Source of the DNA: Methanomicrobiales archaeon
GTDB lineage: Archaea; Halobacteriota; Methanomicrobia; Methanomicrobiales; JACTUA01
Length of the DNA: 64,000 nt
NCBI GenBank assembly: GCA_030019205.1
Contig: JASEFH010000004.1
Location: forward strand, 1 to 64,000
Direction of reading: 5' to 3'
In this document: positions 1 to 64,000 of the stretch, one piece after another
Numbering within the stretch: position 1 is the first letter of the stretch
Layout of the letters: each line of letters begins with the position of its first letter
Position numbers and translations under genes: made by a program
The notes under the pieces: generated by a model
Database searches by the model: none
What the model was told of the DNA's origin: nothing
What the model saw: only the letters and a program-made list of their open reading frames with translations

Positions 1-3000
1 ATACATGATATTCAAGCCAGTTTCAATACCGTTCCTCGGAAAATGAGGATTGAAAGTTCTGAGTGCCGACATAATCGCGGCATCCGGGTTTTCGTTTCAA
101 TACCGTTCCTCGGAAAATGAGGATTGAAAGGTCCGAACCGCCGGGCGAGATCACCCGTGCCCGTCACGTTTCAATACCGTTCCTCGGAAAATGAGGATTG
201 AAAGGTTCACCCAGAACGTGCAGGACCTCCCGAATCGCGAGTTTCAATACCGTTCCTCGGAAAATGAGGATTGAAAGATGCGGAGGAGGAGGTCTTTCAG
301 CGATTCGTGCGGTCGTTTCAATACCGTTCCTCGGAAAATGAGGATTGAAAGTTCACCCCGATAGGGCGTGCGTGGCGCTCGATGTATTGTTTCAATACCG
401 TTCCTCGGAAAATGAGGATTGAAAGACGCGCTGAAGGCAGCCGCCGAAGAGTCAACCGACACCGTTTCAATACCGTTCCTCGGAAAATGAGGATTGAAAG
501 ATCTGGAGGAAGCGAACCTCTCACAGGCAACCCTCATGTTTCAATACCGTTCCTCGGAAAATGAGGATTGAAAGTGGACGATGTCCCGGAGACCCGTGCT
601 CGTATAGGTCTTGTTTCAATACCGTTCCTCGGAAAATGAGGATTGAAAGTGGAGCGTGTGCCCCGGGCATACGGACGGCAGAGCAGTTTCAATACCGTTC
701 CTCGGAAAATGAGGATTGAAAGAGGTCCTCTCGGACGGATCCCTCTTCGAGGTCCCGAAGTTTCAATACCGTTCCTCGGAAAATGAGGATTGAAAGCCTT
801 TGCGAGGTTTGCCCCCTGCAGGTTAGCACCCGTTTCAATACCGTTCCTCGGAAAATGAGGATTGAAAGGGTAGAGCCAGATACAGTTCCAAACCCCGTCG
901 CTGTGTTTCAATACCGTTCCTCGGAAAATGAGGATTGAAAGGCCGGATCGACTTCGGGGATGATGCGGTCTGCCTGGGTTTCAATACCGTTCCTCGGAAA
1001 ATGAGGATTGAAAGGCTCATTTGTGGAGGCGGCGACGGCCCTCGTAACGGAAGTTTCAATACCGTTCCTCGGAAAATGAGGATTGAAAGATGATCGCCAG
1101 ATGTGCCCCCCGGCCCGTTATCGATGTTTCAATACCGTTCCTCGGAAAATGAGGATTGAAAGAGGACCCACGAGGACTGATCCGCCCCACCGTTGAATAG
1201 TTTCAATACCGTTCCTCGGAAAATGAGGATTGAAAGAATTGCTGGATCCTCGTCTTCTGACTCCGCGTCTTTGTTTCAATACCGTTCCTCGGAAAATGAG
1301 GATTGAAAGGTCCTATCCACAAGTGCTACCATTTTGTTAAAGCACGTTTCAATACCGTTCCTCGGAAAATGAGGATTGAAAGCGCAGGTTTGCCCGGGAG
1401 AGTTGTGTATCGCTCAGGTGTTTCAATACCGTTCCTCGGAAAATGAGGATTGAAAGTGACCCCTTATACGAGTATACGACTGGCGAATACTCTGTTTCAA
1501 TACCGTTCCTCGGAAAATGAGGATTGAAAGTTGTATCCAACCACTCCCAGGAACATCGTCATCTGGTTTCAATACCGTTCCTCGGAAAATGAGGATTGAA
1601 AGTCACAAATCCCGAGGATTCTGCCGATCCGTGGTATTGTTTCAATACCGTTCCTCGGAAAATGAGGATTGAAAGGGCGAACATGTTCGGCAAAATCCTC
1701 GTCGGCACCGTAGTTTCAATACCGTTCCTCGGAAAATGAGGATTGAAAGACATTCTGCATAGTAACCCATATTCAGACTCCATTTGTTTCAATACCGTTC
1801 CTCGGAAAATGAGGATTGAAAGGAAGCTGCTCGTCGTGTCCCATAATGGATAAGCGGGTTTCAATACCGTTCCTCGGAAAATGAGGATTGAAAGCATTGT
1901 GGACCAGGTACCAGAACCGGTAATCATTTTTCGTTTCAATACCGTTCCTCGGAAAATGAGGATTGAAAGGCGAACGTCACATCGACCTCCGCGAGGCCCT
2001 CTGAAAGTTTCAATACCGTTCCTCGGAAAATGAGGATTGAAAGTCCAGATCAGCGCGCTCTTTCGAGGTTTCTTATGAAGTTTCAATACCGTTCCTCGGA
2101 AAATGAGGATTGAAAGCTGCATTCCCCACGATTCACCAGGTCTGGAAGGGCGGTTTCAATACCGTTCCTCGGAAAATGAGGATTGAAAGGCGGTTAAAAA
2201 CTCTTCCCGCGTTTTATTGGTGACTGTTTCAATACCGTTCCTCGGAAAATGAGGATTGAAAGGGCAGTATCATCAATGTGCGCCACGCGGATCATCTTCG
2301 TTTCAATACCGTTCCTCGGAAAATGAGGATTGAAAGGCCTGGTATTTCCCGGGCTCCAGGGAGACTCTCCCGGTTTCAATACCGTTCCTCGGAAAATGAG
2401 GATTGAAAGTCCAGGCCCGGGCGTTGGACCTCCCGGTGCTCTCTAGTTTCAATACCGTTCCTCGGAAAATGAGGATTGAAAGATCCTTTTGTATCCACCT
2501 CGGCCAGGTTGAGCATCGGTTTCAATACCGTTCCTCGGAAAATGAGGATTGAAAGAAAATGGCCGAATAACGAGCAGAAGCTATATATTCCGTTTCAATA
2601 CCGTTCCTCGGAAAATGAGGATTGAAAGGATAATTCTCAGATATGGTCACAGCAGATCCATCGTGTTTCAATACCGTTCCTCGGAAAATGAGGATTGAAA
2701 GATGGGCGCGGCAGATCGGCAAGTTTGCCGGCACGCCGTTTCAATACCGTTCCTCGGAAAATGAGGATTGAAAGATAATGATTGACTTATATTCTTGTTT
2801 TGTTTCTTGATGTTTCAATACCGTTCCTCGGAAAATGAGGATTGAAAGTGGTATGCAGGACATCCAACTCCGTTATCCTCATCGTTTCAATACCGTTCCT
2901 CGGAAAATGAGGATTGAAAGCGGATCCCCGAGTGTGGGATCGGTGGGGTCTCCCGGGTTTCAATACCGTTCCTCGGAAAATGAGGATTGAAAGAAAAATA

Positions 3001-4019
3001 TCTCCGCGGCGAGGTCCCCGCGGAGAAACGTTTCAATACCGTTCCTCGGAAAATGAGGATTGAAAGGAGATCCACACCGATCGTCCCCTCGGGGTTCTTG
3101 ATGGGTTTCAATACCGTTCCTCGGAAAATGAGGATTGAAAGATCTCCTGCAAGGCCTTGTCCAGGTCCCCCTCGGTAGTTTCAATACCGTTCCTCGGAAA
3201 ATGAGGATTGAAAGTGGTCCGGGGGGGCCCGGGCCAGGCCGATCGCCGCCGTTTCAATACCGTTCCTCGGAAAATGAGGATTGAAAGATAGGATTGGATG
3301 GAGGTAATATTTTAGTAAAAGAATGTTTCAATACCGTTCCTCGGAAAATGAGGATTGAAAGCGAGTCAATGGAAACAGCCTAAACAGGGGCATATATCGT
3401 TTCAATACCGTTCCTCGGAAAATGAGGATTGAAAGCCGACTTCAGCCCGAACTGTTTGACATCCTTGGAACGTTTCAATACCGTTCCTCGGAAAATGAGG
3501 ATTGAAAGAAGTGGGGGGTAAACGATGGATCTGCTGTGACCATGTTTCAATACCGTTCCTCGGAAAATGAGGATTGAAAGATGGCATCAAGAAGTCCGTC
3601 ACCCGCAGGTCGAGCGCGTTTCAATACCGTTCCTCGGAAAATGAGGATTGAAAGAGAGGATTCAGGAGAGAAAGGGCTGCCTCTAGAATTCGTTTCAATA
3701 CCGTTCCTCGGAAAATGAGGATTGAAAGATATCCGGGAGACCTTCGCCTATCGGGTGCTGCAGCAGTTTCAATACCGTTCCTCGGAAAATGAGGATTGAA
3801 AGGGAACGCCCCCCAGAGTGCCATGATCGACGCCTGGGTTTCAATACCGTTCCTCGGAAAATGAGGATTGAAAGCTCTCTGCCCGGGCCGGCGAACCGGT
3901 CGTCGCCTCGTTTCAATACCGTTCCTCGGAAAATGAGGATTGAAAGCTGGATCTGCGCATGTGGCGCGGAATACCAGATGCTGTTTCAATACCGTTCCTC
4001 GGAAAATGAGGATTGAAAG
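1..4019. CRISPR. CRISPR array, 55 repeats, left end outside the window
   Basis: Fifty-five copies of a 37-nt repeat, which begins GTTTCAAT and ends ATTGAAAG, start at 20, 94, 168, 241 and so on to 3983. All that I checked are identical, including the last one. There are 54 complete spacers of 35-38 nt, and positions 1-19 are the tail of another spacer, so the array continues leftwards. The repeat ends are inverted (TTTCAAT/ATTGAAA), with an inner CCTC/GAGG pair, so a crRNA handle of the ATTGAAA type can be drawn on either strand. No cas gene and no clear AT-rich leader is present, so transcription direction and subtype are unresolved; repeats of this look are usual in type I-B and type III systems of methanogens. 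Reading frames through the array are repeat artefacts. Confidence 0.99.
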
Positions 4020-4322
4020 CGGACATCCCGGGAGAGGTCCTGGCCAGGGGAGCAGACGATCGGGTATATGATTATGAATCCTCCGCCGGCATCGCTCTGC
4101 ATCCCTTCCCCGATGAGGCTGGAGCCGAACTCGCCCCATTCCCGGAGCAGGCCCGATCGCACGCGAGGGTGCAGGGGTGGGAGTGCGCCTCCCTTTGACG
4201 CGATAGGTCTGCCGGATCCGGCATGGGCCGCCGGCCCCCTGTCCATCTCAATGGTGCACATGCTGGATTGTGCGGCAGGGCGGGTCAGGACGGCAGGAAA
4301 AAATGGATGAGAAGTTCCGGCT
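4020..4322. other. Non-coding flank between CRISPR array and next gene
   Basis: About 300 bases with no convincing gene on either strand. The first bases after the last repeat are GC-rich, without the AT-rich character expected of a leader, apart from a short TATATGATTATGAAT patch near 4065. An ACGCGATAGG motif at 4198-4207 resembles the motif repeated in the non-coding islands near 9.3 kb and 22.6-23.2 kb. Confidence 0.6.
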
Positions 4323-4790
4323 CTAATGGACTTTGAGCGTCTCCTCCATCGCCAGCAGCTTGGGCGGCGGAGCGTAGATGGTGCCGGTGATCTCGTACTT
4401 CAGGCGGATGATCTCGATCACGATCATGGCGAGCTTCTGCATCGCTCCGGGATCGGTGGTGCGATCGAAGAGGAGCACCGCCTTGTTCTTGATCGCCTCC
4501 AGCAGCTCCATGTCGTCCATGGGTTTCGGGGAGCCCTGCGGGAGGATGGACGGGGGGGCTGCCAGATTCTGGCGGAGGGCGGTCAGACTCTGCTGCAGCC
4601 CCTGGATCTCCTCGTCCACGGCAGCCGGGTGCTTCTTGTGGGAGGTGATGTGGGAGGATTTGAGACCGGGGATCTTGTCTTTCATGAGATAGATGATCTC
4701 GTTGTACGTCCTCCGCTGACGCAGCAGTTCGTCCACCTCGCCCGCGTATCCGCTGCGGCAGACCTTGCACTTGTCGCGCATGGGATCCAT
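4323..4790 (-). CDS. Small CxxC / helix-turn-helix-like protein of unknown function
   Basis: 155 residues starting at MDPMRDKC. A longer in-frame extension upstream reads as low-complexity Pro/Ser sequence and was left out. Near the N-terminus there is one CKVC pair followed by a segment (EVDELLRQ, YNEIIYLM, SSHITSHKKH) that reads like the small Cys-pair plus helix-turn-helix module seen in short phage or accessory DNA-binding proteins. The middle is Pro-rich and the C-terminal third is helical. It lies between a CRISPR array and a redox operon on the same strand, about 200 bases downstream of the FTR gene. I do not recognise the family. DNA binding is inferred from the HTH-like pattern only. 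Confidence 0.6.
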   Translation of the reverse strand: MDPMRDKCKVCRSGYAGEVDELLRQRRTYNEIIYLMKDKIPGLKSSHITSHKKHPAAVDEEIQGLQQSLTALRQNLAAPPSILPQGSPKPMDDMELLEAIKNKAVLLFDRTTDPGAMQKLAMIVIEIIRLKYEITGTIYAPPPKLLAMEETLKVH

Positions 4791-4992
4791 CGCAGAGTAT
4801 GTCGGGGGTTCGAAATAAAAACCCTCCGAAACGAGAAACGGCGAATCCGCACCGTCTATCCCGCGGGCAGGAAAATCGGGACCCGTGAGCAGGAATGTCC
4901 TGAACACAGGCGTTTTCGAAGTGCCTGGGGAGATCGGGGACGGTTCAACCTGCGGATACCCGGCGGAAGAGGGGAAAGGCCTCCCGCCGGAA

Positions 4993-5493
4993 TCAGAGGA
5001 ACCGCTCGAACCGATCCTGCGTTGCCCGGCAGATGGGGCAGACCTCGGGAGGGTGGGTGCGGGCACAGAGGTATCCGCAGACGCGGCACCGCCAGACGGG
5101 CCAGGGGAGGGAGGAGGCGGGCAGAACCGGTTCCTGCGCCCTCCTCTCCGCCATCGGAGGCCGCCGTTCGGGTACCGGCGTCAGTTCCCGCTCGCCGCGG
5201 AGGATCGCGCCGCTGACGTACAGGGCGCAGTAGCAGGCCCCGTACTGGTCGAGATCCGGATCCCGGTAGTCGCAGGGGCAGATGATGTCGCGGTCCCGCT
5301 CGCGGCTCCCCATCGCGAGGCGGCAGGGGCAGGAGGGATAGCCGTACCGCCGCTCGTTCACGATCAGCCCGCGGACGAGGTTCTTCGTGAACGGAACATC
5401 GGGGTTCAGGTGGTACCCCCCCTCTTCGGCCTCCCTCGTCAGCCGCTCGTAGAGTCTCTCGATCGCCTCCTGATCGACGTCTTCCGCGTTCAT
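4993..5493 (-). CDS. Ferredoxin-thioredoxin reductase catalytic chain fused to rubredoxin domain
   Basis: 166 residues. The N-terminal 95 residues are the ferredoxin:thioredoxin reductase catalytic chain: C55-P-C57, C72-P-C74 and C87-Y-C89 reproduce the three Cys pairs that hold the [4Fe-4S] cluster and the active disulfide. After a Pro/Arg linker, the last ~35 residues form a rubredoxin-like iron site (C136xxC139, C152xxC155). Archaeal FTR-like proteins pass ferredoxin electrons to disulfides of thioredoxin or glutaredoxin. The gene overlaps the upstream glutaredoxin gene by four bases (ATGA), so both are made from one message and probably form one cytosolic disulfide-reducing chain. The extra rubredoxin could act as electron inlet or outlet; that is inference. 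Confidence 0.92.
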
Positions 5494-5771
5494 GGACCCA
5501 GGGCCTCGCGGATCTGGTCGGCCCGGTAGCCGACGATCACCCTGTCATCGTCGATCACGATCGTCGGGAACGCCTGCTGGGATGTCAGCTGCGCAACCTC
5601 ATCGATCGCCTGCGCCATCTCGTCTGCGTCCAGGAGATCGACGTACACGTACCGGAAGTCGACGCCGAGTTCCATCAGGAGCTGCTTGGTCTTCGCGCAC
5701 CACCCGCAGGTGCTCAGCGCGTAGAGCCGCACCTTGCCCCTGTCCTTGCCCTCCACATGCGTCCACTGCAT
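5490..5771 (-). CDS. Glutaredoxin-like protein
   Basis: 93 residues with a thioredoxin fold: beta strand, active site C22-G-W-C25, then a FPTIVIDD segment whose Pro69 is the usual cis-proline. The length suits the small glutaredoxin/NrdH-like proteins of methanogens, which lack glutathione and are reduced by other systems. The stop codon overlaps the start of the ferredoxin-thioredoxin reductase gene downstream, so that enzyme is the obvious candidate reductant. No signal peptide, so it is cytosolic. The substrate is unknown. Confidence 0.9.
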
Positions 5772-5884
5772 TGTGCCATCCTCTCCCCCGCCTATAGTCG
5801 CCCATGGTACTTAAGTCCACCCTCCCGACGCGCCGCCATCTCCCGCAGAGAGTTTTTATCCGCTCCCGTCACACCTTGTTCCCC

Positions 5885-6895
5885 ATGGGAAACCTGAACG
5901 TCGTCGTACTCGGACAGAACGATTACGCCCGCGATCTGGGAAAGAAGGGTACATCGACGGATATCACCTTTTACAACCTGAAGAAAGGGGAGGATTCGGT
6001 CACGTTCCTGGAGCCGACGCGCTACCCCGAACGGTTCGCCCCCCTCTACCTCGCCGCCGCCACGGCAGAGAAGGCGATCCTGGTTGTGGACGGGCTCACG
6101 CCCCTCTTCGGCGAGGCGGTGCTGATGCTGGACTGCCTGGGGATTCGGGACGGCTTCGTCGTGCTCCGCAACTTCATCGGGCAGGAGCAGGTGATGCCGC
6201 TCATCCGGGGGACTGTCGTCGAGCGCTACCGCTTCGCGGAGGACAACCGCGCCGCCCTGCGGGAGCAGCTCCTGGAAGATGCGGCGAAGAAGGCGGCCGT
6301 GCCGCGGGAGACGCCGGCGGGCAGCGTCTCCGTCGACCACTTCTTCACCGTCCGGGGGATCGGCACCGTGGTCCTCGGCGGGGTGGTGGCGGGGGCGATC
6401 CGCCGGCACGACACTCTCTCCGTCCTCCCGCTCGAGAAGACCGCCCAGGTCCGATCCATCCAGAAGCATGACGACGAGGCCGAATGGGCGGGGGCCGGAG
6501 ACCGCGTGGGGCTGGCGCTGAAGAACGTCGGAGTGGAGGACCTCGAGCGGGGGTATGTGCTGACCAGCGACCGCTCCCTCCTCTCGGTCTCCTCGGCCAC
6601 CGGCACGGCGCATCTGGTGAAGTACTGGAACCGCCCCCTGCGGGAGGGGATGGTGCTCCACCTGGGCCACTGGATGCAGTTCGTCCCGGCCCGCCTGGAG
6701 CTGGTGCAGGAGGGGGGGAACCCCCGTTCGCCCGTGCTCACGCTGGCGCTGGAGAAGCCGCTCGTCTGCGCCCCGAAGGACCGCGTCGTGCTCCACCACC
6801 TGGAGGGCGGCAAGCTCCGCATCGTCGGGACCATGACCCTCGCCGGGTGGGTGGCGAAGCTGCCATCGGGGCAGCCGGCACAGGCGGTGCGATAG
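5885..6895 (+). CDS. EF-Tu/SelB-like protein with degenerate GTPase domain
   Basis: 336 residues from the ATG at 5885; a TTTTTAT box lies about 30 bases upstream at ~5850. The C-terminal two-thirds (about residue 150 on) reads as translation-factor beta-barrel domains, with SVDHFFTVRGIGTVVLGGVV matching the start of EF-Tu domain 2. The N-terminal region has the length and order of a G domain, but the P-loop GHxDHGKT is replaced (GQNDYARDLG), DxxG is not recognisable and NKxD reads as LRNF. GTP binding is therefore unlikely. Such SelB/EF-1A paralogues occur in methanogens; the role is unknown, possibly RNA or tRNA binding. It is divergent from the glutaredoxin operon. Confidence 0.85.
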   Translation: MGNLNVVVLGQNDYARDLGKKGTSTDITFYNLKKGEDSVTFLEPTRYPERFAPLYLAAATAEKAILVVDGLTPLFGEAVLMLDCLGIRDGFVVLRNFIGQEQVMPLIRGTVVERYRFAEDNRAALREQLLEDAAKKAAVPRETPAGSVSVDHFFTVRGIGTVVLGGVVAGAIRRHDTLSVLPLEKTAQVRSIQKHDDEAEWAGAGDRVGLALKNVGVEDLERGYVLTSDRSLLSVSSATGTAHLVKYWNRPLREGMVLHLGHWMQFVPARLELVQEGGNPRSPVLTLALEKPLVCAPKDRVVLHHLEGGKLRIVGTMTLAGWVAKLPSGQPAQAVR

Positions 6896-6982
6896 GCTCT
6901 GTCAGGTGTCCACGGGATCCCCCGCCCGAGGGCGGGGGCGAGAATCGCAGATTTTTACTCTAGTCGATTCCAACAGTAGTGT

Positions 6983-7801
6983 ATGCGAGATCTGGAGACG
7001 GAGATCCTCGAGGTGCTCGAGGAGAATCCCTGTCACGTCTACGAGCTGAAGTACCGGCTGGAGTCGCGGAACATCCAGAAGAGCCACTCCGATCTCTACA
7101 AGATCCTGCGGAGCCTGGAGAAGCGGGCCCTTGTCGCCCACACGAGGGCGGCGAGCAGTAAGGGGCCGGAGCGCAAGGTGTACGGCCTGACCGGGGAGGG
7201 GAGCCGGGCGCTCGAAGATGCGGTGCGGGGGGGAGTCCTGCTGCTCTACCGCACCTACATCCAGCACCTGGCGGCCCAGGCGGGCGAGCAGATCGCCCTG
7301 GAGGTGGAGGCGGGTGCACGCCATGCGGCGCTCGTCCTCTCCCCCTTCGCAGCCTCGCGGAAGGATCCCTGGGTGGCGGCCGCCAGAGGGTGCCTGCAGG
7401 GTGCAGAGAGGCTCTACCTGGTGGACAACGGGCAGGGTGCGGACCATCCCGGCTTCCACCGCCTCGCCGGCGATGCCGCGCAGCTCCCGTTCCCCGACGA
7501 GAGGCTGGACCTGATCCTGGCCCCCTGGCTATCGGCAACGGATCTCGAGGCGGCGCTCGACGAGATCTCCCGTGTTCTGGATCCGGACGGGACGCTGGTC
7601 ACCCTGCTCCCGATCGCACGGGAGACGGTGGAGGACTCCCTGCTCGTCGAGTTCCTGGTGCGGGAGATCGGGCGGCGCCACCCCCACTTCGTGCCCCGCT
7701 CCCGCCTCGACTTCATCCGCGACCTGGACAGTTTCTTCCACGTGATGATCATCCCCTGCCGGGAGGGATCCCTCTTCATCTGCAGGAAAGAGGAGCCGTG
7801 A
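6983..7801 (+). CDS. PadR-type HTH protein with methyltransferase-like C-terminal domain
   Basis: 272 residues. Residues 1-85 are a PadR-like winged helix (ETEILEVLEENPCHVYELKYRL, then DLYKILRSLEKRALV and a YGLTGEG wing). The C-terminal ~160 residues follow the late motifs of class I methyltransferases (GDAAQLPFPDERLDLILAPW, then EISRVLDPDGTLVTLLP), but the glycine-rich SAM motif I cannot be found where expected, so the domain is probably a ligand sensor or a dead enzyme. TTTTTACT at ~6952 is the likely promoter. The stop overlaps the GTG start of the DUF2115 gene, so the two are translationally coupled. Confidence 0.8.
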   Translation: MRDLETEILEVLEENPCHVYELKYRLESRNIQKSHSDLYKILRSLEKRALVAHTRAASSKGPERKVYGLTGEGSRALEDAVRGGVLLLYRTYIQHLAAQAGEQIALEVEAGARHAALVLSPFAASRKDPWVAAARGCLQGAERLYLVDNGQGADHPGFHRLAGDAAQLPFPDERLDLILAPWLSATDLEAALDEISRVLDPDGTLVTLLPIARETVEDSLLVEFLVREIGRRHPHFVPRSRLDFIRDLDSFFHVMIIPCREGSLFICRKEEP

Positions 7802-8361
7802 AGTGCGCAGAGATCTGCCGGGCGCTGCGGGGGGCTGCGGGGAGGCGGGAGCTCGCGGAGATCGTCTGCCGCTCGGTGGAGCGGTATACGCTGGCGGATC
7901 TCCAGGATCTCCGCGCTGCCCTGCTGAAGGATCTGCAGCACCTCCCCCCGTCCTACCGCAGCCGGCTCTACCCCCGCCTGATCGAGCAGATCTTCGGAAC
8001 GCATCACCGCGTTCTCCTCCTCTGCCGGGGCGGGGGTCTGGAGGGGATCGAAGGCCCTCTGCCGCACCGGTTCACCGAGTACTGCGCCATGGTGGAGCGT
8101 GCCTGCAGGTCCGCCGCCACCCGCGAAGAGAGCGACCGCTATCTCTTCTACTACCTCCTCGCGGCATTCAACATCTTCGTGCTGGGGCTCCCCGCCCACC
8201 CGGTGGGCACGCCGTTCCCCGGCGGATTCGCCGTGGAGGAGCAGGACGGGGAGTACCTCTGCCCGGTACGGGAGAAGGAGGGCGACGTGGAGACCTCCAT
8301 CTGCCCTTTCTGTCCGGCAAAACAGTCGGACGTCACTCCTGGTACCGCTCGGAGAACGTGA
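7798..8361 (+). CDS. DUF2115 (UPF0305) family protein
   Basis: 187 residues from a GTG start that overlaps the upstream TGA (GTGA). The conserved signature of this archaeal family is present: HPVGTPFPGG at about 134-143, CPVREKE at about 155, and a C-terminal CPFCPAKQ pair (C169, C172). The N-terminal half is helical. The Cys/His pattern suggests a metal site. Family members are almost confined to methanogens and have no proven function. Its 3' end overlaps the convergent nitroreductase gene by 29 bases. Confidence 0.85.
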   Translation: MKCAEICRALRGAAGRRELAEIVCRSVERYTLADLQDLRAALLKDLQHLPPSYRSRLYPRLIEQIFGTHHRVLLLCRGGGLEGIEGPLPHRFTEYCAMVERACRSAATREESDRYLFYYLLAAFNIFVLGLPAHPVGTPFPGGFAVEEQDGEYLCPVREKEGDVETSICPFCPAKQSDVTPGTARRT

Positions 8362-8848
8362 TCTCCGGGAGGTCCTTCTTCTTCACCAGGATCTCCCCGG
8401 CGGGCATATCCGCCGGATACCCCGCCGGCACCATCGATACCAGGGTATAGCGCTCCGGAACGCCCAGGAGCCTGCGGACGTCGTCTGCATAGCCCTTCTT
8501 GTCCCCGGCAACCCAGCAGGAGCCGACACCGTGCGACCACAGCCCCAGGATGAGCTGCATGGTCGCCGCGCATCCGTCCTCCAGGTAGTACTTCTGGGCT
8601 TTCTCCGCGAACACCGCGAAGCAGACCGGGGCACCGGCGATAAATCTGCCGTTGTCGGCGAGACTGGCGAGCGTGTTCAGGGTCTCCCGATCCTGGACGG
8701 TCCCGATCAGCCAGGGCTGTTCGTTCCTCGCCGTAGGAGCCTGGCGGGCGCATTCCAGGGCATCGCGGATCACCTCGGCCGGAACAGGGGTGTCGCGGTA
8801 CTTCCGGATGCTCCTCCGAGACTTGATGATGGTAACGCCAAGATTCAT
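8333..8848 (-). CDS. Nitroreductase-family flavoprotein
   Basis: 171 residues from the ATG at 8848; the frame extends upstream but without family sequence. The N-terminus carries the typical FMN-binding start (SRRSIRKYRDTPVP, then EVIRDALECARQAPTARNEQPW), and the C-terminal half has GLWSHGVGSCWVAG and a YTLVSMVPAGYPA segment near the flavin. The size fits the short archaeal branch that often acts as an NAD(P)H or F420-linked flavin reductase; the substrate cannot be told. It is cytosolic and probably a dimer. Convergent with and overlapping the DUF2115 gene. Confidence 0.9.
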   Translation of the reverse strand: MNLGVTIIKSRRSIRKYRDTPVPAEVIRDALECARQAPTARNEQPWLIGTVQDRETLNTLASLADNGRFIAGAPVCFAVFAEKAQKYYLEDGCAATMQLILGLWSHGVGSCWVAGDKKGYADDVRRLLGVPERYTLVSMVPAGYPADMPAGEILVKKKDLPEITFSERYQE

Positions 8849-9858
8849 AATCCTGCATGGGACCTTTTCAACAGTAATACCTTTCTGTAATGGTTTCTGC
8901 ATCTCGCCCCGGTATGCTTCTGCGGGCTTTCGCACCCGGCGGCGTTTTGTGTGTCCGCTCGATTCAGGTTCTTCTCCCGGCACAGGCGGGTTTCGTCAGG
9001 CAGACAACCGTGATACCCTCGTCATAGCAGTGATAGGTTCGTGGTGGAGAAGACGCGGACGGGTACGAGGCCCTGCGCATCGGGACGTGAATTCTACGAT
9101 GATTGTGGATGCTCCAGAGGTCTTCGGTGCCGATATACAGCACTACCGCGCACAATCATAGAAGATGGGCAAGATATTCGGAGACGCAACGGAGACGGTT
9201 GAACGAGCACGGAAGCTGAAAATCTTACACTCTCGCATTATCTCAACCAGGGGAAGCTCAAGCCTGAAATCCTCCCGTAGAGGCCATCGTACCAGCGGGG
9301 CGGTGTACGGGGATGCGCCCCCTCCCCCTCTGAACCTCCTCCCCCACAAATGCGATAGGACCCGTCCCGGTAAGAGGAGAATGAGGGCGTTGTTCCCGGA
9401 TATGAATCGCCGCATCCATACTCTCCCCGTGGCAGGATGGGAACTCCAGACTCAGACCATCTCCGCTGGAGGATCGTATCGTCCCCCTCCCCTGTGCCTT
9501 GCCCCCAATCGTTGCGACAGCCTCGATGGGATGGTTTCACTCTTGAGACTCCCCCGCGCCCCCTTTCGAAGATGCGGCAGGATCGGATAGCCGCACCCCC
9601 GCTCCCATATCCGGGCCTATCCCGCGAGGGAGACCCTTCCCTCCCCGTGCCTGAAACCGGATCGCCGGCGCAGCCGGGGTGGACGGGCAGAGCCGTGCCA
9701 TAGGAGTGCATCCTCCCCCATCGATATGTGCTCTGCCGGCAGCACCTGTAGATGATGACTCTCGTCCCGCCGGTCTTCGCGAGCAGGCCCGGGGATGAGG
9801 GCGTCTCGCGGGATCGCAGCGAAGCCGCAGGTGCACGAAAGGGGAAAGGCAGGATGTG
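8849..9858. other. Long non-coding GC-rich island with degenerate repeats
   Basis: About 1 kb between the nitroreductase start and the TraB stop. Frames here are short, Arg/Pro/Gly-rich and mutually contradictory, with no domain I recognise. It contains at least two copies of a repeat shared with the island at 21.9-23.4 kb: 9271-9359 on plus and a weaker inverted copy at about 9481-9529. No RNA gene was recognised. Confidence 0.55.
9271..9359 (+). repeat. Dispersed island repeat, copy 1
   Basis: Shares with 22931-23031 the order GAGGC(C/T)ATCGTAC, a G-rich stretch, CCCCTCCCCCT, a second C-rich block ending CTCCCCC, and a terminal TGCGATAGG. The copies are imperfect and differ by small gaps, so this is a diverged repeat and not a recent duplication. 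Function unknown. Confidence 0.6.
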
Positions 9859-11052
9859 TCAGGGGACGGGGAGCAGGCTCCCGATGTTCTGCAGCCCGTC
9901 CATCAGCAGCACGGTGGGGTCGATGCCGAGCGCCGGGAAGATGAAGATGAAATAGGCGATCGTCCCGAGCGTGCTGCCGATATTGGCCAGGGCGGCGACG
10001 AGCACCACGCGGAAGAGCGGGATCCTGCGCATGTCGGAGAGAGATTCCGCCTCCATGATCGCCCGGAAGTCCTTCGTCGTGGGCTTCCGTATCTTCGCCT
10101 CCACGATGGCGGAGAACCACCCGGCGGCAAGCAGCGGGTTCAGCGCCGTCAGCCAGGAGACCCCGAAGCCCGTCAGGGCGGAGAGAGGATGCCCCCCGGC
10201 GGCGAGGGCGAAGGCGGCGCAGAGCACACCGTGGATCAGCACCCAGTAGACGAGGGCGGCGACCAGCACCTCCATCCCCACGCCGGAGAAGAGCAGGGCC
10301 AGGATCAGGGTGGCGAAGAGGGCGGTGACCAGGCCTCCCAGGATCTTCGCGTAGGGGCGGGGTTTCACGTCCGCCGTCAGCGATTCCAGGGGCGGGAGCG
10401 ACTGCGGATCCTCCAGGAACCGCTGGATCCCCCTGACGTGCCCGGCGCCGACCACCGCCAGAACCTTCTCGTGGGAGCGGGCGAGCATGCGGATCTTATG
10501 GGCCAGGTAGGCATCCCGCTCGTCGATCAGCGCCCGGGCGCCCCGCGGGGAGAACCGCCGGAACTCGTCGAGCGCCGCTGTCATCACGTCCTGCCGCGTC
10601 AGCTCCTCGACGTCGATCTCCTCGGTCTCCGTCGCGAGCATCGATACCGCGAGGGCGTAGAGCAGCCGCAGCTTCTCGATGAACGTCATGGCGTTGAGGA
10701 ACCGCGTCAGGGTGATGCGGATGTCGCGGTCGATCAGGGCGATCGGGAGGCTCCGCTGCTCCGCCTCCTCTATCGCGGCCTTCATCTCGGCCCCCGGCTC
10801 CACGCCCACCTCGCTTCCGATCCGCCGCTGCAGGTGGGCGAGCAGCCACTGGACCAGGAGCTGGGTGAAGTTGCCGGATCTGAACACGTCCGCGATGGAC
10901 GGCTCCTCGCCCTGCTTCTTGAGAGCCGCGCAACGGGCCGGGTCCAGTTCCACGGCCACGATGTCCGGCTGGAACGTCTCCATCGCCTCCCGCACCTCGT
11001 CGATGCTCTTCTGGGAGACATGGGCCGTCCCCACGAGCCTGATCTCCGCCAT
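9859..11052 (-). CDS. TraB/PrgY-like membrane protein
   Basis: 397 residues. The N-terminal ~220 residues are the TraB domain (VGTAHVSQKSIDEV at the start, VAVELDPARC, and VVGAGHVRGI near 205). They are followed by about four to six hydrophobic segments, including VTALFATLILALLFSG, LVAALVYWVLIHGVL and IAYFIFIFPALG, as in archaeal TraB-like proteins. Bacterial relatives interfere with peptide pheromone signalling, and the fold is that of metal-dependent peptidase-like proteins. The archaeal role is not established. The start codon shares a base with the stop of the upstream YkgJ-like gene (TAATG), so the two are coupled. Confidence 0.88.
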   Translation of the reverse strand: MAEIRLVGTAHVSQKSIDEVREAMETFQPDIVAVELDPARCAALKKQGEEPSIADVFRSGNFTQLLVQWLLAHLQRRIGSEVGVEPGAEMKAAIEEAEQRSLPIALIDRDIRITLTRFLNAMTFIEKLRLLYALAVSMLATETEEIDVEELTRQDVMTAALDEFRRFSPRGARALIDERDAYLAHKIRMLARSHEKVLAVVGAGHVRGIQRFLEDPQSLPPLESLTADVKPRPYAKILGGLVTALFATLILALLFSGVGMEVLVAALVYWVLIHGVLCAAFALAAGGHPLSALTGFGVSWLTALNPLLAAGWFSAIVEAKIRKPTTKDFRAIMEAESLSDMRRIPLFRVVLVAALANIGSTLGTIAYFIFIFPALGIDPTVLLMDGLQNIGSLLPVP

Positions 11053-11588
11053 TACTGCTCCTTCATCCCCTCGCTGTCGATCACGACCCGCTTTCCCCGC
11101 GGCAGCGGTGTGCACGCGAAGGCAGCGAGCATGCGGACATCCTCCTCCTCCTCCTGCTGCTTCCGCTCCAGGAGATCGCGGGCGATCGAGACGGCATCCT
11201 CCCACGGTATCGGCGTCCCGAGACCCGGGCACTCCGAGGCGACGAGGTTCTCCCCATCCAGCATAAAAGGATAGGTGCGGCAGATCCGCGGGCGGTCGGC
11301 GTATACGCTGCAGCCCTGCGGCGTGAGGAGGCTGCACTCTCCCCCGCGGCGGCGGAGACACCAGGCGAAGGTGAAATACGTCCCCCCGCCGACCTCGATC
11401 CACTCGGGATAGGGCTCTGCCAGGTCGTCCCAGCCCAGCCCGGAGGCGGCGCTGATCCGCCGGATCTCGGCGGGCCCGACGAGCACCCGCACCGTCCCGC
11501 TCTCCCCGTCCCGGCAGCAGTCGCCGCAGCGGCTGCAGCGGAAACCGATGGCCTGGATCTTTCGTGCAATCTCTTCTACGGCTGGCAT
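11052..11588 (-). CDS. YkgJ-family cysteine-cluster protein
   Basis: 178 residues. The N-terminal CSRCGDCC cluster (from about residue 18) and later conserved cysteines (CSLLTPQGCSVYADRPRICRTYPF) are the hallmark of the YkgJ/UPF0153 family, thought to bind Zn or Fe-S. An acidic/Gln run EEEE lies near residue 145. It overlaps the upstream GMP synthase glutaminase gene by 13 bases and the downstream traB start by one base, forming a three-gene operon. Function is unknown beyond metal binding. Confidence 0.88.
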   Translation of the reverse strand: MPAVEEIARKIQAIGFRCSRCGDCCRDGESGTVRVLVGPAEIRRISAASGLGWDDLAEPYPEWIEVGGGTYFTFAWCLRRRGGECSLLTPQGCSVYADRPRICRTYPFMLDGENLVASECPGLGTPIPWEDAVSIARDLLERKQQEEEEDVRMLAAFACTPLPRGKRVVIDSEGMKEQ

Positions 11589-12130
11589 ATGCGGTTGAAG
11601 TTCCTGAAGAGGAGGGCGCCGTCCATGGTGTGGCTCACCTCGGGATGCCACTGGATCCCGAAGATCGGTTCGTCGTCGGCACGCAGCGCCTCCACGCGGC
11701 AGATGGACGAGCGGGCCAGGATGGAGAAGTGCGGAGGGAGCCTGCCGACCTCGTCGGCATGGGACGCCCAGACCGGGATGCGCGGCGGGTATCCCGCCAG
11801 GATCTCGTCATGGTCCACGATCTCGACGGAGACCGCCCCGTACCCGCCGTGCGACCCCTTCTGCACGGATCCGCCCCGGGCCGCGGCGATGATATGCAAC
11901 CCCAGACAGATCCCGAGCACGGGCAGACCCAGGTCGAGGTACTCCGCGCAGCGTCCGGCGCGCTCGAGGGTCGGACCCCCGCCGAGAACGATCCCGCGGC
12001 ACCCCTCCCCCACCGTCTCCGGGGGCGTGCTGTTCGGGATCAGCTCCGCCTCGATCTCCATGTCCCGCAGCTTCCGCAGGATGAGGTGGTTGAACTGACC
12101 GAAGTTGTTGACGACATAGATGGGTCGCAT
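11576..12130 (-). CDS. guaAA: GMP synthase glutaminase subunit (GuaA subunit A)
   Basis: 184 residues, a stand-alone class I glutamine amidotransferase. Nucleophile C75 lies in GICLGLH, and H162/E164 in QWHPEV complete the triad; GGGPTLERAG forms the oxyanion segment. In archaea the glutaminase and the ATP-pyrophosphatase subunits of GMP synthase are separate proteins; this one supplies ammonia for XMP to GMP conversion. The synthetase subunit is not in the window. First gene of an operon with the YkgJ-like and TraB-like genes. Confidence 0.93.
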   Translation of the reverse strand: MRPIYVVNNFGQFNHLILRKLRDMEIEAELIPNSTPPETVGEGCRGIVLGGGPTLERAGRCAEYLDLGLPVLGICLGLHIIAAARGGSVQKGSHGGYGAVSVEIVDHDEILAGYPPRIPVWASHADEVGRLPPHFSILARSSICRVEALRADDEPIFGIQWHPEVSHTMDGALLFRNFNRICQP

Positions 12131-12252
12131 TCCTGTACCTGTTGGCGCTTCGGTAGTATAGTCCTTTCATCCCTCTCCCGGGAACCCGCATACCCGAAAG
12201 TATTATGGGGAAGGGGTACGGGGAGAAATCGGGCACGGAACCGGGAGCATGT

Positions 12253-15018
12253 ATGGATATGTATGCCCTCCCCCGGGAAGAGGTCCTGGCCCGCTCCGGC
12301 ACTCGCGAGTCCGGCCTGACAGGCGACGAGGCGGAACGGCGGCTGGCGGAGTACGGCTTCAACGAGATCGAACGGCGGCAGAAGAAGAACTACCTTGCCG
12401 CCTACGGGCGGCAGTACACCTCGTTCTTCGCGATCCTGCTGGAGGCGGCGGCCGCCCTGGCATTCGTGGCGCATCTCGCCTCCCCGCAGGAAGGCTACGA
12501 CATCCTGGGGTTTGCCATCGTGGCGGTGGTGATCGTCAACGCCTCGTTCGCGTTCTGGCAGGAGTACAAGGCGGAGAAGACGGTCGAGGCCCTGATGCGG
12601 CTGCTGCCCGCCCTCGTAACGGTGCGCCGGGACGGCGTTCCCGCAAAGGTGGAGGCCCGCAGGGTGGTCCCGGGCGATCTTCTTCTCCTGGACGAGGGGG
12701 ATAAGATCGCTGCCGATGCCGTCCTGATCGAGGCGAACTCCCTGTACGTGAACATGGCCACCCTTACCGGAGAGTCCCGCCCGGTGCGGCGGACGGCGGG
12801 TCCGGAACCGCGGGAGCAGATCCTGGATGCCCGCAACGTCGCGTTCGCCGGCACCACCGTCACCTCCGGAAACGGCGTCGGAGTCGTGTTCGCCACCGGC
12901 AAGGATACGCAGTTCGGACGGATCGCCACCCTCACCGAGACCGTCGCCCGGAGGAGGACCCCGATGGAGCTCGAGCTCGCGCGGATGACACGGGTCTTCA
13001 CCCTCATCGCCCTGACCATCGGCGCGGTCTTCTTTGCCCTGGCGGTCCTCTTCGGCCGGGGACTCTTTCTCGCTTCGATCTTCGCCCTCGCCCTCATCGT
13101 CGCCAATATTCCGGAGGGGATGCTGCCCACCGTCACCCTCTCCCTCTCCCTCGCCAGCCAGAACATGGCGAAGAGGAATGCGCTCGTCAAGAATCTCGAT
13201 GCCGTCCAGACGCTCGGGAGCGCCACGGTGATCCTGACCGACAAGACCGGCACCCTCACCCGCAGCGAGATGACGCTGCGGGAGATCTATCTGACCAGCG
13301 GGGAGGAGATCACCGTCAGCGGGGAGGGCTACTTCCAGGGCGGGGAGTTCCACTTCCGAAAGGAGCTGAAGGGCTCGAAAGAGCGGCTGCAGCTCTGCCT
13401 GATATCGGGGATGCTCGACTGCCGGGCGCGGATCGAGGACTCCATGGTCTTCGGGGATCCGACGGAGCTGGCGATCGTCGCCGCCGCGCACAAGGCCGAG
13501 ATCGGGGAGAGCGGCTACATCCGCACGGGGGAGATCCCCTTCACGAGCGAGCGGAAGATGATGTCCACCATCTACGCCCGCAACGCCCAGAAGTACATCT
13601 TCTCCAAGGGGGCTCCCGAAGTGATCCTGGGCATCTCCCGCTACTACATCGACGCCGACAGCCAGGTGAAGGAGCTCGACGAAGCGCGGCGGACGACGAT
13701 CCTGCGCCGGGCGGAAGAGTTCGAGAAGAGGGCCTACCGCGTGCTCGCCATCGCCTATCAGCGGGGGGAGGAGGAGGCCGACCTGATCGTGCTCGGACTG
13801 GTCGCCTTCATGGACGTGCCGCGGGGCGAGGTCGGCGAAGCGATCGCGAAGTGCCGCACGGCCGGTGTGCGGGTGATGATCCTGACGGGGGACAGCCCCT
13901 TCACGGCGATGGCGATCGCGGAGCAGATCGGGCTGCCCGTGGACCAGACGATCACGGGGGACCAGATCCTGGCGTACTCGGACGAGGAGCTGGGAGAGCT
14001 CCTGAAGACCCGGGATATCCTGTTCGCCCGCGTGCCGTCCGACCAGAAACTGCGGATTGCCGGGATCCTGCAGAAGAACGGGGAGATCGTCGCCATGACC
14101 GGCGATGGCGTGAACGACGCGCCGGCGCTGAAGCGGGCGGACATCGGGGTCGCGATGGGGATACGGGGCACCGAGGTGGCGAAGGAGGCGGCGGACATCG
14201 TCCTCCTCGACGACAACTTCGCCTCCATCGTCGCGGCGATCGAGGAGGGGCGGACGGTCTACTTCAACATCAAGAAGTTCGTCACATACATCCTCTCCTC
14301 CAACATGCCGGAGATCGTCCCCTACATCCTCTGGTTCTTTCTGGCGATCCCCCTGCCCCTCGCCGTCATCCAGGTGCTCGCGATCGACCTCGGCACCGAT
14401 CTGGTGCCGGCCCTCGCGCTCGGGGCCGAGCAGGCGGAGGAGGACATCATGGACCGACCGCCGGTCGGACAGACCGAGCGGATCCTGGATCGGGAGGTCT
14501 TCAAGCGCGGCTACGGGTTCCTGGGCATCATCGAGGCCACAGCGGCGATGACGGGTTTCTTCGCGCTCCTCTTCCTGCAGGGCTGGCAGTACGGCGATCT
14601 TGCCGTCAGCGGCACCGTGCTGCACCGCCAGGCGATGACGATGACCCTGCTCGGCGCCATCTTCTGCCAGATCGCCAACGCCTGGACCCTCCGCGCCTGG
14701 GAGCACCCCTCCTTCGGGAGGGGGCTCTCCTCGAACCGCCTGCTCGTCTACGGCATCGCCCTGGAGATCGTTCTCGTCCTGCTGTTCCTCTTCGTTGAGC
14801 CGATCCAGTTCGTCTTCAGCACCGCGTTCGTGCCCTATCCCTACCTGCTCATCCTTGTGCCCTTCCCCGTCCTCCTCTACGCTGGCCACGAGATCTACAA
14901 GGCGCTGAAGCGGCGGCAGGAGCGGGAACGGCGGCTGTCCCCCCTCGCGGCGGAAGCGGGCGGCGTCCGAAGGGGGAAGGAATCGCGGAGGGGTGAGACG
15001 GCGGCCGATCAGGCGTAG
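12253..15018 (+). CDS. Cation-transporting P-type ATPase, Na,K-ATPase-like (type IIC-like)
   Basis: 921 residues from MDMYALPREE; an in-frame start at 12205 adds 16 unlike residues. Phosphorylation site D330 lies in DKTGTLT; the TGES loop (LTGESRPV), KGAPE nucleotide loop and TGDGVNDAP hinge (~616) are intact. TM4 has PEGMLPTV. The region after TM5 (IPLPLAVIQ, IDLGTDLVPALALG, EQAEEDIMDRPP) closely follows Na,K-ATPase alpha (IPLPL, [23 protein letters not shown]) more than Ca pumps. About ten TM segments. Likely exports Na+ or H+, perhaps in exchange for K+; no beta-subunit gene is seen. Its end overlaps cobT by 10 bases. Confidence 0.9.
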   Translation: MDMYALPREEVLARSGTRESGLTGDEAERRLAEYGFNEIERRQKKNYLAAYGRQYTSFFAILLEAAAALAFVAHLASPQEGYDILGFAIVAVVIVNASFAFWQEYKAEKTVEALMRLLPALVTVRRDGVPAKVEARRVVPGDLLLLDEGDKIAADAVLIEANSLYVNMATLTGESRPVRRTAGPEPREQILDARNVAFAGTTVTSGNGVGVVFATGKDTQFGRIATLTETVARRRTPMELELARMTRVFTLIALTIGAVFFALAVLFGRGLFLASIFALALIVANIPEGMLPTVTLSLSLASQNMAKRNALVKNLDAVQTLGSATVILTDKTGTLTRSEMTLREIYLTSGEEITVSGEGYFQGGEFHFRKELKGSKERLQLCLISGMLDCRARIEDSMVFGDPTELAIVAAAHKAEIGESGYIRTGEIPFTSERKMMSTIYARNAQKYIFSKGAPEVILGISRYYIDADSQVKELDEARRTTILRRAEEFEKRAYRVLAIAYQRGEEEADLIVLGLVAFMDVPRGEVGEAIAKCRTAGVRVMILTGDSPFTAMAIAEQIGLPVDQTITGDQILAYSDEELGELLKTRDILFARVPSDQKLRIAGILQKNGEIVAMTGDGVNDAPALKRADIGVAMGIRGTEVAKEAADIVLLDDNFASIVAAIEEGRTVYFNIKKFVTYILSSNMPEIVPYILWFFLAIPLPLAVIQVLAIDLGTDLVPALALGAEQAEEDIMDRPPVGQTERILDREVFKRGYGFLGIIEATAAMTGFFALLFLQGWQYGDLAVSGTVLHRQAMTMTLLGAIFCQIANAWTLRAWEHPSFGRGLSSNRLLVYGIALEIVLVLLFLFVEPIQFVFSTAFVPYPYLLILVPFPVLLYAGHEIYKALKRRQERERRLSPLAAEAGGVRRGKESRRGETAADQA

Positions 15019-16019
15019 CCCCGGGCTCTGTCCAGGATCGTGCTGCGGATCCGCTCGGGCGAATGCCCCCGCAGGTAGGCGAGCATCATCGCACCGCCGG
15101 CCCCGATCCCCTCCTTCACCTCGCCGATGCAGTAGCGGGCGAGGCCGGCGTGCCCGAGATCCCCGAACTGCGGATCGACGTAGTAGGCGGTCGCGCCCAC
15201 CTCGGCGGCAGTCTCCGCGAAACTGGCCGACGGATCGTCGCGGACGTAGACCGTGGTCACGATCGGGGGTACATCCATCCCCAGGGCCCGGATCAGGGCG
15301 GCGACCGCGAGCATCTGCGTCCCGCCGGCGAGCACGAGGTCTCCCGCGTACGTGCTCGCGATCCCGGCGGCAACCGCCATCATCGGATCCCCCCCGCAGC
15401 GGACGATCGCGAGGGGATCGGCCCGCGGAAGGGCAGCAATCTTCTCCAGCACCGCCCGGCACACCTCCTCCTTGAGGCCGACGGGGTTGGAGATGTAACT
15501 GCTGCTGACCCGCGCCGCATATCCGAATCCCCGCAGCACGCAGAGGGCGGTCGTGGTGCCCCCCGGCACGCACTCGCCGAGCAGCAGGAGATCGCTGCAG
15601 CGCGAGAGGTGCCGCCCGGCCCATGCGCCCCGCACGTACAGCGCCTCCGCCTGCGGAACGGCATCGCCGTATCGGGGATCCTGCCCCGCCGCACCGTAGA
15701 GGTCCAGGCAGGGGACGACAGGGGTCTCGGTGAGGCCGGCGTTGATGAAGAGCGGCTGATCCCCGGTCAGCTCCGCCATCGCCCGCGTGATGATCGCCGG
15801 TGTCGGGCATCCGGTGGGGGTGTTGGGTCGGGTGGGGCGGGAGGTGATCGCACCCTTCGCGATCAGCTCCGAGTCCAGGATGGGGGTGAGGACCGTTTTC
15901 CCCGGGCTCGGGCCAGCCCCCGATATGCCGGGAACGGTCGAGAGGAGAGTGTTGGCGAGGATAATGGAAAGGAGGGGGTTCTCTGGCTGGAACGGTGGAT
16001 CCGGTGAGATAAACTGCAT
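15009..16019 (-). CDS. cobT: CobT-like nicotinate-nucleotide phosphoribosyltransferase
   Basis: 336 residues, TIGR00303-type archaeal CobT. GISGAGPSPGKTVLTPILDSE at ~30-50, PTGCPTPAIITRAM at ~68, GECVPGGTTTAL at ~150 and LAGGTQMLAVAAL at ~230 are the conserved glycine-rich and substrate segments. The enzyme activates the lower-ligand base by moving ribose phosphate from nicotinate mononucleotide, giving alpha-ribazole phosphate for cobamide assembly. It is divergent from cobZ-cobS with only about 40 bases between starts, so the promoters must overlap; the three genes act in successive nucleotide-loop steps. Confidence 0.92.
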   Translation of the reverse strand: MQFISPDPPFQPENPLLSIILANTLLSTVPGISGAGPSPGKTVLTPILDSELIAKGAITSRPTRPNTPTGCPTPAIITRAMAELTGDQPLFINAGLTETPVVPCLDLYGAAGQDPRYGDAVPQAEALYVRGAWAGRHLSRCSDLLLLGECVPGGTTTALCVLRGFGYAARVSSSYISNPVGLKEEVCRAVLEKIAALPRADPLAIVRCGGDPMMAVAAGIASTYAGDLVLAGGTQMLAVAALIRALGMDVPPIVTTVYVRDDPSASFAETAAEVGATAYYVDPQFGDLGHAGLARYCIGEVKEGIGAGGAMMLAYLRGHSPERIRSTILDRARGYA

Positions 16020-16060
16020 ATCGATCTGTATATAGGAACCCTGGTTAAAACACTATTGCC

Positions 16061-16495
16061 ATGTTCGAGATAACGGAGCGCCTGCTGGAGAAAGGAGTGG
16101 AGATCGAGGATATCCTGTCTGCAGCGATGGCGCTCTACGTCCCCCACGGACTCGACGCCGGGACGGCGGAGGAGATCCTGCGCGAGAAGGTGATTCGTGC
16201 GCTCTCCGATCCCAACGTATCCTCTCTCCTGCTGGCTGCCATCCTGCTGGAGGAGGAGATCTACGCGAACCGCAGGGACTCCGAGATCGCCGGCGATCCC
16301 GTCTTTCTGCTGACAGACGAGATCCTGGGGATGGCGATCGCCGAGTATATCGGAGGGACCTGCGCCCGCTTCGAGTTCACGCGCTACGACCAGAAGAAAC
16401 CGGGCATCCTCTCCCGCCTCGGACCGTTCCTCGACGATGCGGTCGCCGGGCTGATCGCCGGCTGCACCTCGCGGCTCTACAGCGAATGTACCTGA
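16061..16495 (+). CDS. cobZ: Alpha-ribazole phosphatase CobZ
   Basis: 144 residues, helical, resembling the phosphatidylglycerophosphatase A domain (DAGTAEEILREKVIRALSDP, then DEILGMAIAEYIGG, and DDAVAGLIAGCTSRLY near the end). Archaeal CobZ replaces bacterial CobC and removes phosphate from alpha-ribazole 5'-phosphate. The assignment rests on the family pattern plus its place between cobT and cobS; it overlaps cobS by 10 bases. A remote alternative is a true PgpA-type lipid phosphatase, less likely here because it is soluble and sits in a cobamide cluster. Confidence 0.85.
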   Translation: MFEITERLLEKGVEIEDILSAAMALYVPHGLDAGTAEEILREKVIRALSDPNVSSLLLAAILLEEEIYANRRDSEIAGDPVFLLTDEILGMAIAEYIGGTCARFEFTRYDQKKPGILSRLGPFLDDAVAGLIAGCTSRLYSECT

Positions 16496-17202
16496 AATCC
16501 GTCCTGGCCCTCCTCCAGTTCACCACCATCCTCCCCCTCGGGAGATCGGTGGACTTCGACGAGTTCGCCCGCCGCTCCTACCTCTATCCCCTGGCCGGCT
16601 ACGTGATCGGCGGGATCGCGCTCCTGGCGGTCCTCGCCATTCCGTCTGCCCCCATCGCCGCGGCGGTCGCCCTCGCCCTGACGCTGGTCCTCTCGGGATT
16701 CCACCATTTCGACGGGCTGCTGGACTTCGGCGATGGCGTCATGGCGCACGGGAGCCGGGAGAGGAGGATCCAGGCGCTCACCGATCGGAGCAGCGGTGCC
16801 GGCGGGGTGGGACTCGGGCTCGTCGTCACGCTGCTGGCGTTTGCCGCCCTGCAGGGGAGCCCGCAGGTCGGCTACACGATCCTGCTCGCCGAGGTGAGCG
16901 CCAAGCTGGCGATGGCAGCCCTGACTGCCGTGGGCACCCCCTTCCACGAGGGCATCCAGAGCTACCTCCACGCCCGGGCCCGCTGGTACTTCCCGTTCAT
17001 CGCCCTCCTCCTCTGGCTCCCGCTGCTCCTCCTGCCCCTGCCCGCACCGACACTGGCGGTCGCGGCGATCGTCACCGTCGGCGGCGCCGCAGGGATGCTC
17101 CTCCTGGCGCGGCGGCTCTTTGGAGGGGTGAACGGGGACGTGGTCGGGGCCGCGAACGAGATCGTGCGGATGCTCGTCATCCTGGCAGCGGCACTCTTCT
17201 GA
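16486..17202 (+). CDS. cobS: Adenosylcobinamide-GDP ribazoletransferase (cobalamin synthase)
   Basis: 238 residues, integral membrane, with about six hydrophobic segments. Family motifs: FTTILPLGR near residue 12, the metal-binding GFHHFDGLLDFGDGVMAHG (~77-95) and later TDRSSGAGGVGL, and GGVNGDVVGAANEI near the C-terminus. It joins adenosylcobinamide-GDP to alpha-ribazole, the last step of cobamide assembly, at the membrane. The start lies inside the end of cobZ, indicating translational coupling. Confidence 0.94.
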   Translation: MYLKSVLALLQFTTILPLGRSVDFDEFARRSYLYPLAGYVIGGIALLAVLAIPSAPIAAAVALALTLVLSGFHHFDGLLDFGDGVMAHGSRERRIQALTDRSSGAGGVGLGLVVTLLAFAALQGSPQVGYTILLAEVSAKLAMAALTAVGTPFHEGIQSYLHARARWYFPFIALLLWLPLLLLPLPAPTLAVAAIVTVGGAAGMLLLARRLFGGVNGDVVGAANEIVRMLVILAAALF

Positions 17203-17263
17203 CGCATCCCCCGCCTGCCGGTCCGTGAATCTTTTTAAGGTCTCATCGGGAGAGTAGTGTGGG

Positions 17264-18148
17264 ATGATGAAGGAGTACGGCATCCACATGCGGGGGGGGA
17301 TCATCACCGAGCGGGACCCGGAGTACGTTACCGTGCGGGTCCAGGTTCCCGCGGGGAACCTCACCGTCGAGCAGGTGCGGGGCATCGCCTCCATCGCCCG
17401 GCGGTACGGCAAGGGGATCGTGCACATCACGGCACGGCAGGCGGTGGAGATCCCCCACGTCTCTCCCGATGCCATGACGAAGGTCGCCCGTGCGCTGGCG
17501 AAGAACGGCACCCCCCTCGGTGCCGAACGCGACGAGGTGGTGAACATCGTCGCCTGCCCCGGCACCGAACGCTGCCGGTTCGCCGCCGTGGACACCCTCC
17601 CCCTGGCCCGGAAGCTGAACGAACGCCTGTTCGGGAAGGAGATGCCGGTGAAGCTGCGCATCTCCATCTCGGGATGCCCGAACGCCTGCACCAGCCCCAT
17701 GCTCAACGAGATCGGCATCAGCGGACGGGTGAGACCGCTCCGGAACCCGGGTCTCTGCACCGGCTGCGGGACGTGCGTCGAGTACTGCAGGGAGGGGGCG
17801 GTATCGATAAGAAACGGAATCTGCGTCCTGGACACGGAAAAATGCGTGGAGTGCGGGATCTGCATCCAGTCCTGCCCGTTCCACCTGATCAAGCCGCAGT
17901 CGCGCCACTACCTGGTGTCGGTCGGCGGGCGGCGGGGGCGGCACCCCCGGATCGGGCGGGAGCTCGTCGCCGTCGAGAGCGAGGATGCGGTGGTGGATGC
18001 GGTGGAGAAGATCGCCGCCTGGATCTACCGCCGCGCCTGGAGCGGGCGGCTCCTGTCCGACCAGCTGGACGACCTGAACTTCGAGGCGTTCAAAAAGGAG
18101 ATCATCGGAGACGTCGGGACGCGTACAGCGAGCGGAACCCCTCGTTAG
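17264..18148 (+). CDS. Small dissimilatory-type sulfite-reductase-like protein (Dsr-LP) with two ferredoxin clusters
   Basis: 294 residues. The siroheme/[4Fe-4S] ligand set is complete: C98-x5-C104 and C138-x3-C142 in ISGCPNAC. An inserted double ferredoxin follows at 165-204 (CTGCGTCVEYC and CVECGICIQSC), and a short sulfite-reductase half-domain surrounds them. This is the layout of the small Dsr-like proteins of methanogens, whose substrate is debated (sulfite, nitrite or another oxyanion; an assimilatory or protective role). TCTTTTTAAGG at ~17228 is the likely promoter, with a very short leader. Its 3' end overlaps the convergent next gene by 47 bases. Confidence 0.9.
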   Translation: MMKEYGIHMRGGIITERDPEYVTVRVQVPAGNLTVEQVRGIASIARRYGKGIVHITARQAVEIPHVSPDAMTKVARALAKNGTPLGAERDEVVNIVACPGTERCRFAAVDTLPLARKLNERLFGKEMPVKLRISISGCPNACTSPMLNEIGISGRVRPLRNPGLCTGCGTCVEYCREGAVSIRNGICVLDTEKCVECGICIQSCPFHLIKPQSRHYLVSVGGRRGRHPRIGRELVAVESEDAVVDAVEKIAAWIYRRAWSGRLLSDQLDDLNFEAFKKEIIGDVGTRTASGTPR

Positions 18149-18416
18149 CGTCGTCGTTGCACTCGATCGCGGATCCGTCCCGGATCAGGGTGTTGAACAT
18201 CATCGCGGCGCTGAAGACCGACTCGTCCTGGGCGGTTCCCCGTTTCAGGTCCTGAAGCGCCTGTTTCAGGGGTGCCGGCATCACCCGCCTCCCCACCCGC
18301 ACCCCCTCACAGTGGATGCAGTAGGCGCATCGGGTATATACGGACACCTCCCCGTCGGCACACTCGACGGTCACCTGATCGCCCTGCTCGGTCCGGTTCA
18401 GTGGTAGAGACTTCAT
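18102..18416 (-). CDS. Conserved small Cys-containing protein, function unknown
   Basis: 104 residues from MKSLPLNRTE. A CAYCIHC cluster (C30, C33, C36, with C19 nearby) suggests a metal site, followed by a helical half (LKQALQDLKRG, then VFSAAMMFNTLI). Its end overlaps the convergent sulfite-reductase-like gene by 47 bases. An upstream extension to 18476 adds residues that look unlike coding sequence. I do not recognise the family. Confidence 0.65.
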   Translation of the reverse strand: MKSLPLNRTEQGDQVTVECADGEVSVYTRCAYCIHCEGVRVGRRVMPAPLKQALQDLKRGTAQDESVFSAAMMFNTLIRDGSAIECNDDANEGFRSLYASRRLR

Positions 18417-18518
18417 GGCAGTCCAGTACTTGGCACGGCTATCACTTGATAGTGTCGGTTTATGGCCATTTCTCAACGTTATGAGTCAATTTGGGCAAAT
18501 GGCGAGCTATTGAAATGA

Positions 18519-18527
18519 TTTATATAC
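18519..18527 (+). promoter_or_regulatory. TATA box for EF-1alpha operon
   Basis: TTTATATAC in an AT-rich stretch, about 80 bases before the ATG at 18608, so the message should carry a leader of roughly 55 nt; GCGGAGGATA just before the start is a Shine-Dalgarno-like site. Confidence 0.6.
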
Positions 18528-18607
18528 TTGACTTTCCAATATATTACACTCGCATCAATCGGACTGTTTACCTGAATGGTCCCATATATGAGCGGAGGAT
18601 ACGTAGA

Positions 18608-19885
18608 ATGGCAGCAGTAAAGCCGCACTTAAATCTGGCAGTGATCGGACACATCGACCACGGCAAATCGACCATGGTAGGCCGGCTGCTCTTTGAGACG
18701 GGCGCTGTGCCTGCCCACATCATCGAGGGCTACCGAAAGGAGGCCGAGGCGAAAGGCAAGGGCACGTTCGAGTTCGCATGGGTCATGGACAACCTCAAGG
18801 AGGAGCGCGACCGTGGGATCACGATCGATATCGCCCACAAGCGGTTCGACACGAACAAGTACTACTTCACCATCGTGGACTGCCCCGGGCACCGCGACTT
18901 CGTGAAGAACATGATCACGGGCGCGTCCCAGGCGGACGCCGCACTGCTCGTGGTCTCGGCGGCGGAGGGTGTGCAGGAGCAGACAAAGGAGCACGTCTTC
19001 CTGTCCCGCACGCTCGGCATCAACCAGCTGATCGTCCTGATCAACAAGATGGACGCCGTCAACTACGACCAGAAGCGGTTCGAGGAGGTCAAGAAGGCCG
19101 CATCCGATCTCCTGAAGATGGTCGCCTACAAGCCGGAGACGATGCTCTTCATCCCGACGAGCGCCTTCCAGGGTGCGAACGTCGCCAAGAAGAGCGACAA
19201 GACGCCCTGGTACAACGGCCCCACGCTGCTCGAGGCCCTGGACACCTTAAAAGAGCCGGAGAAGCCCACGAACCTGCCGCTCCGGCTGCCCATCCAGGAT
19301 GTCTACACCATCAGCGGAATCGGCACGGTGCCGGTCGGGCGCGTGGAGACGGGGGTCATGAAGAAGGGCATGAAGGTCAGCTTCATGCCGGCCAACAAAG
19401 AGGGCGAGATCAAGTCCATCGAGATGCACCACGAGGAGATCCCCGAGGCGCTGCCCGGTGACAATGTCGGGTTCAACGTACGGGGGATCGCCAAGAACGA
19501 TCTCCGCCGCGGGGATGTGACGGGCCCCATCGAGAACCCCCCCACCGTGGCGGACGAGTTCACCGCCCAGATCGTGGTTCTCCACCACCCGAGCGCGATC
19601 ACCGTCGGCTACACGCCCGTGTTCCACTGCCACACGGCACAGGTGGCGTGCACGTTCACCGAGCTCGTGCGGAAGCTCGACCCCCGCACCGGCCAGGTGA
19701 AGGAGGAGAACCCGACGTTCCTGAAGACCGGGGATGCGGCGATCATCAAGGTCAAGCCCTCCCGCCCGCTGGTCATCGAGAAGCTCAAAGAGATCCCTCC
19801 CCTGGGACGGTTCGCCATCCGCGACATGGGATCCACCATCGCAGCCGGCATGTGCATCGACATCGTGCCCAAGCAGATGAGATAA
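18608..19885 (+). CDS. tuf: Translation elongation factor 1-alpha (aEF-1A)
   Basis: 425 residues from ATG at 18608, chosen because the family begins here ([21 protein letters not shown]-loop from about residue 12). DCPGHRDF (G3) and INKMDAVNY (G4, NKxD) are intact, and domains 2 and 3 follow in full ([18 protein letters not shown], near the end [10 protein letters not shown]). It delivers aminoacyl-tRNA to the ribosome. Followed by rps10 after 28 bases, the standard archaeal order. Confidence 0.99.
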
Positions 19886-19913
19886 CCAATACCATCTTTT
19901 TCGGGGGATAGGG

Positions 19914-20222
19914 ATGCAGAAAGCCAGAATACGCCTCACAGGAACGGATTGCAGGAAGGTTGAGATGGTCTGCCAGCGGATCAAGGAGATTGCCGAGCGG
20001 ACCGGTGTGAATCTCGCGGGTCCCATTCCGCTTCCCACCAAGCGACTGGTGGTGCCGGTGCGCAAGAGTCCGGATGGGGAGGGGACTGCCATGTGGGACC
20101 GCTGGCAGATGCGGGTACACAAACGCCTGATCGATATCGATGCTGATGAGCGGGCCCTGCGCCAGCTGATGCGGATCCAGGTGCCCAAGGACATTGGAAT
20201 CGAGATTGTGCTGGAGAGCTGA
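19914..20222 (+). CDS. rps10: Ribosomal protein S10
   Basis: 102 residues, full length for archaeal S10: [18 protein letters not shown] at the start, [18 protein letters not shown] in the middle loop and [17 protein letters not shown] near the end. Component of the 30S head. Cotranscribed with EF-1alpha; the next gene (membrane protein) starts 15 bases after, so it may share the message. Confidence 0.98.
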
Positions 20223-20237
20223 AGCGGAGGAGCGGCA

Positions 20238-21857
20238 ATGTCCGCCGCAGGACTCTCTCTCCGCCGTGCAACGTTCTCTTTCGAGACCGCTTTTCTTCTT
20301 GTCACCCTGCTAGCCTTCGGGCTGCGGTTCGCGTTCCTGGATCTCAAACTCTTCCACCACGACGAGGCGATCCACGCCTGGTTCTCCTACCAGCTCCTCA
20401 CCCGGGGCGCGTACACCTACGACCCCTCCTACCACGGCCCCCTCCTCTACTATGCGACGGCAGGCATGTTTTCGCTCTTCGGGGACTCCGATCTCACAGG
20501 AAGGCTCATCCCGGCGCTCCTGGGGGCGGCTCTCGTGCCCCTGGTCTACGCCATCTACCGCCTGGGATACCTGGATCGCACGCAGACGCTGGTGGCGGCC
20601 CTGTTCATCGCCATATCCCCGGATCTGGTCTACTTCTCCCGGTTCCTCCGCCATGACATTTTCATGCTCTTCTTCACGCTCCTGCTGCTGGTGGCGCTCC
20701 TCTACTACTTCGAGCGGGGCAGGACGCAGTTCCTCCTCCTGGCGGCGGTCGCCCTCGCCGGCGGGCTCTGCTGCAAGGAGGAGATGCCCATCATCGCTCT
20801 CATCTTCGGCTCCTTCTTCCTCTTCGGGATAGGGAAGGGGCGGTTTGCGCTTCCCCCGCAGTGGAAGGGCGATCTGGTGCTCGCCGTCCTCGCCGTGGCG
20901 GGCATCATGGCGCTGCTCTACTCGTCGTTCGGAGCGCAGCCCGAGGTGCTCGTCGGCCAGGACTTCAATCTGACCACCTCGGGGTGGTACCGGGCGATCG
21001 AGCACTGGACGGCGATGCACGACCAGTGCCGCCTCTGCGGGCCGTTCTACTTCTACATCATTCTTTTCATCCTCTACGAGGTCCCCCTCCTGATCCTGGC
21101 GGGGATCGGCACCGTGCTGTTTATCGGAAAGGAGACCCCCTTGGCGGAGAGGCTGCAGCCGCTGCGGGAGCGGATCCGCCCCCGGCAGGGCGGGGCGGAT
21201 GCGCCCGCTGCTCCCTCTCCGCCGGCTCCGGCGCCGAACCGGCGAACGGAGTTCTTTGCGTTCGCCATCTACTGGATGGTCCTCTCGATCGGCATCTACG
21301 GCTACATCGGAGAGAAGGTGCCCTGGCTCGCCATCCACCAGCTGATCCCCATGATCTTCATCGCCGTCTACGCGCTGCCCTTCTGGAAGCCGCACTGGCA
21401 GAAGGTCGCCGTCGCGGTATCGGCGGTCTTCCTGATCGCGATGACCTGGCACGTCGCCTTCACTGCGGCGGACATCAACGAGCCGATCGTGCAGGTGCAG
21501 AACTCCGAGGAGCTCCGTGCGGTGATGGCGAAGATCGATGCGGCCGATCGGGTCGCCATCGCCTCGGAGAACTACTGGCCCCTGCCCTGGTACTACCGCG
21601 GCGGGGACGCGGAGAAGCTGGTGTACTACGGGCGCAGGGTGGACGAGAGCACGTTCCTGACCCAGGATTTCGACCTTGTCATCGCGCACGATGCCAGCAG
21701 CTACGCTTCGATTCCCGGCTACGGGAAGGAGACCTTCAAGCTGAACTACTGGTTCTCCTACGACGAGAACGAGGATCGCCTGCTGGAGTACTACTTCACC
21801 CGTGACGGCCCGATGGGCAGCATGAACTTCGATGTGTTCACCCGGAACGAGACCTGA
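20238..21857 (+). CDS. TIGR03663 family (Agl23-like) polytopic membrane protein
   Basis: 539 residues with about ten to twelve TM segments. N-terminal features of the family are present: FHHDEAIHAW (DE dipeptide) and SYHGPLLYY (HGP tripeptide), resembling GT-C mannosyltransferases of the Pmt type, in which an acidic pair in the first loop is catalytic. A Pro/Ala-rich loop at ~315-340 separates two membrane halves, and the C-terminal ~150 residues are mostly outside. These proteins almost always occur in genomes that also have the Chlor_Arch_YYY family, here encoded at 28720-30717. Probable role: a lipid-linked sugar transferase acting outside the membrane. Exact reaction unknown. Confidence 0.85.
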   Translation: MSAAGLSLRRATFSFETAFLLVTLLAFGLRFAFLDLKLFHHDEAIHAWFSYQLLTRGAYTYDPSYHGPLLYYATAGMFSLFGDSDLTGRLIPALLGAALVPLVYAIYRLGYLDRTQTLVAALFIAISPDLVYFSRFLRHDIFMLFFTLLLLVALLYYFERGRTQFLLLAAVALAGGLCCKEEMPIIALIFGSFFLFGIGKGRFALPPQWKGDLVLAVLAVAGIMALLYSSFGAQPEVLVGQDFNLTTSGWYRAIEHWTAMHDQCRLCGPFYFYIILFILYEVPLLILAGIGTVLFIGKETPLAERLQPLRERIRPRQGGADAPAAPSPPAPAPNRRTEFFAFAIYWMVLSIGIYGYIGEKVPWLAIHQLIPMIFIAVYALPFWKPHWQKVAVAVSAVFLIAMTWHVAFTAADINEPIVQVQNSEELRAVMAKIDAADRVAIASENYWPLPWYYRGGDAEKLVYYGRRVDESTFLTQDFDLVIAHDASSYASIPGYGKETFKLNYWFSYDENEDRLLEYYFTRDGPMGSMNFDVFTRNET

Positions 21858-23419
21858 CCGTCAGGAATCCCCGTCGCCCTGCCCGCGGTGCAGACAGGTT
21901 TCGGTGGCGCCAGGCGGCCTGCACTCCCACACCTCCCCCTCCTACGGGTCCCTGAGCCGGTCCGCTGCATGCCCGGTTTCTCAAGCACGCTCGTGGATGC
22001 ACTGGCACGCAGGAGCGTGCGGCGATGGACTGGACCTTTCCGCTCCCGAACGCTATCCAGATCGGCTCCCGATGGCGGCGGTATAGCCCCGCCCCTCGAA
22101 CCGCGGAACCGTGCAGTAGCCGGTCTCCACCCTCCCCGCCGGCGATGGTTCGCCTTTCGTATGTCCCAGAGTTGGCCCGGGTCCCCCCGTCCAGCGTGAA
22201 ACAGCCGCATCAGGGGGCTTCCGCAAGGTCGGGAGGAGCAGGTCTCTGGTCTGGAGGGCGATCCCCAAGGTCCCCGTCCCCCCCGAGCCGGATGCCCCAA
22301 TCCAGGCCAACGCCGTGCATATCCCGAAGAAACGCGTCGATGGCCCTTCGATCCTGACAGTCTGGATCTCAGGCTGACTGTATAGATCGATGGTTCGCAC
22401 CGCCTGGAGGCAAAGTCTGTCTTCTTCCGGCCTCGGATACGCAGTGCTCACTCTGGGAACTGGCGGACATAGAGGGCGCCTTCAGCGGAGTGGCGATCCG
22501 AACACGTATGCCCGGCATACGCAGGAGTTCATGGAAGGCCATTCTGCCTGTTCTGCAATCCGGTCCATCGAACAGCGGAGCACGCTATAGGTTGAGAGCA
22601 GCACCCATAAGTGCGATTGGGTCGCTGGGGAGCGAGTCGGAGCAGTCTTCTACCGAAGAGGATGGATACAGAAAGTCGGGGTGAGGGGTCCGAAAGAACC
22701 AGTCTCCTTCTCCATGGGGGGAGAGAGATCTCTTCTGCATCCCGAATCAGGTTCCATTGCACCGGGATGGGGCAGGTGGGGATTGGGACCCCCTTAGTGC
22801 GATAGGCAAGAGGGGACCGGAGCACTGTCCGAGCATTCGACCAGCCATCGGGCTTTCCTGGATTTGTTTGCGGATGCCAGAGCAGGCTCTATCGTTCTGT
22901 GGAGGGGGCACGGTGGAGTATCGCCCCCGATCCTCCTCGGAGGCTATCGTACGCGGGGGTAGGGGCAGTTGGGGGGAGGGGGGTGCACCCCCCTCCCCCT
23001 TCAAAACCCTCTCCCCCCTAGGTGCGATAGGCACGGACTGGGGGAGCGCGAGGTCGATGCGAAGGGCATCCATGGTCGAGATGGTCTGGCATCCCCGCAC
23101 GGGTATTGCATTCAGGGACTGAGGCAATCGGGGAAGAGAGCCCTTCCCCCCCGGTGCGATAGGGGCTGGATCGGGGAGAGCAGGAGCTTGGTGCTATTCG
23201 GGCTCAGGCCGATCCGGCCTTCCCGGCATCGTTGAATACGAGGCTATCACAGGCGGGGTGGGGGTGCCTGCCCCTATCGTAGCGATGGGGCCTGCATGGG
23301 AGATCAGGCAATCGATGCGAAGGGCATTCGAAATTCAGTCAGCCTGATCCTTCTGAAATACGATTGCGCATTCCTGCGGGGAGATAAACCTGTAAGGGGG
23401 TATAAAAGAGGAGGGAGAA
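21858..23419. other. 1.5-kb non-coding island rich in degenerate repeats
   Basis: No gene on either strand is convincing; frames are short and composition is GC-rich with C- and G-runs. A GTGCGATAGG motif recurs at 22611-22620 (one mismatch), 22797-22806, 23022-23031 and 23154-23163. TCGATGCGAAGGGCAT occurs twice (23054-23069 and 23312-23327), and GAGGCTATC(G/A)(T/C)A occurs at ~22940 and ~23240. These define overlapping diverged repeat units, related to the copy at 9271-9359. No structured RNA was recognised. Confidence 0.6.
22931..23031 (+). repeat. Dispersed island repeat, copy 2
   Basis: The best partner of 9271-9359: TCCTCCTCGGAGGCTATCG, G-run, GGGTGCACCC palindrome, two C-rich blocks and a terminal TAGGTGCGATAGG. 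A partial further copy begins with GAGGCTATCACAGG at 23240. Confidence 0.6.
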
Positions 23420-24532
23420 TCAGCCGAGTTCGTCCCACTTCGTCTTCTTCCTGTAGACCGCGTAGCCCACCGCGATCAGGACCCCGACGACGACCACGCC
23501 CAGGACGATGGGGAGCATGCCGCCCAGGGAGAACCCTTCGCCGATCTCGGCCCTCAGGCTGGTGGCGAGGTTGTAGGCTTCGTCGGCCTTCTGGGAAGTC
23601 TGGTTGGCACCGATGCGGGCGCTGCTGTATTCGCCCCGATCGAAGTTGGCCCTTGCCGTGGAGAGCAGCTGGCTCGCAGTCTCGTATTTGCTGACAATCT
23701 CGACCACACGCGCGTCGCTGCCCATGCTGCGGTTCGTCTTGAAGTAGTCGATCAGACTGCCGACCTCGTTCACTTTCTGGCCGGCACGATCCAGATCGTG
23801 TTTCGCCATGGCCTTTTCGAGTTCCTGTCCCGCCTGGGTGATCAGGTCTGCAGCCGAATTCAGGCTCGATGTGGCCGCCTGGTAATTTTTCGAACCGATC
23901 TCGCTCTTGGCTCTATCGAGAGCGGCTTTCGCCTCGTTGAACTTCGTCTTTGCCGCGGAGACATCCACCCCCAGGGCGCTCTGCGCATCCAGCGTGGAGC
24001 TCAGTCCGGCAAGATCCGACTCCGTCCGAGATACCCGCGTGCTGATGTCGCCCGTATCGATAATCGTGGTATTGAGGAAGTACTGGGAGCCTGCCGTGGT
24101 TCTCGGCGTACCCGAAGAATCGACCTGCTGTATCTTGACGATCGAAATTTCGGGCCTTACGCCGTCCACGGGCACCTGCCCCTCAAGACCGACGATCACC
24201 TTTACCGTGTTCTTGCTCGGGTACGAGAGGTAGAAACCGTCAATTTTCGGGTATCTGCCGAGATTCATGGGCGGATTCGTGACCCCGTCCACCTCGATCT
24301 GGGCGCTCCACTTCGGATTCGTGAGATCGGTGAACAATGCGAGGTCGTCCTCCATGGGGAAGGTCAGGCCGCCGGACGAGGGGAATTCGATGATCAGCTG
24401 CCCCGATATCTGCTGACCGGCCTGTATGTTGCTGCTCGGAAACGTTGGGTTTTTCACTGCGAATGCGGATGCGGCCTGGAGGGTCAAAAGAATGACGAAG
24501 ATTCCGATGATTGCCGTACCTATCTTCTTCAT
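23420..24532 (-). CDS. Secreted, C-terminally membrane-anchored coiled-coil protein
   Basis: 370 residues. Residues 1-24 are a signal peptide (KKIGTAIIGIFVILLTLQAASAFA). Residues ~25-150 form a beta-rich domain, ~165-325 long helices with heptad-like Ala/Leu spacing (coiled coil), and ~335-358 one TM segment (GGMLPIVLGVVVVGVLIAVGYAVY) ending in a short Lys/Arg tail. The topology is therefore outside domain, stalk, anchor. It lies 8 bases after cetZ in the same operon, so it may connect cell-surface structure with the tubulin-like cytoskeleton. I know no assigned function. Confidence 0.8.
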   Translation of the reverse strand: MKKIGTAIIGIFVILLTLQAASAFAVKNPTFPSSNIQAGQQISGQLIIEFPSSGGLTFPMEDDLALFTDLTNPKWSAQIEVDGVTNPPMNLGRYPKIDGFYLSYPSKNTVKVIVGLEGQVPVDGVRPEISIVKIQQVDSSGTPRTTAGSQYFLNTTIIDTGDISTRVSRTESDLAGLSSTLDAQSALGVDVSAAKTKFNEAKAALDRAKSEIGSKNYQAATSSLNSAADLITQAGQELEKAMAKHDLDRAGQKVNEVGSLIDYFKTNRSMGSDARVVEIVSKYETASQLLSTARANFDRGEYSSARIGANQTSQKADEAYNLATSLRAEIGEGFSLGGMLPIVLGVVVVGVLIAVGYAVYRKKTKWDELG

Positions 24533-24540
24533 GGTTCACC

Positions 24541-25722
24541 TCACTCGAATAGCGGTTCGATTCCTTCGTCGAAGAGGGCGGGCGGCTCCCGCTCTTTCTG
24601 CTTGATCACGTCTTCCCGGGTCTCCTTTGCGTTCTCGATCAGCTCGGCGATCCGGGGGGCGTTGCGGATGGTGGCGAGCAGGACGACCGCGGCGATGTAG
24701 TTGCTCTCCACCGGGTAATCCCCGCCCCGCACCTCCACGCCGGCGATGTTCTCCTCGACCCAGCTCTTGGCCTTCTCGACGCCCTTGCGGTCGAACTCGT
24801 CGGGGGGTCCCGCCATCAGCACCAGCGCCCGCTCGGCCGAGGAGTAGTCGCAGGGGAGCGTGAGCCGCCCGAGCATCGCCCGGCGGACCAGGGCGATCAC
24901 CTTCGCGGCCTTGTCCTCCCCGAGCAGCACCTCCTCGGATCCCCCTTTCCTGTTCCGGGACAGTCCGAGAGAGGCGAGCCCTCCCAGGAGACCCTTCTTC
25001 CTGCTGGAGTTCGAGACCTCGGTGATGGCATACCCGACGGTGCTGATCCCCCCTCCCCGGAGGGTGTTGATGATCTCGCTGCTGTCCACGACCATCTCCC
25101 CCACCCCTTCCTTCGTCATCTCGCCGGCACGGAAGAGTATGGAGAACCTGCGCACGATCTCGTCGTTGATGCGCTGGTAGGAGGTCTTGACGCTCTCCCC
25201 TTCATTCTTCCAGGCGCTGTTGTCGAAGATGAAGGTGTTGTCCACTTCGTTGATGATGGTCGAGAGGCTCCGGGCGGCGTTGTAGGAGTACAGCCGCCCC
25301 TCCTCGGGAGCGGGCAGGATTCCGAGCGCGTACACGGGTTCGCGGTAGATCCGCTTCAGGTGGCGGGCGAGCACCGGGGTGCCCCCGGAGCCCGTTCCGC
25401 CGCCGAGCCCGGCGACGATCACGAAGGCGTCGATATCGTGCGTTCCCCGCGTGTCAACCGCGCTGATGATGCTGTCGATCTCGTCCGCCGTGATCTTCGC
25501 ACCTGCGACGTTATCCGTCCCGACTCCGTGGCCCTTCACCACGGTCTGGCCGATGAGAATGCGATCCTTGAGGGGGATCTGCTTCAACCCCATCAGATCC
25601 GTGCGGGCGGTATTGACAGCGATGCCCCGGAAACTCTGTTTGGGGAGTTTACTGTCCTGCTCCAGGAACATATCGACAATTTTTCCGCCGGCCTGACCGA
25701 AACCAATGAAAAATACCCTCAT
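24541..25722 (-). CDS. cetZ: CetZ-type tubulin/FtsZ homologue
   Basis: 393 residues. The GTP-binding tubulin signature GGGTGSGG is at ~107-114, the N-terminal FIGFGQAGGKIVDMF is the nucleotide-binding start, and VNTARTDLMGL and the T7-like region (YQRINDEIVRRFS) are present. The absence of FtsZ-specific N-terminal and C-terminal tails, and NTARTDL, place it with CetZ, which in haloarchaea controls cell shape and not division. It acts as GTP-dependent filaments under the membrane. The gene heads an operon with the membrane-anchored coiled-coil protein. Confidence 0.9.
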   Translation of the reverse strand: MRVFFIGFGQAGGKIVDMFLEQDSKLPKQSFRGIAVNTARTDLMGLKQIPLKDRILIGQTVVKGHGVGTDNVAGAKITADEIDSIISAVDTRGTHDIDAFVIVAGLGGGTGSGGTPVLARHLKRIYREPVYALGILPAPEEGRLYSYNAARSLSTIINEVDNTFIFDNSAWKNEGESVKTSYQRINDEIVRRFSILFRAGEMTKEGVGEMVVDSSEIINTLRGGGISTVGYAITEVSNSSRKKGLLGGLASLGLSRNRKGGSEEVLLGEDKAAKVIALVRRAMLGRLTLPCDYSSAERALVLMAGPPDEFDRKGVEKAKSWVEENIAGVEVRGGDYPVESNYIAAVVLLATIRNAPRIAELIENAKETREDVIKQKEREPPALFDEGIEPLFE

Positions 25723-25839
25723 CTGTGGACACCATCCAGCCCGCTGCTGGTATACACCAATTGCCTAAAATACTTTATTCTATTGGGTTCAAAAACTTTC
25801 TTATGGGCTCCGGCTAAAACTGTACAGGATACAGAGATT

Positions 25840-27063
25840 ATGAAAATTTGTGTCATTGGAGGGGGTTTGTGCGGTCTGACGGCAGCTCTCGATCTCTCGG
25901 ACGAACATACCGTTGCGGTATTGGAGAGAGACGACCGCCTCGGCGGGTGCCTGGCCTCCTACCATGTCGATAAATACTGGATCGAACGCTACTATCACCA
26001 CTGCTTCTCCGGGGACCGGCAGCTGCTGACCCTCTTCGACCGCCTCGGAATCGGCAGCCACCTGGAGTGGCTGAAGGGCACGAGCGGCTACTGGGTTGAG
26101 GGAAACCTTTATCCTCTGAATACGCCCATGGAAATTTTCCGTTACCCTCACCTCTCCCTCGCCGACAAGGCGAGGCTTGCCCTGCTGACGCTGCGGGCAG
26201 GACGCATGGACATCGCCGCCCTCGACGCCGTGCCGGCCCGGGATTTCATCCTGTCCACGCTGGGCGAGCGGGCGTATGCCTCCTTTTTCGAACCCCTGCT
26301 GAAGAGCAAGTTCGGCGATGCGCGAGACGACGTCTCTGCCGCCTGGCTGATCAGCCGGATTGCCATCCGGTCCGACCGGGGCGTGGGCGGAGAGCGCCTG
26401 GGCTACCTGCGGGGGGGCTTCCAGGTGCTGATCGACCGCCTGGCAGAGGCGCTGCGGGACCGGGGCTGCATCATCCGCACCGGCACGCCGGCAGCATCCG
26501 TGGAGCGGGAAGGGCGCGGGTGGCGGGTGAACGGGGAGGGGTTCGATGCGGTCCTCTCCACCATCCCCCCGCAGGAGATCCCGCTGGCGGGGCCGCCGCT
26601 GCCCGCCGTGCCCTACCAGGGAGCCGCCTGCATGACGCTCGGGATCGACAGGGACGTGCTGGAGGGCATCTACTGGGTGAACATGAAGGATCCCGCCCCC
26701 TATGGTGCGGTCATCGCCCACACCAACTTCGCGCCGATCGAGCGGTACGGCGAGCATATCGTCTACCTGGCCTCCTACTTCGCGGAGCGGGTCCCCAACG
26801 GTCTCCCCGGGCGGATGCTCGCAGACTTCTGCAGGCGGTTTCACCTGGGAAGGGCGTCCATCCGCTGGCAGAGGATGGCCGTGAACCGCTTCGCCGGTCC
26901 CGTCTACCGCACGGGATACCGCGACCTGATCCCGGCGTACGAGCAGAACGGGCTGTTCGTGGCCGGCATGTTCAGCCTGCCGAACTACCCCGAACGGAGC
27001 ATGGAAGGCTCGGTCGCCGCCGCCCATGCGGCGGCGGAGCGGATGCGGGGTGCGGATGCCTGA
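25840..27063 (+). CDS. FAD-dependent oxidoreductase (protoporphyrinogen-oxidase-like)
   Basis: 407 residues. N-terminal dinucleotide-binding motif IGGGLCGLTAA (~6-16), LERDDRLGGCLAS, and a C-terminal flavin-closing segment (LFVAGMFSLPNYPERSMEGSVAAAHAAA). It resembles the NAD(P)/FAD amine-oxidase-like family commonly found beside polyprenyl-phosphate glycosyltransferases; the substrate is unknown, perhaps a polyprenyl lipid or a sugar nucleotide. The start at 25840 is chosen by the Rossmann motif; AAATACTTTATTC at ~25768 is a candidate promoter. It overlaps the following GT2 gene by 8 bases, first of a four-gene operon. Confidence 0.87.
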   Translation: MKICVIGGGLCGLTAALDLSDEHTVAVLERDDRLGGCLASYHVDKYWIERYYHHCFSGDRQLLTLFDRLGIGSHLEWLKGTSGYWVEGNLYPLNTPMEIFRYPHLSLADKARLALLTLRAGRMDIAALDAVPARDFILSTLGERAYASFFEPLLKSKFGDARDDVSAAWLISRIAIRSDRGVGGERLGYLRGGFQVLIDRLAEALRDRGCIIRTGTPAASVEREGRGWRVNGEGFDAVLSTIPPQEIPLAGPPLPAVPYQGAACMTLGIDRDVLEGIYWVNMKDPAPYGAVIAHTNFAPIERYGEHIVYLASYFAERVPNGLPGRMLADFCRRFHLGRASIRWQRMAVNRFAGPVYRTGYRDLIPAYEQNGLFVAGMFSLPNYPERSMEGSVAAAHAAAERMRGADA

Positions 27064-27772
27064 AGTGGAAGTGACGGCAGTCCTGCCGGTCTACAACGAC
27101 CGGCGGTCCCTGGAGGCGGCGATCCCCGCGTCCATCCGCACACTCTCCGGGGTCGGCGGGTCCTTCGAACTGATCGTCGCCGAGGACGGGAGCACCGACG
27201 GGAGCGCGGAAGCCGTGGAGCGGGCGATGGCCTCCGATCCGCGGATCCGCCTCCTGCACAGCGACGAGAGGCAGGGGCGGGGAAAGGCCCTCGCCCGTGC
27301 GATCGGCGAGGCCCGGGGCACGATCGTCTGCTACTACGACGTCGACCTCGCCACCGACATGCGCCACCTGGAGGAGCTGATCGGCGCCATCCGCCGGGGG
27401 TACGACATGGCCACGGGATCCCGCCTGCTGCGCGAGAGCGACGTGGCCCGATCGGGGGACCGCGAGTTCGCCAGCCGGGGCTACAACCTGCTCGTGCGGA
27501 CGATCCTGGGGAGCCGGCTGCACGACCACCAGTGCGGGTTCAAGGCCTTCAACCGAAGCCGCATCCTCCCGCTGCTGCCCCGGGTGCGGGCGGAGCACTG
27601 GTTCTGGGACACCGAGATCCTGGTGCGGGGGCAGAGAGAGGGGTTCACGGTCTTCGAGTTCCCCGTGCGCTGGCGGGCCGGGCGAGGCACGACCGTACGC
27701 GCAAAGGACGTCTTCGAGATGGGATCGGCAATCCTGGACCTGTGGTGGCGGCTGCATGTATCGGAACGTTAG
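27056..27772 (+). CDS. GT2 family glycosyltransferase (dolichyl-phosphate sugar synthase-like)
   Basis: 238 residues. GT-A motifs: VLPVYNDRRSLE at the start, EDGSTDGS (~43), RQGRGKALARAIGEARG, YYDVDLATDM (the DxD-type metal site, ~96) and GSRLHDHQCGFKAFNR. The pattern matches the DPM1/dolichyl-phosphate glycosyltransferase branch; it has no C-terminal TM segments, so it should work at the inner membrane surface. Substrate: nucleotide sugar and polyprenyl phosphate (inferred). Overlaps the genes before and after it. Confidence 0.9.
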   Translation: MPEVEVTAVLPVYNDRRSLEAAIPASIRTLSGVGGSFELIVAEDGSTDGSAEAVERAMASDPRIRLLHSDERQGRGKALARAIGEARGTIVCYYDVDLATDMRHLEELIGAIRRGYDMATGSRLLRESDVARSGDREFASRGYNLLVRTILGSRLHDHQCGFKAFNRSRILPLLPRVRAEHWFWDTEILVRGQREGFTVFEFPVRWRAGRGTTVRAKDVFEMGSAILDLWWRLHVSER

Positions 27773-28727
27773 CGCCATTATTCTCTCCACCCTGATCGCC
27801 CTCGGGATCATCGGCTACATGCTCTTCCGGGTCTGGGACCAGCTCCTCCTGACCCTGGAGCACGCCGTCCCCCTCTACCTCGTCGTGGCGGTGGCGATCT
27901 GCCTGTGCGCCTGGCTGCTGCGGGGCATGCGGTACCGCTCCATCCTCCGCGGCCTGGAGGTCTACGTGGATCTGGTCTTCTCCACCGCCAGCATCTTCAT
28001 CAGCCAGACGGCGAACCTGATCGTGCCGGCGCGCCTGGGGGATCTGGTGCGGATCTTCATCCTGAAGCACGAGGAGAAGGCGACCTACTCCCGGGGCGTA
28101 TCCTCCCTGCTGGTGGAGCGGGTCTTCGATATCCTGATGGTGGCGGTGCTCGGGATCGTCGCCCTGCCCTTCGCCCTCGACGTGCCCCCCTGGTTCTACA
28201 CCGTGCTCATCGTTCCGCTCCTGGGCGGCGGGGCCTTCTTCATCGGGCTGGTGCTGCTCGGACGGTTCGAGGCGAAGCACCGGTTCCTCGTGCTGCTGCT
28301 GGAGATGCTCGACCAGGTGCGGGAGGCATCCCTGAACCTCCGATCCTTCCTCAGCTTCGGGACTTCATCGATTCTCATCTGGATCCTGGACGTGCTGGTC
28401 TGCTATGCGGTGGTGCTGATGTTTCAGGAGTCCATCCCCTTCGTCGTCGTTGTACTGGCCATCGTGATCGGGAACCTCGTCAAGGCGGTGCCGATCACGC
28501 CCGGGGGCGTCGGCACGTACGAGGCCAGCCTTGCAGCCACCTTCGTGCTGGCCGGGACCCCGGAGCCGACCGCCATTCTCATCGCGGTGGTCGACCACCT
28601 GATCAAGAACGCGGTCACGCTGGTCGGGGGCGTGGGATCGATCTACCTCTTCGGCGGATGGGCACTCTCGGTGCTGCGGAACGCCGTGACGAAACGGTTG
28701 CGGAGGGAAGACCTCTTTGGTGATTGA
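27756..28727 (+). CDS. UPF0104 / lysylphosphatidylglycerol-synthase-type membrane protein
   Basis: 323 residues with about eight TM segments. Family motifs: LLRGMRYRSILRG, the conserved SQTANLIVPARLGDLVRIFIL and ITPGGVGTYEASLAATFVLAG. In archaea this domain also forms the C-terminal half of AglD-like proteins, often next to GT2 enzymes, which suggests a part in moving or using lipid-linked sugars. It overlaps the GT2 gene by 17 bases and the next gene by 8 bases. Confidence 0.88.
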   Translation: MYRNVSAIILSTLIALGIIGYMLFRVWDQLLLTLEHAVPLYLVVAVAICLCAWLLRGMRYRSILRGLEVYVDLVFSTASIFISQTANLIVPARLGDLVRIFILKHEEKATYSRGVSSLLVERVFDILMVAVLGIVALPFALDVPPWFYTVLIVPLLGGGAFFIGLVLLGRFEAKHRFLVLLLEMLDQVREASLNLRSFLSFGTSSILIWILDVLVCYAVVLMFQESIPFVVVVLAIVIGNLVKAVPITPGGVGTYEASLAATFVLAGTPEPTAILIAVVDHLIKNAVTLVGGVGSIYLFGGWALSVLRNAVTKRLRREDLFGD

Positions 28728-30717
28728 ATCGCAGTTCCTCTACGTGGTCTCCTGGCTGGCGGTCGTAAAACTCCTGCAGATCGCCGTATTCCCCCCGCTC
28801 GAGCGGGCATTTCCGCGGTTCGGATACGCGATCGCCTACCCGGCGTCCATCCTGCTCTTCACCCTGGGATCCTGGTACCTGGGGCTGCTCGCCCTCCCCA
28901 TCCCCCTCGTCCTGCTCCCCTTTGCCGCCCTCCTCGGTCTGAACCTCTACCAGAGGGCCTACAGCCGCGATAGCCTGCGGGAGAACCTGGCGTGGGACGG
29001 GATCTTTTTGGTCGGCTTCCTGTTCATGCTCTCCCTCCGCTTCGTCAACCCCACCATCTCCTTTGCAGAGAAGTTCATGGACCACGCCTTCCTGGCGTCG
29101 GTGATGCGCAGCCCCGTCGTGCCCCCCCTCGACCCCTGGTACGCCGGCGGCACCCTCGAGGTCTACTACTACCTCGGCTACTGGACGATGGGGTGCCTGG
29201 GAATCCTGAGCGGCGCCCCCTCCTCCGTCACGTTCAACCTGGCCCTGCCGACCGTCTTTGCCCTCTCCGCCGTCGGCCTCGTCCTCATCGGGCAGATCCT
29301 CGTCCCCCGCTTCCGCTGGCTTCCGGTCCTCGCCCTCCTGCTGCCCAATCCATCGTTCTTCTACCACCTGCTCCTCGGCGAGGGAATGCAGACGGTCCTC
29401 TGGGAGAGCACCCGCACCATCGCGAACACCATCAACGAGTATCCCTTCTTCTCGTTCCTCTGGGGGGATGTGCACCCCCACGTGATGAGCATCTTCAACC
29501 AGGTCTTCCTCCTGGCGCTGCTGGCCTATGCCTATACGGCATGGGGGCGGCTCCGGGACGGGGGTCGGTGGATCCTGGCCGGGCTTGCCGCGCTCTCGCT
29601 GGGCTCCATGCCGGGCATCAACACCTGGGACGTGCTGATCTACGCCCCGATCACGGTTCTCGTGGGGATTCTCGTCTGGAGACGCTACCGGGAGACGCCC
29701 CGTGACTGGTCGGCGGCCCGCTTCCTGCTCGCCGTCCCGCCGCTCGCCATCCTGCTGTATCTCCCCTTCTACCTGCAGCTGGAGACGCAGGGCATCCAGG
29801 GCGTCCACCTGGTCCCCACGCCCTCGGAGCCGCTCCCGTTCCTGCTGGTGCACGGCTTCTTCCTGGCCGTATTCTACCTCCATGCCGCGAGAGATCTCGG
29901 GAAGCGGCCCTACCTGGCGCTGGCGGCCGCCCCCCTGCTCCTGGCGGGGTACGCGGCGGCCGCGATCGCGGCCGTGCCCCTCGCCCTCCTGCTCGTGCGG
30001 AAGGGGAGGACCCTGCCGGAGTGGCTTGCCGTCTGCGCCCTCGCCCTCACCATCCTGTGCGAGGTGATCTACTTCAGGGACAACATGGGGGACGTCTACT
30101 ACCGCATGAACACCGTCTTCAAGTGCTACGTCCCCGCCTGGCTGCTGATGTCAGTCTCCGCGTTCAGCCTGATCGGCGGCCACCTTCCGAAGGTCCTGCC
30201 CGCGCGGGATCTCCCGATCCCCTGCCGCCGCGCCCTGGGCGGGATCGCGGTGATCGGGCTGCTTCTCCTCCCGTTCCTCCTGAACGTGAACTTCGGACCC
30301 GGAACCGGCACGCTGGACGGGCTGGAGTACCTGGAGTTCACCAATCCGGGGGATGCAGAGGCGATCGCCTTCCTGCGCACCCTCCCGGTCGGGGATCGGA
30401 TCGTGGAGGCCGAGGGGGGCGACTACACCTACTTCTCCCGCATCTCATCGTTCAGCGGCATTCCCGCCGTCATCGGCCAGCCCTTCCACGAGCACATGTG
30501 GCGGGGGGACGCGGGGCGCGTGGCAGAACGCGCCATGGACGTGCGCGCCATCTACGAGCGGGCGGATCTTGCGGTTCCGCTGATGCGGAAGTACAACGCA
30601 ACGCTCCTCTACGTGGGGGCGGCGGAGCGGGAGCGCTACCAGGTGAACATACCCGAGTCCGAGTTCACGGCCATCTACGATCGGGGCGGTGTCGCGATCT
30701 ACCGCCTCCCGTACTAG
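28720..30717 (+). CDS. DUF2298 / Chlor_Arch_YYY membrane protein
   Basis: 665 residues from a GTG that overlaps the upstream stop (a TTG three bases earlier is also possible). About fifteen TM segments, and the diagnostic VYYYLGYW (YYYxG) near residue 148. The first half also carries LDPWYAGGTLEV and GDVHPHVMS, and the C-terminal ~120 residues form an outside domain. Members of this family co-occur with TIGR03663 proteins, as here (20238-21857). A GT-C-like sugar transferase or its partner is likely; the reaction is unproven. Last gene of the operon. Confidence 0.88.
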   Translation: MIESQFLYVVSWLAVVKLLQIAVFPPLERAFPRFGYAIAYPASILLFTLGSWYLGLLALPIPLVLLPFAALLGLNLYQRAYSRDSLRENLAWDGIFLVGFLFMLSLRFVNPTISFAEKFMDHAFLASVMRSPVVPPLDPWYAGGTLEVYYYLGYWTMGCLGILSGAPSSVTFNLALPTVFALSAVGLVLIGQILVPRFRWLPVLALLLPNPSFFYHLLLGEGMQTVLWESTRTIANTINEYPFFSFLWGDVHPHVMSIFNQVFLLALLAYAYTAWGRLRDGGRWILAGLAALSLGSMPGINTWDVLIYAPITVLVGILVWRRYRETPRDWSAARFLLAVPPLAILLYLPFYLQLETQGIQGVHLVPTPSEPLPFLLVHGFFLAVFYLHAARDLGKRPYLALAAAPLLLAGYAAAAIAAVPLALLLVRKGRTLPEWLAVCALALTILCEVIYFRDNMGDVYYRMNTVFKCYVPAWLLMSVSAFSLIGGHLPKVLPARDLPIPCRRALGGIAVIGLLLLPFLLNVNFGPGTGTLDGLEYLEFTNPGDAEAIAFLRTLPVGDRIVEAEGGDYTYFSRISSFSGIPAVIGQPFHEHMWRGDAGRVAERAMDVRAIYERADLAVPLMRKYNATLLYVGAAERERYQVNIPESEFTAIYDRGGVAIYRLPY

Positions 30718-30773
30718 TGCGGGGCGGACGGAGCCTCGGGCTGGAGAAATGCTCGGTATGTGCGGGAAATCGC

Positions 30774-30863
30774 AAACCTTTATCTCCCTTCTTGATGAAA
30801 TAATATGCTTACGTCGTCACTGATGACTGATGACGGAGACGCTACTCCTGAATGAGGTGAGTT
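30774..30863 (+). promoter_or_regulatory. Promoter and leader of rpl7ae with C/D-box-like element
   Basis: A TTTATCTC box at ~30779 should start a leader of about 60 nt. Inside it CGTCA (30815-30819) and TGACG (30831-30835) flank CTGATGACTGA, i.e. a box-C-like TGATGA directly followed by a box-D-like CTGA; another TGATGA is at 30793-30798. L7Ae binds such kink-turn elements, and autoregulation through its own leader is known in another archaeon. Self-regulation here is inference. Confidence 0.45.
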
Positions 30864-31232
30864 ATGCCGAAAGTATTCGAAAAATTTGACGTTCCCGAGG
30901 AGCTCCAGAACAAGGCGCTCGAGGCTCTTGAGATAGCGCGGGATACCGGCAAGATCAAGAAAGGTTCCAATGAGACCACCAAGGCAATCGAGCGCGGGAT
31001 CGCCCAGCTCGTGATCATCGGCAAAGACGTGCAGCCGGAGGAGATCGTGCTGCACCTGCCCATGCTCTGCGAAGAGAAGAAGGTCTCCTACGTCTACGTT
31101 GAGCGGCAGAACGATATCGGAGCCGCGAGCGGACTTGAGGTTGGTTCGGCTGCTGCAGCCATCGTCAAGCCCGGGAAGGCGAAGGAGATCGTGGAAGAGA
31201 TCACGAAGAAGGTCGCCGCGCTGCGGACGTGA
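30864..31232 (+). CDS. rpl7ae: Ribosomal protein L7Ae
   Basis: 122 residues, full length. RNA-binding core [29 protein letters not shown] with the hydrophobic pocket strand and the [11 protein letters not shown] end region are typical. It binds kink-turns in 23S rRNA, box C/D and H/ACA guide RNAs and RNase P. GAGGTGAG precedes the ATG. First gene of the L7Ae-S28e-L24e-NDK operon. Confidence 0.98.
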
Positions 31233-31241
31233 GGTTGGCAC

Positions 31242-31451
31242 ATGGCAGACGATGGAACCCCGGCGGAAGTGGTCGAGGTGATCGGCAGCACCGGCATGCA
31301 CGGCGAGGCGATGCAGGTGAAGTGCCGGGTGCTGGACGGTCCCAACAAGGGGCGCATCATCACGCGGAACACGGTGGGTCCGATCCGCGAGGGGGATGTG
31401 CTGATGCTCCTGGAGACGGAGCGCGAGGCGAAGAAGCTCTCGAAACGGTGA
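31242..31451 (+). CDS. rps28e: Ribosomal protein S28e
   Basis: 69 residues, full length: [25 protein letters not shown], the conserved [15 protein letters not shown], and [11 protein letters not shown] at the C-terminus. Archaeal/eukaryotic 30S protein. It starts ten bases after L7Ae. Confidence 0.98.
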
Positions 31452-31455
31452 AACC

Positions 31456-31647
31456 ATGGTTGAGATGAGAACCTGCAGCTTCTGCGGTGGTGCCCTGGAG
31501 CCGGGCACCGGGAAGATGTTCGTGCGGCGGGACGGCACGATCTTCTATTTCTGCAGCTCCAAATGCCAGAGCAACTATAAACTCGGGCGGTTTCCGAGAC
31601 GGGTGGCCTGGACGCAGGCCGGAAGAAGGGCTCGCGGAAAGGAGTGA
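31456..31647 (+). CDS. rpl24e: Ribosomal protein L24e
   Basis: 63 residues. Zinc ribbon CSFCG near residue 8 and CSSKCQ near 36 bracket the [16 protein letters not shown] strand, as in all archaeal L24e. 50S subunit protein. It starts four bases after the S28e stop. Confidence 0.98.
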
Positions 31648-31653
31648 TCCTGG

Positions 31654-32112
31654 TTGGACCGCACCTTTGTGATGGTCAAACCCGACGGCGTCCAGCGCGC
31701 CCTCGTCGGCGAGGTGGTATCCCGCCTGGAGAGGAAGGGGCTGAAGCTGGTCGGAGCCAAGCTGGCGCAACTCACGGAGGCGCAGGTGACCGAGCAGTAC
31801 CGCGAGCACCGCGAGAAGCCGTTCTTCCCGGGTCTCCGCGCTTACATCCTCTCCGGACCGGTATTCGCCATGGTCTGGGAGGGGAAGAACGCGGTTCCCA
31901 TCGTGCGGCGGGTGATCGGGGCTACGAACCCTGCAGAGGCGAACCCGGGCACGATCCGGGGGGATCTGGGCATGGAGACGGGGAAGAACATCGTCCATGC
32001 CTCGGACTCGCCCGAGAGCGCCGCCCGGGAGATCCCGATCCACTTCCGCCCGGAGGAGCTGGTGACCTACCGCCGGGCGGATGAACCGGTCCTGTACGAA
32101 TACCCGGAATAA
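31654..32112 (+). CDS. ndk: Nucleoside diphosphate kinase
   Basis: 152 residues from a TTG start, the only start that gives the family N-terminus ([14 protein letters not shown]). Catalytic H115 lies in [16 protein letters not shown]. It exchanges phosphate between nucleoside tri- and diphosphates in the cytosol. It closes the ribosomal operon; in many archaea infB follows, but here a non-coding island does. Confidence 0.97.
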
Positions 32113-32815
32113 TCTCTTTTTCCGTATTCCCGAAGTGCCGCACGTGCCAGAGGGGATCGCCCCCGCCGATGCGCGATCATGGCGGGAGGGATGCTCCCGA
32201 CCGCGGTCGTTGCCGGCTCGTCGTTCATTTCACGCATCCCTGTTTCAGGAGGGCGGCGCCTTCGATCCCCCTGCCACGCCCGGCGCCCCTGCAGGCGGAA
32301 CTCCGCTCTTCCCATGGCGCGGCAGGGCTGCCGTACGGATAGGATTCGGGGGCGGTCATGTCCCGGGCTCCCCGGGGCGTCCGCCTCTCCTTGGCCCCTC
32401 CCCGCAGTACGGCGGCGCCCGGCATCGCATGCCGCGCAGTTCCGGGAATCCCCTGCGAAGGACCCGGGTCCGTCCGCGATCGGGGGGGAAACCGATCCCG
32501 TCCTCCCGACGCGGGGCCGCCGGGGGGATCGGATGTGGGGGCGCCACCGCAGCCCTGTCACGGTTCCCCGGCGGGCAGGGTACGCCGGATACGGGCCCGC
32601 CGACCGCTCGATGCTCCGCCTCTGCTGCCCGCCTCCCCGTCCACGGGTGCCCGTATCGTGCCGCGATCGGGATAGCGGGGCTCCCGTCCGCAATAAAGCG
32701 TCCGGATCGCAGGGAAGGACCGCGCTCCCTGCCCCCGACGATCCCGAACGCGGCCCGGTTCAAAAGCGAGAGTGCCGCCCCTAGGGATGAGGAACCCGCC
32801 CCCGTGTACCCGAGG
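32113..32815. other. Non-coding GC-rich island after ndk
   Basis: About 700 bases in which every frame is Arg/Pro/Gly-rich and no domain is seen. TAATCTCTTTTTCC directly after the ndk stop (T5 at ~32117) can serve as terminator. No RNA gene recognised. Confidence 0.5.
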
Positions 32816-32986
32816 TCAGCAGGCCGATCGCTGCCTGGAATAGTCGATTCGAAGGGTACTCAGGCGTTCCAGCGTTCGATCCCGCAGCGCATAATCCCCG
32901 TTTGCATGAGCGGATGTGGCAATGTCCACCAATTGCAGAACGAGCAGGTATATGGACTCGAAGTCGAGAACCGGGCTAGCAGCCAT
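32816..32986 (-). CDS. Small helical protein, function unknown
   Basis: 56 residues (MAASPVLDFESIYLLV..., then ANGDYALRDRTLERLSTLRID). The balanced amphipathic helical composition differs sharply from the Arg/Pro noise around it. On its strand a TGTATATACC box lies about 30 bases before the start, in an AT-rich stretch, fitting a near-leaderless message. No family recognised. Confidence 0.5.
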   Translation of the reverse strand: MAASPVLDFESIYLLVLQLVDIATSAHANGDYALRDRTLERLSTLRIDYSRQRSAC

Positions 32987-33202
32987 TAAAACATGTAAGC
33001 AATGCGATGGTATATACATTTTTCTGCACGTGCTTCTCCCTGGGCGGGGTACGATCGCCGCCCAAATACGAAAATTGCTCAATTGGTTATATAAATTTTA
33101 TCTTTTCATAGAAAAGTTATTATTAATAATTTTTTAGTTTTTTAACCCATTTAATTGCGTGTATCGAACTCACGTTCATAAATTATTTTTTATGGCTTGC
33201 AG

Positions 33203-33213
33203 TATATTTAAAT
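33203..33213 (+). promoter_or_regulatory. TATA box of the small membrane protein gene
   Basis: TATATTTAAAT within a strikingly AT-rich stretch (33065-33215). The expected transcript start falls at or beside the ATG at 33238, so the message is probably leaderless. Confidence 0.6.
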
Positions 33214-33237
33214 AGTAAAAGTCCAACCCCTGTACAT

Positions 33238-33453
33238 ATGAACGAGCGTTCCCCTCTGCGAACGTGGATCTTCCTCTTCCTCATCGAGTTCGCCGCCGTC
33301 CTGTGGGCGCAGTTCCTGTGGATGCAGGGAGTGCCGGTGGAGACCTATGTCGGACTGAACATGCTGGTGATCGGCTGCAACATCTTCGCCGTCCTCTCCG
33401 AGATGGGTGTCCCTGCGAAAAATCCCGCCCCGGTCCCCGCAGACAGTCTGTGA
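33238..33453 (+). CDS. Small two-TM membrane protein
   Basis: 71 residues. Two hydrophobic helices, ~10-28 (TWIFLFLIEFAAVLWAQFLW) and ~35-54 (TYVGLNMLVIGCNIFAVLS), are joined by a short loop, and the tail is Pro-rich. A strong TATA box lies 25-35 bases upstream. Isolated gene between two non-coding islands. Function unknown. Confidence 0.65.
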   Translation: MNERSPLRTWIFLFLIEFAAVLWAQFLWMQGVPVETYVGLNMLVIGCNIFAVLSEMGVPAKNPAPVPADSL

Positions 33454-34070
33454 GACCGGGCGCCCCCTCCCCGCAGCCGCTCCTCCATAGCATCCGCACT
33501 TTTTTCCGACCGAACTGAACCCCATCGAGGCAGCACACGTATCCCGTCGCCCCCGGGTACCCCCGCAGATGGCCGCGTGCCGGCGCTTCTCCCGGCAGCC
33601 GGATGGACGCAGGAATCTCCTCGGTGCCCGGGGAGACCTCCCGCAGTGCCGCGGAAGGCGGCATGCGGCAGCGAACCCAGACCCTCGCTGTGGCGCGGAT
33701 CGGCGCTGCATGCGCAATCCATGCTGCGGGGGCGGGCGGGCTGCGGGATCGACCCCCCGACCCGGAGGGGGACGGGCCGTCCCTGCCGTCGCTCTGTCAC
33801 CCTGTGCCGCTCTCCTCCCGATCGCAGCGGCTCCCGACCGTTCGGGCGCCGGGTCGCGGGATGGCGGGGCGCCCCGGCTGCTCCGGGAGAGAGGGATTGT
33901 CACCGTTCTTCTCGCCCCGTTTTCCGCGGGATCAGGGGAAAAACCCCCGGCTGCCTGCACTGCGGGGAAGCATGGGGTCTGCTCCTATTCTATATACCTG
34001 GGGCGCGTACCTATTAGCCAATGAACCGGATCGGACATCGCTGTTCCCCGATCCCCGAGGAGGCCTCTCG
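33454..34070. other. Non-coding GC-rich island
   Basis: About 600 bases with only Arg/Pro/Gly-rich frames. TATATACC near 33990 and GAGGAGG at ~34058 form the likely promoter and ribosome-binding site of the next gene. Nothing else recognised. Confidence 0.5.
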
Positions 34071-34277
34071 ATGGATACGGACACACCACCGCTGGGAATC
34101 ATCCTGATGGGTCTGTCGCTCGTCTTGGGCGGCACCATAGTCGCTCTCCGGATCTATGGCGTCCCGGTGCCCTACGCCCCGCACCTCCTGGTCGTGCTCA
34201 TGGCGCTCCTGGTGTTCTGTGCGGCTCTGGTCATCGTGCGGGGCGTCCGCCGGAAGACCTCCCTGCCCCGACCATGA
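34071..34277 (+). CDS. Small two-TM membrane protein coupled to nitrilase-family gene
   Basis: 68 residues with two hydrophobic helices (LGIILMGLSLVLGGTIVALRIYG and HLLVVLMALLVFCAALVIVRG) and a basic tail. A good Shine-Dalgarno (GAGGAGG) precedes the ATG at 34071. The stop overlaps the start of the amidohydrolase gene by ATGA, so the two are coupled. Function unknown. Confidence 0.65.
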   Translation: MDTDTPPLGIILMGLSLVLGGTIVALRIYGVPVPYAPHLLVVLMALLVFCAALVIVRGVRRKTSLPRP

Positions 34278-35086
34278 GCGTCAGGGTCTGCATCGCCCAG
34301 TTCGCCTTCGCCTGGGAGGATCCCGATCGGGCGCTCGTTCGGGCGGAGGGCATGGTTCGCCAGGCGGCGGAGCGGGGCGCCGCCCTGATCGCGTTTCCGG
34401 AGCAGTTTGCCACGGGGTGGTCCCCGCGATCGGCGCATTCTGCCGAGGGGATCGACGGGCGGATCGTCTCGACGCTTCGCCGCTATGCCGGGGAGTATGG
34501 CATCGCCATCCTGGGATCGTTTCCCGAGGCGGGCCATCCCCTGCCGCGGAACACCTGCGTCGCCATCGGCGCGGACGGCGCTCTGCTCGGGACGTACGCC
34601 AAGATCCACCTCTTCTCCCCCGGCGGGGAGCCGGCGCACTATGCAGCGGGTGAGCGCCTGCTGCTCTTCACGGTCGGGGGCGTGCGGTTCGGCGTCGCCA
34701 TCTGCTACGACCTCCGCTTCCCCGAGCTCTTCCGGCTCTACGCGGAGGCGGGCGCGGAGTGCGTGCTGGTGCCGGCCGCCTGGCCCTGCAGCCGGATCGA
34801 GGCGTGGGAGCTCCTGCTTCGCGTGCGGGCGCTGGAGAACCAGTTTTACGCGGGCGGCATCAACGGCAGCGGCGAGACGCCGGTCGATCGGTACTGCGGC
34901 GGCTCGGTTGCAGCCGATCCGGTCGGCTCGGTCCTCGTGCGGGGAGGCGCGGGGGAGGAGCAGCTGGACTTCAGCGTGGATCCCGCGGCTGTCGCCCGCA
35001 CGCGCCGCAGGATGCCCGTGGAGCGGGACCGGCGCGAGGATGTCTATCTCCGCCTGAGGCGGGAATGGCAGCGGGGAGGCCGATGA
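34274..35086 (+). CDS. Nitrilase-superfamily carbon-nitrogen hydrolase
   Basis: 270 residues. The catalytic triad is intact: E43 in FPEQFATG, K110 in TYAKIHLF and C144 in ICYDLRFPELF. The pattern follows the omega-amidase/predicted amidohydrolase branch, which cleaves small amides such as alpha-ketoglutaramate; the substrate here is unproven. Cytosolic. It overlaps the genes on both sides by 4 bases. Confidence 0.92.
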   Translation: MSVRVCIAQFAFAWEDPDRALVRAEGMVRQAAERGAALIAFPEQFATGWSPRSAHSAEGIDGRIVSTLRRYAGEYGIAILGSFPEAGHPLPRNTCVAIGADGALLGTYAKIHLFSPGGEPAHYAAGERLLLFTVGGVRFGVAICYDLRFPELFRLYAEAGAECVLVPAAWPCSRIEAWELLLRVRALENQFYAGGINGSGETPVDRYCGGSVAADPVGSVLVRGGAGEEQLDFSVDPAAVARTRRRMPVERDRREDVYLRLRREWQRGGR

Positions 35087-35781
35087 AGGGGGGGCACCAC
35101 GTCTTTTTGAGCCTCTGCACCGCCGCGGCGATGCTCGCCCCGGCGATCGGCGTCCTGCCGCTGCCCGCCCTGGGTGCGGTGCTCGCCGGCATCTTCGTCG
35201 GTTCCCTGGCTCCGGATGCCGACGCGGCGGATGCATCCATATACCACGTCAGACGGGGGCGGCTGGGGCCTCTCCTCCCCCTGTTCGGCTACACGATCCG
35301 CTACCTCATCTACTATCCCCTGACCTGCGTCTTCCGCATCGTCTTCGGAAGCCGGGCTCGCCCCCGCCACCGCGGGCTGCTGCACTCCGCCGTCGGCGTT
35401 GCCCTCGCCAGCCTGCTGCTCACCCTCTACATCCGCCTGATCCTGCTGGGCCTCGGGCTCCCCGGCGACAGCATCCTGACCCTGTTCGGCGCGGGGTTCT
35501 TCGGCGGATGCATCCTGCACCTTCTGGAGGACTCCTGCACGCCGATGGGGGTCGCCTGGTGGTTTCCGTTCCGCACCACCCGGTTGACGGGGGGGATCCG
35601 CACGCGGAGCGGGGACCTCCGTCCGCTCCTGTTCGGGATCGCCCTCGCTCTGGCAGCGGCGTTCCTGCTGGCGGCTCCGGAAATGCCGACTCTCCTGCAG
35701 AATCCGGTGGCGGGGGCGGCAGTCGCCATCGTGCTCTGGTCCGTCTTTCTCGCCGCGGCGGGTGTGCACCGCTTGACCTGA
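35083..35781 (+). CDS. YdjM/DUF457-type membrane-bound metal-dependent hydrolase
   Basis: 232 residues with about five TM segments. LAPDADAADAS near 45 and the HRGLLHSAVG motif near 100, plus HLLEDSCTPMGVAWWFPF near 145, carry the conserved Asp/His residues of the family, related to PAP2/LexA-regulated YdjM. Probably a membrane phospho-hydrolase. It starts in the ATGA overlap with the amidohydrolase gene. Confidence 0.85.
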   Translation: MKGGHHVFLSLCTAAAMLAPAIGVLPLPALGAVLAGIFVGSLAPDADAADASIYHVRRGRLGPLLPLFGYTIRYLIYYPLTCVFRIVFGSRARPRHRGLLHSAVGVALASLLLTLYIRLILLGLGLPGDSILTLFGAGFFGGCILHLLEDSCTPMGVAWWFPFRTTRLTGGIRTRSGDLRPLLFGIALALAAAFLLAAPEMPTLLQNPVAGAAVAIVLWSVFLAAAGVHRLT

Positions 35782-35827
35782 TGCGCTCCGCCTCACATCT
35801 ATAAACCCCGGCAACCCATTCCTATAT

Positions 35828-37033
35828 ATGTACCGTCTCGTCTGCGTCCACTGCAGAGCATCCTTTCCGCCGGATGAGATCGTGTATACCTGCAGCCGCT
35901 GCGGGCACCTCCTGGCGGTGGAGTACGATCTGGATGCCCTGTCGCCGGACCGGGCCCGCATGCAGCGGACTCCCCTCTCCGTATGGCGATACCGCGACCT
36001 CCTGCCCGTGCGGATCGAACCGGTGACCCTGCAGGAGGGCGGAACCCCCCTCTACCCCTTGAAGCGCCTGGGCGAGGAGATGGGGCTGCCCCGCCTCTAC
36101 GCCAAGCACGAGGGCATGAACCCCTCCGGGTCGTTCAAGGACCGCGGAATGACCGTCGGAGTGAGCATGGCGCTGCAGCTGAACAAGAAGATGGTCGCCT
36201 GCGCGAGCACGGGCAACACGTCCGCAAGCCTTGCCGTCTACGCCGCGAAGGCGGGAATCCCTGCGGTCGTCCTCCTGCCGAGCGGAAAGGTCGCCCTCGG
36301 CAAGGTGGCCCAGGCGCTGATCCACGGGGCGAAGGCGATCACCATCCGCGGCAACTTCGATCGGGCGCTCGAGATGGTGCACGAGCTCTGCCTCTCCCAC
36401 GGGCTCTACCTGCTGAACTCCATCAACCCCTTCCGTCTGGAGGGTCAGAAGACGATCGGGTTCGAGGTGATCGATCAGCTGGGGGGCGTTCCGGACCGGA
36501 TCGTGCTCCCCGTGGGCAACGCCGGCAACATCTCCGCCATCCACAAGGGCCTGCTGGAGTACCGCGAGCTGGGCTGGATCGACCACCTTCCGCGGATGAC
36601 CGGCATCCAGGCGGAAGGATCCCGCCCGGTGGTGGACGCGATCGAGCGGAACTACCCCGAAGTGATCGCCGAACCGCATCCCGAGACGGTGGCGACCGCC
36701 ATCCGCATCGGGGCGCCGGTGAACGCCGAGAAGGCGCTCGCCGCCATCCGGACCACGGGAGGTGCGGCGGCATCGGTGAGCGATGCGGAGATCCTGCGCA
36801 TGCAGCGGGAACTGGCCGCGAAGGAGGGCATCGGCGTCGAGCCCGCCTCCGCGGCGTCGGTGGCCGGCGTGCGGAGACTGGTGGAGATGGGTGTGATCGA
36901 CAGGGACGAACGGGTGGTCTGCGTGGTGACCGGCCACCTGCTGAAGGACCCGGAGACCGTGATCAGGCAATGCGAGCCCCCCCGGGAGATCGACGCGGAC
37001 CAGCGCTCCTTGCTCTCTGTATTGGGCTTATAG
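35828..37033 (+). CDS. thrC: Threonine synthase
   Basis: 401 residues. An N-terminal zinc ribbon (C6, C9, C22, C25) precedes the PLP-dependent core; K104 in NPSGSFKDRG binds PLP, and LPVGNAGNISAI is the phosphate loop. It turns O-phosphohomoserine into threonine. TCTATAAACC at ~35799 is the promoter. The tail beyond VVCVVTGHLLKDP overlaps the next gene by 64 bases. The gene at 43681 may supply its substrate. Confidence 0.95.
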   Translation: MYRLVCVHCRASFPPDEIVYTCSRCGHLLAVEYDLDALSPDRARMQRTPLSVWRYRDLLPVRIEPVTLQEGGTPLYPLKRLGEEMGLPRLYAKHEGMNPSGSFKDRGMTVGVSMALQLNKKMVACASTGNTSASLAVYAAKAGIPAVVLLPSGKVALGKVAQALIHGAKAITIRGNFDRALEMVHELCLSHGLYLLNSINPFRLEGQKTIGFEVIDQLGGVPDRIVLPVGNAGNISAIHKGLLEYRELGWIDHLPRMTGIQAEGSRPVVDAIERNYPEVIAEPHPETVATAIRIGAPVNAEKALAAIRTTGGAAASVSDAEILRMQRELAAKEGIGVEPASAASVAGVRRLVEMGVIDRDERVVCVVTGHLLKDPETVIRQCEPPREIDADQRSLLSVLGL

Positions 37034-37590
37034 TCCTGATCGGAGGAGCGGGGGCTCTCTCCGCGGACTACTACGTGCTGGAGAACGGGACCGCCTGCAC
37101 CGCGATCGTGGAGGTTTCGGGCCGCTCCGAGTACTCCTTCGTGGAGCCCGGGCTCCTGGGCGAACGGATACCCCAGACGGTCTCGAACATCACCCTCTCG
37201 AACGCGACCTGCGATTCCTGCCCCTTCACCACCCCGCGCCCCTCCACGATCGCGTTCCCGCCGGGGAACTACACCATCTCCTACACCGCCCCGATCCGGG
37301 ACAACCATATCCAGGGCACGTTCGAGGAGCCGTACCGGGTGCAGGTCTTCCTGCCGGCGCACTTCGACGTGCGGAACCCGTTCCTGGGCGTCGTCGGCGG
37401 CGGGGGGGAGATCGAGGAGCAGAACGGATCCCTGCGGATCCACTGGAACGCGACGCGGGCCTTCGAGGTGCGGTTCTACGACCGCCCCCGCGAACTGCTC
37501 CTGATCGGGTTCGGGACCATCTGGGTGAGCGCGCTCATCATCTTCCTGGTCCCCTACCTGCTCACGCGGAGGGGCGGACGCCGTGCTTAG
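36970..37590 (+). CDS. Secreted/membrane-anchored protein, unknown function
   Basis: 206 residues from the ATG at 36970, inside the 3' end of thrC. Residues 1-32 look like a signal peptide (basic start, then ALLALCIGLIVLIGGAGALSA); the middle is a beta-rich outside domain with two close cysteines (CDSC); a TM helix near 178-198 (LLLIGFGTIWVSALIIFLVPYL) ends in RRGGRR. The topology is outside with a short inner tail. It may belong to a methanogen-specific domain of unknown function (DUF5803-like), which I cannot confirm. Overlaps the next gene by 8 bases. Confidence 0.75.
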   Translation: MRAPPGDRRGPALLALCIGLIVLIGGAGALSADYYVLENGTACTAIVEVSGRSEYSFVEPGLLGERIPQTVSNITLSNATCDSCPFTTPRPSTIAFPPGNYTISYTAPIRDNHIQGTFEEPYRVQVFLPAHFDVRNPFLGVVGGGGEIEEQNGSLRIHWNATRAFEVRFYDRPRELLLIGFGTIWVSALIIFLVPYLLTRRGGRRA

Positions 37591-38158
37591 CGTGATGCTT
37601 GCGTCGCTCGTCATCGGGTTCAGCGGGGCGGTCGCCCCCGGTCCGATGACGGCCTACGTGATCGGCGCGGCGCACGAGCGGCCGCTCCCTGCGGCCGCTC
37701 TCCTGGTCCTGGGCCACGGGATCCTGGAGGCTCTGGTGGTGGCGGCGATCGCGTTCGGCGTGCAGACGGTCCCCTTCCTGGAGGGGATCGCGCTCGCCGG
37801 CTCCGCCGTGCTCGTTTTCTTCGGGATCCAGCAGTTCCGGAGCACGGGCGAGGTCGGCGGCTCACTCCCGCTGGGGCACCGCCCGTTCGTCTTCGGGGTG
37901 ACCGCCACGCTCTCGAACCCCTACTGGTGGATCTGGTGGCTCACGTTCGGGGCGGGATTCCTCGCCCTCAACCCGGAGCCGATTCCGTTCTACGTCGGGC
38001 ATATCGGCGCGGATCTCGTCTGGTACATCGCACTCTCCCTCATCGTCGCCCGCAGTGCAGGGTTTCTCGGGGTTCACTACGCAAAAGTGGTGAAGGCCAG
38101 CGGCATCGCCATGATGCTCTTTGGCCTCTACTATGCCCTCTCTATTTTCTGGGCTTGA
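37583..38158 (+). CDS. LysE-family exporter
   Basis: 191 residues, six TM segments. [17 protein letters not shown] at the N-terminus is the family signature, followed by [16 protein letters not shown] near 115. LysE/RhtB proteins export amino acids or other small molecules. Placement after thrC makes threonine or homoserine a guess for the substrate. Its 3' end overlaps the convergent porB by 17 bases. Confidence 0.9.
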
Positions 38159-39038
38159 TGTCGATGCCGAACTTCTCGGCGTTGCGGTCTGCGATCGCCT
38201 GGATTTTGGCAATCTCCTCGTCCCGCCGCTGGGGCTTGAAGAGATGGCGGAACCGTTTCTGTTCCTTTAAATACTCCTCGACGGGTTTTCGCACCACCTT
38301 CTTTGCCCGGGTGACCTCCCCGTCCACCATCTCGTACATCACCCAGAGGGCGGTCTCGACCGCCAGCTTGCCGATCGCGATCGTCTGGGAGCCATCGAAC
38401 CCCCAGCCGGTGCAGCAGGGCGCATGGATCTGCACGTACGACGGTCCCGGGGTGTTGATCGCCCGCTCCACCTTGTTCATCAGGTCGGTCGGATAGGCGA
38501 CCGAGGTGGTGGCCACGTAGGGGGCACCGTGGGCGGCCATGATCTGGGGCATATCCTTCTTGGGTCGGCGGTTCCCGAGGGAGCACTTCCCCGCGGGGCT
38601 GGTGGTGGTGCTCGCATCCAGGGGCGTGGCACCCGAGCGCTGGATGCCGGTGTTCATGTAGGCTTCGTTGTCGTAGCAGATGTAAGTGAAGTCGTGCCCC
38701 CGATCGAACGCCCCGCTGATGCAGAGCATCCCGATATCGATGGTGGCGCCGTCCCCTCCGATCACCACCACCTTCTCGTCCCTCCCCTGCTTCCGCAACG
38801 CCGCCTCGACACCCGAGGCGACGGCCGCCGCGTTCTCGAAGAGGGAGTGGATCCAGGGGACCTTCCACGCCGTCTCCGGGTAGGGCGTGGAGAAGACCTC
38901 CAGGCAGCCCGTGGGGGCAACGATGATCGTGTTCGCCCCTGCCGCCTTCAGCACGAGCCGCGCCGTCAGTGCCGGCCCGCAGCCCGGACAGGCCCGGTGC
39001 CCGCACTCGAAGAGCTCGAGGCTTCTGTCGACCGCCAT
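38142..39038 (-). CDS. porB: Pyruvate:ferredoxin oxidoreductase beta subunit
   Basis: 298 residues. C12, C17 and C20 ([10 protein letters not shown]) with a later Cys (PCCTGWG) bind a [4Fe-4S] cluster; GDGATIDIG (~94) and [10 protein letters not shown] form the TPP-Mg site. Oxidises pyruvate to acetyl-CoA and CO2, or runs the reverse in carbon fixation. Last gene of porCDAB. Confidence 0.95.
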
Positions 39039-40196
39039 CTACAGCACCTCCTGCCGCAGTCCGTAGAACATGTCCCCTTCCCCTCTCTCCAGGTGGCCGA
39101 AGATATTGGCAATATCTTTCTTGCGGATGTCGCGGCCCCCGAGAGCGGCGACGAAGTCCCGCACCGCAATATCGGAGCCGTAGAGGGCGTCCCGCACCTC
39201 GTAGACGACGGCGCCGCTGCCGGTGCCGAGCGATATGTTCTTGTCGAGCACGGCGACGCTCGAGACGTCCCGGAGGGATTCGGCGACCGCCTTCTTCGGG
39301 AACGGGCGGAAGCTGCGAATCTTCAGGAGACCCACCTTCTTCCCGTCCATCCGCATCTCGTCGATCGCGTCCTTGATCGTGCCGCAGACCGATCCCATCG
39401 CCACGAGGGCCATATCCGCATCCTCCAGGCGGTAGCCCTCGACGGGAGCGCTGTAGTCCCGCCCGAACTGCTCGCCGAACTCTTTCCCGGCCCTGTAGAG
39501 CACGTCCTGCGCTCGCTGCAGAGCCCGGTCGACCTCGTAGCGGAACTCCATATAGTAGTCCGGCGTGGCATACATCCCGAAGCTGATGGGATCGCGGGCA
39601 TCCAGGCGGTGATACGGCTTGAAGGGCGGCAGGAAGGCGTCCACCTCCTCCTGGGTGGGGATGTCCACGGGTTCGTAGGTGTGGGAGAGGATGAACCCGT
39701 CGAAGCAGACCATCGCCGGGAGCAGGACGCCGTGATCCTCCGCCGCTTTATAGGCGATGTAGTGGAGGTCGGCGGACTCCTGGTTGTCCTCGGCATACAT
39801 CTGCATCCAGCCCGAGTCACGCAGGGATATGGAGTCCTGGTGGTCGTTCCAGATGCTCAGGGGCGCCGAGAGCGAGCGGTTGGCGATGCTCATGACGATG
39901 GGGAGGCGCATGCCGGCAACGTTGAAGCATACCTCGAACATCAGGGCGAGACCCTGCGACGTGGTCGCCGAGTAGACCCGGGAACCCGCAGCGCTGGCGC
40001 CGAGACAGGCGGAAAGGGCGGAGAACTCGCTCTCGACGGTCATGTACTCCGCGTCGATCTCGCAGTTGGCGACCATGTCTGCCAGGGCTTCGACGATATG
40101 GGTCTGGGGCGTGATCGGATAGGCGGAGATCACCTGCGGGCGGCAGAGTTTCACCGCCGTGGCGACCGCAATCGATCCCTCCATGATCTGCATCAT
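39039..40196 (-). CDS. porA: Pyruvate:ferredoxin oxidoreductase alpha subunit
   Basis: 385 residues. Starts with the pyrimidine-binding fold (GSIAVATAVKLCRPQVISAYPITPQTHIVE), has TVESEFSALSACLGASAAG and TSQGLALMFE, and ends with the transketolase C-terminal-like domain. It directly follows porD and precedes porB with no gap, the usual archaeal order. Confidence 0.95.
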   Translation of the reverse strand: MMQIMEGSIAVATAVKLCRPQVISAYPITPQTHIVEALADMVANCEIDAEYMTVESEFSALSACLGASAAGSRVYSATTSQGLALMFEVCFNVAGMRLPIVMSIANRSLSAPLSIWNDHQDSISLRDSGWMQMYAEDNQESADLHYIAYKAAEDHGVLLPAMVCFDGFILSHTYEPVDIPTQEEVDAFLPPFKPYHRLDARDPISFGMYATPDYYMEFRYEVDRALQRAQDVLYRAGKEFGEQFGRDYSAPVEGYRLEDADMALVAMGSVCGTIKDAIDEMRMDGKKVGLLKIRSFRPFPKKAVAESLRDVSSVAVLDKNISLGTGSGAVVYEVRDALYGSDIAVRDFVAALGGRDIRKKDIANIFGHLERGEGDMFYGLRQEVL

Positions 40197-40454
40197 CTAC
40201 TTCTCCTCCCGCGCCATCTCGACCGCCTCGCCCGGACACTCGGCGGCGCAGAGCCCGCAGCCCTTGCAGTAGTCTAGGTTGACCACGTACTCTTCGTCCC
40301 GCTTCTCCACAGCGGACTCCGGACAGATCAGCTGGCAGAGCCCGCAGCGGGTGCACTTCTCCACGTCCACGACCGGGCGGAAGACCCGCCACGAGCCGGT
40401 GATATTCTCCCGGGCCCTGCCGGGGCGTGCGACGCATCCCACCTCGAGCGGCAT
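40197..40454 (-). CDS. porD: Pyruvate:ferredoxin oxidoreductase delta subunit
   Basis: 85 residues, an 8Fe ferredoxin-like subunit: CTRCGLCQLICPE and CKGCGLCAAECPGEAVEM bind two [4Fe-4S] clusters that carry electrons to ferredoxin. Overlaps the porC stop by one base. Confidence 0.95.
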   Translation of the reverse strand: MPLEVGCVARPGRARENITGSWRVFRPVVDVEKCTRCGLCQLICPESAVEKRDEEYVVNLDYCKGCGLCAAECPGEAVEMAREEK

Positions 40455-40999
40455 CAGGATGCGCCTCCCACCATCTCATAGGCCCGCCGGGCCGCCTGGA
40501 TGTTCTTTTCGGCCAGATCCCTGCCGAAACGGTGGCGGATGGCATCGGCAAGGGCCTGGAACCGGATCATGCCCGTGGCAGCGGCGAACGCCCCCATCAG
40601 GGCCGTGTTGGTGATGGGTACGCCCAGGACGTCGAGGGCGATCTGGGTCGCGTCGACCCGCACCAGTTTTACGCCCGGCGGAACCCGGATTGCGTCCTGC
40701 TCTTTTTCGGTATTGACGATGGCGATCCCCCCCTCCCGCATCCCCTGGTAGACGTTCACATCCGCGATCAGGGTGGGATCCTGTACGATGATGTAGTCCG
40801 GCTCGTAGATCTGGCTCCGGAGGCGGATCTTCTCGCTGGAGAATCGTACGAATGCCTGCACCGGTGCACCTCTCCGCTCCACGCCGAACGCGGGGAACGC
40901 CTGTGCGTACATGCCGTCGTGGAAGGCTGCAACGGCGATCAGTTCGGCCGCGGTGACCGAACCCTGACCGCCCCTGCCGTGTATGCGCAATTCCTTCAA
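40454..40999 (-). CDS. porC: Pyruvate:ferredoxin oxidoreductase gamma subunit
   Basis: 181 residues: RIHGRGGQGSVTAAELIAVAAFHDG at the start, FGVERRGAPVQAFVR, and NTALMGAFAAATG match the gamma domain of 2-oxoacid oxidoreductases. First gene of the operon; the upstream 200 bases hold its promoter. Four-subunit, pyruvate-type organisation. Confidence 0.95.
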   Translation of the reverse strand: MKELRIHGRGGQGSVTAAELIAVAAFHDGMYAQAFPAFGVERRGAPVQAFVRFSSEKIRLRSQIYEPDYIIVQDPTLIADVNVYQGMREGGIAIVNTEKEQDAIRVPPGVKLVRVDATQIALDVLGVPITNTALMGAFAAATGMIRFQALADAIRHRFGRDLAEKNIQAARRAYEMVGGAS

Positions 41000-41198
41000 A
41001 TGCAGTAACCCCCATAGATTTTACACGATTGATCATAGATAATTCTAGCGCTTCTCCGGCTCCTGCCGCAGGGATTCGGGCGGAAACAGCCATATTGACG
41101 CGGATTTCCCGAATTTCCCGGTTCTCAACCGGCATCTGGCAGGGATCGGGCCTGCCCGCATACCGCACTGCGGGACGGGAGGTTCCGAGTGCAGCGGG

Positions 41199-42071
41199 TC
41201 AGCGGTCCACCGGGATGCCCAGGATCTCCTCCTCTCCCCGGAATACATCGCGGGCCATCCTCGCCAGCCCGCGGGCCGCACACCACTCGTCGAAGACCGC
41301 GACGTCCTGCCGGAGGAGGCGTTCCACCGCGGGGGCGACAGCCGGCGCCATCGAGCCGGACAGCGCCACCCTCGCTGCGGGATTCAGGATCCGCAGGGCG
41401 GCGCACTCCATGGCAGAGAAGAGGGCCAGCGTGCGGAGCCGCTCCGGTTCCGGCAGGGTGAAGTTCACCCCGGCGTGGACAAACGCCTCGTTCGCCGTGA
41501 TCTCCCCCCGGTCGATACGGCGGATCGCGTCCACGTCGATCGCCCCCTGCGTGGTGCCGGGAGCGAAGATGCAGGCGTCCAGAGCCCCGACGATCCGCCC
41601 GTCCGAGACGAGCAGCGTCACCGTATTGGAGCTGACGTCCGAGACCACGAAGTCGCGGCCGATCCGGGCTGCAACCTCGTAGGCGATGCCCACCTTCTCC
41701 GGGCTCGCCTGGTGGCTGTAGGCCTTGAAGCGGGGATCGGTGGGGGATCCGCGGTGGAGTCCGGGGATCACCACGGCGGGGAGACCACTCCTCTGGATCT
41801 CGTCGTAGACCTGCGTTCCGCCTCCGATGTGCCGCCCGGCCCCCTCCCGGCTCACCACGCCCCGGTTCTTCACGCGGCGGATGTCGGAGATCCGGCTGAT
41901 CCCGTCGCCCATGGAGTAGCAGACGGCCACACCCTCGATCTCGGACAGGGGGGCGAGCCGTTCCAGGTGCTCGAAGCGGAACTCCTTTGCCTTCTCGCGG
42001 GAGATCTTGAAGACCCCCTCTTCGGATGCGAACCGGATTGCCGTCGTTCCGTGATCGATGCCGATGAACAT
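41199..42071 (-). CDS. Methanogenesis marker protein 12
   Basis: 290 residues from MFIGIDHGTTAIRF; an upstream extension to 42137 lacks family sequence. The fold is that of ASKHA ATPases: the phosphate-1 loop IDHGTTAIRF at the N-terminus, VVSDVSSNTVTLL (phosphate-2) and a glycine-containing adenosine region. The family occurs in nearly all methanogens; its job is not settled, possibly ATP-dependent maturation or activation of a methanogenesis enzyme. TTAAATATC at ~42141 lies upstream on its strand. Confidence 0.9.
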   Translation of the reverse strand: MFIGIDHGTTAIRFASEEGVFKISREKAKEFRFEHLERLAPLSEIEGVAVCYSMGDGISRISDIRRVKNRGVVSREGAGRHIGGGTQVYDEIQRSGLPAVVIPGLHRGSPTDPRFKAYSHQASPEKVGIAYEVAARIGRDFVVSDVSSNTVTLLVSDGRIVGALDACIFAPGTTQGAIDVDAIRRIDRGEITANEAFVHAGVNFTLPEPERLRTLALFSAMECAALRILNPAARVALSGSMAPAVAPAVERLLRQDVAVFDEWCAARGLARMARDVFRGEEEILGIPVDR

Positions 42072-42275
42072 GGCCGGACCCCTGATACTGCGGGATCGCC
42101 GCACGGCGATCGTTGAACATGTAGATTCTGGTGCCATCCTTAAATATCATCCGGTATGCGTGCCCGAAGCGCGATCCGGCTGCGGCGGGAGGGGCGGATT
42201 CCCCTGCGGCCGGCAGATCCCGCGGCGTGCACAACAGTGAAATAGTTGGCGGCATGGAATGTACAGTAGAACAGC

Positions 42276-43217
42276 ATGTTTTCCGTAGTCACCGGCGGAG
42301 CCGGGTTCATCGGATCGCATCTCGTCGATGCGCTGGTCGCTCGCGGGGATTCGGTGCTGGTGATCGACAGCTGCTGCACCGGAACGATCGACAATCTCCG
42401 CGAGCACCTGGATGCCGGGCGGATCCGGTTCCTGCAGGCGGATCTCCTGGACGACGGGTGGCAGTCCTCTCTTGCCGCCGCCGACAGGGTGTACCATCTC
42501 GCGGCGGATCCGGATGTGCGGGAGAGCGCCCTGTCTCCGCAGTCGCCCGTCAGCAACAACGTGCTCGCGACCGCCCGGGTGCTGGAGGCGATGCGGATCC
42601 AGGGTGTCCCGCAGCTCGTGTTCACCTCCACATCCACCGTGTACGGGGATGCAACCGTGATTCCGACACCGGAGGCGTACGCGCCCCTCGAACCCGTGTC
42701 GGTCTACGGGGGGACCAAGCTCGCCTGCGAGGCGCTCATCTCCGCCTACTGCCATTCCTTCGGCATGCGGGCCTGGGTCTTCCGGTTCGCCAACATCATC
42801 GGCGAGCGGTCCAACCACGGGGTCTGCTGGGACTTCATCCAGAAGCTCCGCCGGAACCCGGCGGTCCTGGAGATCCTGGGGGACGGGAGGCAGACGAAGT
42901 CGTACCTGGAGGTGCACGCCTGCGTGGATGCGATGCTCTATGCCGCCGACCATGCGGGGGACAGGTTCGACGTCTACAACGTCGGTTCCGAGGACTGGAT
43001 CGACGTGACGTCGATCGCCGATATCGTGGCGGAGGAGATGGGGCTGTCCGGCGTGGAGTACCGGTACACGGGAGGGGCCCGGGGCTGGGTGGGGGACGTG
43101 CCCCGGATGCTGCTCTCCGTGGAGAAGCTGAAAGCCCTCGGCTGGAAGCCGGCCGTGGGATCGCGGGAGAGCGTGCGGATCGCCGTCTCGGCGATGCTGG
43201 GGAAGCGTGGTGCATGA
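42276..43217 (+). CDS. NAD-dependent sugar-nucleotide epimerase/dehydratase
   Basis: 313 residues, extended SDR family. NAD-binding TGGAGFIGSHLVDALV at 6-21; active site S/T (TSTSTVYG) and Y144xxxK148; LRFANIIG-type substrate loop reads FRFANIIGERSNHG. Similar to UDP-glucose 4-epimerases. It feeds cell-surface polysaccharide or N-glycan synthesis. The stop overlaps the next start (ATGA). Confidence 0.92.
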   Translation: MFSVVTGGAGFIGSHLVDALVARGDSVLVIDSCCTGTIDNLREHLDAGRIRFLQADLLDDGWQSSLAAADRVYHLAADPDVRESALSPQSPVSNNVLATARVLEAMRIQGVPQLVFTSTSTVYGDATVIPTPEAYAPLEPVSVYGGTKLACEALISAYCHSFGMRAWVFRFANIIGERSNHGVCWDFIQKLRRNPAVLEILGDGRQTKSYLEVHACVDAMLYAADHAGDRFDVYNVGSEDWIDVTSIADIVAEEMGLSGVEYRYTGGARGWVGDVPRMLLSVEKLKALGWKPAVGSRESVRIAVSAMLGKRGA

Positions 43218-43684
43218 GCATACCGGCAGCGTTCACGGTGGTGGCGCTCGGGGCCCTGCCCTTCTTTGAGGCGCGCTACGCGATACCGTTCGCCATCCTG
43301 CTCGGGTTCGCCCCCCTGGAAGCCTATGCCCTGGGTCTTCTCGGGAACATCCTTCCCGTGATCCCCCTCCTGCTCTTCCTGGAGCCGGTATCGGACTGGC
43401 TCTCGGCCCGCTCGGGACTCTTCGATCGGTTCTTCGCCTGGCTCTTCGAGCGGACCCGCCGCCACGGCGACCGCTTCGAGCGGTGGGGGACGTTCGCGCT
43501 CTTCCTCTTCGTCGCCCTGCCGGTTCCGGTCACCGGCGCCTGGAGCGGCGCCGCCGCGGCGTTCATCTTCGGGATCCAGTTCCGTCACGCCCTGCCGGCG
43601 ATTGCGGCGGGGGCGGCGGTCGCCGCCCTCATCACCACCCTCCCCACGCTGGGGGTCCTGGGGGTCCTGGGAGGCGCCGCATGA
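43214..43684 (+). CDS. COG2426 small multidrug-export-type membrane protein
   Basis: 156 residues with about four TM segments. FFEARYAIPFAILLGF near 20-35 and LFVALPVPVTGAWSGAAAAFIFG are the family signature. The name 'small multidrug export' is by old annotation; transport has not been shown. Coupled by ATGA overlaps to the epimerase gene before it and to the next gene. Confidence 0.87.
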   Translation: MSIPAAFTVVALGALPFFEARYAIPFAILLGFAPLEAYALGLLGNILPVIPLLLFLEPVSDWLSARSGLFDRFFAWLFERTRRHGDRFERWGTFALFLFVALPVPVTGAWSGAAAAFIFGIQFRHALPAIAAGAAVAALITTLPTLGVLGVLGGAA

Positions 43685-44850
43685 AGTACATCGTGCTCCT
43701 GGGGGACGGCATGGCGGACGAGCCGATCGAGGCTCTCGGGGGGCGGACTCCGCTCCAGCACGCCCGCACCCCGAACATGGACCGGATCGCCCGGGAGGGC
43801 GCCTGCGGTCTGCTCCGCACCATTCCGGATGAGATGGAGGCGGGAAGCGACATCGCCAACCTCTCCATCCTGGGCTACGATCCCGCCCGATACTACACGG
43901 GACGGGGTCCGCTGGAGGCGGCGAACATCGGGGTGCCGCTTTTGGAGGGGGATATCGCCTACCGCTGCAACCTGGTCACGGTCCGGGACGGGGTGATGCA
44001 GGACTTCTCCGCCGGCCACATCGGGAGCGAGGAGGGGGCTGCGCTGATCCGCGCCCTGGACGCGGAAGTCTCCCCGGTGCGGGCGTACCCCGGGATCAGC
44101 TACCGCAATCTGCTCGTCGTGCCCGGGGGGGAGGGGGCGGTCACCACACCCCCGCACGACATCGTGGGACGGCCCTGCGCAGACTACCTCCCCCGCGGAG
44201 GGGACAGAGAGAGGCTTCTTGCCGTCATGGAGGCGAGCAGGAGAGTGTTTGCCCACCACCCGCTCAACGCCGCGCGGGTGCGGGCGGGGAAGCCGCCGGC
44301 GACGATGGTCTGGCCCTGGAGCGGGGGGCGGCGCCCGTCCATGCCCTCCTTTGCCGAGAAGTACGGGCTGCCGGGGGGGATGATCTCGGCGGTCGATCTC
44401 CTGAACGGCATCGCCCGCTACGCCGGCATGGAGGTGATCCGGGTGCCGGGGGCGACCGGCTATCTGGACACCGACTACCAGGCGAAGGCACGCTACGCGC
44501 TCGCCGCCCTCGAGCGCCTGGACTTCGTGTACCTGCACGTGGAGGCGACCGACGAGGCGAGCCATCTGGGGAGCCTGGAGGAGAAGATCCGCGCCCTCGA
44601 ACGCTTCGACGGCATGGTGGGCACGATCCTGGACCGGTTCGACGGGGTGGTGGCGGTGCTGCCCGACCATGCCACGCCGCTCCGCCTGAAGACGCACACC
44701 CGCACGCCCGTCCCCTTCGCCGTTCTCGGGAGGGGGACGGACGGATGCGGGAGCTTCTCCGAGAGCGAGGCGGCGAAGGGCATGTTCGGAACGATGAACG
44801 CCACGGAGTTCCTGCCGATGCTCTTTGGCAGGGATGGGCGGACGGTATGA
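43681..44850 (+). CDS. Cofactor-independent phosphoglycerate mutase family protein, candidate homoserine kinase
   Basis: 389 residues, alkaline-phosphatase superfamily with metal ligands in LGDGMAD, GSDIANLSILGYD, HVEATDEASHLG and PDHATP. The GSDIANLSILGYDP/YYTGRGPLEAA pattern, GVMQDFSAGHI and TGYLDTDYQAKA follow the subgroup modelled as TIGR02535, proposed to replace homoserine kinase (ThrB) in organisms without it; the other archaeal subgroup is true phosphoglycerate mutase (ApgM). No ThrB-type kinase is in the window, though thrC is. Which reaction it performs is open. Confidence 0.85.
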   Translation: MKYIVLLGDGMADEPIEALGGRTPLQHARTPNMDRIAREGACGLLRTIPDEMEAGSDIANLSILGYDPARYYTGRGPLEAANIGVPLLEGDIAYRCNLVTVRDGVMQDFSAGHIGSEEGAALIRALDAEVSPVRAYPGISYRNLLVVPGGEGAVTTPPHDIVGRPCADYLPRGGDRERLLAVMEASRRVFAHHPLNAARVRAGKPPATMVWPWSGGRRPSMPSFAEKYGLPGGMISAVDLLNGIARYAGMEVIRVPGATGYLDTDYQAKARYALAALERLDFVYLHVEATDEASHLGSLEEKIRALERFDGMVGTILDRFDGVVAVLPDHATPLRLKTHTRTPVPFAVLGRGTDGCGSFSESEAAKGMFGTMNATEFLPMLFGRDGRTV

Positions 44851-44876
44851 TTGCCGGGAGCCGGGGGAGGCGGGAG

Positions 44877-46418
44877 ATGCAGGACATCCGCACGATGCTG
44901 GAGGAACTGGAACGGGAGCTGGGCGCACTCTCGACGGTGCAGAAGATACTCCTGGGGACGGACGGGTCGGTGACGGCCCTGCTGGAGATCGTCACGGGAG
45001 GCCCGGTGGAGATCGAGACGCTTCTGCAGGAGGTGGGGCCCTGCGATGCAGCGCTGGCGGAATCCCTCGGCATTGCGGAGGGCGATCCGGTGAACCACCG
45101 GATCGTGGAGCTGAAGAACGGGCGGACGGGGGAGGTGCTGATCTACGCACGCTCGGAGACTCCCCTGCGGAGGCTCGACCCGGCGTTCCGGGCGGACCTG
45201 ATGCGGGCGGACATCCCCATCGGGAAGATCATGCAGCGGCACCGCATCGAGGCGCGGCGCGAGATCACCGGGTTCGGCATCCGCCCCGCCGACGAGCAGC
45301 TCAGTTCGGTCTTCTCGATCTTCAGAAACGAGCCGCTCATCACCCGGTCCTACCACATCGTCCACCAGGAGAAGCCCCTCATCGCCATCGAGGAGGTGTT
45401 CCCCTATTCCAGGTTCGGCGACACGATCACCGTCGCCGTGGATGCCCCGTCCCGCCTCCACCTCGCCCTGACGGACATGCACGGGGGCTTGGGCAGGGTG
45501 GACGGGGGCGTCGGCATCACGCTCGACAGCCCGAGAACGGTCCTGCTCGCCCGGAGGAGCGGCACGCTCGCGGTGCGGGGTGGGGGCGAGGAGCAGCAGG
45601 CCCGGGTGCGGGAGGCTGCCGGGGCCGTCTGCCGCCACTTCGGCCTTCCGCCCTCGGGAGAGTTCACGCTGATCGATCCCGTCCCGCAGCACAGGGGGCT
45701 GGGGAGCGGGACGCAGATCGCACTCTCCACGGCGGCAGCGGTCTGCCAGCTGGCCGGCCGATCGCTCGGCGTGCGCGAAATGGCCCGGATCGTGGGGAGG
45801 GGCGGCACGTCGGGGATCGGCACCGCCGCGTTCGAGACGGGGGGCCTCATCGTCGACGGCGGGCACAGCTTCGGGGAGTTCGGGGAGAAGAAGGAGTTCC
45901 GCCCCAGCGCTGCATCCCGCGGGACGACGCCGGCGCATCCGATCGCCCGCCACCCCTTTCCGGAGGACTGGAGCATCCTGCTCGTCACGCCCCGCACGGG
46001 GGAGGGGGCGAGCCGGAGGGAGGAGGTCGATATATTCCGCAGCTGCTGTCCCGTCCCCCTCGACGAGGTGCGGGAGATCTGCCACGAGGTGCTGGTGCGG
46101 ATGCTGCCGGGGGTCGTGGAGCACGATCTGGACCTATTCGGGGCTGCAGTCAACCGCATCCAGCAGATCGGGTTCAAGAAGGTGGAGATCGGGAGGCAGG
46201 CGCCGCTCGTCGGCACCCTGATGGACGCCCTCCGCGAGGGCGGAGCAGCCTGCGCCGGCATGAGTTCGTTCGGGCCGACGGTGTATGCCGTCGCCGACAC
46301 GGGCGTGCCGGCGCTGGAGAAGGCTGCCCGCGAGGTGCTGGGGGAGGAGGGCGGCGACATCAGGGTCACAAAAGCCCGAAACACCGGTGCTTTCATCCGC
46401 ACGGCGCAGGGAACATAA
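44877..46418 (+). CDS. Chorismate lyase-like (DUF98) / beta-RFAP synthase fusion
   Basis: 513 residues. The start at 44877 has GGGGGAGG six bases upstream; an ATG at 44847 overlapping the previous stop is the alternative. Residues ~1-170 are a DUF98 domain, the archaeal chorismate pyruvate-lyase family that yields 4-hydroxybenzoate. Residues ~185-513 are beta-ribofuranosylaminobenzene 5'-phosphate synthase, a GHMP-like fold (APSRLHLALTDMHGG, QHRGLGSGTQIALS at ~270, GRGGTSGIGTAAFETGG). These are successive steps toward the arene of tetrahydromethanopterin. The fused gene channels or balances them; the mch gene 2 kb on uses the cofactor. Confidence 0.92.
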   Translation: MQDIRTMLEELERELGALSTVQKILLGTDGSVTALLEIVTGGPVEIETLLQEVGPCDAALAESLGIAEGDPVNHRIVELKNGRTGEVLIYARSETPLRRLDPAFRADLMRADIPIGKIMQRHRIEARREITGFGIRPADEQLSSVFSIFRNEPLITRSYHIVHQEKPLIAIEEVFPYSRFGDTITVAVDAPSRLHLALTDMHGGLGRVDGGVGITLDSPRTVLLARRSGTLAVRGGGEEQQARVREAAGAVCRHFGLPPSGEFTLIDPVPQHRGLGSGTQIALSTAAAVCQLAGRSLGVREMARIVGRGGTSGIGTAAFETGGLIVDGGHSFGEFGEKKEFRPSAASRGTTPAHPIARHPFPEDWSILLVTPRTGEGASRREEVDIFRSCCPVPLDEVREICHEVLVRMLPGVVEHDLDLFGAAVNRIQQIGFKKVEIGRQAPLVGTLMDALREGGAACAGMSSFGPTVYAVADTGVPALEKAAREVLGEEGGDIRVTKARNTGAFIRTAQGT

Positions 46419-46451
46419 TTATCCTGTCAGCGGTCGTATACATCAGTGCAG

Positions 46452-46967
46452 ATGTCAAAGAGGAACTTCAGCATCGGAATCACCATCAATCTCGACAATT
46501 ACGAGAACCTCCGCCTGGATGTCGGGGGCGAGATTGAGAACGAGCAGGACGCCGAGGAGCTGATCGGGTTCCTGGACCGGATCCTGTCCCGGCTCGGGCG
46601 AGGCACCAAGGAGACCGCACAGCGGGTGGACAGCTACCGCAGCCGGGTCTTCGCCCTGCAGAAGGCGGAGGGGGCCCCGGAGCAGCAGGCCCCTCCGAAG
46701 AGGGAACCGCCGCAGGAGAAGGCGCCGGCAGCGGCTCCCCCCGCGGCGGCGGCGCCGAAACGCATCCCCGAACCGCCCGCCCCGTCCGCACCGGCGGCGG
46801 CCAGACCACCGGAGACGGCTGTGCAGAGCCCCTCACCGGCTGGAGCGCCGCCATCGGCCGAGTTCGTCTGTGAGGAGTGCCAGGCGCCGGTCTCCAAGGG
46901 CCAGAACCAGATGAGTCAGCTCTTCACGGGGCGGACGCTCTGCAAGAAATGCATGAAGGCACCGTAA
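46452..46967 (+). CDS. Archaeal protein with Pro/Ala linker and C-terminal zinc ribbon
   Basis: 171 residues. The N-terminal ~65 residues are a compact domain (FSIGITINLDNYENLRLDVGGEI, then AEELIGFLDRILSRLG); ~75-135 is a low-complexity Pro/Ala linker; the end is a zinc ribbon (CEEC and CKKC). The layout suggests a nucleic-acid-binding accessory factor. It lies immediately upstream of orc1/cdc6, 63 bases apart, so a replication-linked role is possible but unproven. A GTG six bases earlier could also start it. Confidence 0.75.
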   Translation: MSKRNFSIGITINLDNYENLRLDVGGEIENEQDAEELIGFLDRILSRLGRGTKETAQRVDSYRSRVFALQKAEGAPEQQAPPKREPPQEKAPAAAPPAAAAPKRIPEPPAPSAPAAARPPETAVQSPSPAGAPPSAEFVCEECQAPVSKGQNQMSQLFTGRTLCKKCMKAP

Positions 46968-47030
46968 AGCGGGCCAGACAGGCAAATATTTTTGCTCTGC
47001 AGGGCAAATACTCTCTGTGGCGCTGCCGGT

Positions 47031-48155
47031 ATGAAGAAGAACCTGCTGATGTGGGACGAGACGCTCTTCCGGGATCCCGAGGTCTTCGAGATCGACTACG
47101 TTCCGGAGCAGTTCCACCACCGCGAGATCCAGATGCGGGAGCTCGCCTTCCAGATCCGCCCCGCCTTCCGGGGAGGGCGCCCGCTGAACACCATCTGCAA
47201 AGGTCTCCCCGGCACCGGCAAGACGACGAGCGTCAAGAAGCTCTGCTCCGAGATCGAGGAGACCACGCGGAAGGTGGTCCCCGTCTACATCAACTGCCAG
47301 ATCGACAACACCAAGTTCGCCATCTTCTCCCAGATCTACCGCAAACTCGCGGGCCACCTTCCCCCCTCGTCCGGCACCTCCTTCAAGCAGGTCTTCGATG
47401 CGGTGGCGAGGATCATGCAGCGGGAGGATCATGTGCTCCTGGTGATCCTGGACGACGCGAACTACCTCCTCTACGAGAACGAGCTCAACAAGGTGCTCTA
47501 CACCCTCCTCCGCTCCCACGAGGTCTACCCCGGCACCCGCATCGGGGTCGTCCTGATCGTGAGCGATATGGCGGTGGACATGACGCGTGAGCTGGATGCC
47601 CGCGTCGCCTCGGTCTTCCGCCCCACCGAGATCTACTTCCCCCCCTACACGGAGGAGGAGATCCGCCACATCCTCCAGGAACGGGTGCTCCAGGGGCTCT
47701 ACCCCGGGGTGCTCTCCGCGGAGATGTCCGACATGGTGGTCGAGCAGACGATGAAGAGCGGGGATCTGCGGGTGGGGATCGACCTCTTGAAGCGGGCGGT
47801 GCTGAATGCCGAGCACGAAGCCCGCAGAACGGTGAACCGCGATGATATCTGCAAGGCGTACGAGATCTCCCGCTACCTGCACCTCTCGTTCACCGTACGG
47901 GTCCTGAAGCCCGAGGAGAAGCAGCTCCTGCAGCGGATCGCGGAGATGTCCGGGGGAGACCAGGAGATGAACGCCGGCGAGGTCTTCAACCAGGTCAAGG
48001 AGCCCCTGCAGATCCGCTACACCAAGTTCTACGAGATGGTCAGGAAGTTCGATGCGCTGCGTCTGATCAACCTCCACTACCGGGAGGGGCGGGGGAGGAC
48101 GCGGCTGATCAGTCTCCGCTACGAGCCGGAGAAGGTGCTCGAGGCGCTCCGCTGA
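47031..48155 (+). CDS. orc1: Orc1/Cdc6 replication initiator
   Basis: 374 residues. Walker A GLPGTGKTTS at ~58-67, Walker B LLVILDDAN at ~138, sensor 1 (VLIVSDM), and a C-terminal winged helix (~290-374). LDDAN in place of LDEID marks the Orc1/Cdc6 paralogue common in Methanomicrobiales. An AAA+ protein that binds origin DNA and loads MCM. Origins often sit beside orc1 genes, but I see no origin-recognition-box pair in the short flanks here. Confidence 0.93.
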   Translation: MKKNLLMWDETLFRDPEVFEIDYVPEQFHHREIQMRELAFQIRPAFRGGRPLNTICKGLPGTGKTTSVKKLCSEIEETTRKVVPVYINCQIDNTKFAIFSQIYRKLAGHLPPSSGTSFKQVFDAVARIMQREDHVLLVILDDANYLLYENELNKVLYTLLRSHEVYPGTRIGVVLIVSDMAVDMTRELDARVASVFRPTEIYFPPYTEEEIRHILQERVLQGLYPGVLSAEMSDMVVEQTMKSGDLRVGIDLLKRAVLNAEHEARRTVNRDDICKAYEISRYLHLSFTVRVLKPEEKQLLQRIAEMSGGDQEMNAGEVFNQVKEPLQIRYTKFYEMVRKFDALRLINLHYREGRGRTRLISLRYEPEKVLEALR

Positions 48156-48162
48156 CGGAATC

Positions 48163-48182
48163 GCCATGCAGGTCTGCATGGC
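48163..48182. promoter_or_regulatory. Perfect palindrome upstream of mch
   Basis: GCCATGCAG and its reverse complement CTGCATGGC are separated by GT. It lies 8 bases after the orc1/cdc6 stop and about 65 bases before the mch GTG, followed by an AT-rich ATTAAAAACAATTA stretch that may be the promoter. A dimeric regulator site or an orc1 terminator hairpin are both possible. Confidence 0.5.
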
Positions 48183-48248
48183 AGATATCAATTAAAAACA
48201 ATTATCTGTTTCAGCACCGTCTTTTATCCGGGTACAGGGGGTTTCCTT

Positions 48249-49196
48249 GTGATCAGTGTAAACGAACTGGCATTGGATTTATTCGATGAAATTGCCGAGT
48301 TTCCGGAGGAGTTTAACGCCGCGTTCCACCAGCTGGACAACGGCGGTCGCATCGTCGACTGCGGGGTGCGGACGACCGGCGGATACCTCGCCGGCAAGCG
48401 GTTCACCGAGATATGCCTGGGGGGGCTCGGGGAGGTTACCTTCCGGATGGGGCGGGTCCGGGACGTGCCTCTGGCATTCGTCGAGGTCAACACCGATTTT
48501 CCCGCCATCGCCTGTCTGGGGTCGCAGAAGGCCGGCTGGACGGTCAAGGTGGGCAACTACTTCGCGATGGGGAGCGGTCCTGCCCGTGCTCTCTCGCTGA
48601 AGCCGAAGCACACGTTCGAGGTGATCAACTACGAGGACGACTTCGACTACGCCATCCTGGCGCTGGAGAGCAACACCCTGCCGAACGGCGAGGTGATGGA
48701 GAAGATCGCCGAGGAGTGCAACGTCGATGTGGAGAACGTGGGCGTGGTGGTCGCCCCGACTGCGTCCCTGGTCGGATCGATCCAGGTGGCCGGGCGCTGC
48801 GTGGAGACGGCTGTCTATAAACTGAACGAACTCGGGTTCGACACGACGAAGATCCAGAGCGGCATCGGCACCGCCCCGATCGCGCCGGTGAAGAAGGACA
48901 GCACGCGGGCAATGGGGGCGACGAACGATGCCACCATCTATCACGGCAGCATCCTTCTGACGATGAAGGCCCCCGAGATCAAGGACTACCTGGACAGGAT
49001 TCCGAGCAGCACCTCCAGGGGATACGGGAAACCCTTCTACGAGATCTTCAAGGAGGCGAACTTCGACTTCTACCAGATCGATACGGCGCTCTTCTCGCCG
49101 GCGGAAGTGATCATCAACGAGCTCTCCGAGGGGGCCGTCTACCACGTGGGCAAGGTGAACCCGGAGGTCACGCTCAAGTCCTTCGGGCTCCTGTGA
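48249..49196 (+). CDS. mch: Methenyltetrahydromethanopterin cyclohydrolase
   Basis: 315 residues from GTG at 48249, full length. Typical segments: DNGGRIVDCGVRTTGGYLAGK (~31), YFAMGSGPARAL (~103), VVVAPTASLVGSIQVAGR and SSTSRGYGKPFY (~256). It interconverts formyl- and methenyl-H4MPT in the CO2-reduction branch of methanogenesis. Monocistronic, with a T-rich terminator after it. Confidence 0.98.
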   Translation: MISVNELALDLFDEIAEFPEEFNAAFHQLDNGGRIVDCGVRTTGGYLAGKRFTEICLGGLGEVTFRMGRVRDVPLAFVEVNTDFPAIACLGSQKAGWTVKVGNYFAMGSGPARALSLKPKHTFEVINYEDDFDYAILALESNTLPNGEVMEKIAEECNVDVENVGVVVAPTASLVGSIQVAGRCVETAVYKLNELGFDTTKIQSGIGTAPIAPVKKDSTRAMGATNDATIYHGSILLTMKAPEIKDYLDRIPSSTSRGYGKPFYEIFKEANFDFYQIDTALFSPAEVIINELSEGAVYHVGKVNPEVTLKSFGLL

Positions 49197-49562
49197 ACGC
49201 GAGGGCACAAGCCTCTTTTTTGTTATTTGGGAGTTCCATCACGAACCAAAGGTTCGTGCGATTCCCCGTGCATATCAGCCTCTAATCTCCATTCCATACC
49301 AGCTGTTCATTGGTTAAATTGTTCATAGTATTGTTCAGGGGGCTGGCCCCGCTCGCGTCCGCCCCTTCACCGCAACCCGCCCTGCCGCCGCAGAGAACAC
49401 GCATCCCCCGCCACGCCGCTCCGCGGTGTGTGCGGCCTGCACGCCATGGCAAACGTCCGGCAGGAGACGGCCAGAGCGCCGCCCCCCTGCGATACGGCTG
49501 CTCCGCCAGAGCTCGGGGAGTGTCCTGCGTCTCACCTCCCGAACGGAACGGGCTGGACCGCT
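49197..49562. other. Intergenic region after mch
   Basis: No gene seen. It holds the mch terminator, a hairpin (CACGAACC-AAA-GGTTCGTG, 49240-49258) and an AT-rich stretch at 49290-49340 (GGTTAAATTGTTC) that could be a promoter without an evident gene downstream on plus. Confidence 0.5.
49213..49258 (+). terminator. T-tract and hairpin downstream of mch
   Basis: CTCTTTTTTGTT (T6 at ~49215-49220) 17-24 bases past the mch stop fits an archaeal T-rich terminator; the 8-bp perfect hairpin at 49240-49258 follows it. Confidence 0.5.
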
Positions 49563-49934
49563 CTATACGATCGCCAGGTAGAGGGCAAATGCAGTGCTCA
49601 CCAGGAGGGCGATGACGAGAACGTGCAGGAACCACTCCGGGATCAGCCGGGCGGCGCCCCGCCCCGCCACCTGGCACTGCTCGCAGTAACTGCGGTAGGC
49701 GGCGGCGTAGAACCCGGCGCCGGTCAGGATGAGGATGACGCCGACGACCTGGGCGATCCATAACTCCCCGGGAGGCCCGAAGAGGCGGGCGACCGCGAGC
49801 CCCCCGACCACGGCGGCGAGGCCGGTGCGCACCCAGGCGCTGAAGGTCCGCTCGTTGGCGAGCAGCGTCCGCTCCTGGGCGAGATCCGTCCTCTCCTTCG
49901 CGAGTCTGTCGCCGCCCCCGTTGCCGTCACCCAT
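49563..49934 (-). CDS. DUF202 family membrane protein
   Basis: 123 residues. Family start LANERTFSAWVRTGLA followed by three TM segments (to AVVGGLAVARLF, IAQVVGVILILTGAGFYAA and LHVLVIALLVSTAFALYLA). The N-terminal part is charged. Function unknown (YidH-like). It lies 18 bases behind the 5'-nucleotidase gene, likely one operon. Confidence 0.88.
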   Translation of the reverse strand: MGDGNGGGDRLAKERTDLAQERTLLANERTFSAWVRTGLAAVVGGLAVARLFGPPGELWIAQVVGVILILTGAGFYAAAYRSYCEQCQVAGRGAARLIPEWFLHVLVIALLVSTAFALYLAIV

Positions 49935-49952
49935 CGCAGAGCCCTCCTCCGG

Positions 49953-51392
49953 TCAGACCGCCACCACCGTCCCCCGGAGCGCCGCATCGGGGGTGCCCCG
50001 GGCAAGGTAGCGCTCCATCGCCTCCACGGCACGGATGTCCAGGTGGCGGCGGTTGGAGCCGTACTTCGCCGGGACGCCCTGCGGGGTGATGTAGGCGGCT
50101 GTGTACGTGGCATCGGGACGCACCCGTTCCCCCCGCACGAAGAGCTCCTGGATGCGGTGCCCCTCCGGGTTCTCGATCTTCGCGTAGAGGGTGAGGCCCA
50201 TGCACCGCTTCACGTATCCTCCCATCTGGCGGTAGGGGTCCCGCGAGAAGGTGCGTTCCAGGTTCTCCTCCAGCATCCGCGAGATCTCGAGGCCCGTCAG
50301 CTCCACCGTGGAGAGCGGCGGGTTCATCGGGACGATGTTGTAGAGGTCGTTTGCCGTCAGCGGTCCCGGGGGGACGGGGGCGCCGAAGCGCCACCCGTTG
50401 GAGAAGGCCAGATCGGCGCCGGTGCAATCGAGCAGGGACTGGAGGAGGAGGTTGTCCATCGTCGACTCCAGCACCGCGTAGCGGTGGAGGGCGATCGGCG
50501 TGGAACCGACGATGCGGTTCAACTCGTCGCGGTACGGCTCGACGGCACGGTTCACCATCCCCTCGACGGCGGGATCGGGCGGCACCTCCTCCCCGACCGT
50601 GACGAGGCGGTGGCTGAAGTCCGCGATCCTGCCGTCCTCCACCTGGATGTCGAGCCGGCCCAGGAACGATCCGTGGCAGCCCGACTGGATGAGGATGGTG
50701 TCGTTCACGATCGCGGGTTCGTAAAGGCGGTTGTGGGTATGGGCGCTGAGAAGAACGTCGATCCCGTCCACTTCGCCGGCGAGCTGCATCTCCTGGGGGA
50801 ATCCGAGGTGCGAGACGACGACGATGAGATCGGCGCCCTCCCGCTCTTTCAGCGCCGCGATGCAGGAGGGCAGCTCTTCGTTGCCGAGCGTGAAGTACAC
50901 CCCCTCGCTGTAGGAGGGGGGCATCACCTTGTCGACGATGTTCGAGGCGATGCCGATGATCCCGACCAGAAGCCCGTTCACCTCCTTCACGATCCAGGGG
51001 GTGAAGAACAGGTCGCCGCTCTCCCTGCGGTAGCAGTTGATCGCGAGAATCGGGTGTTTGAGCTCCTCTGCCAGCCTCGCCGCGTGCCCGGGACCGTAGG
51101 CGAACTCCCAGTGGACCGTCATGGCATCCAGATCCAGGGCGTTCAGGATCGGCACGAGGACCATCCCCTGCGTCTGCACCGCCACGTAGGTGCCGTGGAG
51201 CGTGTCCCCGCAGTCGAACGCCAGCACTTTTCCGGGCCGCTCCCTCCGGATCTGCTGGAGGAGCGCCGCAATCCTCGCGTACCCTCCCGCCACCCGGAAC
51301 TCCGCGTGGTCCCCATGCCAGAAGAGCTCCGGGTGCGGCTCGAGGTATCCGTGGGTATCGTTCACCTGGACGATCGTCAGCTCGCGGGTCAT
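49953..51392 (-). CDS. 5'-nucleotidase / UDP-sugar hydrolase family metallophosphoesterase
   Basis: 479 residues. Metal-binding motifs NDTHGYLEP, DCGDT, SHLG and SAHTHNR are present, though the usual GNHE reads VHWEF, as in some SoxB/YfkN-like archaeal members. The C-terminal ~200 residues are the 5'-nucleotidase substrate domain (AFSNGWRFGAPVPPGPLTANDLYNIVP). No clear signal peptide is seen from this start, so the enzyme is probably cytosolic, unlike most family members. AATAAAAACC at ~51424-51432 is the promoter on this strand. Confidence 0.87.
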   Translation of the reverse strand: MTRELTIVQVNDTHGYLEPHPELFWHGDHAEFRVAGGYARIAALLQQIRRERPGKVLAFDCGDTLHGTYVAVQTQGMVLVPILNALDLDAMTVHWEFAYGPGHAARLAEELKHPILAINCYRRESGDLFFTPWIVKEVNGLLVGIIGIASNIVDKVMPPSYSEGVYFTLGNEELPSCIAALKEREGADLIVVVSHLGFPQEMQLAGEVDGIDVLLSAHTHNRLYEPAIVNDTILIQSGCHGSFLGRLDIQVEDGRIADFSHRLVTVGEEVPPDPAVEGMVNRAVEPYRDELNRIVGSTPIALHRYAVLESTMDNLLLQSLLDCTGADLAFSNGWRFGAPVPPGPLTANDLYNIVPMNPPLSTVELTGLEISRMLEENLERTFSRDPYRQMGGYVKRCMGLTLYAKIENPEGHRIQELFVRGERVRPDATYTAAYITPQGVPAKYGSNRRHLDIRAVEAMERYLARGTPDAALRGTVVAV

Positions 51393-51461
51393 CGGCAGTC
51401 TGCTACACCACAGAATCGGCCGCAATAAAAACCTTTGGGGCCCGGCCGGGGGAATAAACAA

Positions 51462-51470
51462 TTTTAATAG
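51462..51470 (+). promoter_or_regulatory. TATA box of tRNA-Val
   Basis: TTTTAATAG, 27 bases before the mature tRNA 5' end, the normal archaeal spacing. Confidence 0.65.
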
Positions 51471-51496
51471 ATCACAGACCAAATGTACGTGAATCG

Positions 51497-51570
51497 GGGC
51501 TTGTGGTCTAGTCGGTCATGATATCGCCTTTACAAGGCGGGGATCGTCGGTTCGAATCCGACCAAGCCCA
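51497..51570 (+). tRNA. trnV: tRNA-Val (anticodon TAC)
   Basis: Complete cloverleaf. Acceptor GGGCTTG pairs with CAAGCCC (discriminator A at 51570, no encoded CCA); D arm GGTCTAGTCGGTCATGATATC; anticodon stem TCGCC/GGCGG around loop TTTACAA with TAC at 51531-51533; T arm GTCGG-TTCGAAT-CCGAC. No intron. Confidence 0.96.
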
Positions 51571-51760
51571 TCTGTTTTGAGCCTGTTTTGACGAAAAAAA
51601 ACACGTAAACTGGCTTTATCCCTTTTTTAACTCCGTTGATTGGGCTATCTATCAATCGGGAGGTATTCGTTGGATTGTTTTTCACCCGCTCGTGACTCTC
51701 GGGCGATAGTGTGATGTGCAATCTCTCCCTGATTCTAGCGTATTGCGTCTCTTTTTCCAT
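51530..51760 (-). pseudogene. Ribbon-helix-helix-like small protein, end running into tRNA-Val
   Basis: 76 codons. The N-terminal part (HITLSPESHERVKN, NTSRLIDSPING) resembles short archaeal ribbon-helix-helix or CopG-like DNA-binding proteins. The last 13 codons (MGLVGFEPT...) are the antisense of the tRNA and end in its anticodon loop, so the natural C-terminus has been lost, probably by a frameshift in the T8 tract at 51594-51601 or by element insertion at the tRNA. Likely a remnant of an element regulator. Confidence 0.45.
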
Positions 51761-51943
51761 TATCTTCTTTCTCCATTCTCTTTTCTCTTGATTGGCTGGT
51801 TGTCCAGACAGGTGCCTTTAGTGTGATTTTCGATGCCGCGCCATAAAAATGGATAGCAGCAATGAGGTTTGTTGCGAAAGCGCAATCACATCGGCTACAG
51901 ACCTTTTTTACGCATCGATTGGATTACGACAGCCGCTGTTGCA

Positions 51944-52258
51944 TCAACTGCTGGATTTGGGATCAGCTTTGGGGATAAATTGGGATTCAATCGATGGAGC
52001 AACAATGAAAAGGATGTACCTGTAAAATCTCAAGGCATGGCGGATTGTTACTTTAATGATAAACGCCAGGAATCCAGCGCCAATTATTATTCCCAAAATG
52101 GAATTCATTGCAAAAAGGATTGCACTCCAGGTATCTGCAGGTGCGTGGAGGTAAACTGAAGGGTGATGGGGGTTTTGTACGAAACTAATGATCATTGGAA
52201 TCGATGCAAGAAGACCCAAGACCTGAAAGAACTGCCCTGCGATCATTCGAGAAAACAC
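51944..52258 (-). CDS. Small membrane protein, function unknown
   Basis: 104 residues with hydrophobic segments FFQVLGLLASIPMIISFV, SAILFAMNSILGIIIGAGFLAFIIKV and YILFIVAP. The opposite-strand frame of similar length (51869-52159) has no such order and was discarded. Less GC-rich than the core genes. It lies in the accessory strip by tRNA-Val. Confidence 0.5.
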   Translation of the reverse strand: MFSRMIAGQFFQVLGLLASIPMIISFVQNPHHPSVYLHAPADTWSAILFAMNSILGIIIGAGFLAFIIKVTIRHALRFYRYILFIVAPSIESQFIPKADPKSSS

Positions 52259-52416
52259 GCTCTCCTTTTCGGAGCTGATCGATCTGCACCATGAGGAGAT
52301 GCATAACGGGGAGGTCTGATGGCTGGGACGGTCTCTTCTCGGAGGATTAACAGGGCTTCCGATGCGATCCCTGAGATTAAGATCATCTATCCACAGGAGA
52401 AGATACGGGGGTATTG

Positions 52417-52503
52417 ATGGCGGACCCCGGAGAGCTGCGGGATTCGGTCAAGCAGGTAGCGAAAAAAGGAGGGGGTGCCTTTCTTCTGGCTGTGACAGCA
52501 TGA
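52417..52503 (+). CDS. Tiny coupled reading frame (28 aa)
   Basis: MADPGELRDSVKQVAKK, then GGGAFLLAVTA; amphipathic with a short hydrophobic end. Its stop overlaps the next start by ATGA (52500-52503). Too short to assign; kept because of the coupling and the element context. Confidence 0.35.
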   Translation: MADPGELRDSVKQVAKKGGGAFLLAVTA

Positions 52504-52786
52504 TTTCAGCGGTCATGTACATTGGCGGTATTCCGATCTCTGCGCGGACAGCGGTACGACAAGAAGAGGAGGTTAAGGGCGCGACAAAACGCTATACCTA
52601 TACCTTGGATGATGGCACAGAGGTCGCGCATCGATATGATCAGGGGCGGCGAAGCTGGCGAAACAGATGCTGGATACGGTATCAGAACCGAAAAGTGGGT
52701 TGAAGAAAGGCGATTTTTGGGAATGGTTTGTCAGATTATGCCGCTGGCACGGTAAAGTGGAAGGTCGAACCCTTTCCCAATTCTGA
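52500..52786 (+). pseudogene. Frameshifted small gene of the accessory strip
   Basis: Starts MISAVMYIGGIPISARTA, continues to TLDDGTEVAHRYDQG; at the GGGG run 52643-52646 one base appears lost, after which the neighbouring frame continues with protein-like sequence (AAKLAKQMLDTVSEP, LKKGDFWEWFVRLCRWHG) to a stop at 52786. Intact length would be 95 aa. Its end overlaps the convergent histidine kinase by 51 bases. Family not recognised. Confidence 0.5.
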
Positions 52787-54385
52787 TTCTACCCAGATTC
52801 GGCCTCCGTGCCGGTCGATGATCCGTTTCACAATGGCCAAACCGATACCCGTGCCTTCATAGGCATCCCTGCCATGCAATCGCTGGAAGATGACAAAGAT
52901 CTTCTCGAAGTACTGGGGCTCGATCCCGATCCCGTTATCCGAAACCGAGAACCGGACCATGCCCTCCTGTTTCTGGGCCGATATGTGGATGACGGGGGGA
53001 ACGTCCGGTTTCTGGAACTTAATCGCATTGCTGATGAGATTCTGGAAGACCTGCCGGAGCTGGTTGGCATCGGCGATCACACGGGGAAGAGGATCCGAGG
53101 TAATCGTCGCACCGTTCTCTTCCGCAGTGGAATGGACAAAGGCCAGGGCATCCTCGAGAACCGCCGTTGCATCGATGGGGCGGAAGTCCCCGCCCATGGT
53201 GCTGACCCGGGAGAACTCCAGCAGGTCATTGATCAGGTTCTGCATCCGTTTCCCGGCGCCCACGATATAGTTGAGGTACTCGTCTGCATCCGAGTCCAGC
53301 TTATTCCGGTATCGCCTCTCCAGCAGCTGGGCGAAGCTGACCATGGTCCGCAGGGGCTCCTGCAGGTCGTGGCTGGAGACATAGGCAAAGCGTTCGAGAT
53401 CTTCATTAGAACGCTCGAGACGTTCAGCATACTCTTTGAGTGCTTCTTCGGCCTTTCTTGCATCGGTCATGTCGTGGATTATCGAATGTAGAAGTTCCCG
53501 CCCTTGAATCGTCACGGTCCCGCTGAACACGTCAACATCCCGAATCTCACCGGAGGCAAGCCGGTGCCGGAACCTGAAGAGACGCTTCCTGCCCGCTTTT
53601 GCATCGGTCATCTCCCTGAACACCTCATGTGCGTTCAGGGTATTGATGTCAGTGATCTTCATCGTCTTCAGGCGGTCGCGGGAATATCCATAATAAACGC
53701 TCGCCGCAGGATTGGCATCCACGATCTTTCCGGTATCGGGATCGATCAGGAGCATCGCTGCGTGGCTCTCCTCAAAGATGCTCCGGTACCTCCCCTCGCT
53801 CTCCCGCAATGCCTCCTCCGCCCGCTTGCGCTCGGTGATATCAAAGCAGATGCCGGCCATGCGGAGGGGTTTTCCATCTGCATCATACGTTGTGTCGCCC
53901 AAAGCACGTATCCAGCGTACTTCTCGATCGGGCAGAACAATCCGATATTCATTCTCCAGAGATATTCGTTGCTCGATCGATTGGTTGATCTTGGCCATGG
54001 CCGGTTCACGATCGTCCGGATACAGTACATTGAGCCACGTTTCGAACGACGCCTCGGTCGTGGGGGAAAGACCGAATAAAACGAAAAACTCCGGAGACCA
54101 CTCAAGTTTTCCGGTGACCATATTCCAGTCCCAAAATCCGGCTTTTGCCGCTTTTTGTGCAAAACTCAGTCGTTCGAGAGCTTCCTGTAGAGACACCTCC
54201 GCCCGCTTGCGCTCGGTGTCTGCCTGTTTCAGGGATGTAATTTCCCTGCGAAGCGCTGCGTTTTCTTCCTCTAAGGCTGCCACTCGCTTCTGCACGATCT
54301 CTTCTACTTCAGCAGGGGAGATCTTCTCCGGTCCTTTCCGTGCCGATGGCTGGTTGTCTTTGGATGGGTTGGGGGATCCTGCCAT
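52736..54385 (-). CDS. PAS-domain sensor histidine kinase, soluble
   Basis: 549 residues from MAGSPNPSKD. Order: coiled coil (~20-65), PAS with PAC (~75-190, FWDWNMVTGKLEWSPEFF ... GICFDITERKRAEE), second PAS/PAC (~200-310), HisKA with the phosphorylated His in SSHDLQEPLRTM (~330), and HATPase (SNAIKFQ, VSDNGIGIEP, EGTGIGLAIVKRI). No TM segment, so it senses cytosolic signals. No response regulator is nearby. The composition is less GC-rich than core genes. Confidence 0.92.
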   Translation of the reverse strand: MAGSPNPSKDNQPSARKGPEKISPAEVEEIVQKRVAALEEENAALRREITSLKQADTERKRAEVSLQEALERLSFAQKAAKAGFWDWNMVTGKLEWSPEFFVLFGLSPTTEASFETWLNVLYPDDREPAMAKINQSIEQRISLENEYRIVLPDREVRWIRALGDTTYDADGKPLRMAGICFDITERKRAEEALRESEGRYRSIFEESHAAMLLIDPDTGKIVDANPAASVYYGYSRDRLKTMKITDINTLNAHEVFREMTDAKAGRKRLFRFRHRLASGEIRDVDVFSGTVTIQGRELLHSIIHDMTDARKAEEALKEYAERLERSNEDLERFAYVSSHDLQEPLRTMVSFAQLLERRYRNKLDSDADEYLNYIVGAGKRMQNLINDLLEFSRVSTMGGDFRPIDATAVLEDALAFVHSTAEENGATITSDPLPRVIADANQLRQVFQNLISNAIKFQKPDVPPVIHISAQKQEGMVRFSVSDNGIGIEPQYFEKIFVIFQRLHGRDAYEGTGIGLAIVKRIIDRHGGRIWVESELGKGSTFHFTVPAA

Positions 54386-54547
54386 GCCGCTCCGATCGCG
54401 AGAGAATATTCCCTGAGCTGAACGAGCTTTCACCTGTGATATTAAAAAAGTATTTATGCTCCTGACGGCCTCACAGAATACAAGAAGCAAGGAGAATCTG
54501 GCTGAGATTCTCATCATATTCCCGGTTATTGGGTCCATGTTGCCATC

Positions 54548-54557
54548 TATATTTATA
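54548..54557 (+). promoter_or_regulatory. TATA box upstream of accessory gene at 54581
   Basis: TATATTTATA ends 24 bases before the ATG, which implies a leaderless message. It is the clearest promoter in the accessory strip. Confidence 0.55.
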
Positions 54558-54580
54558 CTCCTCAATCTCCTGCTATTGCT

Positions 54581-55063
54581 ATGGCAGAGGAGCAAAAGGA
54601 GCAAAATACAGAAAAAAAAGGGGAGAATTTAGAGGCAATAGCGGGTTGTCTCTCCGGTTCGAATGAATGGGCGGTGCGCGATCCAGGTCTAAAGAAAAAG
54701 CGCAAATGTCCTGTTTGTGGGAAATATCGCATCGAACGAAAAAATGAGTCAGCGGCGGCTCCTGCAATGAAAGACAAACAAGAGGTAAAGCAAGCGGCTC
54801 CTATACGAGAAAAGCGGGGGAAAAAGAGAAAATTGCAGCTCTACCCCCTCCCGAAAGGGGAAGAAAACGCGGCTCCTCGAGAAGAGAAACGAGAAGAGAA
54901 AACAGAAGAGACAAGCGGGGGCGGCTTGATGTGGGCGGCTGCCGCGGTCTTTGTGATCGGCGCGGCTATCGGGGTATACTTTCTGTGGAATCCCCCTCTC
55001 GTAAAAGATTGGCTGCTTATCAGGAGAATGAAGTTCGGTATAATCCCACATTGCGGCGGTTAA
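54581..55063 (+). CDS. Charged protein with Cys pair and one TM helix, C-terminus frameshifted
   Basis: 160 residues as read. The first ~55 residues are Lys/Glu-rich, CPVCGKY follows, then a highly charged stretch, then one TM helix (~118-137, LMWAAAAVFVIGAAIGVYFL). After WNPP, at the C5 run 54992-54996, a missing base would switch to a more protein-like continuation (RKRLAAYQENEVRYNPTLRRL), so the annotated tail (VKDWLL...) is probably wrong. Accessory gene, no family recognised. Confidence 0.5.
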   Translation: MAEEQKEQNTEKKGENLEAIAGCLSGSNEWAVRDPGLKKKRKCPVCGKYRIERKNESAAAPAMKDKQEVKQAAPIREKRGKKRKLQLYPLPKGEENAAPREEKREEKTEETSGGGLMWAAAAVFVIGAAIGVYFLWNPPLVKDWLLIRRMKFGIIPHCGG

Positions 55064-55240
55064 TGGTGGGGGATACCGATGTTCGGCGGGCTGGATGCTG
55101 CTCCGAAGCTTGCGGGACTATTAGAAAAAAGTCCTCAATGACTCCGGGTTAAAGGAGAAGTTCGAGAGAGACGGAAAAGTATCGGGGGGATCATTATTGA
55201 GGAATATGGTCTCTTCTTTGAGCTCCGGCGGCTGCCATGA
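54997..55240 (+). pseudogene. Multi-frameshift remnant continuing from the TM protein
   Basis: Protein-like pieces occur in succession in different frames: RKRLAAYQENEVRYNPTLRR, then LDAAPKLAGLLEK (~55090-55135), LNDSGLKEKFERDGK, and GGIIIEEYGLFFELRRLP ending in a TGA that overlaps the next ATG at 55237. The switches fall at short homopolymers. Best read as one decayed gene translationally linked to the next. Confidence 0.45.
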
Positions 55241-55637
55241 CAGGGCCGATAGAAGAGAATATCCCGGTTGAAGGCGGGAAAAAGGACATTGCAGAAGATA
55301 TCATTCCTGCCGATGAGAAAAGAGAAGAGGCGCTAAAGGCGGGAGAAGCGGCTAAACCTCAGGGCGATCGTGCCGTTGTGGCTCTCCTGGATATGACGAT
55401 GGAGACGGGTGGGGATTACCTCAAAATAGCGGGCTATTCTCCTCCGACCGATTCTATCTACAAGAACTTCTCCCGTCCCTTCTTGAATAAAGCCTGCTGG
55501 CATTACCTGCCGGATGAAAAACTCCCGGACGATCAGAAAGTGGCTCTCCTGCTAGGGGTGGGGGGCTGCTCCTGGCCTTCTCTCCTGCGCTGATCGAGGG
55601 GTATGAACGGCGAAAAGAAGAGGAGAGAAGAGAGTGA
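55237..55637 (+). pseudogene. Accessory gene with -1 frameshift at a G6 run
   Basis: Reads as MTGPIEENIPVEGGKKDI ... YLPDEKLPDDQKVALLLGVGG and stops at 55593. At the G6 run 55560-55565 a one-base backward shift opens a hydrophobic helix plus basic tail (LLLAFSPALIEGYERRKEEE) to a stop at 55637, clearly the better C-terminus. The site reads G GGG GGC, so programmed slippage is formally possible; a deleted base is simpler. Full product would be about 133 aa, membrane-anchored. Confidence 0.55.
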
Positions 55638-55699
55638 GGAGTGTAGTATCCCGAAACACTCTTGACACCATGTTTCTACCCTGATGTGAGCAAATGATC

Positions 55700-56437
55700 A
55701 AGACGGGATATTCGCACAATCATCAATCCGTGGAAACGAGGGAGAGCGGTGCGGGAGATCGCCGAATATCACCCGGTGACCAGACAGAGGATTCATCGAA
55801 TCATCTCGTTCTACAAAAAGAACGGCTTTCATCCATATCTGCGAACGCCCGGGAGACGACCCGAGAGAATCCCTCATGATACGGGCGCACGCGTCATCCC
55901 GGCACAGGATACCTACGGACTCGGACCCATCCTCCTCGAGGAGCAGATCGGGGAAGAGCATGGAGTCCTTGTCCCCCGCGATACCCTCTATCGGATCCTC
56001 CTGCACCATGGCAGAGCGATACCCTGTATGACGAAACGAAGGCAGACCCACGACCGAATATTCCATCCCGGTTCTCGAGGAGGGATTCGAAAAGTATGGG
56101 GTGCCGAGATTCTCACCGATAACGGGTCGCAGTTCGTTTCATCGAGGGATCCGCAGTGAGCAGATAGCACCTTCGAGAAATTCCTCGAGTACCATGGAAT
56201 CAGGCACATAAGGGCACGAACCCTCATCAGACCCATGGGAAGATCGAGAGGGTCTTCCACGAGTTTGGGATGAGGATTCAACGGTTTGGTTCTGTCGAGA
56301 GAGTCGTGCACTGGCATAACGAGATCAAGCCTCACACCTGTCTCGACTACGATGAACCCGTTCATGCCTTCTGGTACCGGTTGCCTCATGACCGTATCCT
56401 TGGCCATGTCCCGAGGTGGATGCATGCGGAAGGTTAA
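55700..56437 (+). mobile_element. Decayed IS481-type transposase
   Basis: Pieces in three frames align in order with the family: N-terminal HTH (WKRGRAVREIAEYHPVTRQRI), linker (TPGRRPERIPHDTGA), HTH-21-like part (YGLGPILLEEQIGEEHG), then a jump to TTEYSIPVLEEGFEKYGVP, DDE segment ILTDNGSQF, an in-frame TGA, FEKFLEYHGIRHIRAR, and HQTHGKIERVFHEFGM with HWHNEIKPHTCLDYDEP to a stop at 56437. The stretch holding the first catalytic Asp is deleted, and there are at least three frame breaks. Inactive. Terminal inverted repeats were not identified. Confidence 0.75.
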
Positions 56438-56633
56438 CGTATGGAAAATGAATTCGGGATACCACACATGTAATCTTGTAAAAGGTCTTTTAGTACCAGA
56501 CCTGAGGAGACCGGGTTCTTCTGGCTCAAGGATGATAGTTGCCTGCCTGTCCTAATAAAAATTCCGATAAAGTGTCCGATTGTTAAAATGAGAAAGTTTA
56601 TTCTGAATTATCGCGAAAATTTTTAAAGTTACC

Positions 56634-56747
56634 ATGAAATGCGATGGATGCGATCAAAAAGTATCGAAGAAAGGCAAGAAGGACAGATGCAACCTATTCC
56701 GCACGGATTGCGATAAAGTGCAGAATTGTACCCGCTGGCATCAATAG
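56634..56747 (+). CDS. 37-aa cysteine-rich candidate protein
   Basis: MKCDGCDQKVSKKGKKD, then CNLFRTDCDKVQNC: five cysteines (3, 6, 19, 26, 32) with lysines, like a small zinc ribbon. AAATTTTTAAAG sits about 15-25 bases before the ATG. It conflicts with the antisense remnant at 56694-56954 over 54 bases; only one may be real. Confidence 0.4.
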   Translation: MKCDGCDQKVSKKGKKDRCNLFRTDCDKVQNCTRWHQ

Positions 56748-56954
56748 ATACTTCCCTTTTCCTCGATCCGCGCACGTATCCTCCGGGATCAGTCTCTCGT
56801 AACTTCCATTCTTCAACGGGTTAAAGCCCTTTCCTTCCAACGCGTAATCCCGGTGTAAGGCCCGCAACGCCATCCGAATCGCCGTACGGTCTTTCTCAAC
56901 ACCGATCAGGCTCTTGATGCCGTCTATCGGTTTGGCATCCCCATCACCATCTAT
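56694..56954 (-). pseudogene. C-terminal gene fragment, antisense
   Basis: 86 codons open on minus without a start at the left of the fragment: DGIKSLIGVEKDRTAIRMAL, GKGFNPLKNGSYERLIPED, KYLLMPAGTILHF. The composition is strongly protein-like. The N-terminal part is missing behind a stop at 56955-56957. An internal ATG at 56873 would give 59 aa. Family unknown. Confidence 0.4.
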
Positions 56955-57122
56955 TCAGCGTCACCGTCGGGGCGGTCCTCGCCAGTAGGAAAATCCCCCG
57001 GGCGGCATGGCACCCGGGACTGGAAGGGATACCCCCGATCCATTCCAGGGGGGATCGGCCCTGCACATGGGATCGGATAGGATCGGACGTGCCGGCACCT
57101 GAGTTTTTATACCAGAATTTCC

Positions 57123-57362
57123 ATGCAGCCCTCCATGGAAGCCGAAAACCGGATCTGGACAGAGGTCGAGTCGTCCAACCTCAGGGCCGTATCCTACGAC
57201 GCGGAGAACCGCGAGCTCTACGTCTGGTTCCTCGGGGGCGGCATCTACGTCTACTACGACGTCCCTCCCGAGCGGTACGAAGGGCTGATGGAAGCACAAT
57301 CCCACGGGCGGTACTTCGCCGGGCACATCCGGAATGCCTACCGCTACAGGAAGATCGCGTGA
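57123..57362 (+). CDS. KTSC domain protein
   Basis: 79 residues, almost entirely the KTSC domain: VESSNLRAVSYDAENRELYV, GGIYVYYDVPPERYEGLM and HGRYFAGHIRNAYRYRKI. These small beta-rich domains are often fused to or near tRNA-synthetase-like or phage genes; the function is unknown. GAGTTTTTATACC at ~57102 is the promoter, giving a very short leader. Confidence 0.85.
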   Translation: MQPSMEAENRIWTEVESSNLRAVSYDAENRELYVWFLGGGIYVYYDVPPERYEGLMEAQSHGRYFAGHIRNAYRYRKIA

Positions 57363-57613
57363 TCGAGTTTTCATGAAATACCAAACAATCCCGCATTTTG
57401 GGAATTTCCAGGAGATACAGGCCATGAATCCGATCGGTTCGGGTTTTCATCGGCCGTCAAGATCGCCAGAATCCGCCCGCAACCTGCAACTGCAAAAACA
57501 AAGAGCGCGGCCTTGATCCTGCCGTATCGCACGTGAAGCTGTCAGCATCCCGCCTCCACTTGTGGACCGCACGCCGTAATTTTAAGAGGGCCGGGGTCCC
57601 ACGTCTGGTGACC

Positions 57614-58723
57614 ATGCAGCTCGGCGTCATCGGCGATCCGCACCTGGGGTGCACCATCTACACGGACAAGCGCTCCCCGGACTTCGCCCGGCAGTTCAAC
57701 ACCGCTGTCGCGGGTCTGCTGGAGCGAAAGGTGGACGGCATCGCCGTTCTCGGTGACGTCTTCGACAGCAGCGCCTACCGCCGCAACATCGACACCTTCG
57801 CCTCGCGCCTCTCCGAGGTGGCCGGATCATTCCTGAAACTGAAGGAGGCGGGGATACCGCTCTACGCCATCGCCGGCAACCACGAGTACGGGCGGGGGCG
57901 GACCGCCGGCGAGCTGCGGATCCTGCACGACCTCGGCGTTCTCACATTCCTGGAGAGCGGGGAGGCCCCGTTCGGCGACTGCCGCATCGTGGGGATCTCC
58001 TGGAAGGCGGAACGCGGATCGCTCCTCGAAGCCCTGGCCCGGTGCGGCCCCCCGGCCGGGGACGCCATCCTCCTGCTGCACCAGTTCTGCGCCGGGTCCC
58101 GCTGCGTCCCCGCTACGATCGCCGAGGTCGGGGGATCCGATCTCGAGGGCTGGGCGGCGGTCTTCTGCGGACACCACCACCAGTACGAGGACCTGGGCTA
58201 CGCGGTCGCCCCCGGGTCCCTGGAGGTGCGCACGGCGGGGGAGATCGGCCAGAAGGGCTACTGCATCTACGACACCGAGGCGGGAACCCACGAGTTCGTC
58301 GCCCTGCCCCCGGGCCGCGCGATCCGTTCGGCGGAGATGGACGCGAGCGGACTCTCGGCCGATCAGTTCCGGGAGCAGCTGGCCGCCTGGATCGGGGAGA
58401 ACGCCGCTCCCGGCGCCGTCCTGATCCTGCGGCTGCGGGGATCCCTGGCCCGCGGGCGGGCGTCCGAGATCCGTCTCGGAGCGCTCCGCACCCTCGGGCT
58501 CCAGAAGGGCTGCCTGAAGGTGCGGTTCGCGGGCGGGCTGGAGGATCCCGTCCGCACCGCTGCGGAGATCCGCTCCTCTGCCAGCCTCCCGGAGTTCCTG
58601 GAGAGGCGGTTCGGACCGCGGGCGGCTCTCGCGGGCAAACGGATCGAGTCCCTGCGGGAGAGGGGGGACTCGTTCGCCTCGGACTTCCTGGCGGAGCTCC
58701 TCGGGCAGGCGGGTGACGGATGA
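57614..58723 (+). CDS. mre11: DNA double-strand break nuclease Mre11-like
   Basis: 369 residues from MQLGVIGDPHLG. The phosphoesterase motifs are all present: DPHLG, LGDVFDSS, GNHEYG, LLHQF and GHHHQYEDLG. The C-terminal ~110 residues are a capping domain. It works with Rad50 to process DNA ends; the Rad50-like gene starts in the ATGA overlap. TAATTTTAAGA at ~57575 is the promoter. An upstream in-frame extension (to 57533) lies before the promoter-proximal start and was rejected. Confidence 0.92.
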   Translation: MQLGVIGDPHLGCTIYTDKRSPDFARQFNTAVAGLLERKVDGIAVLGDVFDSSAYRRNIDTFASRLSEVAGSFLKLKEAGIPLYAIAGNHEYGRGRTAGELRILHDLGVLTFLESGEAPFGDCRIVGISWKAERGSLLEALARCGPPAGDAILLLHQFCAGSRCVPATIAEVGGSDLEGWAAVFCGHHHQYEDLGYAVAPGSLEVRTAGEIGQKGYCIYDTEAGTHEFVALPPGRAIRSAEMDASGLSADQFREQLAAWIGENAAPGAVLILRLRGSLARGRASEIRLGALRTLGLQKGCLKVRFAGGLEDPVRTAAEIRSSASLPEFLERRFGPRAALAGKRIESLRERGDSFASDFLAELLGQAGDG

Positions 58724-60291
58724 AGCTCACCGCCCTCGCCCTGCACGACTTCCGCTCATACGCGGACGCGGAGATCGCCTTCTCGGGCGGCCAGAACTAC
58801 ATCTTCGGGAAGAACTGGCAGGGGAAGAGCTCGATCATGGACGGGATCGGCTACGCCCTCTTCGGGAGGAGGATCCTTCCCGCCCGCCTGGCGGGTGCGG
58901 CAGTGCGGACGGACCACCTGGTGCGGAGGGGGGCGGGGGGCGGCTCGGTGGAGCTCTCCTTCGAGCACCGCGGGGAGGAGTACTGCCTGCGCCGCACGTG
59001 CCCGCGGGACATGCCCACGCTATCGATGGACGGCTGCCGCATCGCCCAGGGCTCGGCGGCCACGGGCGAGTACCTCTGCGAGATGCTGGGCATCGACGCC
59101 CCCCTCTTCGCCAACATCTTCTACTCCCCGCAGGACGAGCTGCGCCGCGTGCTCGAGCTCGACCCCGAGAGCCGGAAGGTGTTCATCGAGACGGTGCTGG
59201 GATTCGACTACCTCAAGGATGTCAGGACGTCCGCAAAACGATCGGCCGAGGCGCTGCAGCGCTGGAAGGACGGGTATGCCGGTGCGGACGCGGCGGCGGT
59301 CCGGGAGCGGAGCCGGGCGATCGAGGCGCGGATAGATGCCATTGAAGAGCAGATCCGCCACCTCGATGCCGCGATCGCCGAACCGATGCCCCCTCCCCCG
59401 CCCGAACCTTCCGGTGCCGCCCATGCCCGCCCGCTCGAAGAGCGGGGTGCGCTCCGCGAGCGGATCCGGCAGTGCCGGAGCCTGATGGAGGGACTCTCCT
59501 CGGGAACCTGCCCCAGCTGCCTCCAGCCGCTGCCGGCAGGTGCAAAGAAGCCCCTCCTGCAGCGGATCGGGGGCGAACTCTCCCGGATCGAGGCGGCGAT
59601 CGCGACGAACGAGCAGCAGATCCGCTCTCTCGCCGCCGCCGCCGCGGAGGCCGAACGGGTGCGCCGCGACGGCGACGTGAGGAGGCTGGAGCTCGTGCGG
59701 GTTCGGGCGGAGCGGGATGCCATGGAGAGGGAGGCGGCGGTTCGGCGGGCGGAGCTCGACGCCGTCCGCAGAGAGACGGCCGCCTGCGGGGATCGGATGG
59801 AGAGAAAGGTCCAGGAGGAGTGCGCGTTCCTCGCCGAGATCCAGCAGGCAATCGACGAGTTCCGCGGGAACGTGCGGTCCCTGGTGGCCCGGGACCTGGA
59901 GAACGCCGCGAACTTCTTCATGCGGAAGTTCGGCGACGGCGACTTCGATGCGGAGCTCCGCATCACGGAGGAGTTCGGGTTCGAGACCCTCCTCCACGGC
60001 GAGCAGGTGCCCCTCTCCAACCTGAGCGGTGCGGCGCGGGACATCCTGGCGTTCTCCCTCCGCTACGGGCTCTACCGCATCGCAGCGAAGGAGATCGACT
60101 TCCTGCTGCTCGACGAGCCCACCCGCCACTTCGATCGCGCCAACACCTTCAAACTGAAAGAGGCGTTCAACGAACTCGCCGACCACCAGCTGATCGTGAT
60201 CACCGTCAACGACGAGTTCCACGATGCCGTGGGGAAGAAGTTCCGGGTGGAGAAGGACGCCGACCGCTGCTCGATCGTGCGGGAACTGTAG
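58720..60291 (+). CDS. rad50: Compact Rad50/SbcC-like ATPase
   Basis: 523 residues, about 60 percent of a usual archaeal Rad50. Walker A GKNWQGKSS at 30-38; Q-loop FYSPQDELRRVL at ~140; short coiled arms at ~180-250 and ~275-395 around a zinc-hook-like TCPSCLQP (~264); signature LSGAARDILAFSL at ~433 and Walker B FLLLDEPTRHFD at ~461 (the D-loop Asp is in HFD). ATP-driven partner of Mre11 in DNA-end processing. The short arms would tether DNA at close range only. Confidence 0.88.
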   Translation: MKLTALALHDFRSYADAEIAFSGGQNYIFGKNWQGKSSIMDGIGYALFGRRILPARLAGAAVRTDHLVRRGAGGGSVELSFEHRGEEYCLRRTCPRDMPTLSMDGCRIAQGSAATGEYLCEMLGIDAPLFANIFYSPQDELRRVLELDPESRKVFIETVLGFDYLKDVRTSAKRSAEALQRWKDGYAGADAAAVRERSRAIEARIDAIEEQIRHLDAAIAEPMPPPPPEPSGAAHARPLEERGALRERIRQCRSLMEGLSSGTCPSCLQPLPAGAKKPLLQRIGGELSRIEAAIATNEQQIRSLAAAAAEAERVRRDGDVRRLELVRVRAERDAMEREAAVRRAELDAVRRETAACGDRMERKVQEECAFLAEIQQAIDEFRGNVRSLVARDLENAANFFMRKFGDGDFDAELRITEEFGFETLLHGEQVPLSNLSGAARDILAFSLRYGLYRIAAKEIDFLLLDEPTRHFDRANTFKLKEAFNELADHQLIVITVNDEFHDAVGKKFRVEKDADRCSIVREL

Positions 60292-60394
60292 GGAGCCCCG
60301 CACGGTGCCCCATCGGCAGCCCGCGGACGGGTTCGAACCTTTTTTATCATCGCCCCTCCAAAGGGCATACAGGATTGGCAACGAAGTGATACGG

Positions 60395-61060
60395 ATGAAG
60401 GTTCTGGGAATCAATGGCAGCCCGAGAGGCGCGAACAGCCGGACGCTCCGGCTGGTGCAGGCCGCCCTCCGGGGCGCGGAATCCGGCGGCGCGGATACGG
60501 AGCTGGTGGACGTCTGCGACCTCGATATCGAGTACTGCACCGGCTGCGGGACATGCTACGCGACCGGCACCTGCGTGCAGGCGGACGACTTCGAGGAGGT
60601 CTGGGCGAAGATACAGGACGCCGACGGGATCGTGCTGGGGTCGCCCGTCTACATCCACAGCGTCACGGCGCAGCTGAAGACCCTGATCGACCGCACCGCC
60701 GACGCGGTCCACTGCCAGCTGCTCACCGGCAAATACGGCTGCGCGGTGTCCACCACGGGCGGCGGGGGCGAGCAGGAGGTGATCGACTACATGAACCACT
60801 ACCTGAACATGCTCGGGGCCGTCACCGTCGGGGGTGTGGGCATCGCCCTCGGGCGGCACCCGGACGGCCTCCCCGCCACCGAAGAGAAGGCGTTTGCCCT
60901 GGGAAAGGATCTGGTGCAGGCAATCGCGGAAAAGCGGCGCTACCCCGAGCAGGAGAAGGCTCTTGCGGCGCAGAGGGAGTACTTCCGCCGCCTCGTAGAG
61001 GCGAACCGCGAGACCTGGACCCACGAGTACGAGTACTGGATGGATCGGGGCTGGATGTAG
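60395..61060 (+). CDS. Iron-sulfur flavoprotein (Isf family)
   Basis: 221 residues. N-terminal flavodoxin-like FMN loop GINGSPRGANSRTLRL; compact cluster motif C48xxC51xxC54x5C60 (CTGCGTCYATGTC) for [4Fe-4S]; VLGSPVYIHSVTAQLKTLIDRT flavin loop; STTGGGGEQEVIDYM. Isf proteins of methanogens take electrons from ferredoxin and reduce O2, peroxide or other acceptors. CTTTTTTATC at ~60340 is the promoter. Confidence 0.92.
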   Translation: MKVLGINGSPRGANSRTLRLVQAALRGAESGGADTELVDVCDLDIEYCTGCGTCYATGTCVQADDFEEVWAKIQDADGIVLGSPVYIHSVTAQLKTLIDRTADAVHCQLLTGKYGCAVSTTGGGGEQEVIDYMNHYLNMLGAVTVGGVGIALGRHPDGLPATEEKAFALGKDLVQAIAEKRRYPEQEKALAAQREYFRRLVEANRETWTHEYEYWMDRGWM

Positions 61061-61092
61061 GAGATCCCGGCTCCCCTCCCCGGAGATATCCT

Positions 61093-61866
61093 TCAGAGGA
61101 TGCTCGCGCTCTCCTCCCTGCGGATCAGGGACTTCGCCCGTGCGAAGCAGGCGCGGGCCTCGTCCCGCCGGCCCAGCTTCACCAGGGCGACCCCCTTGTT
61201 GTTGTAGGCCATCGCGTCCAGCGGGGCGAGCTCGATCGCCCGCTCGAAGCAGCGGATCGCCTCCTCGAACCGCCCCAGCCTGGCGAGGCACACCCCCCGG
61301 TTGTTGTAGATCGCCGCGTAGTCGGGGTTGATCTCCCCATAGAGATCGTAGCAGCGGATCGCCTCCTCGAACCGCCCGGCATCGGCGAGGCTGACACCCC
61401 TGTTGTAGTAGGCCTTGGCATACCCCGGATCGATGCGGATGGCCCGGTCGTAGCTCTCGATCGCCTCGCCGTACGCGCCGAGGTGGTAGTAACAGTTGCC
61501 CCGGATGTACCAGGCCTCCGCGTAGCGGGGATCGAGACTGACTGCGCGGTCCAGGCAGTCGATCGCCTCCTCGTTCAGTCCCAGGTGGTAGAGAGCGACA
61601 CCCCGGGTATACCAGGCGTCGGGATTCCCGGGCTCGAGCTGGAGCGCCCGCTCGCAGACCCGCACCGACTCCCGGAACCGGGCCAGGCGGTCGAGGATAT
61701 TCGCCCGGGATACCAGTGCGGTCACGCTGTCGGGTTCCAGCGCGAGCGAGCGGTCGAAGCAGGTCAGGGCTTCGTTGTACCTCCCCATGCTCGCGAGCGT
61801 TGCGCCGCGGTGGTACCAGCTGACCGACTCCGGCTCCGGGATCCGTCGTTCTTCCGATGCTGCCAT
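61093..61866 (-). CDS. Tetratricopeptide repeat protein
   Basis: 257 residues built almost wholly of seven contiguous 34-residue TPR units (~17-254) with the usual W/Y-G-Y-A-P pattern (AWYTRGVALYHLG, EEAIDCLDRAVSLDP). No signal or TM helix; a cytosolic protein-binding scaffold. Single gene, divergent from the one at 62007. Partner unknown. Confidence 0.93.
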   Translation of the reverse strand: MAASEERRIPEPESVSWYHRGATLASMGRYNEALTCFDRSLALEPDSVTALVSRANILDRLARFRESVRVCERALQLEPGNPDAWYTRGVALYHLGLNEEAIDCLDRAVSLDPRYAEAWYIRGNCYYHLGAYGEAIESYDRAIRIDPGYAKAYYNRGVSLADAGRFEEAIRCYDLYGEINPDYAAIYNNRGVCLARLGRFEEAIRCFERAIELAPLDAMAYNNKGVALVKLGRRDEARACFARAKSLIRREESASIL

Positions 61867-61974
61867 ACGCCTTCACCTACCGTGGGGACGGGATGGCTGA
61901 TAAGGGTAGTGCCGTGCGGGAGGACCCCGAAGGCCGCATCCGCCCGCAGGATGCGGGAGCGCAGTGTATCACAG

Positions 61975-61983
61975 TATAAATAT
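61975..61983 (+). promoter_or_regulatory. TATA box upstream of small gene at 62007
   Basis: TATAAATAT, 24 bases before the ATG, implying a leaderless or near-leaderless transcript. Confidence 0.6.
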
Positions 61984-62006
61984 GCCGGGAGAAGAGAGAG
62001 TGCGGT

Positions 62007-62252
62007 ATGCTCCCGGATCGGATCGGAGCGCATCTGGATACCATCGAGCGGGTCCACGGGATCGTCATCCTGAACCGGGAGGAGATCGTCCGGCGGATCG
62101 CAGACGGCGTCCGTGGCGAGCAGCAGGTTCTGCCCGCGATGACGGCGCTCAACACCTGGGTCGCGGTGGAGGGGCTCACCGGCGCGGTCGATGTACCGCC
62201 GGACGTGCTGGAGAAGATCCTCTTTCCCCTGCGCGGGGAGCGGGATTCGTGA
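62007..62252 (+). CDS. Small conserved-looking soluble protein, unknown
   Basis: 81 residues: MLPDRIGAHLDTIERVHGIVILN, REEIVRRIADGVRGE, TWVAVEGLTGAVDVPPDVLEKILFPL. Mixed alpha/beta composition with a clean TATA box upstream. No family recognised. It converges on the aldehyde oxidoreductase gene, 16 bases away. Confidence 0.65.
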   Translation: MLPDRIGAHLDTIERVHGIVILNREEIVRRIADGVRGEQQVLPAMTALNTWVAVEGLTGAVDVPPDVLEKILFPLRGERDS

Positions 62253-62268
62253 GCGGGTCCCGCCGCCC

Positions 62269-64000
62269 TCACCCGATCCCGAGCTCCCGCAGCTTCTCCG
62301 CGGTGGGGATGCCGTCCTCCGTCCAGCCCCGCTCGCGGTAGTACTCGGTGAGGAGGGGCTCCCGCCTCCAGACGCACCCCGCCGCCGCGCCGCAGGTGAG
62401 GGGCTCCTCCAGCATCCGCTCGGGGAGCGTGTCGTCCGCTTTCGAAAAACCGGCAGCGAGGTTGAAGATCCTCTGGAGGTTCCAGATCCGCTCGCCGGAC
62501 CGCAGGAACTCCTCGGCATCGACGGGGCGCCCGACGGCTGCCGAGAGCATGGCGGCATAGTCGTCCGGGTCCAGGGAGCGGATCGAGAAGAGGCAGGCGC
62601 CGCTCGCGTCGATCGCCGCGAACAGATCCTGGAACCGCTTCACCCACCAGGCTTTGCCGGCATCCGACAGCGGATCCAGGCGGACCGGGATGCCGAGCAC
62701 CTCCGGGTAGAGCATGTTCCCGTAGACGTGGCAGGCCCCCCGCACGGAGGTCGCGTATGCCAGGCCCTGGCCCTGCATCCCCCGGGGATCGTAGCCCGGC
62801 ATCTCCTGCCCCTTGACGGACATGGAGAACTCGGGGTGCCCGTAGCGGGCGGCGAACCGCAGCGATCCCTCCGCCAGCTCGTCCCCGATCCCCTCGCGGT
62901 AGCCGATCATGCGCACCAGATCCGCGACGGCCCGCCCATCCCCGAAGCGGATCTCCTCGTTGAGGTAGCCCCTCTCGGAGAGCTCCATGGCGCAGGCGAT
63001 CGTGGCGCCGGTGGAGATGGTGTCGAGCCCGAGATCGTTGCAGAGGTTGTTGGCGATCGCGATCCAGCGGAGGCTGCCCACGCCGCAGTCGGGGCCGAAG
63101 CTCCAGATGGTCTCGTACTCCGGACCTTCGCCGAGCGCTCCGTCCACCCGTGTCACCCGCCCGCAGGCGACGGGGCAGGAGTAGCAGCCCTTGACCCGCT
63201 CCAGGATCGTCTCCGCCATCTCCTCCCCGGATACCTGCCCTGCCTGCGGAAAGTGGCTGCCCTGGAAGTTGCGGGTCGGCAGCAGACAGAGCTCGTTCAC
63301 GAGGTTCACCGAACCCGCGGTCCCGTACCTTCGAAGACTCCCCCCGGTGATGCCGCTCCTCTTCAGTTTCTCCAGGATCCGCTCGCGGGTGAGGCGGAGC
63401 GCTTCCGGATCGGAGACGGGGTACTTTCCGCTCCCCCGCACCGCCACCGCCTTCAGCCGCTTGGAGCCCATCACCGCACCGACGCCGCCCCGCCCTGCCG
63501 CGCGGGCATTCTCGTTGACGATGCAGGCGATCCGGGACAGGCGCTCCCCGGCGGGGCCGATGCAGGCGATCTTCGCCCGCGGGTCCCGCAGCTCCTGCTG
63601 GATCCCCGCGGCCGTCTCCCCCGTCCCCCTGCCCCAGTAGGGTGCCGCATCCCGGAGCGCGGCAGCACCGTCCCGCACCTGCAGATAGACCGCCCTCTCC
63701 GCCCGCCCCCGGATCACGATCGCGTCGAACCCGGCACGCTTCAGCTCGACCCCGAAGGATCCCCCGCTGTTGGCGCTGGTGATGGTGCCGGTGAGAGGCG
63801 ACTTCGTGACGATGTCGTAGCGGGAGCAGAGCGGAAGCCCGCTGCCGGTCAGGGGCCCCGCGGCCAGGACGAGCAGGTTCCCGGCGGTGAGGGGATCGAC
63901 GTGGGGATCCAGGCGTTCGAGGAGGATCCGCACCCCGAAGCCCCGCCCCCCGATGTAGTCCCGGCTCCAGGCTTCGGGGTAACTCTCCGTCCGAATGCTC
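62269..64000 (-). CDS. Aldehyde:ferredoxin oxidoreductase, N-terminus outside window
   Basis: At least 576 residues; the frame runs off the right edge (upstream residues read YPEAWSRDYIGGRGFGVRILLERLDP). Tungsten-pterin AOR family: TSANSGGSFGVELKRAGFDAIVIRG, GRGGVGAVMGSKRLKAVAV, and cluster ligands in CYSCPVACGR (~C-x2-C-x3-C) with a later Cys (SGACLFSI). It oxidises aldehydes, or reduces acids, with ferredoxin; the substrate is unknown. Only about 20-30 N-terminal residues are missing. Confidence 0.93.
   Translation of the reverse strand, partial: SIRTESYPEAWSRDYIGGRGFGVRILLERLDPHVDPLTAGNLLVLAAGPLTGSGLPLCSRYDIVTKSPLTGTITSANSGGSFGVELKRAGFDAIVIRGRAERAVYLQVRDGAAALRDAAPYWGRGTGETAAGIQQELRDPRAKIACIGPAGERLSRIACIVNENARAAGRGGVGAVMGSKRLKAVAVRGSGKYPVSDPEALRLTRERILEKLKRSGITGGSLRRYGTAGSVNLVNELCLLPTRNFQGSHFPQAGQVSGEEMAETILERVKGCYSCPVACGRVTRVDGALGEGPEYETIWSFGPDCGVGSLRWIAIANNLCNDLGLDTISTGATIACAMELSERGYLNEEIRFGDGRAVADLVRMIGYREGIGDELAEGSLRFAARYGHPEFSMSVKGQEMPGYDPRGMQGQGLAYATSVRGACHVYGNMLYPEVLGIPVRLDPLSDAGKAWWVKRFQDLFAAIDASGACLFSIRSLDPDDYAAMLSAAVGRPVDAEEFLRSGERIWNLQRIFNLAAGFSKADDTLPERMLEEPLTCGAAAGCVWRREPLLTEYYRERGWTEDGIPTAEKLRELGIG

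What the first reader, a model, noticed from the sequence alone, without database searches (positions are those of the whole stretch)
2629..3543. Two CRISPR spacers overlap by 22 nt on opposite strands of the same target
The last 22 bases of spacer 36 (2643-2664) are the exact reverse complement of the last 22 bases of spacer 48 (3522-3543). The two spacers are twelve units apart and otherwise different, so they were acquired independently from opposite strands of one locus. Together they reconstruct 49 bp of an invader. A chance 22-nt match is very unlikely. It points to repeated exposure or primed adaptation, and the two crRNAs could base-pair with each other.
Basis: seen in the sequence. 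Interest (0 to 1): 0.72.

Follow-up and report, generated by a model that had tools for sequence, protein, structure and literature searches.

The report
Two CRISPR spacers from one invader
Two entries in an archaeon's CRISPR memory were cut independently from opposite strands of the same piece of an unidentified invader; this is real but ordinary, because the same genome holds at least three other overlapping pairs and such pairs are already reported in the literature.

Summary
The last 22 nt of spacer 36 (2643-2664) are the reverse complement of the last 22 nt of spacer 48 (3522-3543), and the match stops exactly at both spacer ends. Chance would give about 5e-8 such pairs in this array. The joined 49-mer was not found in any collection I could search, so neither the invader nor the two PAMs could be checked directly. 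What it is: two independent acquisitions, spacer 48 first, from one or nearly identical invaders, in an array probably served by a type I-D system with an I-A-like adaptation module. Protospacers found for 14 other spacers give the PAM TCN. The pair is not special. Among 243 distinct spacers of this genome I found at least four overlapping pairs, including one between the I-C and the I-D-type arrays. Random sampling from about 240 kb of invader DNA explains that number. Overlapping, independently acquired spacers are described for Thermus (PMC6452258). Priming cannot be shown. The proposed crRNA-crRNA pairing is possible but no stronger than between other spacer pairs of the array. Verdict: a true observation, an ordinary explanation, low interest.

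The parts
1..19 (+). 3' end of the CRISPR leader (contig starts here)
   Evidence: The same 17-19 nt precede the first repeat of all three arrays with this repeat (C4, C11, C55), while the downstream flanks of C4 and C11 differ
20..4019 (+). CRISPR array, 55 repeats GTTTCAATACCGTTCCTCGGAAAATGAGGATTGAAAG and 54 spacers; spacer 1 newest, spacer 54 oldest
2629..2664 (+). spacer 36
2643..2664 (+). 22-nt overlap, copy in spacer 36
3509..3543 (+). spacer 48 (older of the two)
3522..3543 (-). 22-nt overlap, copy in spacer 48 (reverse complement)
352..388 (+). spacer 5: overlaps a spacer of the I-C array on contig C2 on the opposite strand, 31 of 33 nt
797..831 (+). spacer 11: similar to spacer 129 of array C11, 22 of 27 nt, same strand
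3067..3104 (+). spacer 42: shares 15 nt on the opposite strand with spacer 82 of array C11; both read as a TnpB-like motif
   Evidence: motif by eye
942..977 (+). spacer 13: protospacer in G122:C73, 35/36, PAM TCT
3581..3617 (+). spacer 49: protospacer in G060:C123 (primase-polymerase gene), 33/37, PAM TCA
3729..3765 (+). spacer 51: protospacer in own contig C33 (portal gene of a tailed virus), 35/37, flank ACG

Best explanation
Spacers 36 and 48 are two ordinary, independently acquired memories of the same 49-bp stretch of one invader lineage, taken from opposite strands with their PAM sides pointing outwards. Shown: exact overlap, array polarity (48 older), recurrence of overlapping pairs in the genome, PAM TCN for the arrays with this repeat. 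Inferred: the adaptation genes that took them (csa1, cas1, cas2 and cas4 on contig C5, beside type I-D effector genes), that the invader was a virus or other mobile element met more than once, and that both crRNAs direct type I-D cleavage of the same site, each with its seed in the part the other does not share.
For: Exact 22/22 overlap ending at both spacer 3' ends, chance about 5e-8. Other overlapping pairs: C4-5 with I-C-5 (31/33, opposite strand, two CRISPR types), C11-18 with C11-126 (30/37, same site in virus Blf4), C11-35 with C55-8 (27/31, opposite strand); weaker ones C4-11/C11-129 and C4-42/C11-82; three resampled spacer sets gave one hit at the lowest score and none higher. Model: 243 spacers drawn from five to ten 37-kb targets give 2.7-5.2 overlapping pairs; with the same targets one array of 54 has a pair in 11-19% of runs. 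PAM from 14 spacers: T at -3 in 11, C at -2 in 14 of 14. I-D effector and I-A-like adaptation genes on C5. Precedent: PMC6452258, PMC6858448.
Against: The invader was not found, so same-invader origin rests on the overlap itself and the PAMs of the two protospacers are unseen. C5 has no array on the stretch held, so the link from array to cas locus is by elimination (the I-C locus on C2 has its own array with a different repeat), and the PAM differs from the GTN of cyanobacterial type I-D.
Confidence: 0.87

Rival explanations
1. Primed adaptation: spacer 48 recognised a later, slightly changed copy of the invader and the type I-D machinery then took new spacers close by, spacer 36 among them, from the other strand.
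For: Opposite strand and close position fit acquisition from both strands near a primed site, as mapped in Pectobacterium (PMC5059440). Spacer 48 is the older.
Against: Eleven spacers lie between them and none could be tied to the same invader; no target found. The Blf4 spacers of array C11 are spread over positions 10-126 and lie on both strands, not in bursts. A 2023 review states there are no data on priming by type I-D (PMC10212523).
Confidence: 0.1
2. The overlap reflects a conserved gene segment shared by two different invaders rather than one invader lineage.
For: Other pairs of this genome are imperfect (31/33, 30/37, 27/31) and come from diverged relatives; C4-42 and C11-82 share a TnpB-like motif.
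Against: 22 of 22 nt identical, including what would be wobble positions in any reading frame.
Confidence: 0.12
3. Functional pairing: the two spacers are kept because their crRNAs base-pair with each other.
For: 22-bp duplex, -42.0 kcal/mol predicted.
Against: Other spacer pairs without this overlap reach the same or lower energy; mature crRNAs are bound in effector complexes (established knowledge).
Confidence: 0.01
4. Chance match or assembly artefact.
For: None.
Against: Expected number about 5e-8; unique flanks on both sides; both copies in one contig.
Confidence: 0.01

Closest known systems
Independently acquired, partially overlapping spacers in Thermus (PMC6452258)
   Same: Pairs of spacers from the same locus that must be independent because they overlap only partly or sit in arrays of different CRISPR types; here 36/48 is the first kind and C4-5/I-C-5 is both
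   Different: Those were seven pairs among 1567 spacers of 26 genomes; here at least four pairs lie within one genome
Tiling of overlapping spacers into viral contigs, Sulfolobales CRISPRome (PMC6858448)
   Same: Overlapping spacers rebuild stretches of an unseen virus, as the 49-mer does here
   Different: Done there from a whole community's spacers; here two spacers give only 49 bp
Spacer acquisition around a primed protospacer in Pectobacterium (PMC5059440)
   Same: Spacers from both strands near an existing target
   Different: There measured directly; here no target and a different subtype

Membership tests
Independently acquired overlapping spacers | Partial overlap with different ends, in separate array units | tested here: met
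Independently acquired overlapping spacers | Both match one contiguous invader locus | tested here: inconclusive
   No target found
Type I-D CRISPR-Cas | Cas10d, Cas7d, Cas11d and I-D Cas3 in the genome | tested here: met
   Contig C5
Type I-D CRISPR-Cas | Physical linkage of these cas genes to this array | tested here: inconclusive
   No copy of this repeat in L043, L044 or L045, but contigs C4 and C11 end at the leader and C5 ends soon after cas4, so linkage may be lost to contig breaks
Type I-D CRISPR-Cas | 5' PAM GTN, as in Synechocystis I-D (PMC10212523) | tested here: not met
   A 5' PAM exists but it is TCN; the adaptation genes beside the I-D effector are of I-A kind (csa1, csa3). So I call the array's type probable, not settled
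Primed adaptation | New spacers cluster around the site of an older, mismatched spacer | tested here: inconclusive
   Invader unknown; Blf4 spacers of C11 scattered, both strands
Primed adaptation | Dependence on interference genes | not testable with these tools
   needs a culture experiment

The most novel reading that the evidence does not exclude
The pair, with spacer 48 older and spacer 36 taken from the other strand of the same site, is a trace of primed adaptation by a type I-D system with a TCN PAM, a process for which a 2023 review (PMC10212523) knows no data.
Probability: 0.08. Interest if true: 0.4.

Novelty: new member of a known kind. Interest (0 to 1): 0.17.

Why it matters
It is a small, firm sign that this archaeon met the same invader lineage at least twice and answered from both strands. 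Counting overlapping pairs over the whole genome gives a rough size for the pool of invader DNA sampled (about 240 kb for four pairs, some six or seven viruses of Blf4 size), which a single pair does not. It does not change what is known about CRISPR.

Tried and rejected
Target search: exact 22-mer in IMG/VR and GTDB genomes; 49-mer by blastn in phages and plasmids (only hits with E about 3); 22-mer with 3 mismatches in own genome and 232 genomes of the order (four hits in unrelated sequence); codon-degenerate patterns for the three open frames in IMG/VR (the one hit, L050, is 3.7 kb of what reads as a levivirus-like RNA virus and aligns at only 23 of 49 nt, chance); 18-mer and 20-mer seeds of both spacers in IMG/VR and the 20-mer in GTDB; whole array against phages and plasmids and spacers against 230 genomes; 49-mer against 111 viral contigs fetched with the C33 and Blf4 terminases plus four loci, 1.39 Mb, best 29 of 49 nt, which I take as noise.

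Rejected: crRNA pairing as the point of the pair; chance. The pair C11-52/56 shares 15 exact nt but not the rest of its overlap, so I do not count it. The first gene calls on contig C13 picked wrong frames and were redone.

Full report
What is there. The window starts at the first base of contig C4 of a 2.73-Mb, 73-contig genome. Bases 20-4019 are a CRISPR array of 55 identical 37-nt repeats with 54 spacers. Spacer 36 (2629-2664) and spacer 48 (3509-3543) share 22 nt as exact reverse complements, and the shared stretch ends exactly where both spacers end. That is what two windows cut from opposite strands of one DNA look like. Joined they give GATAATTCTCAGATATGGTCACAGCAGATCCATCGTTTACCCCCCACTT. 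No other two spacers of the array share more than 10 nt. Chance predicts about 5e-8 such pairs.

Polarity. Three arrays carry this repeat: C4 (54 spacers), C11 (159) and C55 (41). All begin with the same last 17-19 nt...ACATGATATTCAAGCCA, which I read as the end of the leader, while C11 ends in a different flank from C4 and its last repeat is changed. In C55 the four repeats next to that end share one changed base, as expected if new units copy the first repeat. So spacer 1 is the newest and spacer 48 is older than spacer 36.

Machinery. The genome has an I-C locus on C2 with its own array and a different repeat, and on C5 a type I-D set (Cas10d, Cas11d, Cas7d, Cas3 of I-D kind, Cas6) beside csa1, cas1, cas2, cas4 and csa3. 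By elimination the window's array belongs to C5; linkage is not seen, because contigs C4 and C11 stop at the leader.

PAM. I found protospacers with at most 7 mismatches for 14 spacers of the three arrays: in Methanoculleus virus Blf4 and its relatives, in G122:C73, in G060:C123 and in contig C33 of the same assembly. C stands at -2 in 14 of 14 and T at -3 in 11 of 14, so the PAM is TCN. No motif shows on the 3' side.

Where the invader is. It was not found. I searched IMG/VR, GTDB genomes, phage and plasmid records, 232 genomes of the order, and 1.39 Mb of viral contigs related to Blf4 and C33. The few partial hits are chance: two of the four 3-mismatch hits lie in genes that read as a PfkB-type kinase and CheB, and one degenerate hit is in what reads as a levivirus-like RNA virus. 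Most of these searches needed exact words, so a diverged relative of the invader could have been missed.

Is it special? No. An all-against-all comparison of 243 distinct spacers of the genome, with three resampled sets as control, gave at least three further overlapping pairs: spacer 5 of the window with spacer 5 of the I-C array (31/33, opposite strands, two different CRISPR types), C11-18 with C11-126 (30/37; both hit Blf4 at 32505), and C11-35 with C55-8 (27/31, opposite strands). Weaker ones are C4-11 with C11-129 and C4-42 with C11-82. If spacers fall at random on five to ten targets of 37 kb, 243 spacers give 2.7 to 5.2 overlapping pairs, and an array of 54 has one in 11 to 19% of runs, on opposite strands in 5 to 10%. 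The observed number needs nothing more than repeated sampling of about 240 kb of invader DNA. What sets 36/48 apart is only that it has no mismatch, which suggests the same or a very close invader. Seven such independent pairs are described in Thermus (PMC6452258), and overlapping spacers have been tiled into viral contigs in Sulfolobales (PMC6858448).

How it most likely works. Two crRNAs address the same site from either strand. Because the overlap lies at the PAM-distal end of both, each spacer's seed (the first bases after the PAM) lies in the part the other does not share, so one seed mutation would not escape both. This follows from the anatomy and from what is known of type I seeds (PMC10212523); it was not tested.

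Priming and pairing. Priming is possible but unproven: eleven spacers lie between the two, none with a known shared target, and Blf4 spacers are scattered along C11 on both strands rather than in bursts. The two crRNAs could pair (-42.0 kcal/mol), but pair 40/42 reaches -45.4 and 43/44 -42.0 without any shared 22-mer, so the pairing is not a distinguishing feature.

Noticed in passing
L083 (own contig C33), 2275, 3886, 10880, 13721: A 16-kb contig of the same assembly carries tailed-virus genes (terminase, portal, maturation protease, tape measure) and is matched by spacers C11-58 (37/37), C55-27 (36/36), C4-51 (35/37) and C11-56 (32/36): a self-targeted provirus or a co-assembled virus.
   Followed up: partly
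window 352-388 and L043 near 766: A spacer of the I-D-type array and a spacer of the I-C array overlap on opposite strands, 31 of 33 nt: two CRISPR types sampled the same site.
   Followed up: partly
G000 contig C11, spacers 79-104 and 133-158: A block of 26 spacers is present twice in the 159-spacer array, with a few base changes between the copies.
   Followed up: no
window 1-56 and 3983-4037; L035 (contig C55) both ends: The 41-spacer contig C55 begins with the same leader end and ends with the same 18 nt after its last repeat as the window's array, yet shares no spacer with it: two arrays in like surroundings, or two strains in the assembly.
   Followed up: no
L084 (Methanoculleus virus Blf4): At least seven spacers of array C11 match the lytic virus Blf4, with 3 to 7 mismatches; C11-18 and C11-126 hit the same site.
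   Followed up: partly
window 3067-3104; C11 spacers 82 and 136: Both read in one frame as a TnpB-like GVDLG motif, so some spacers may aim at IS200/IS605-type elements (by eye).
   Followed up: no
L045 9712-10659 (contig C13): A third Cas1 gene stands without a recognisable cas gene or array among the neighbours tested.
   Followed up: partly
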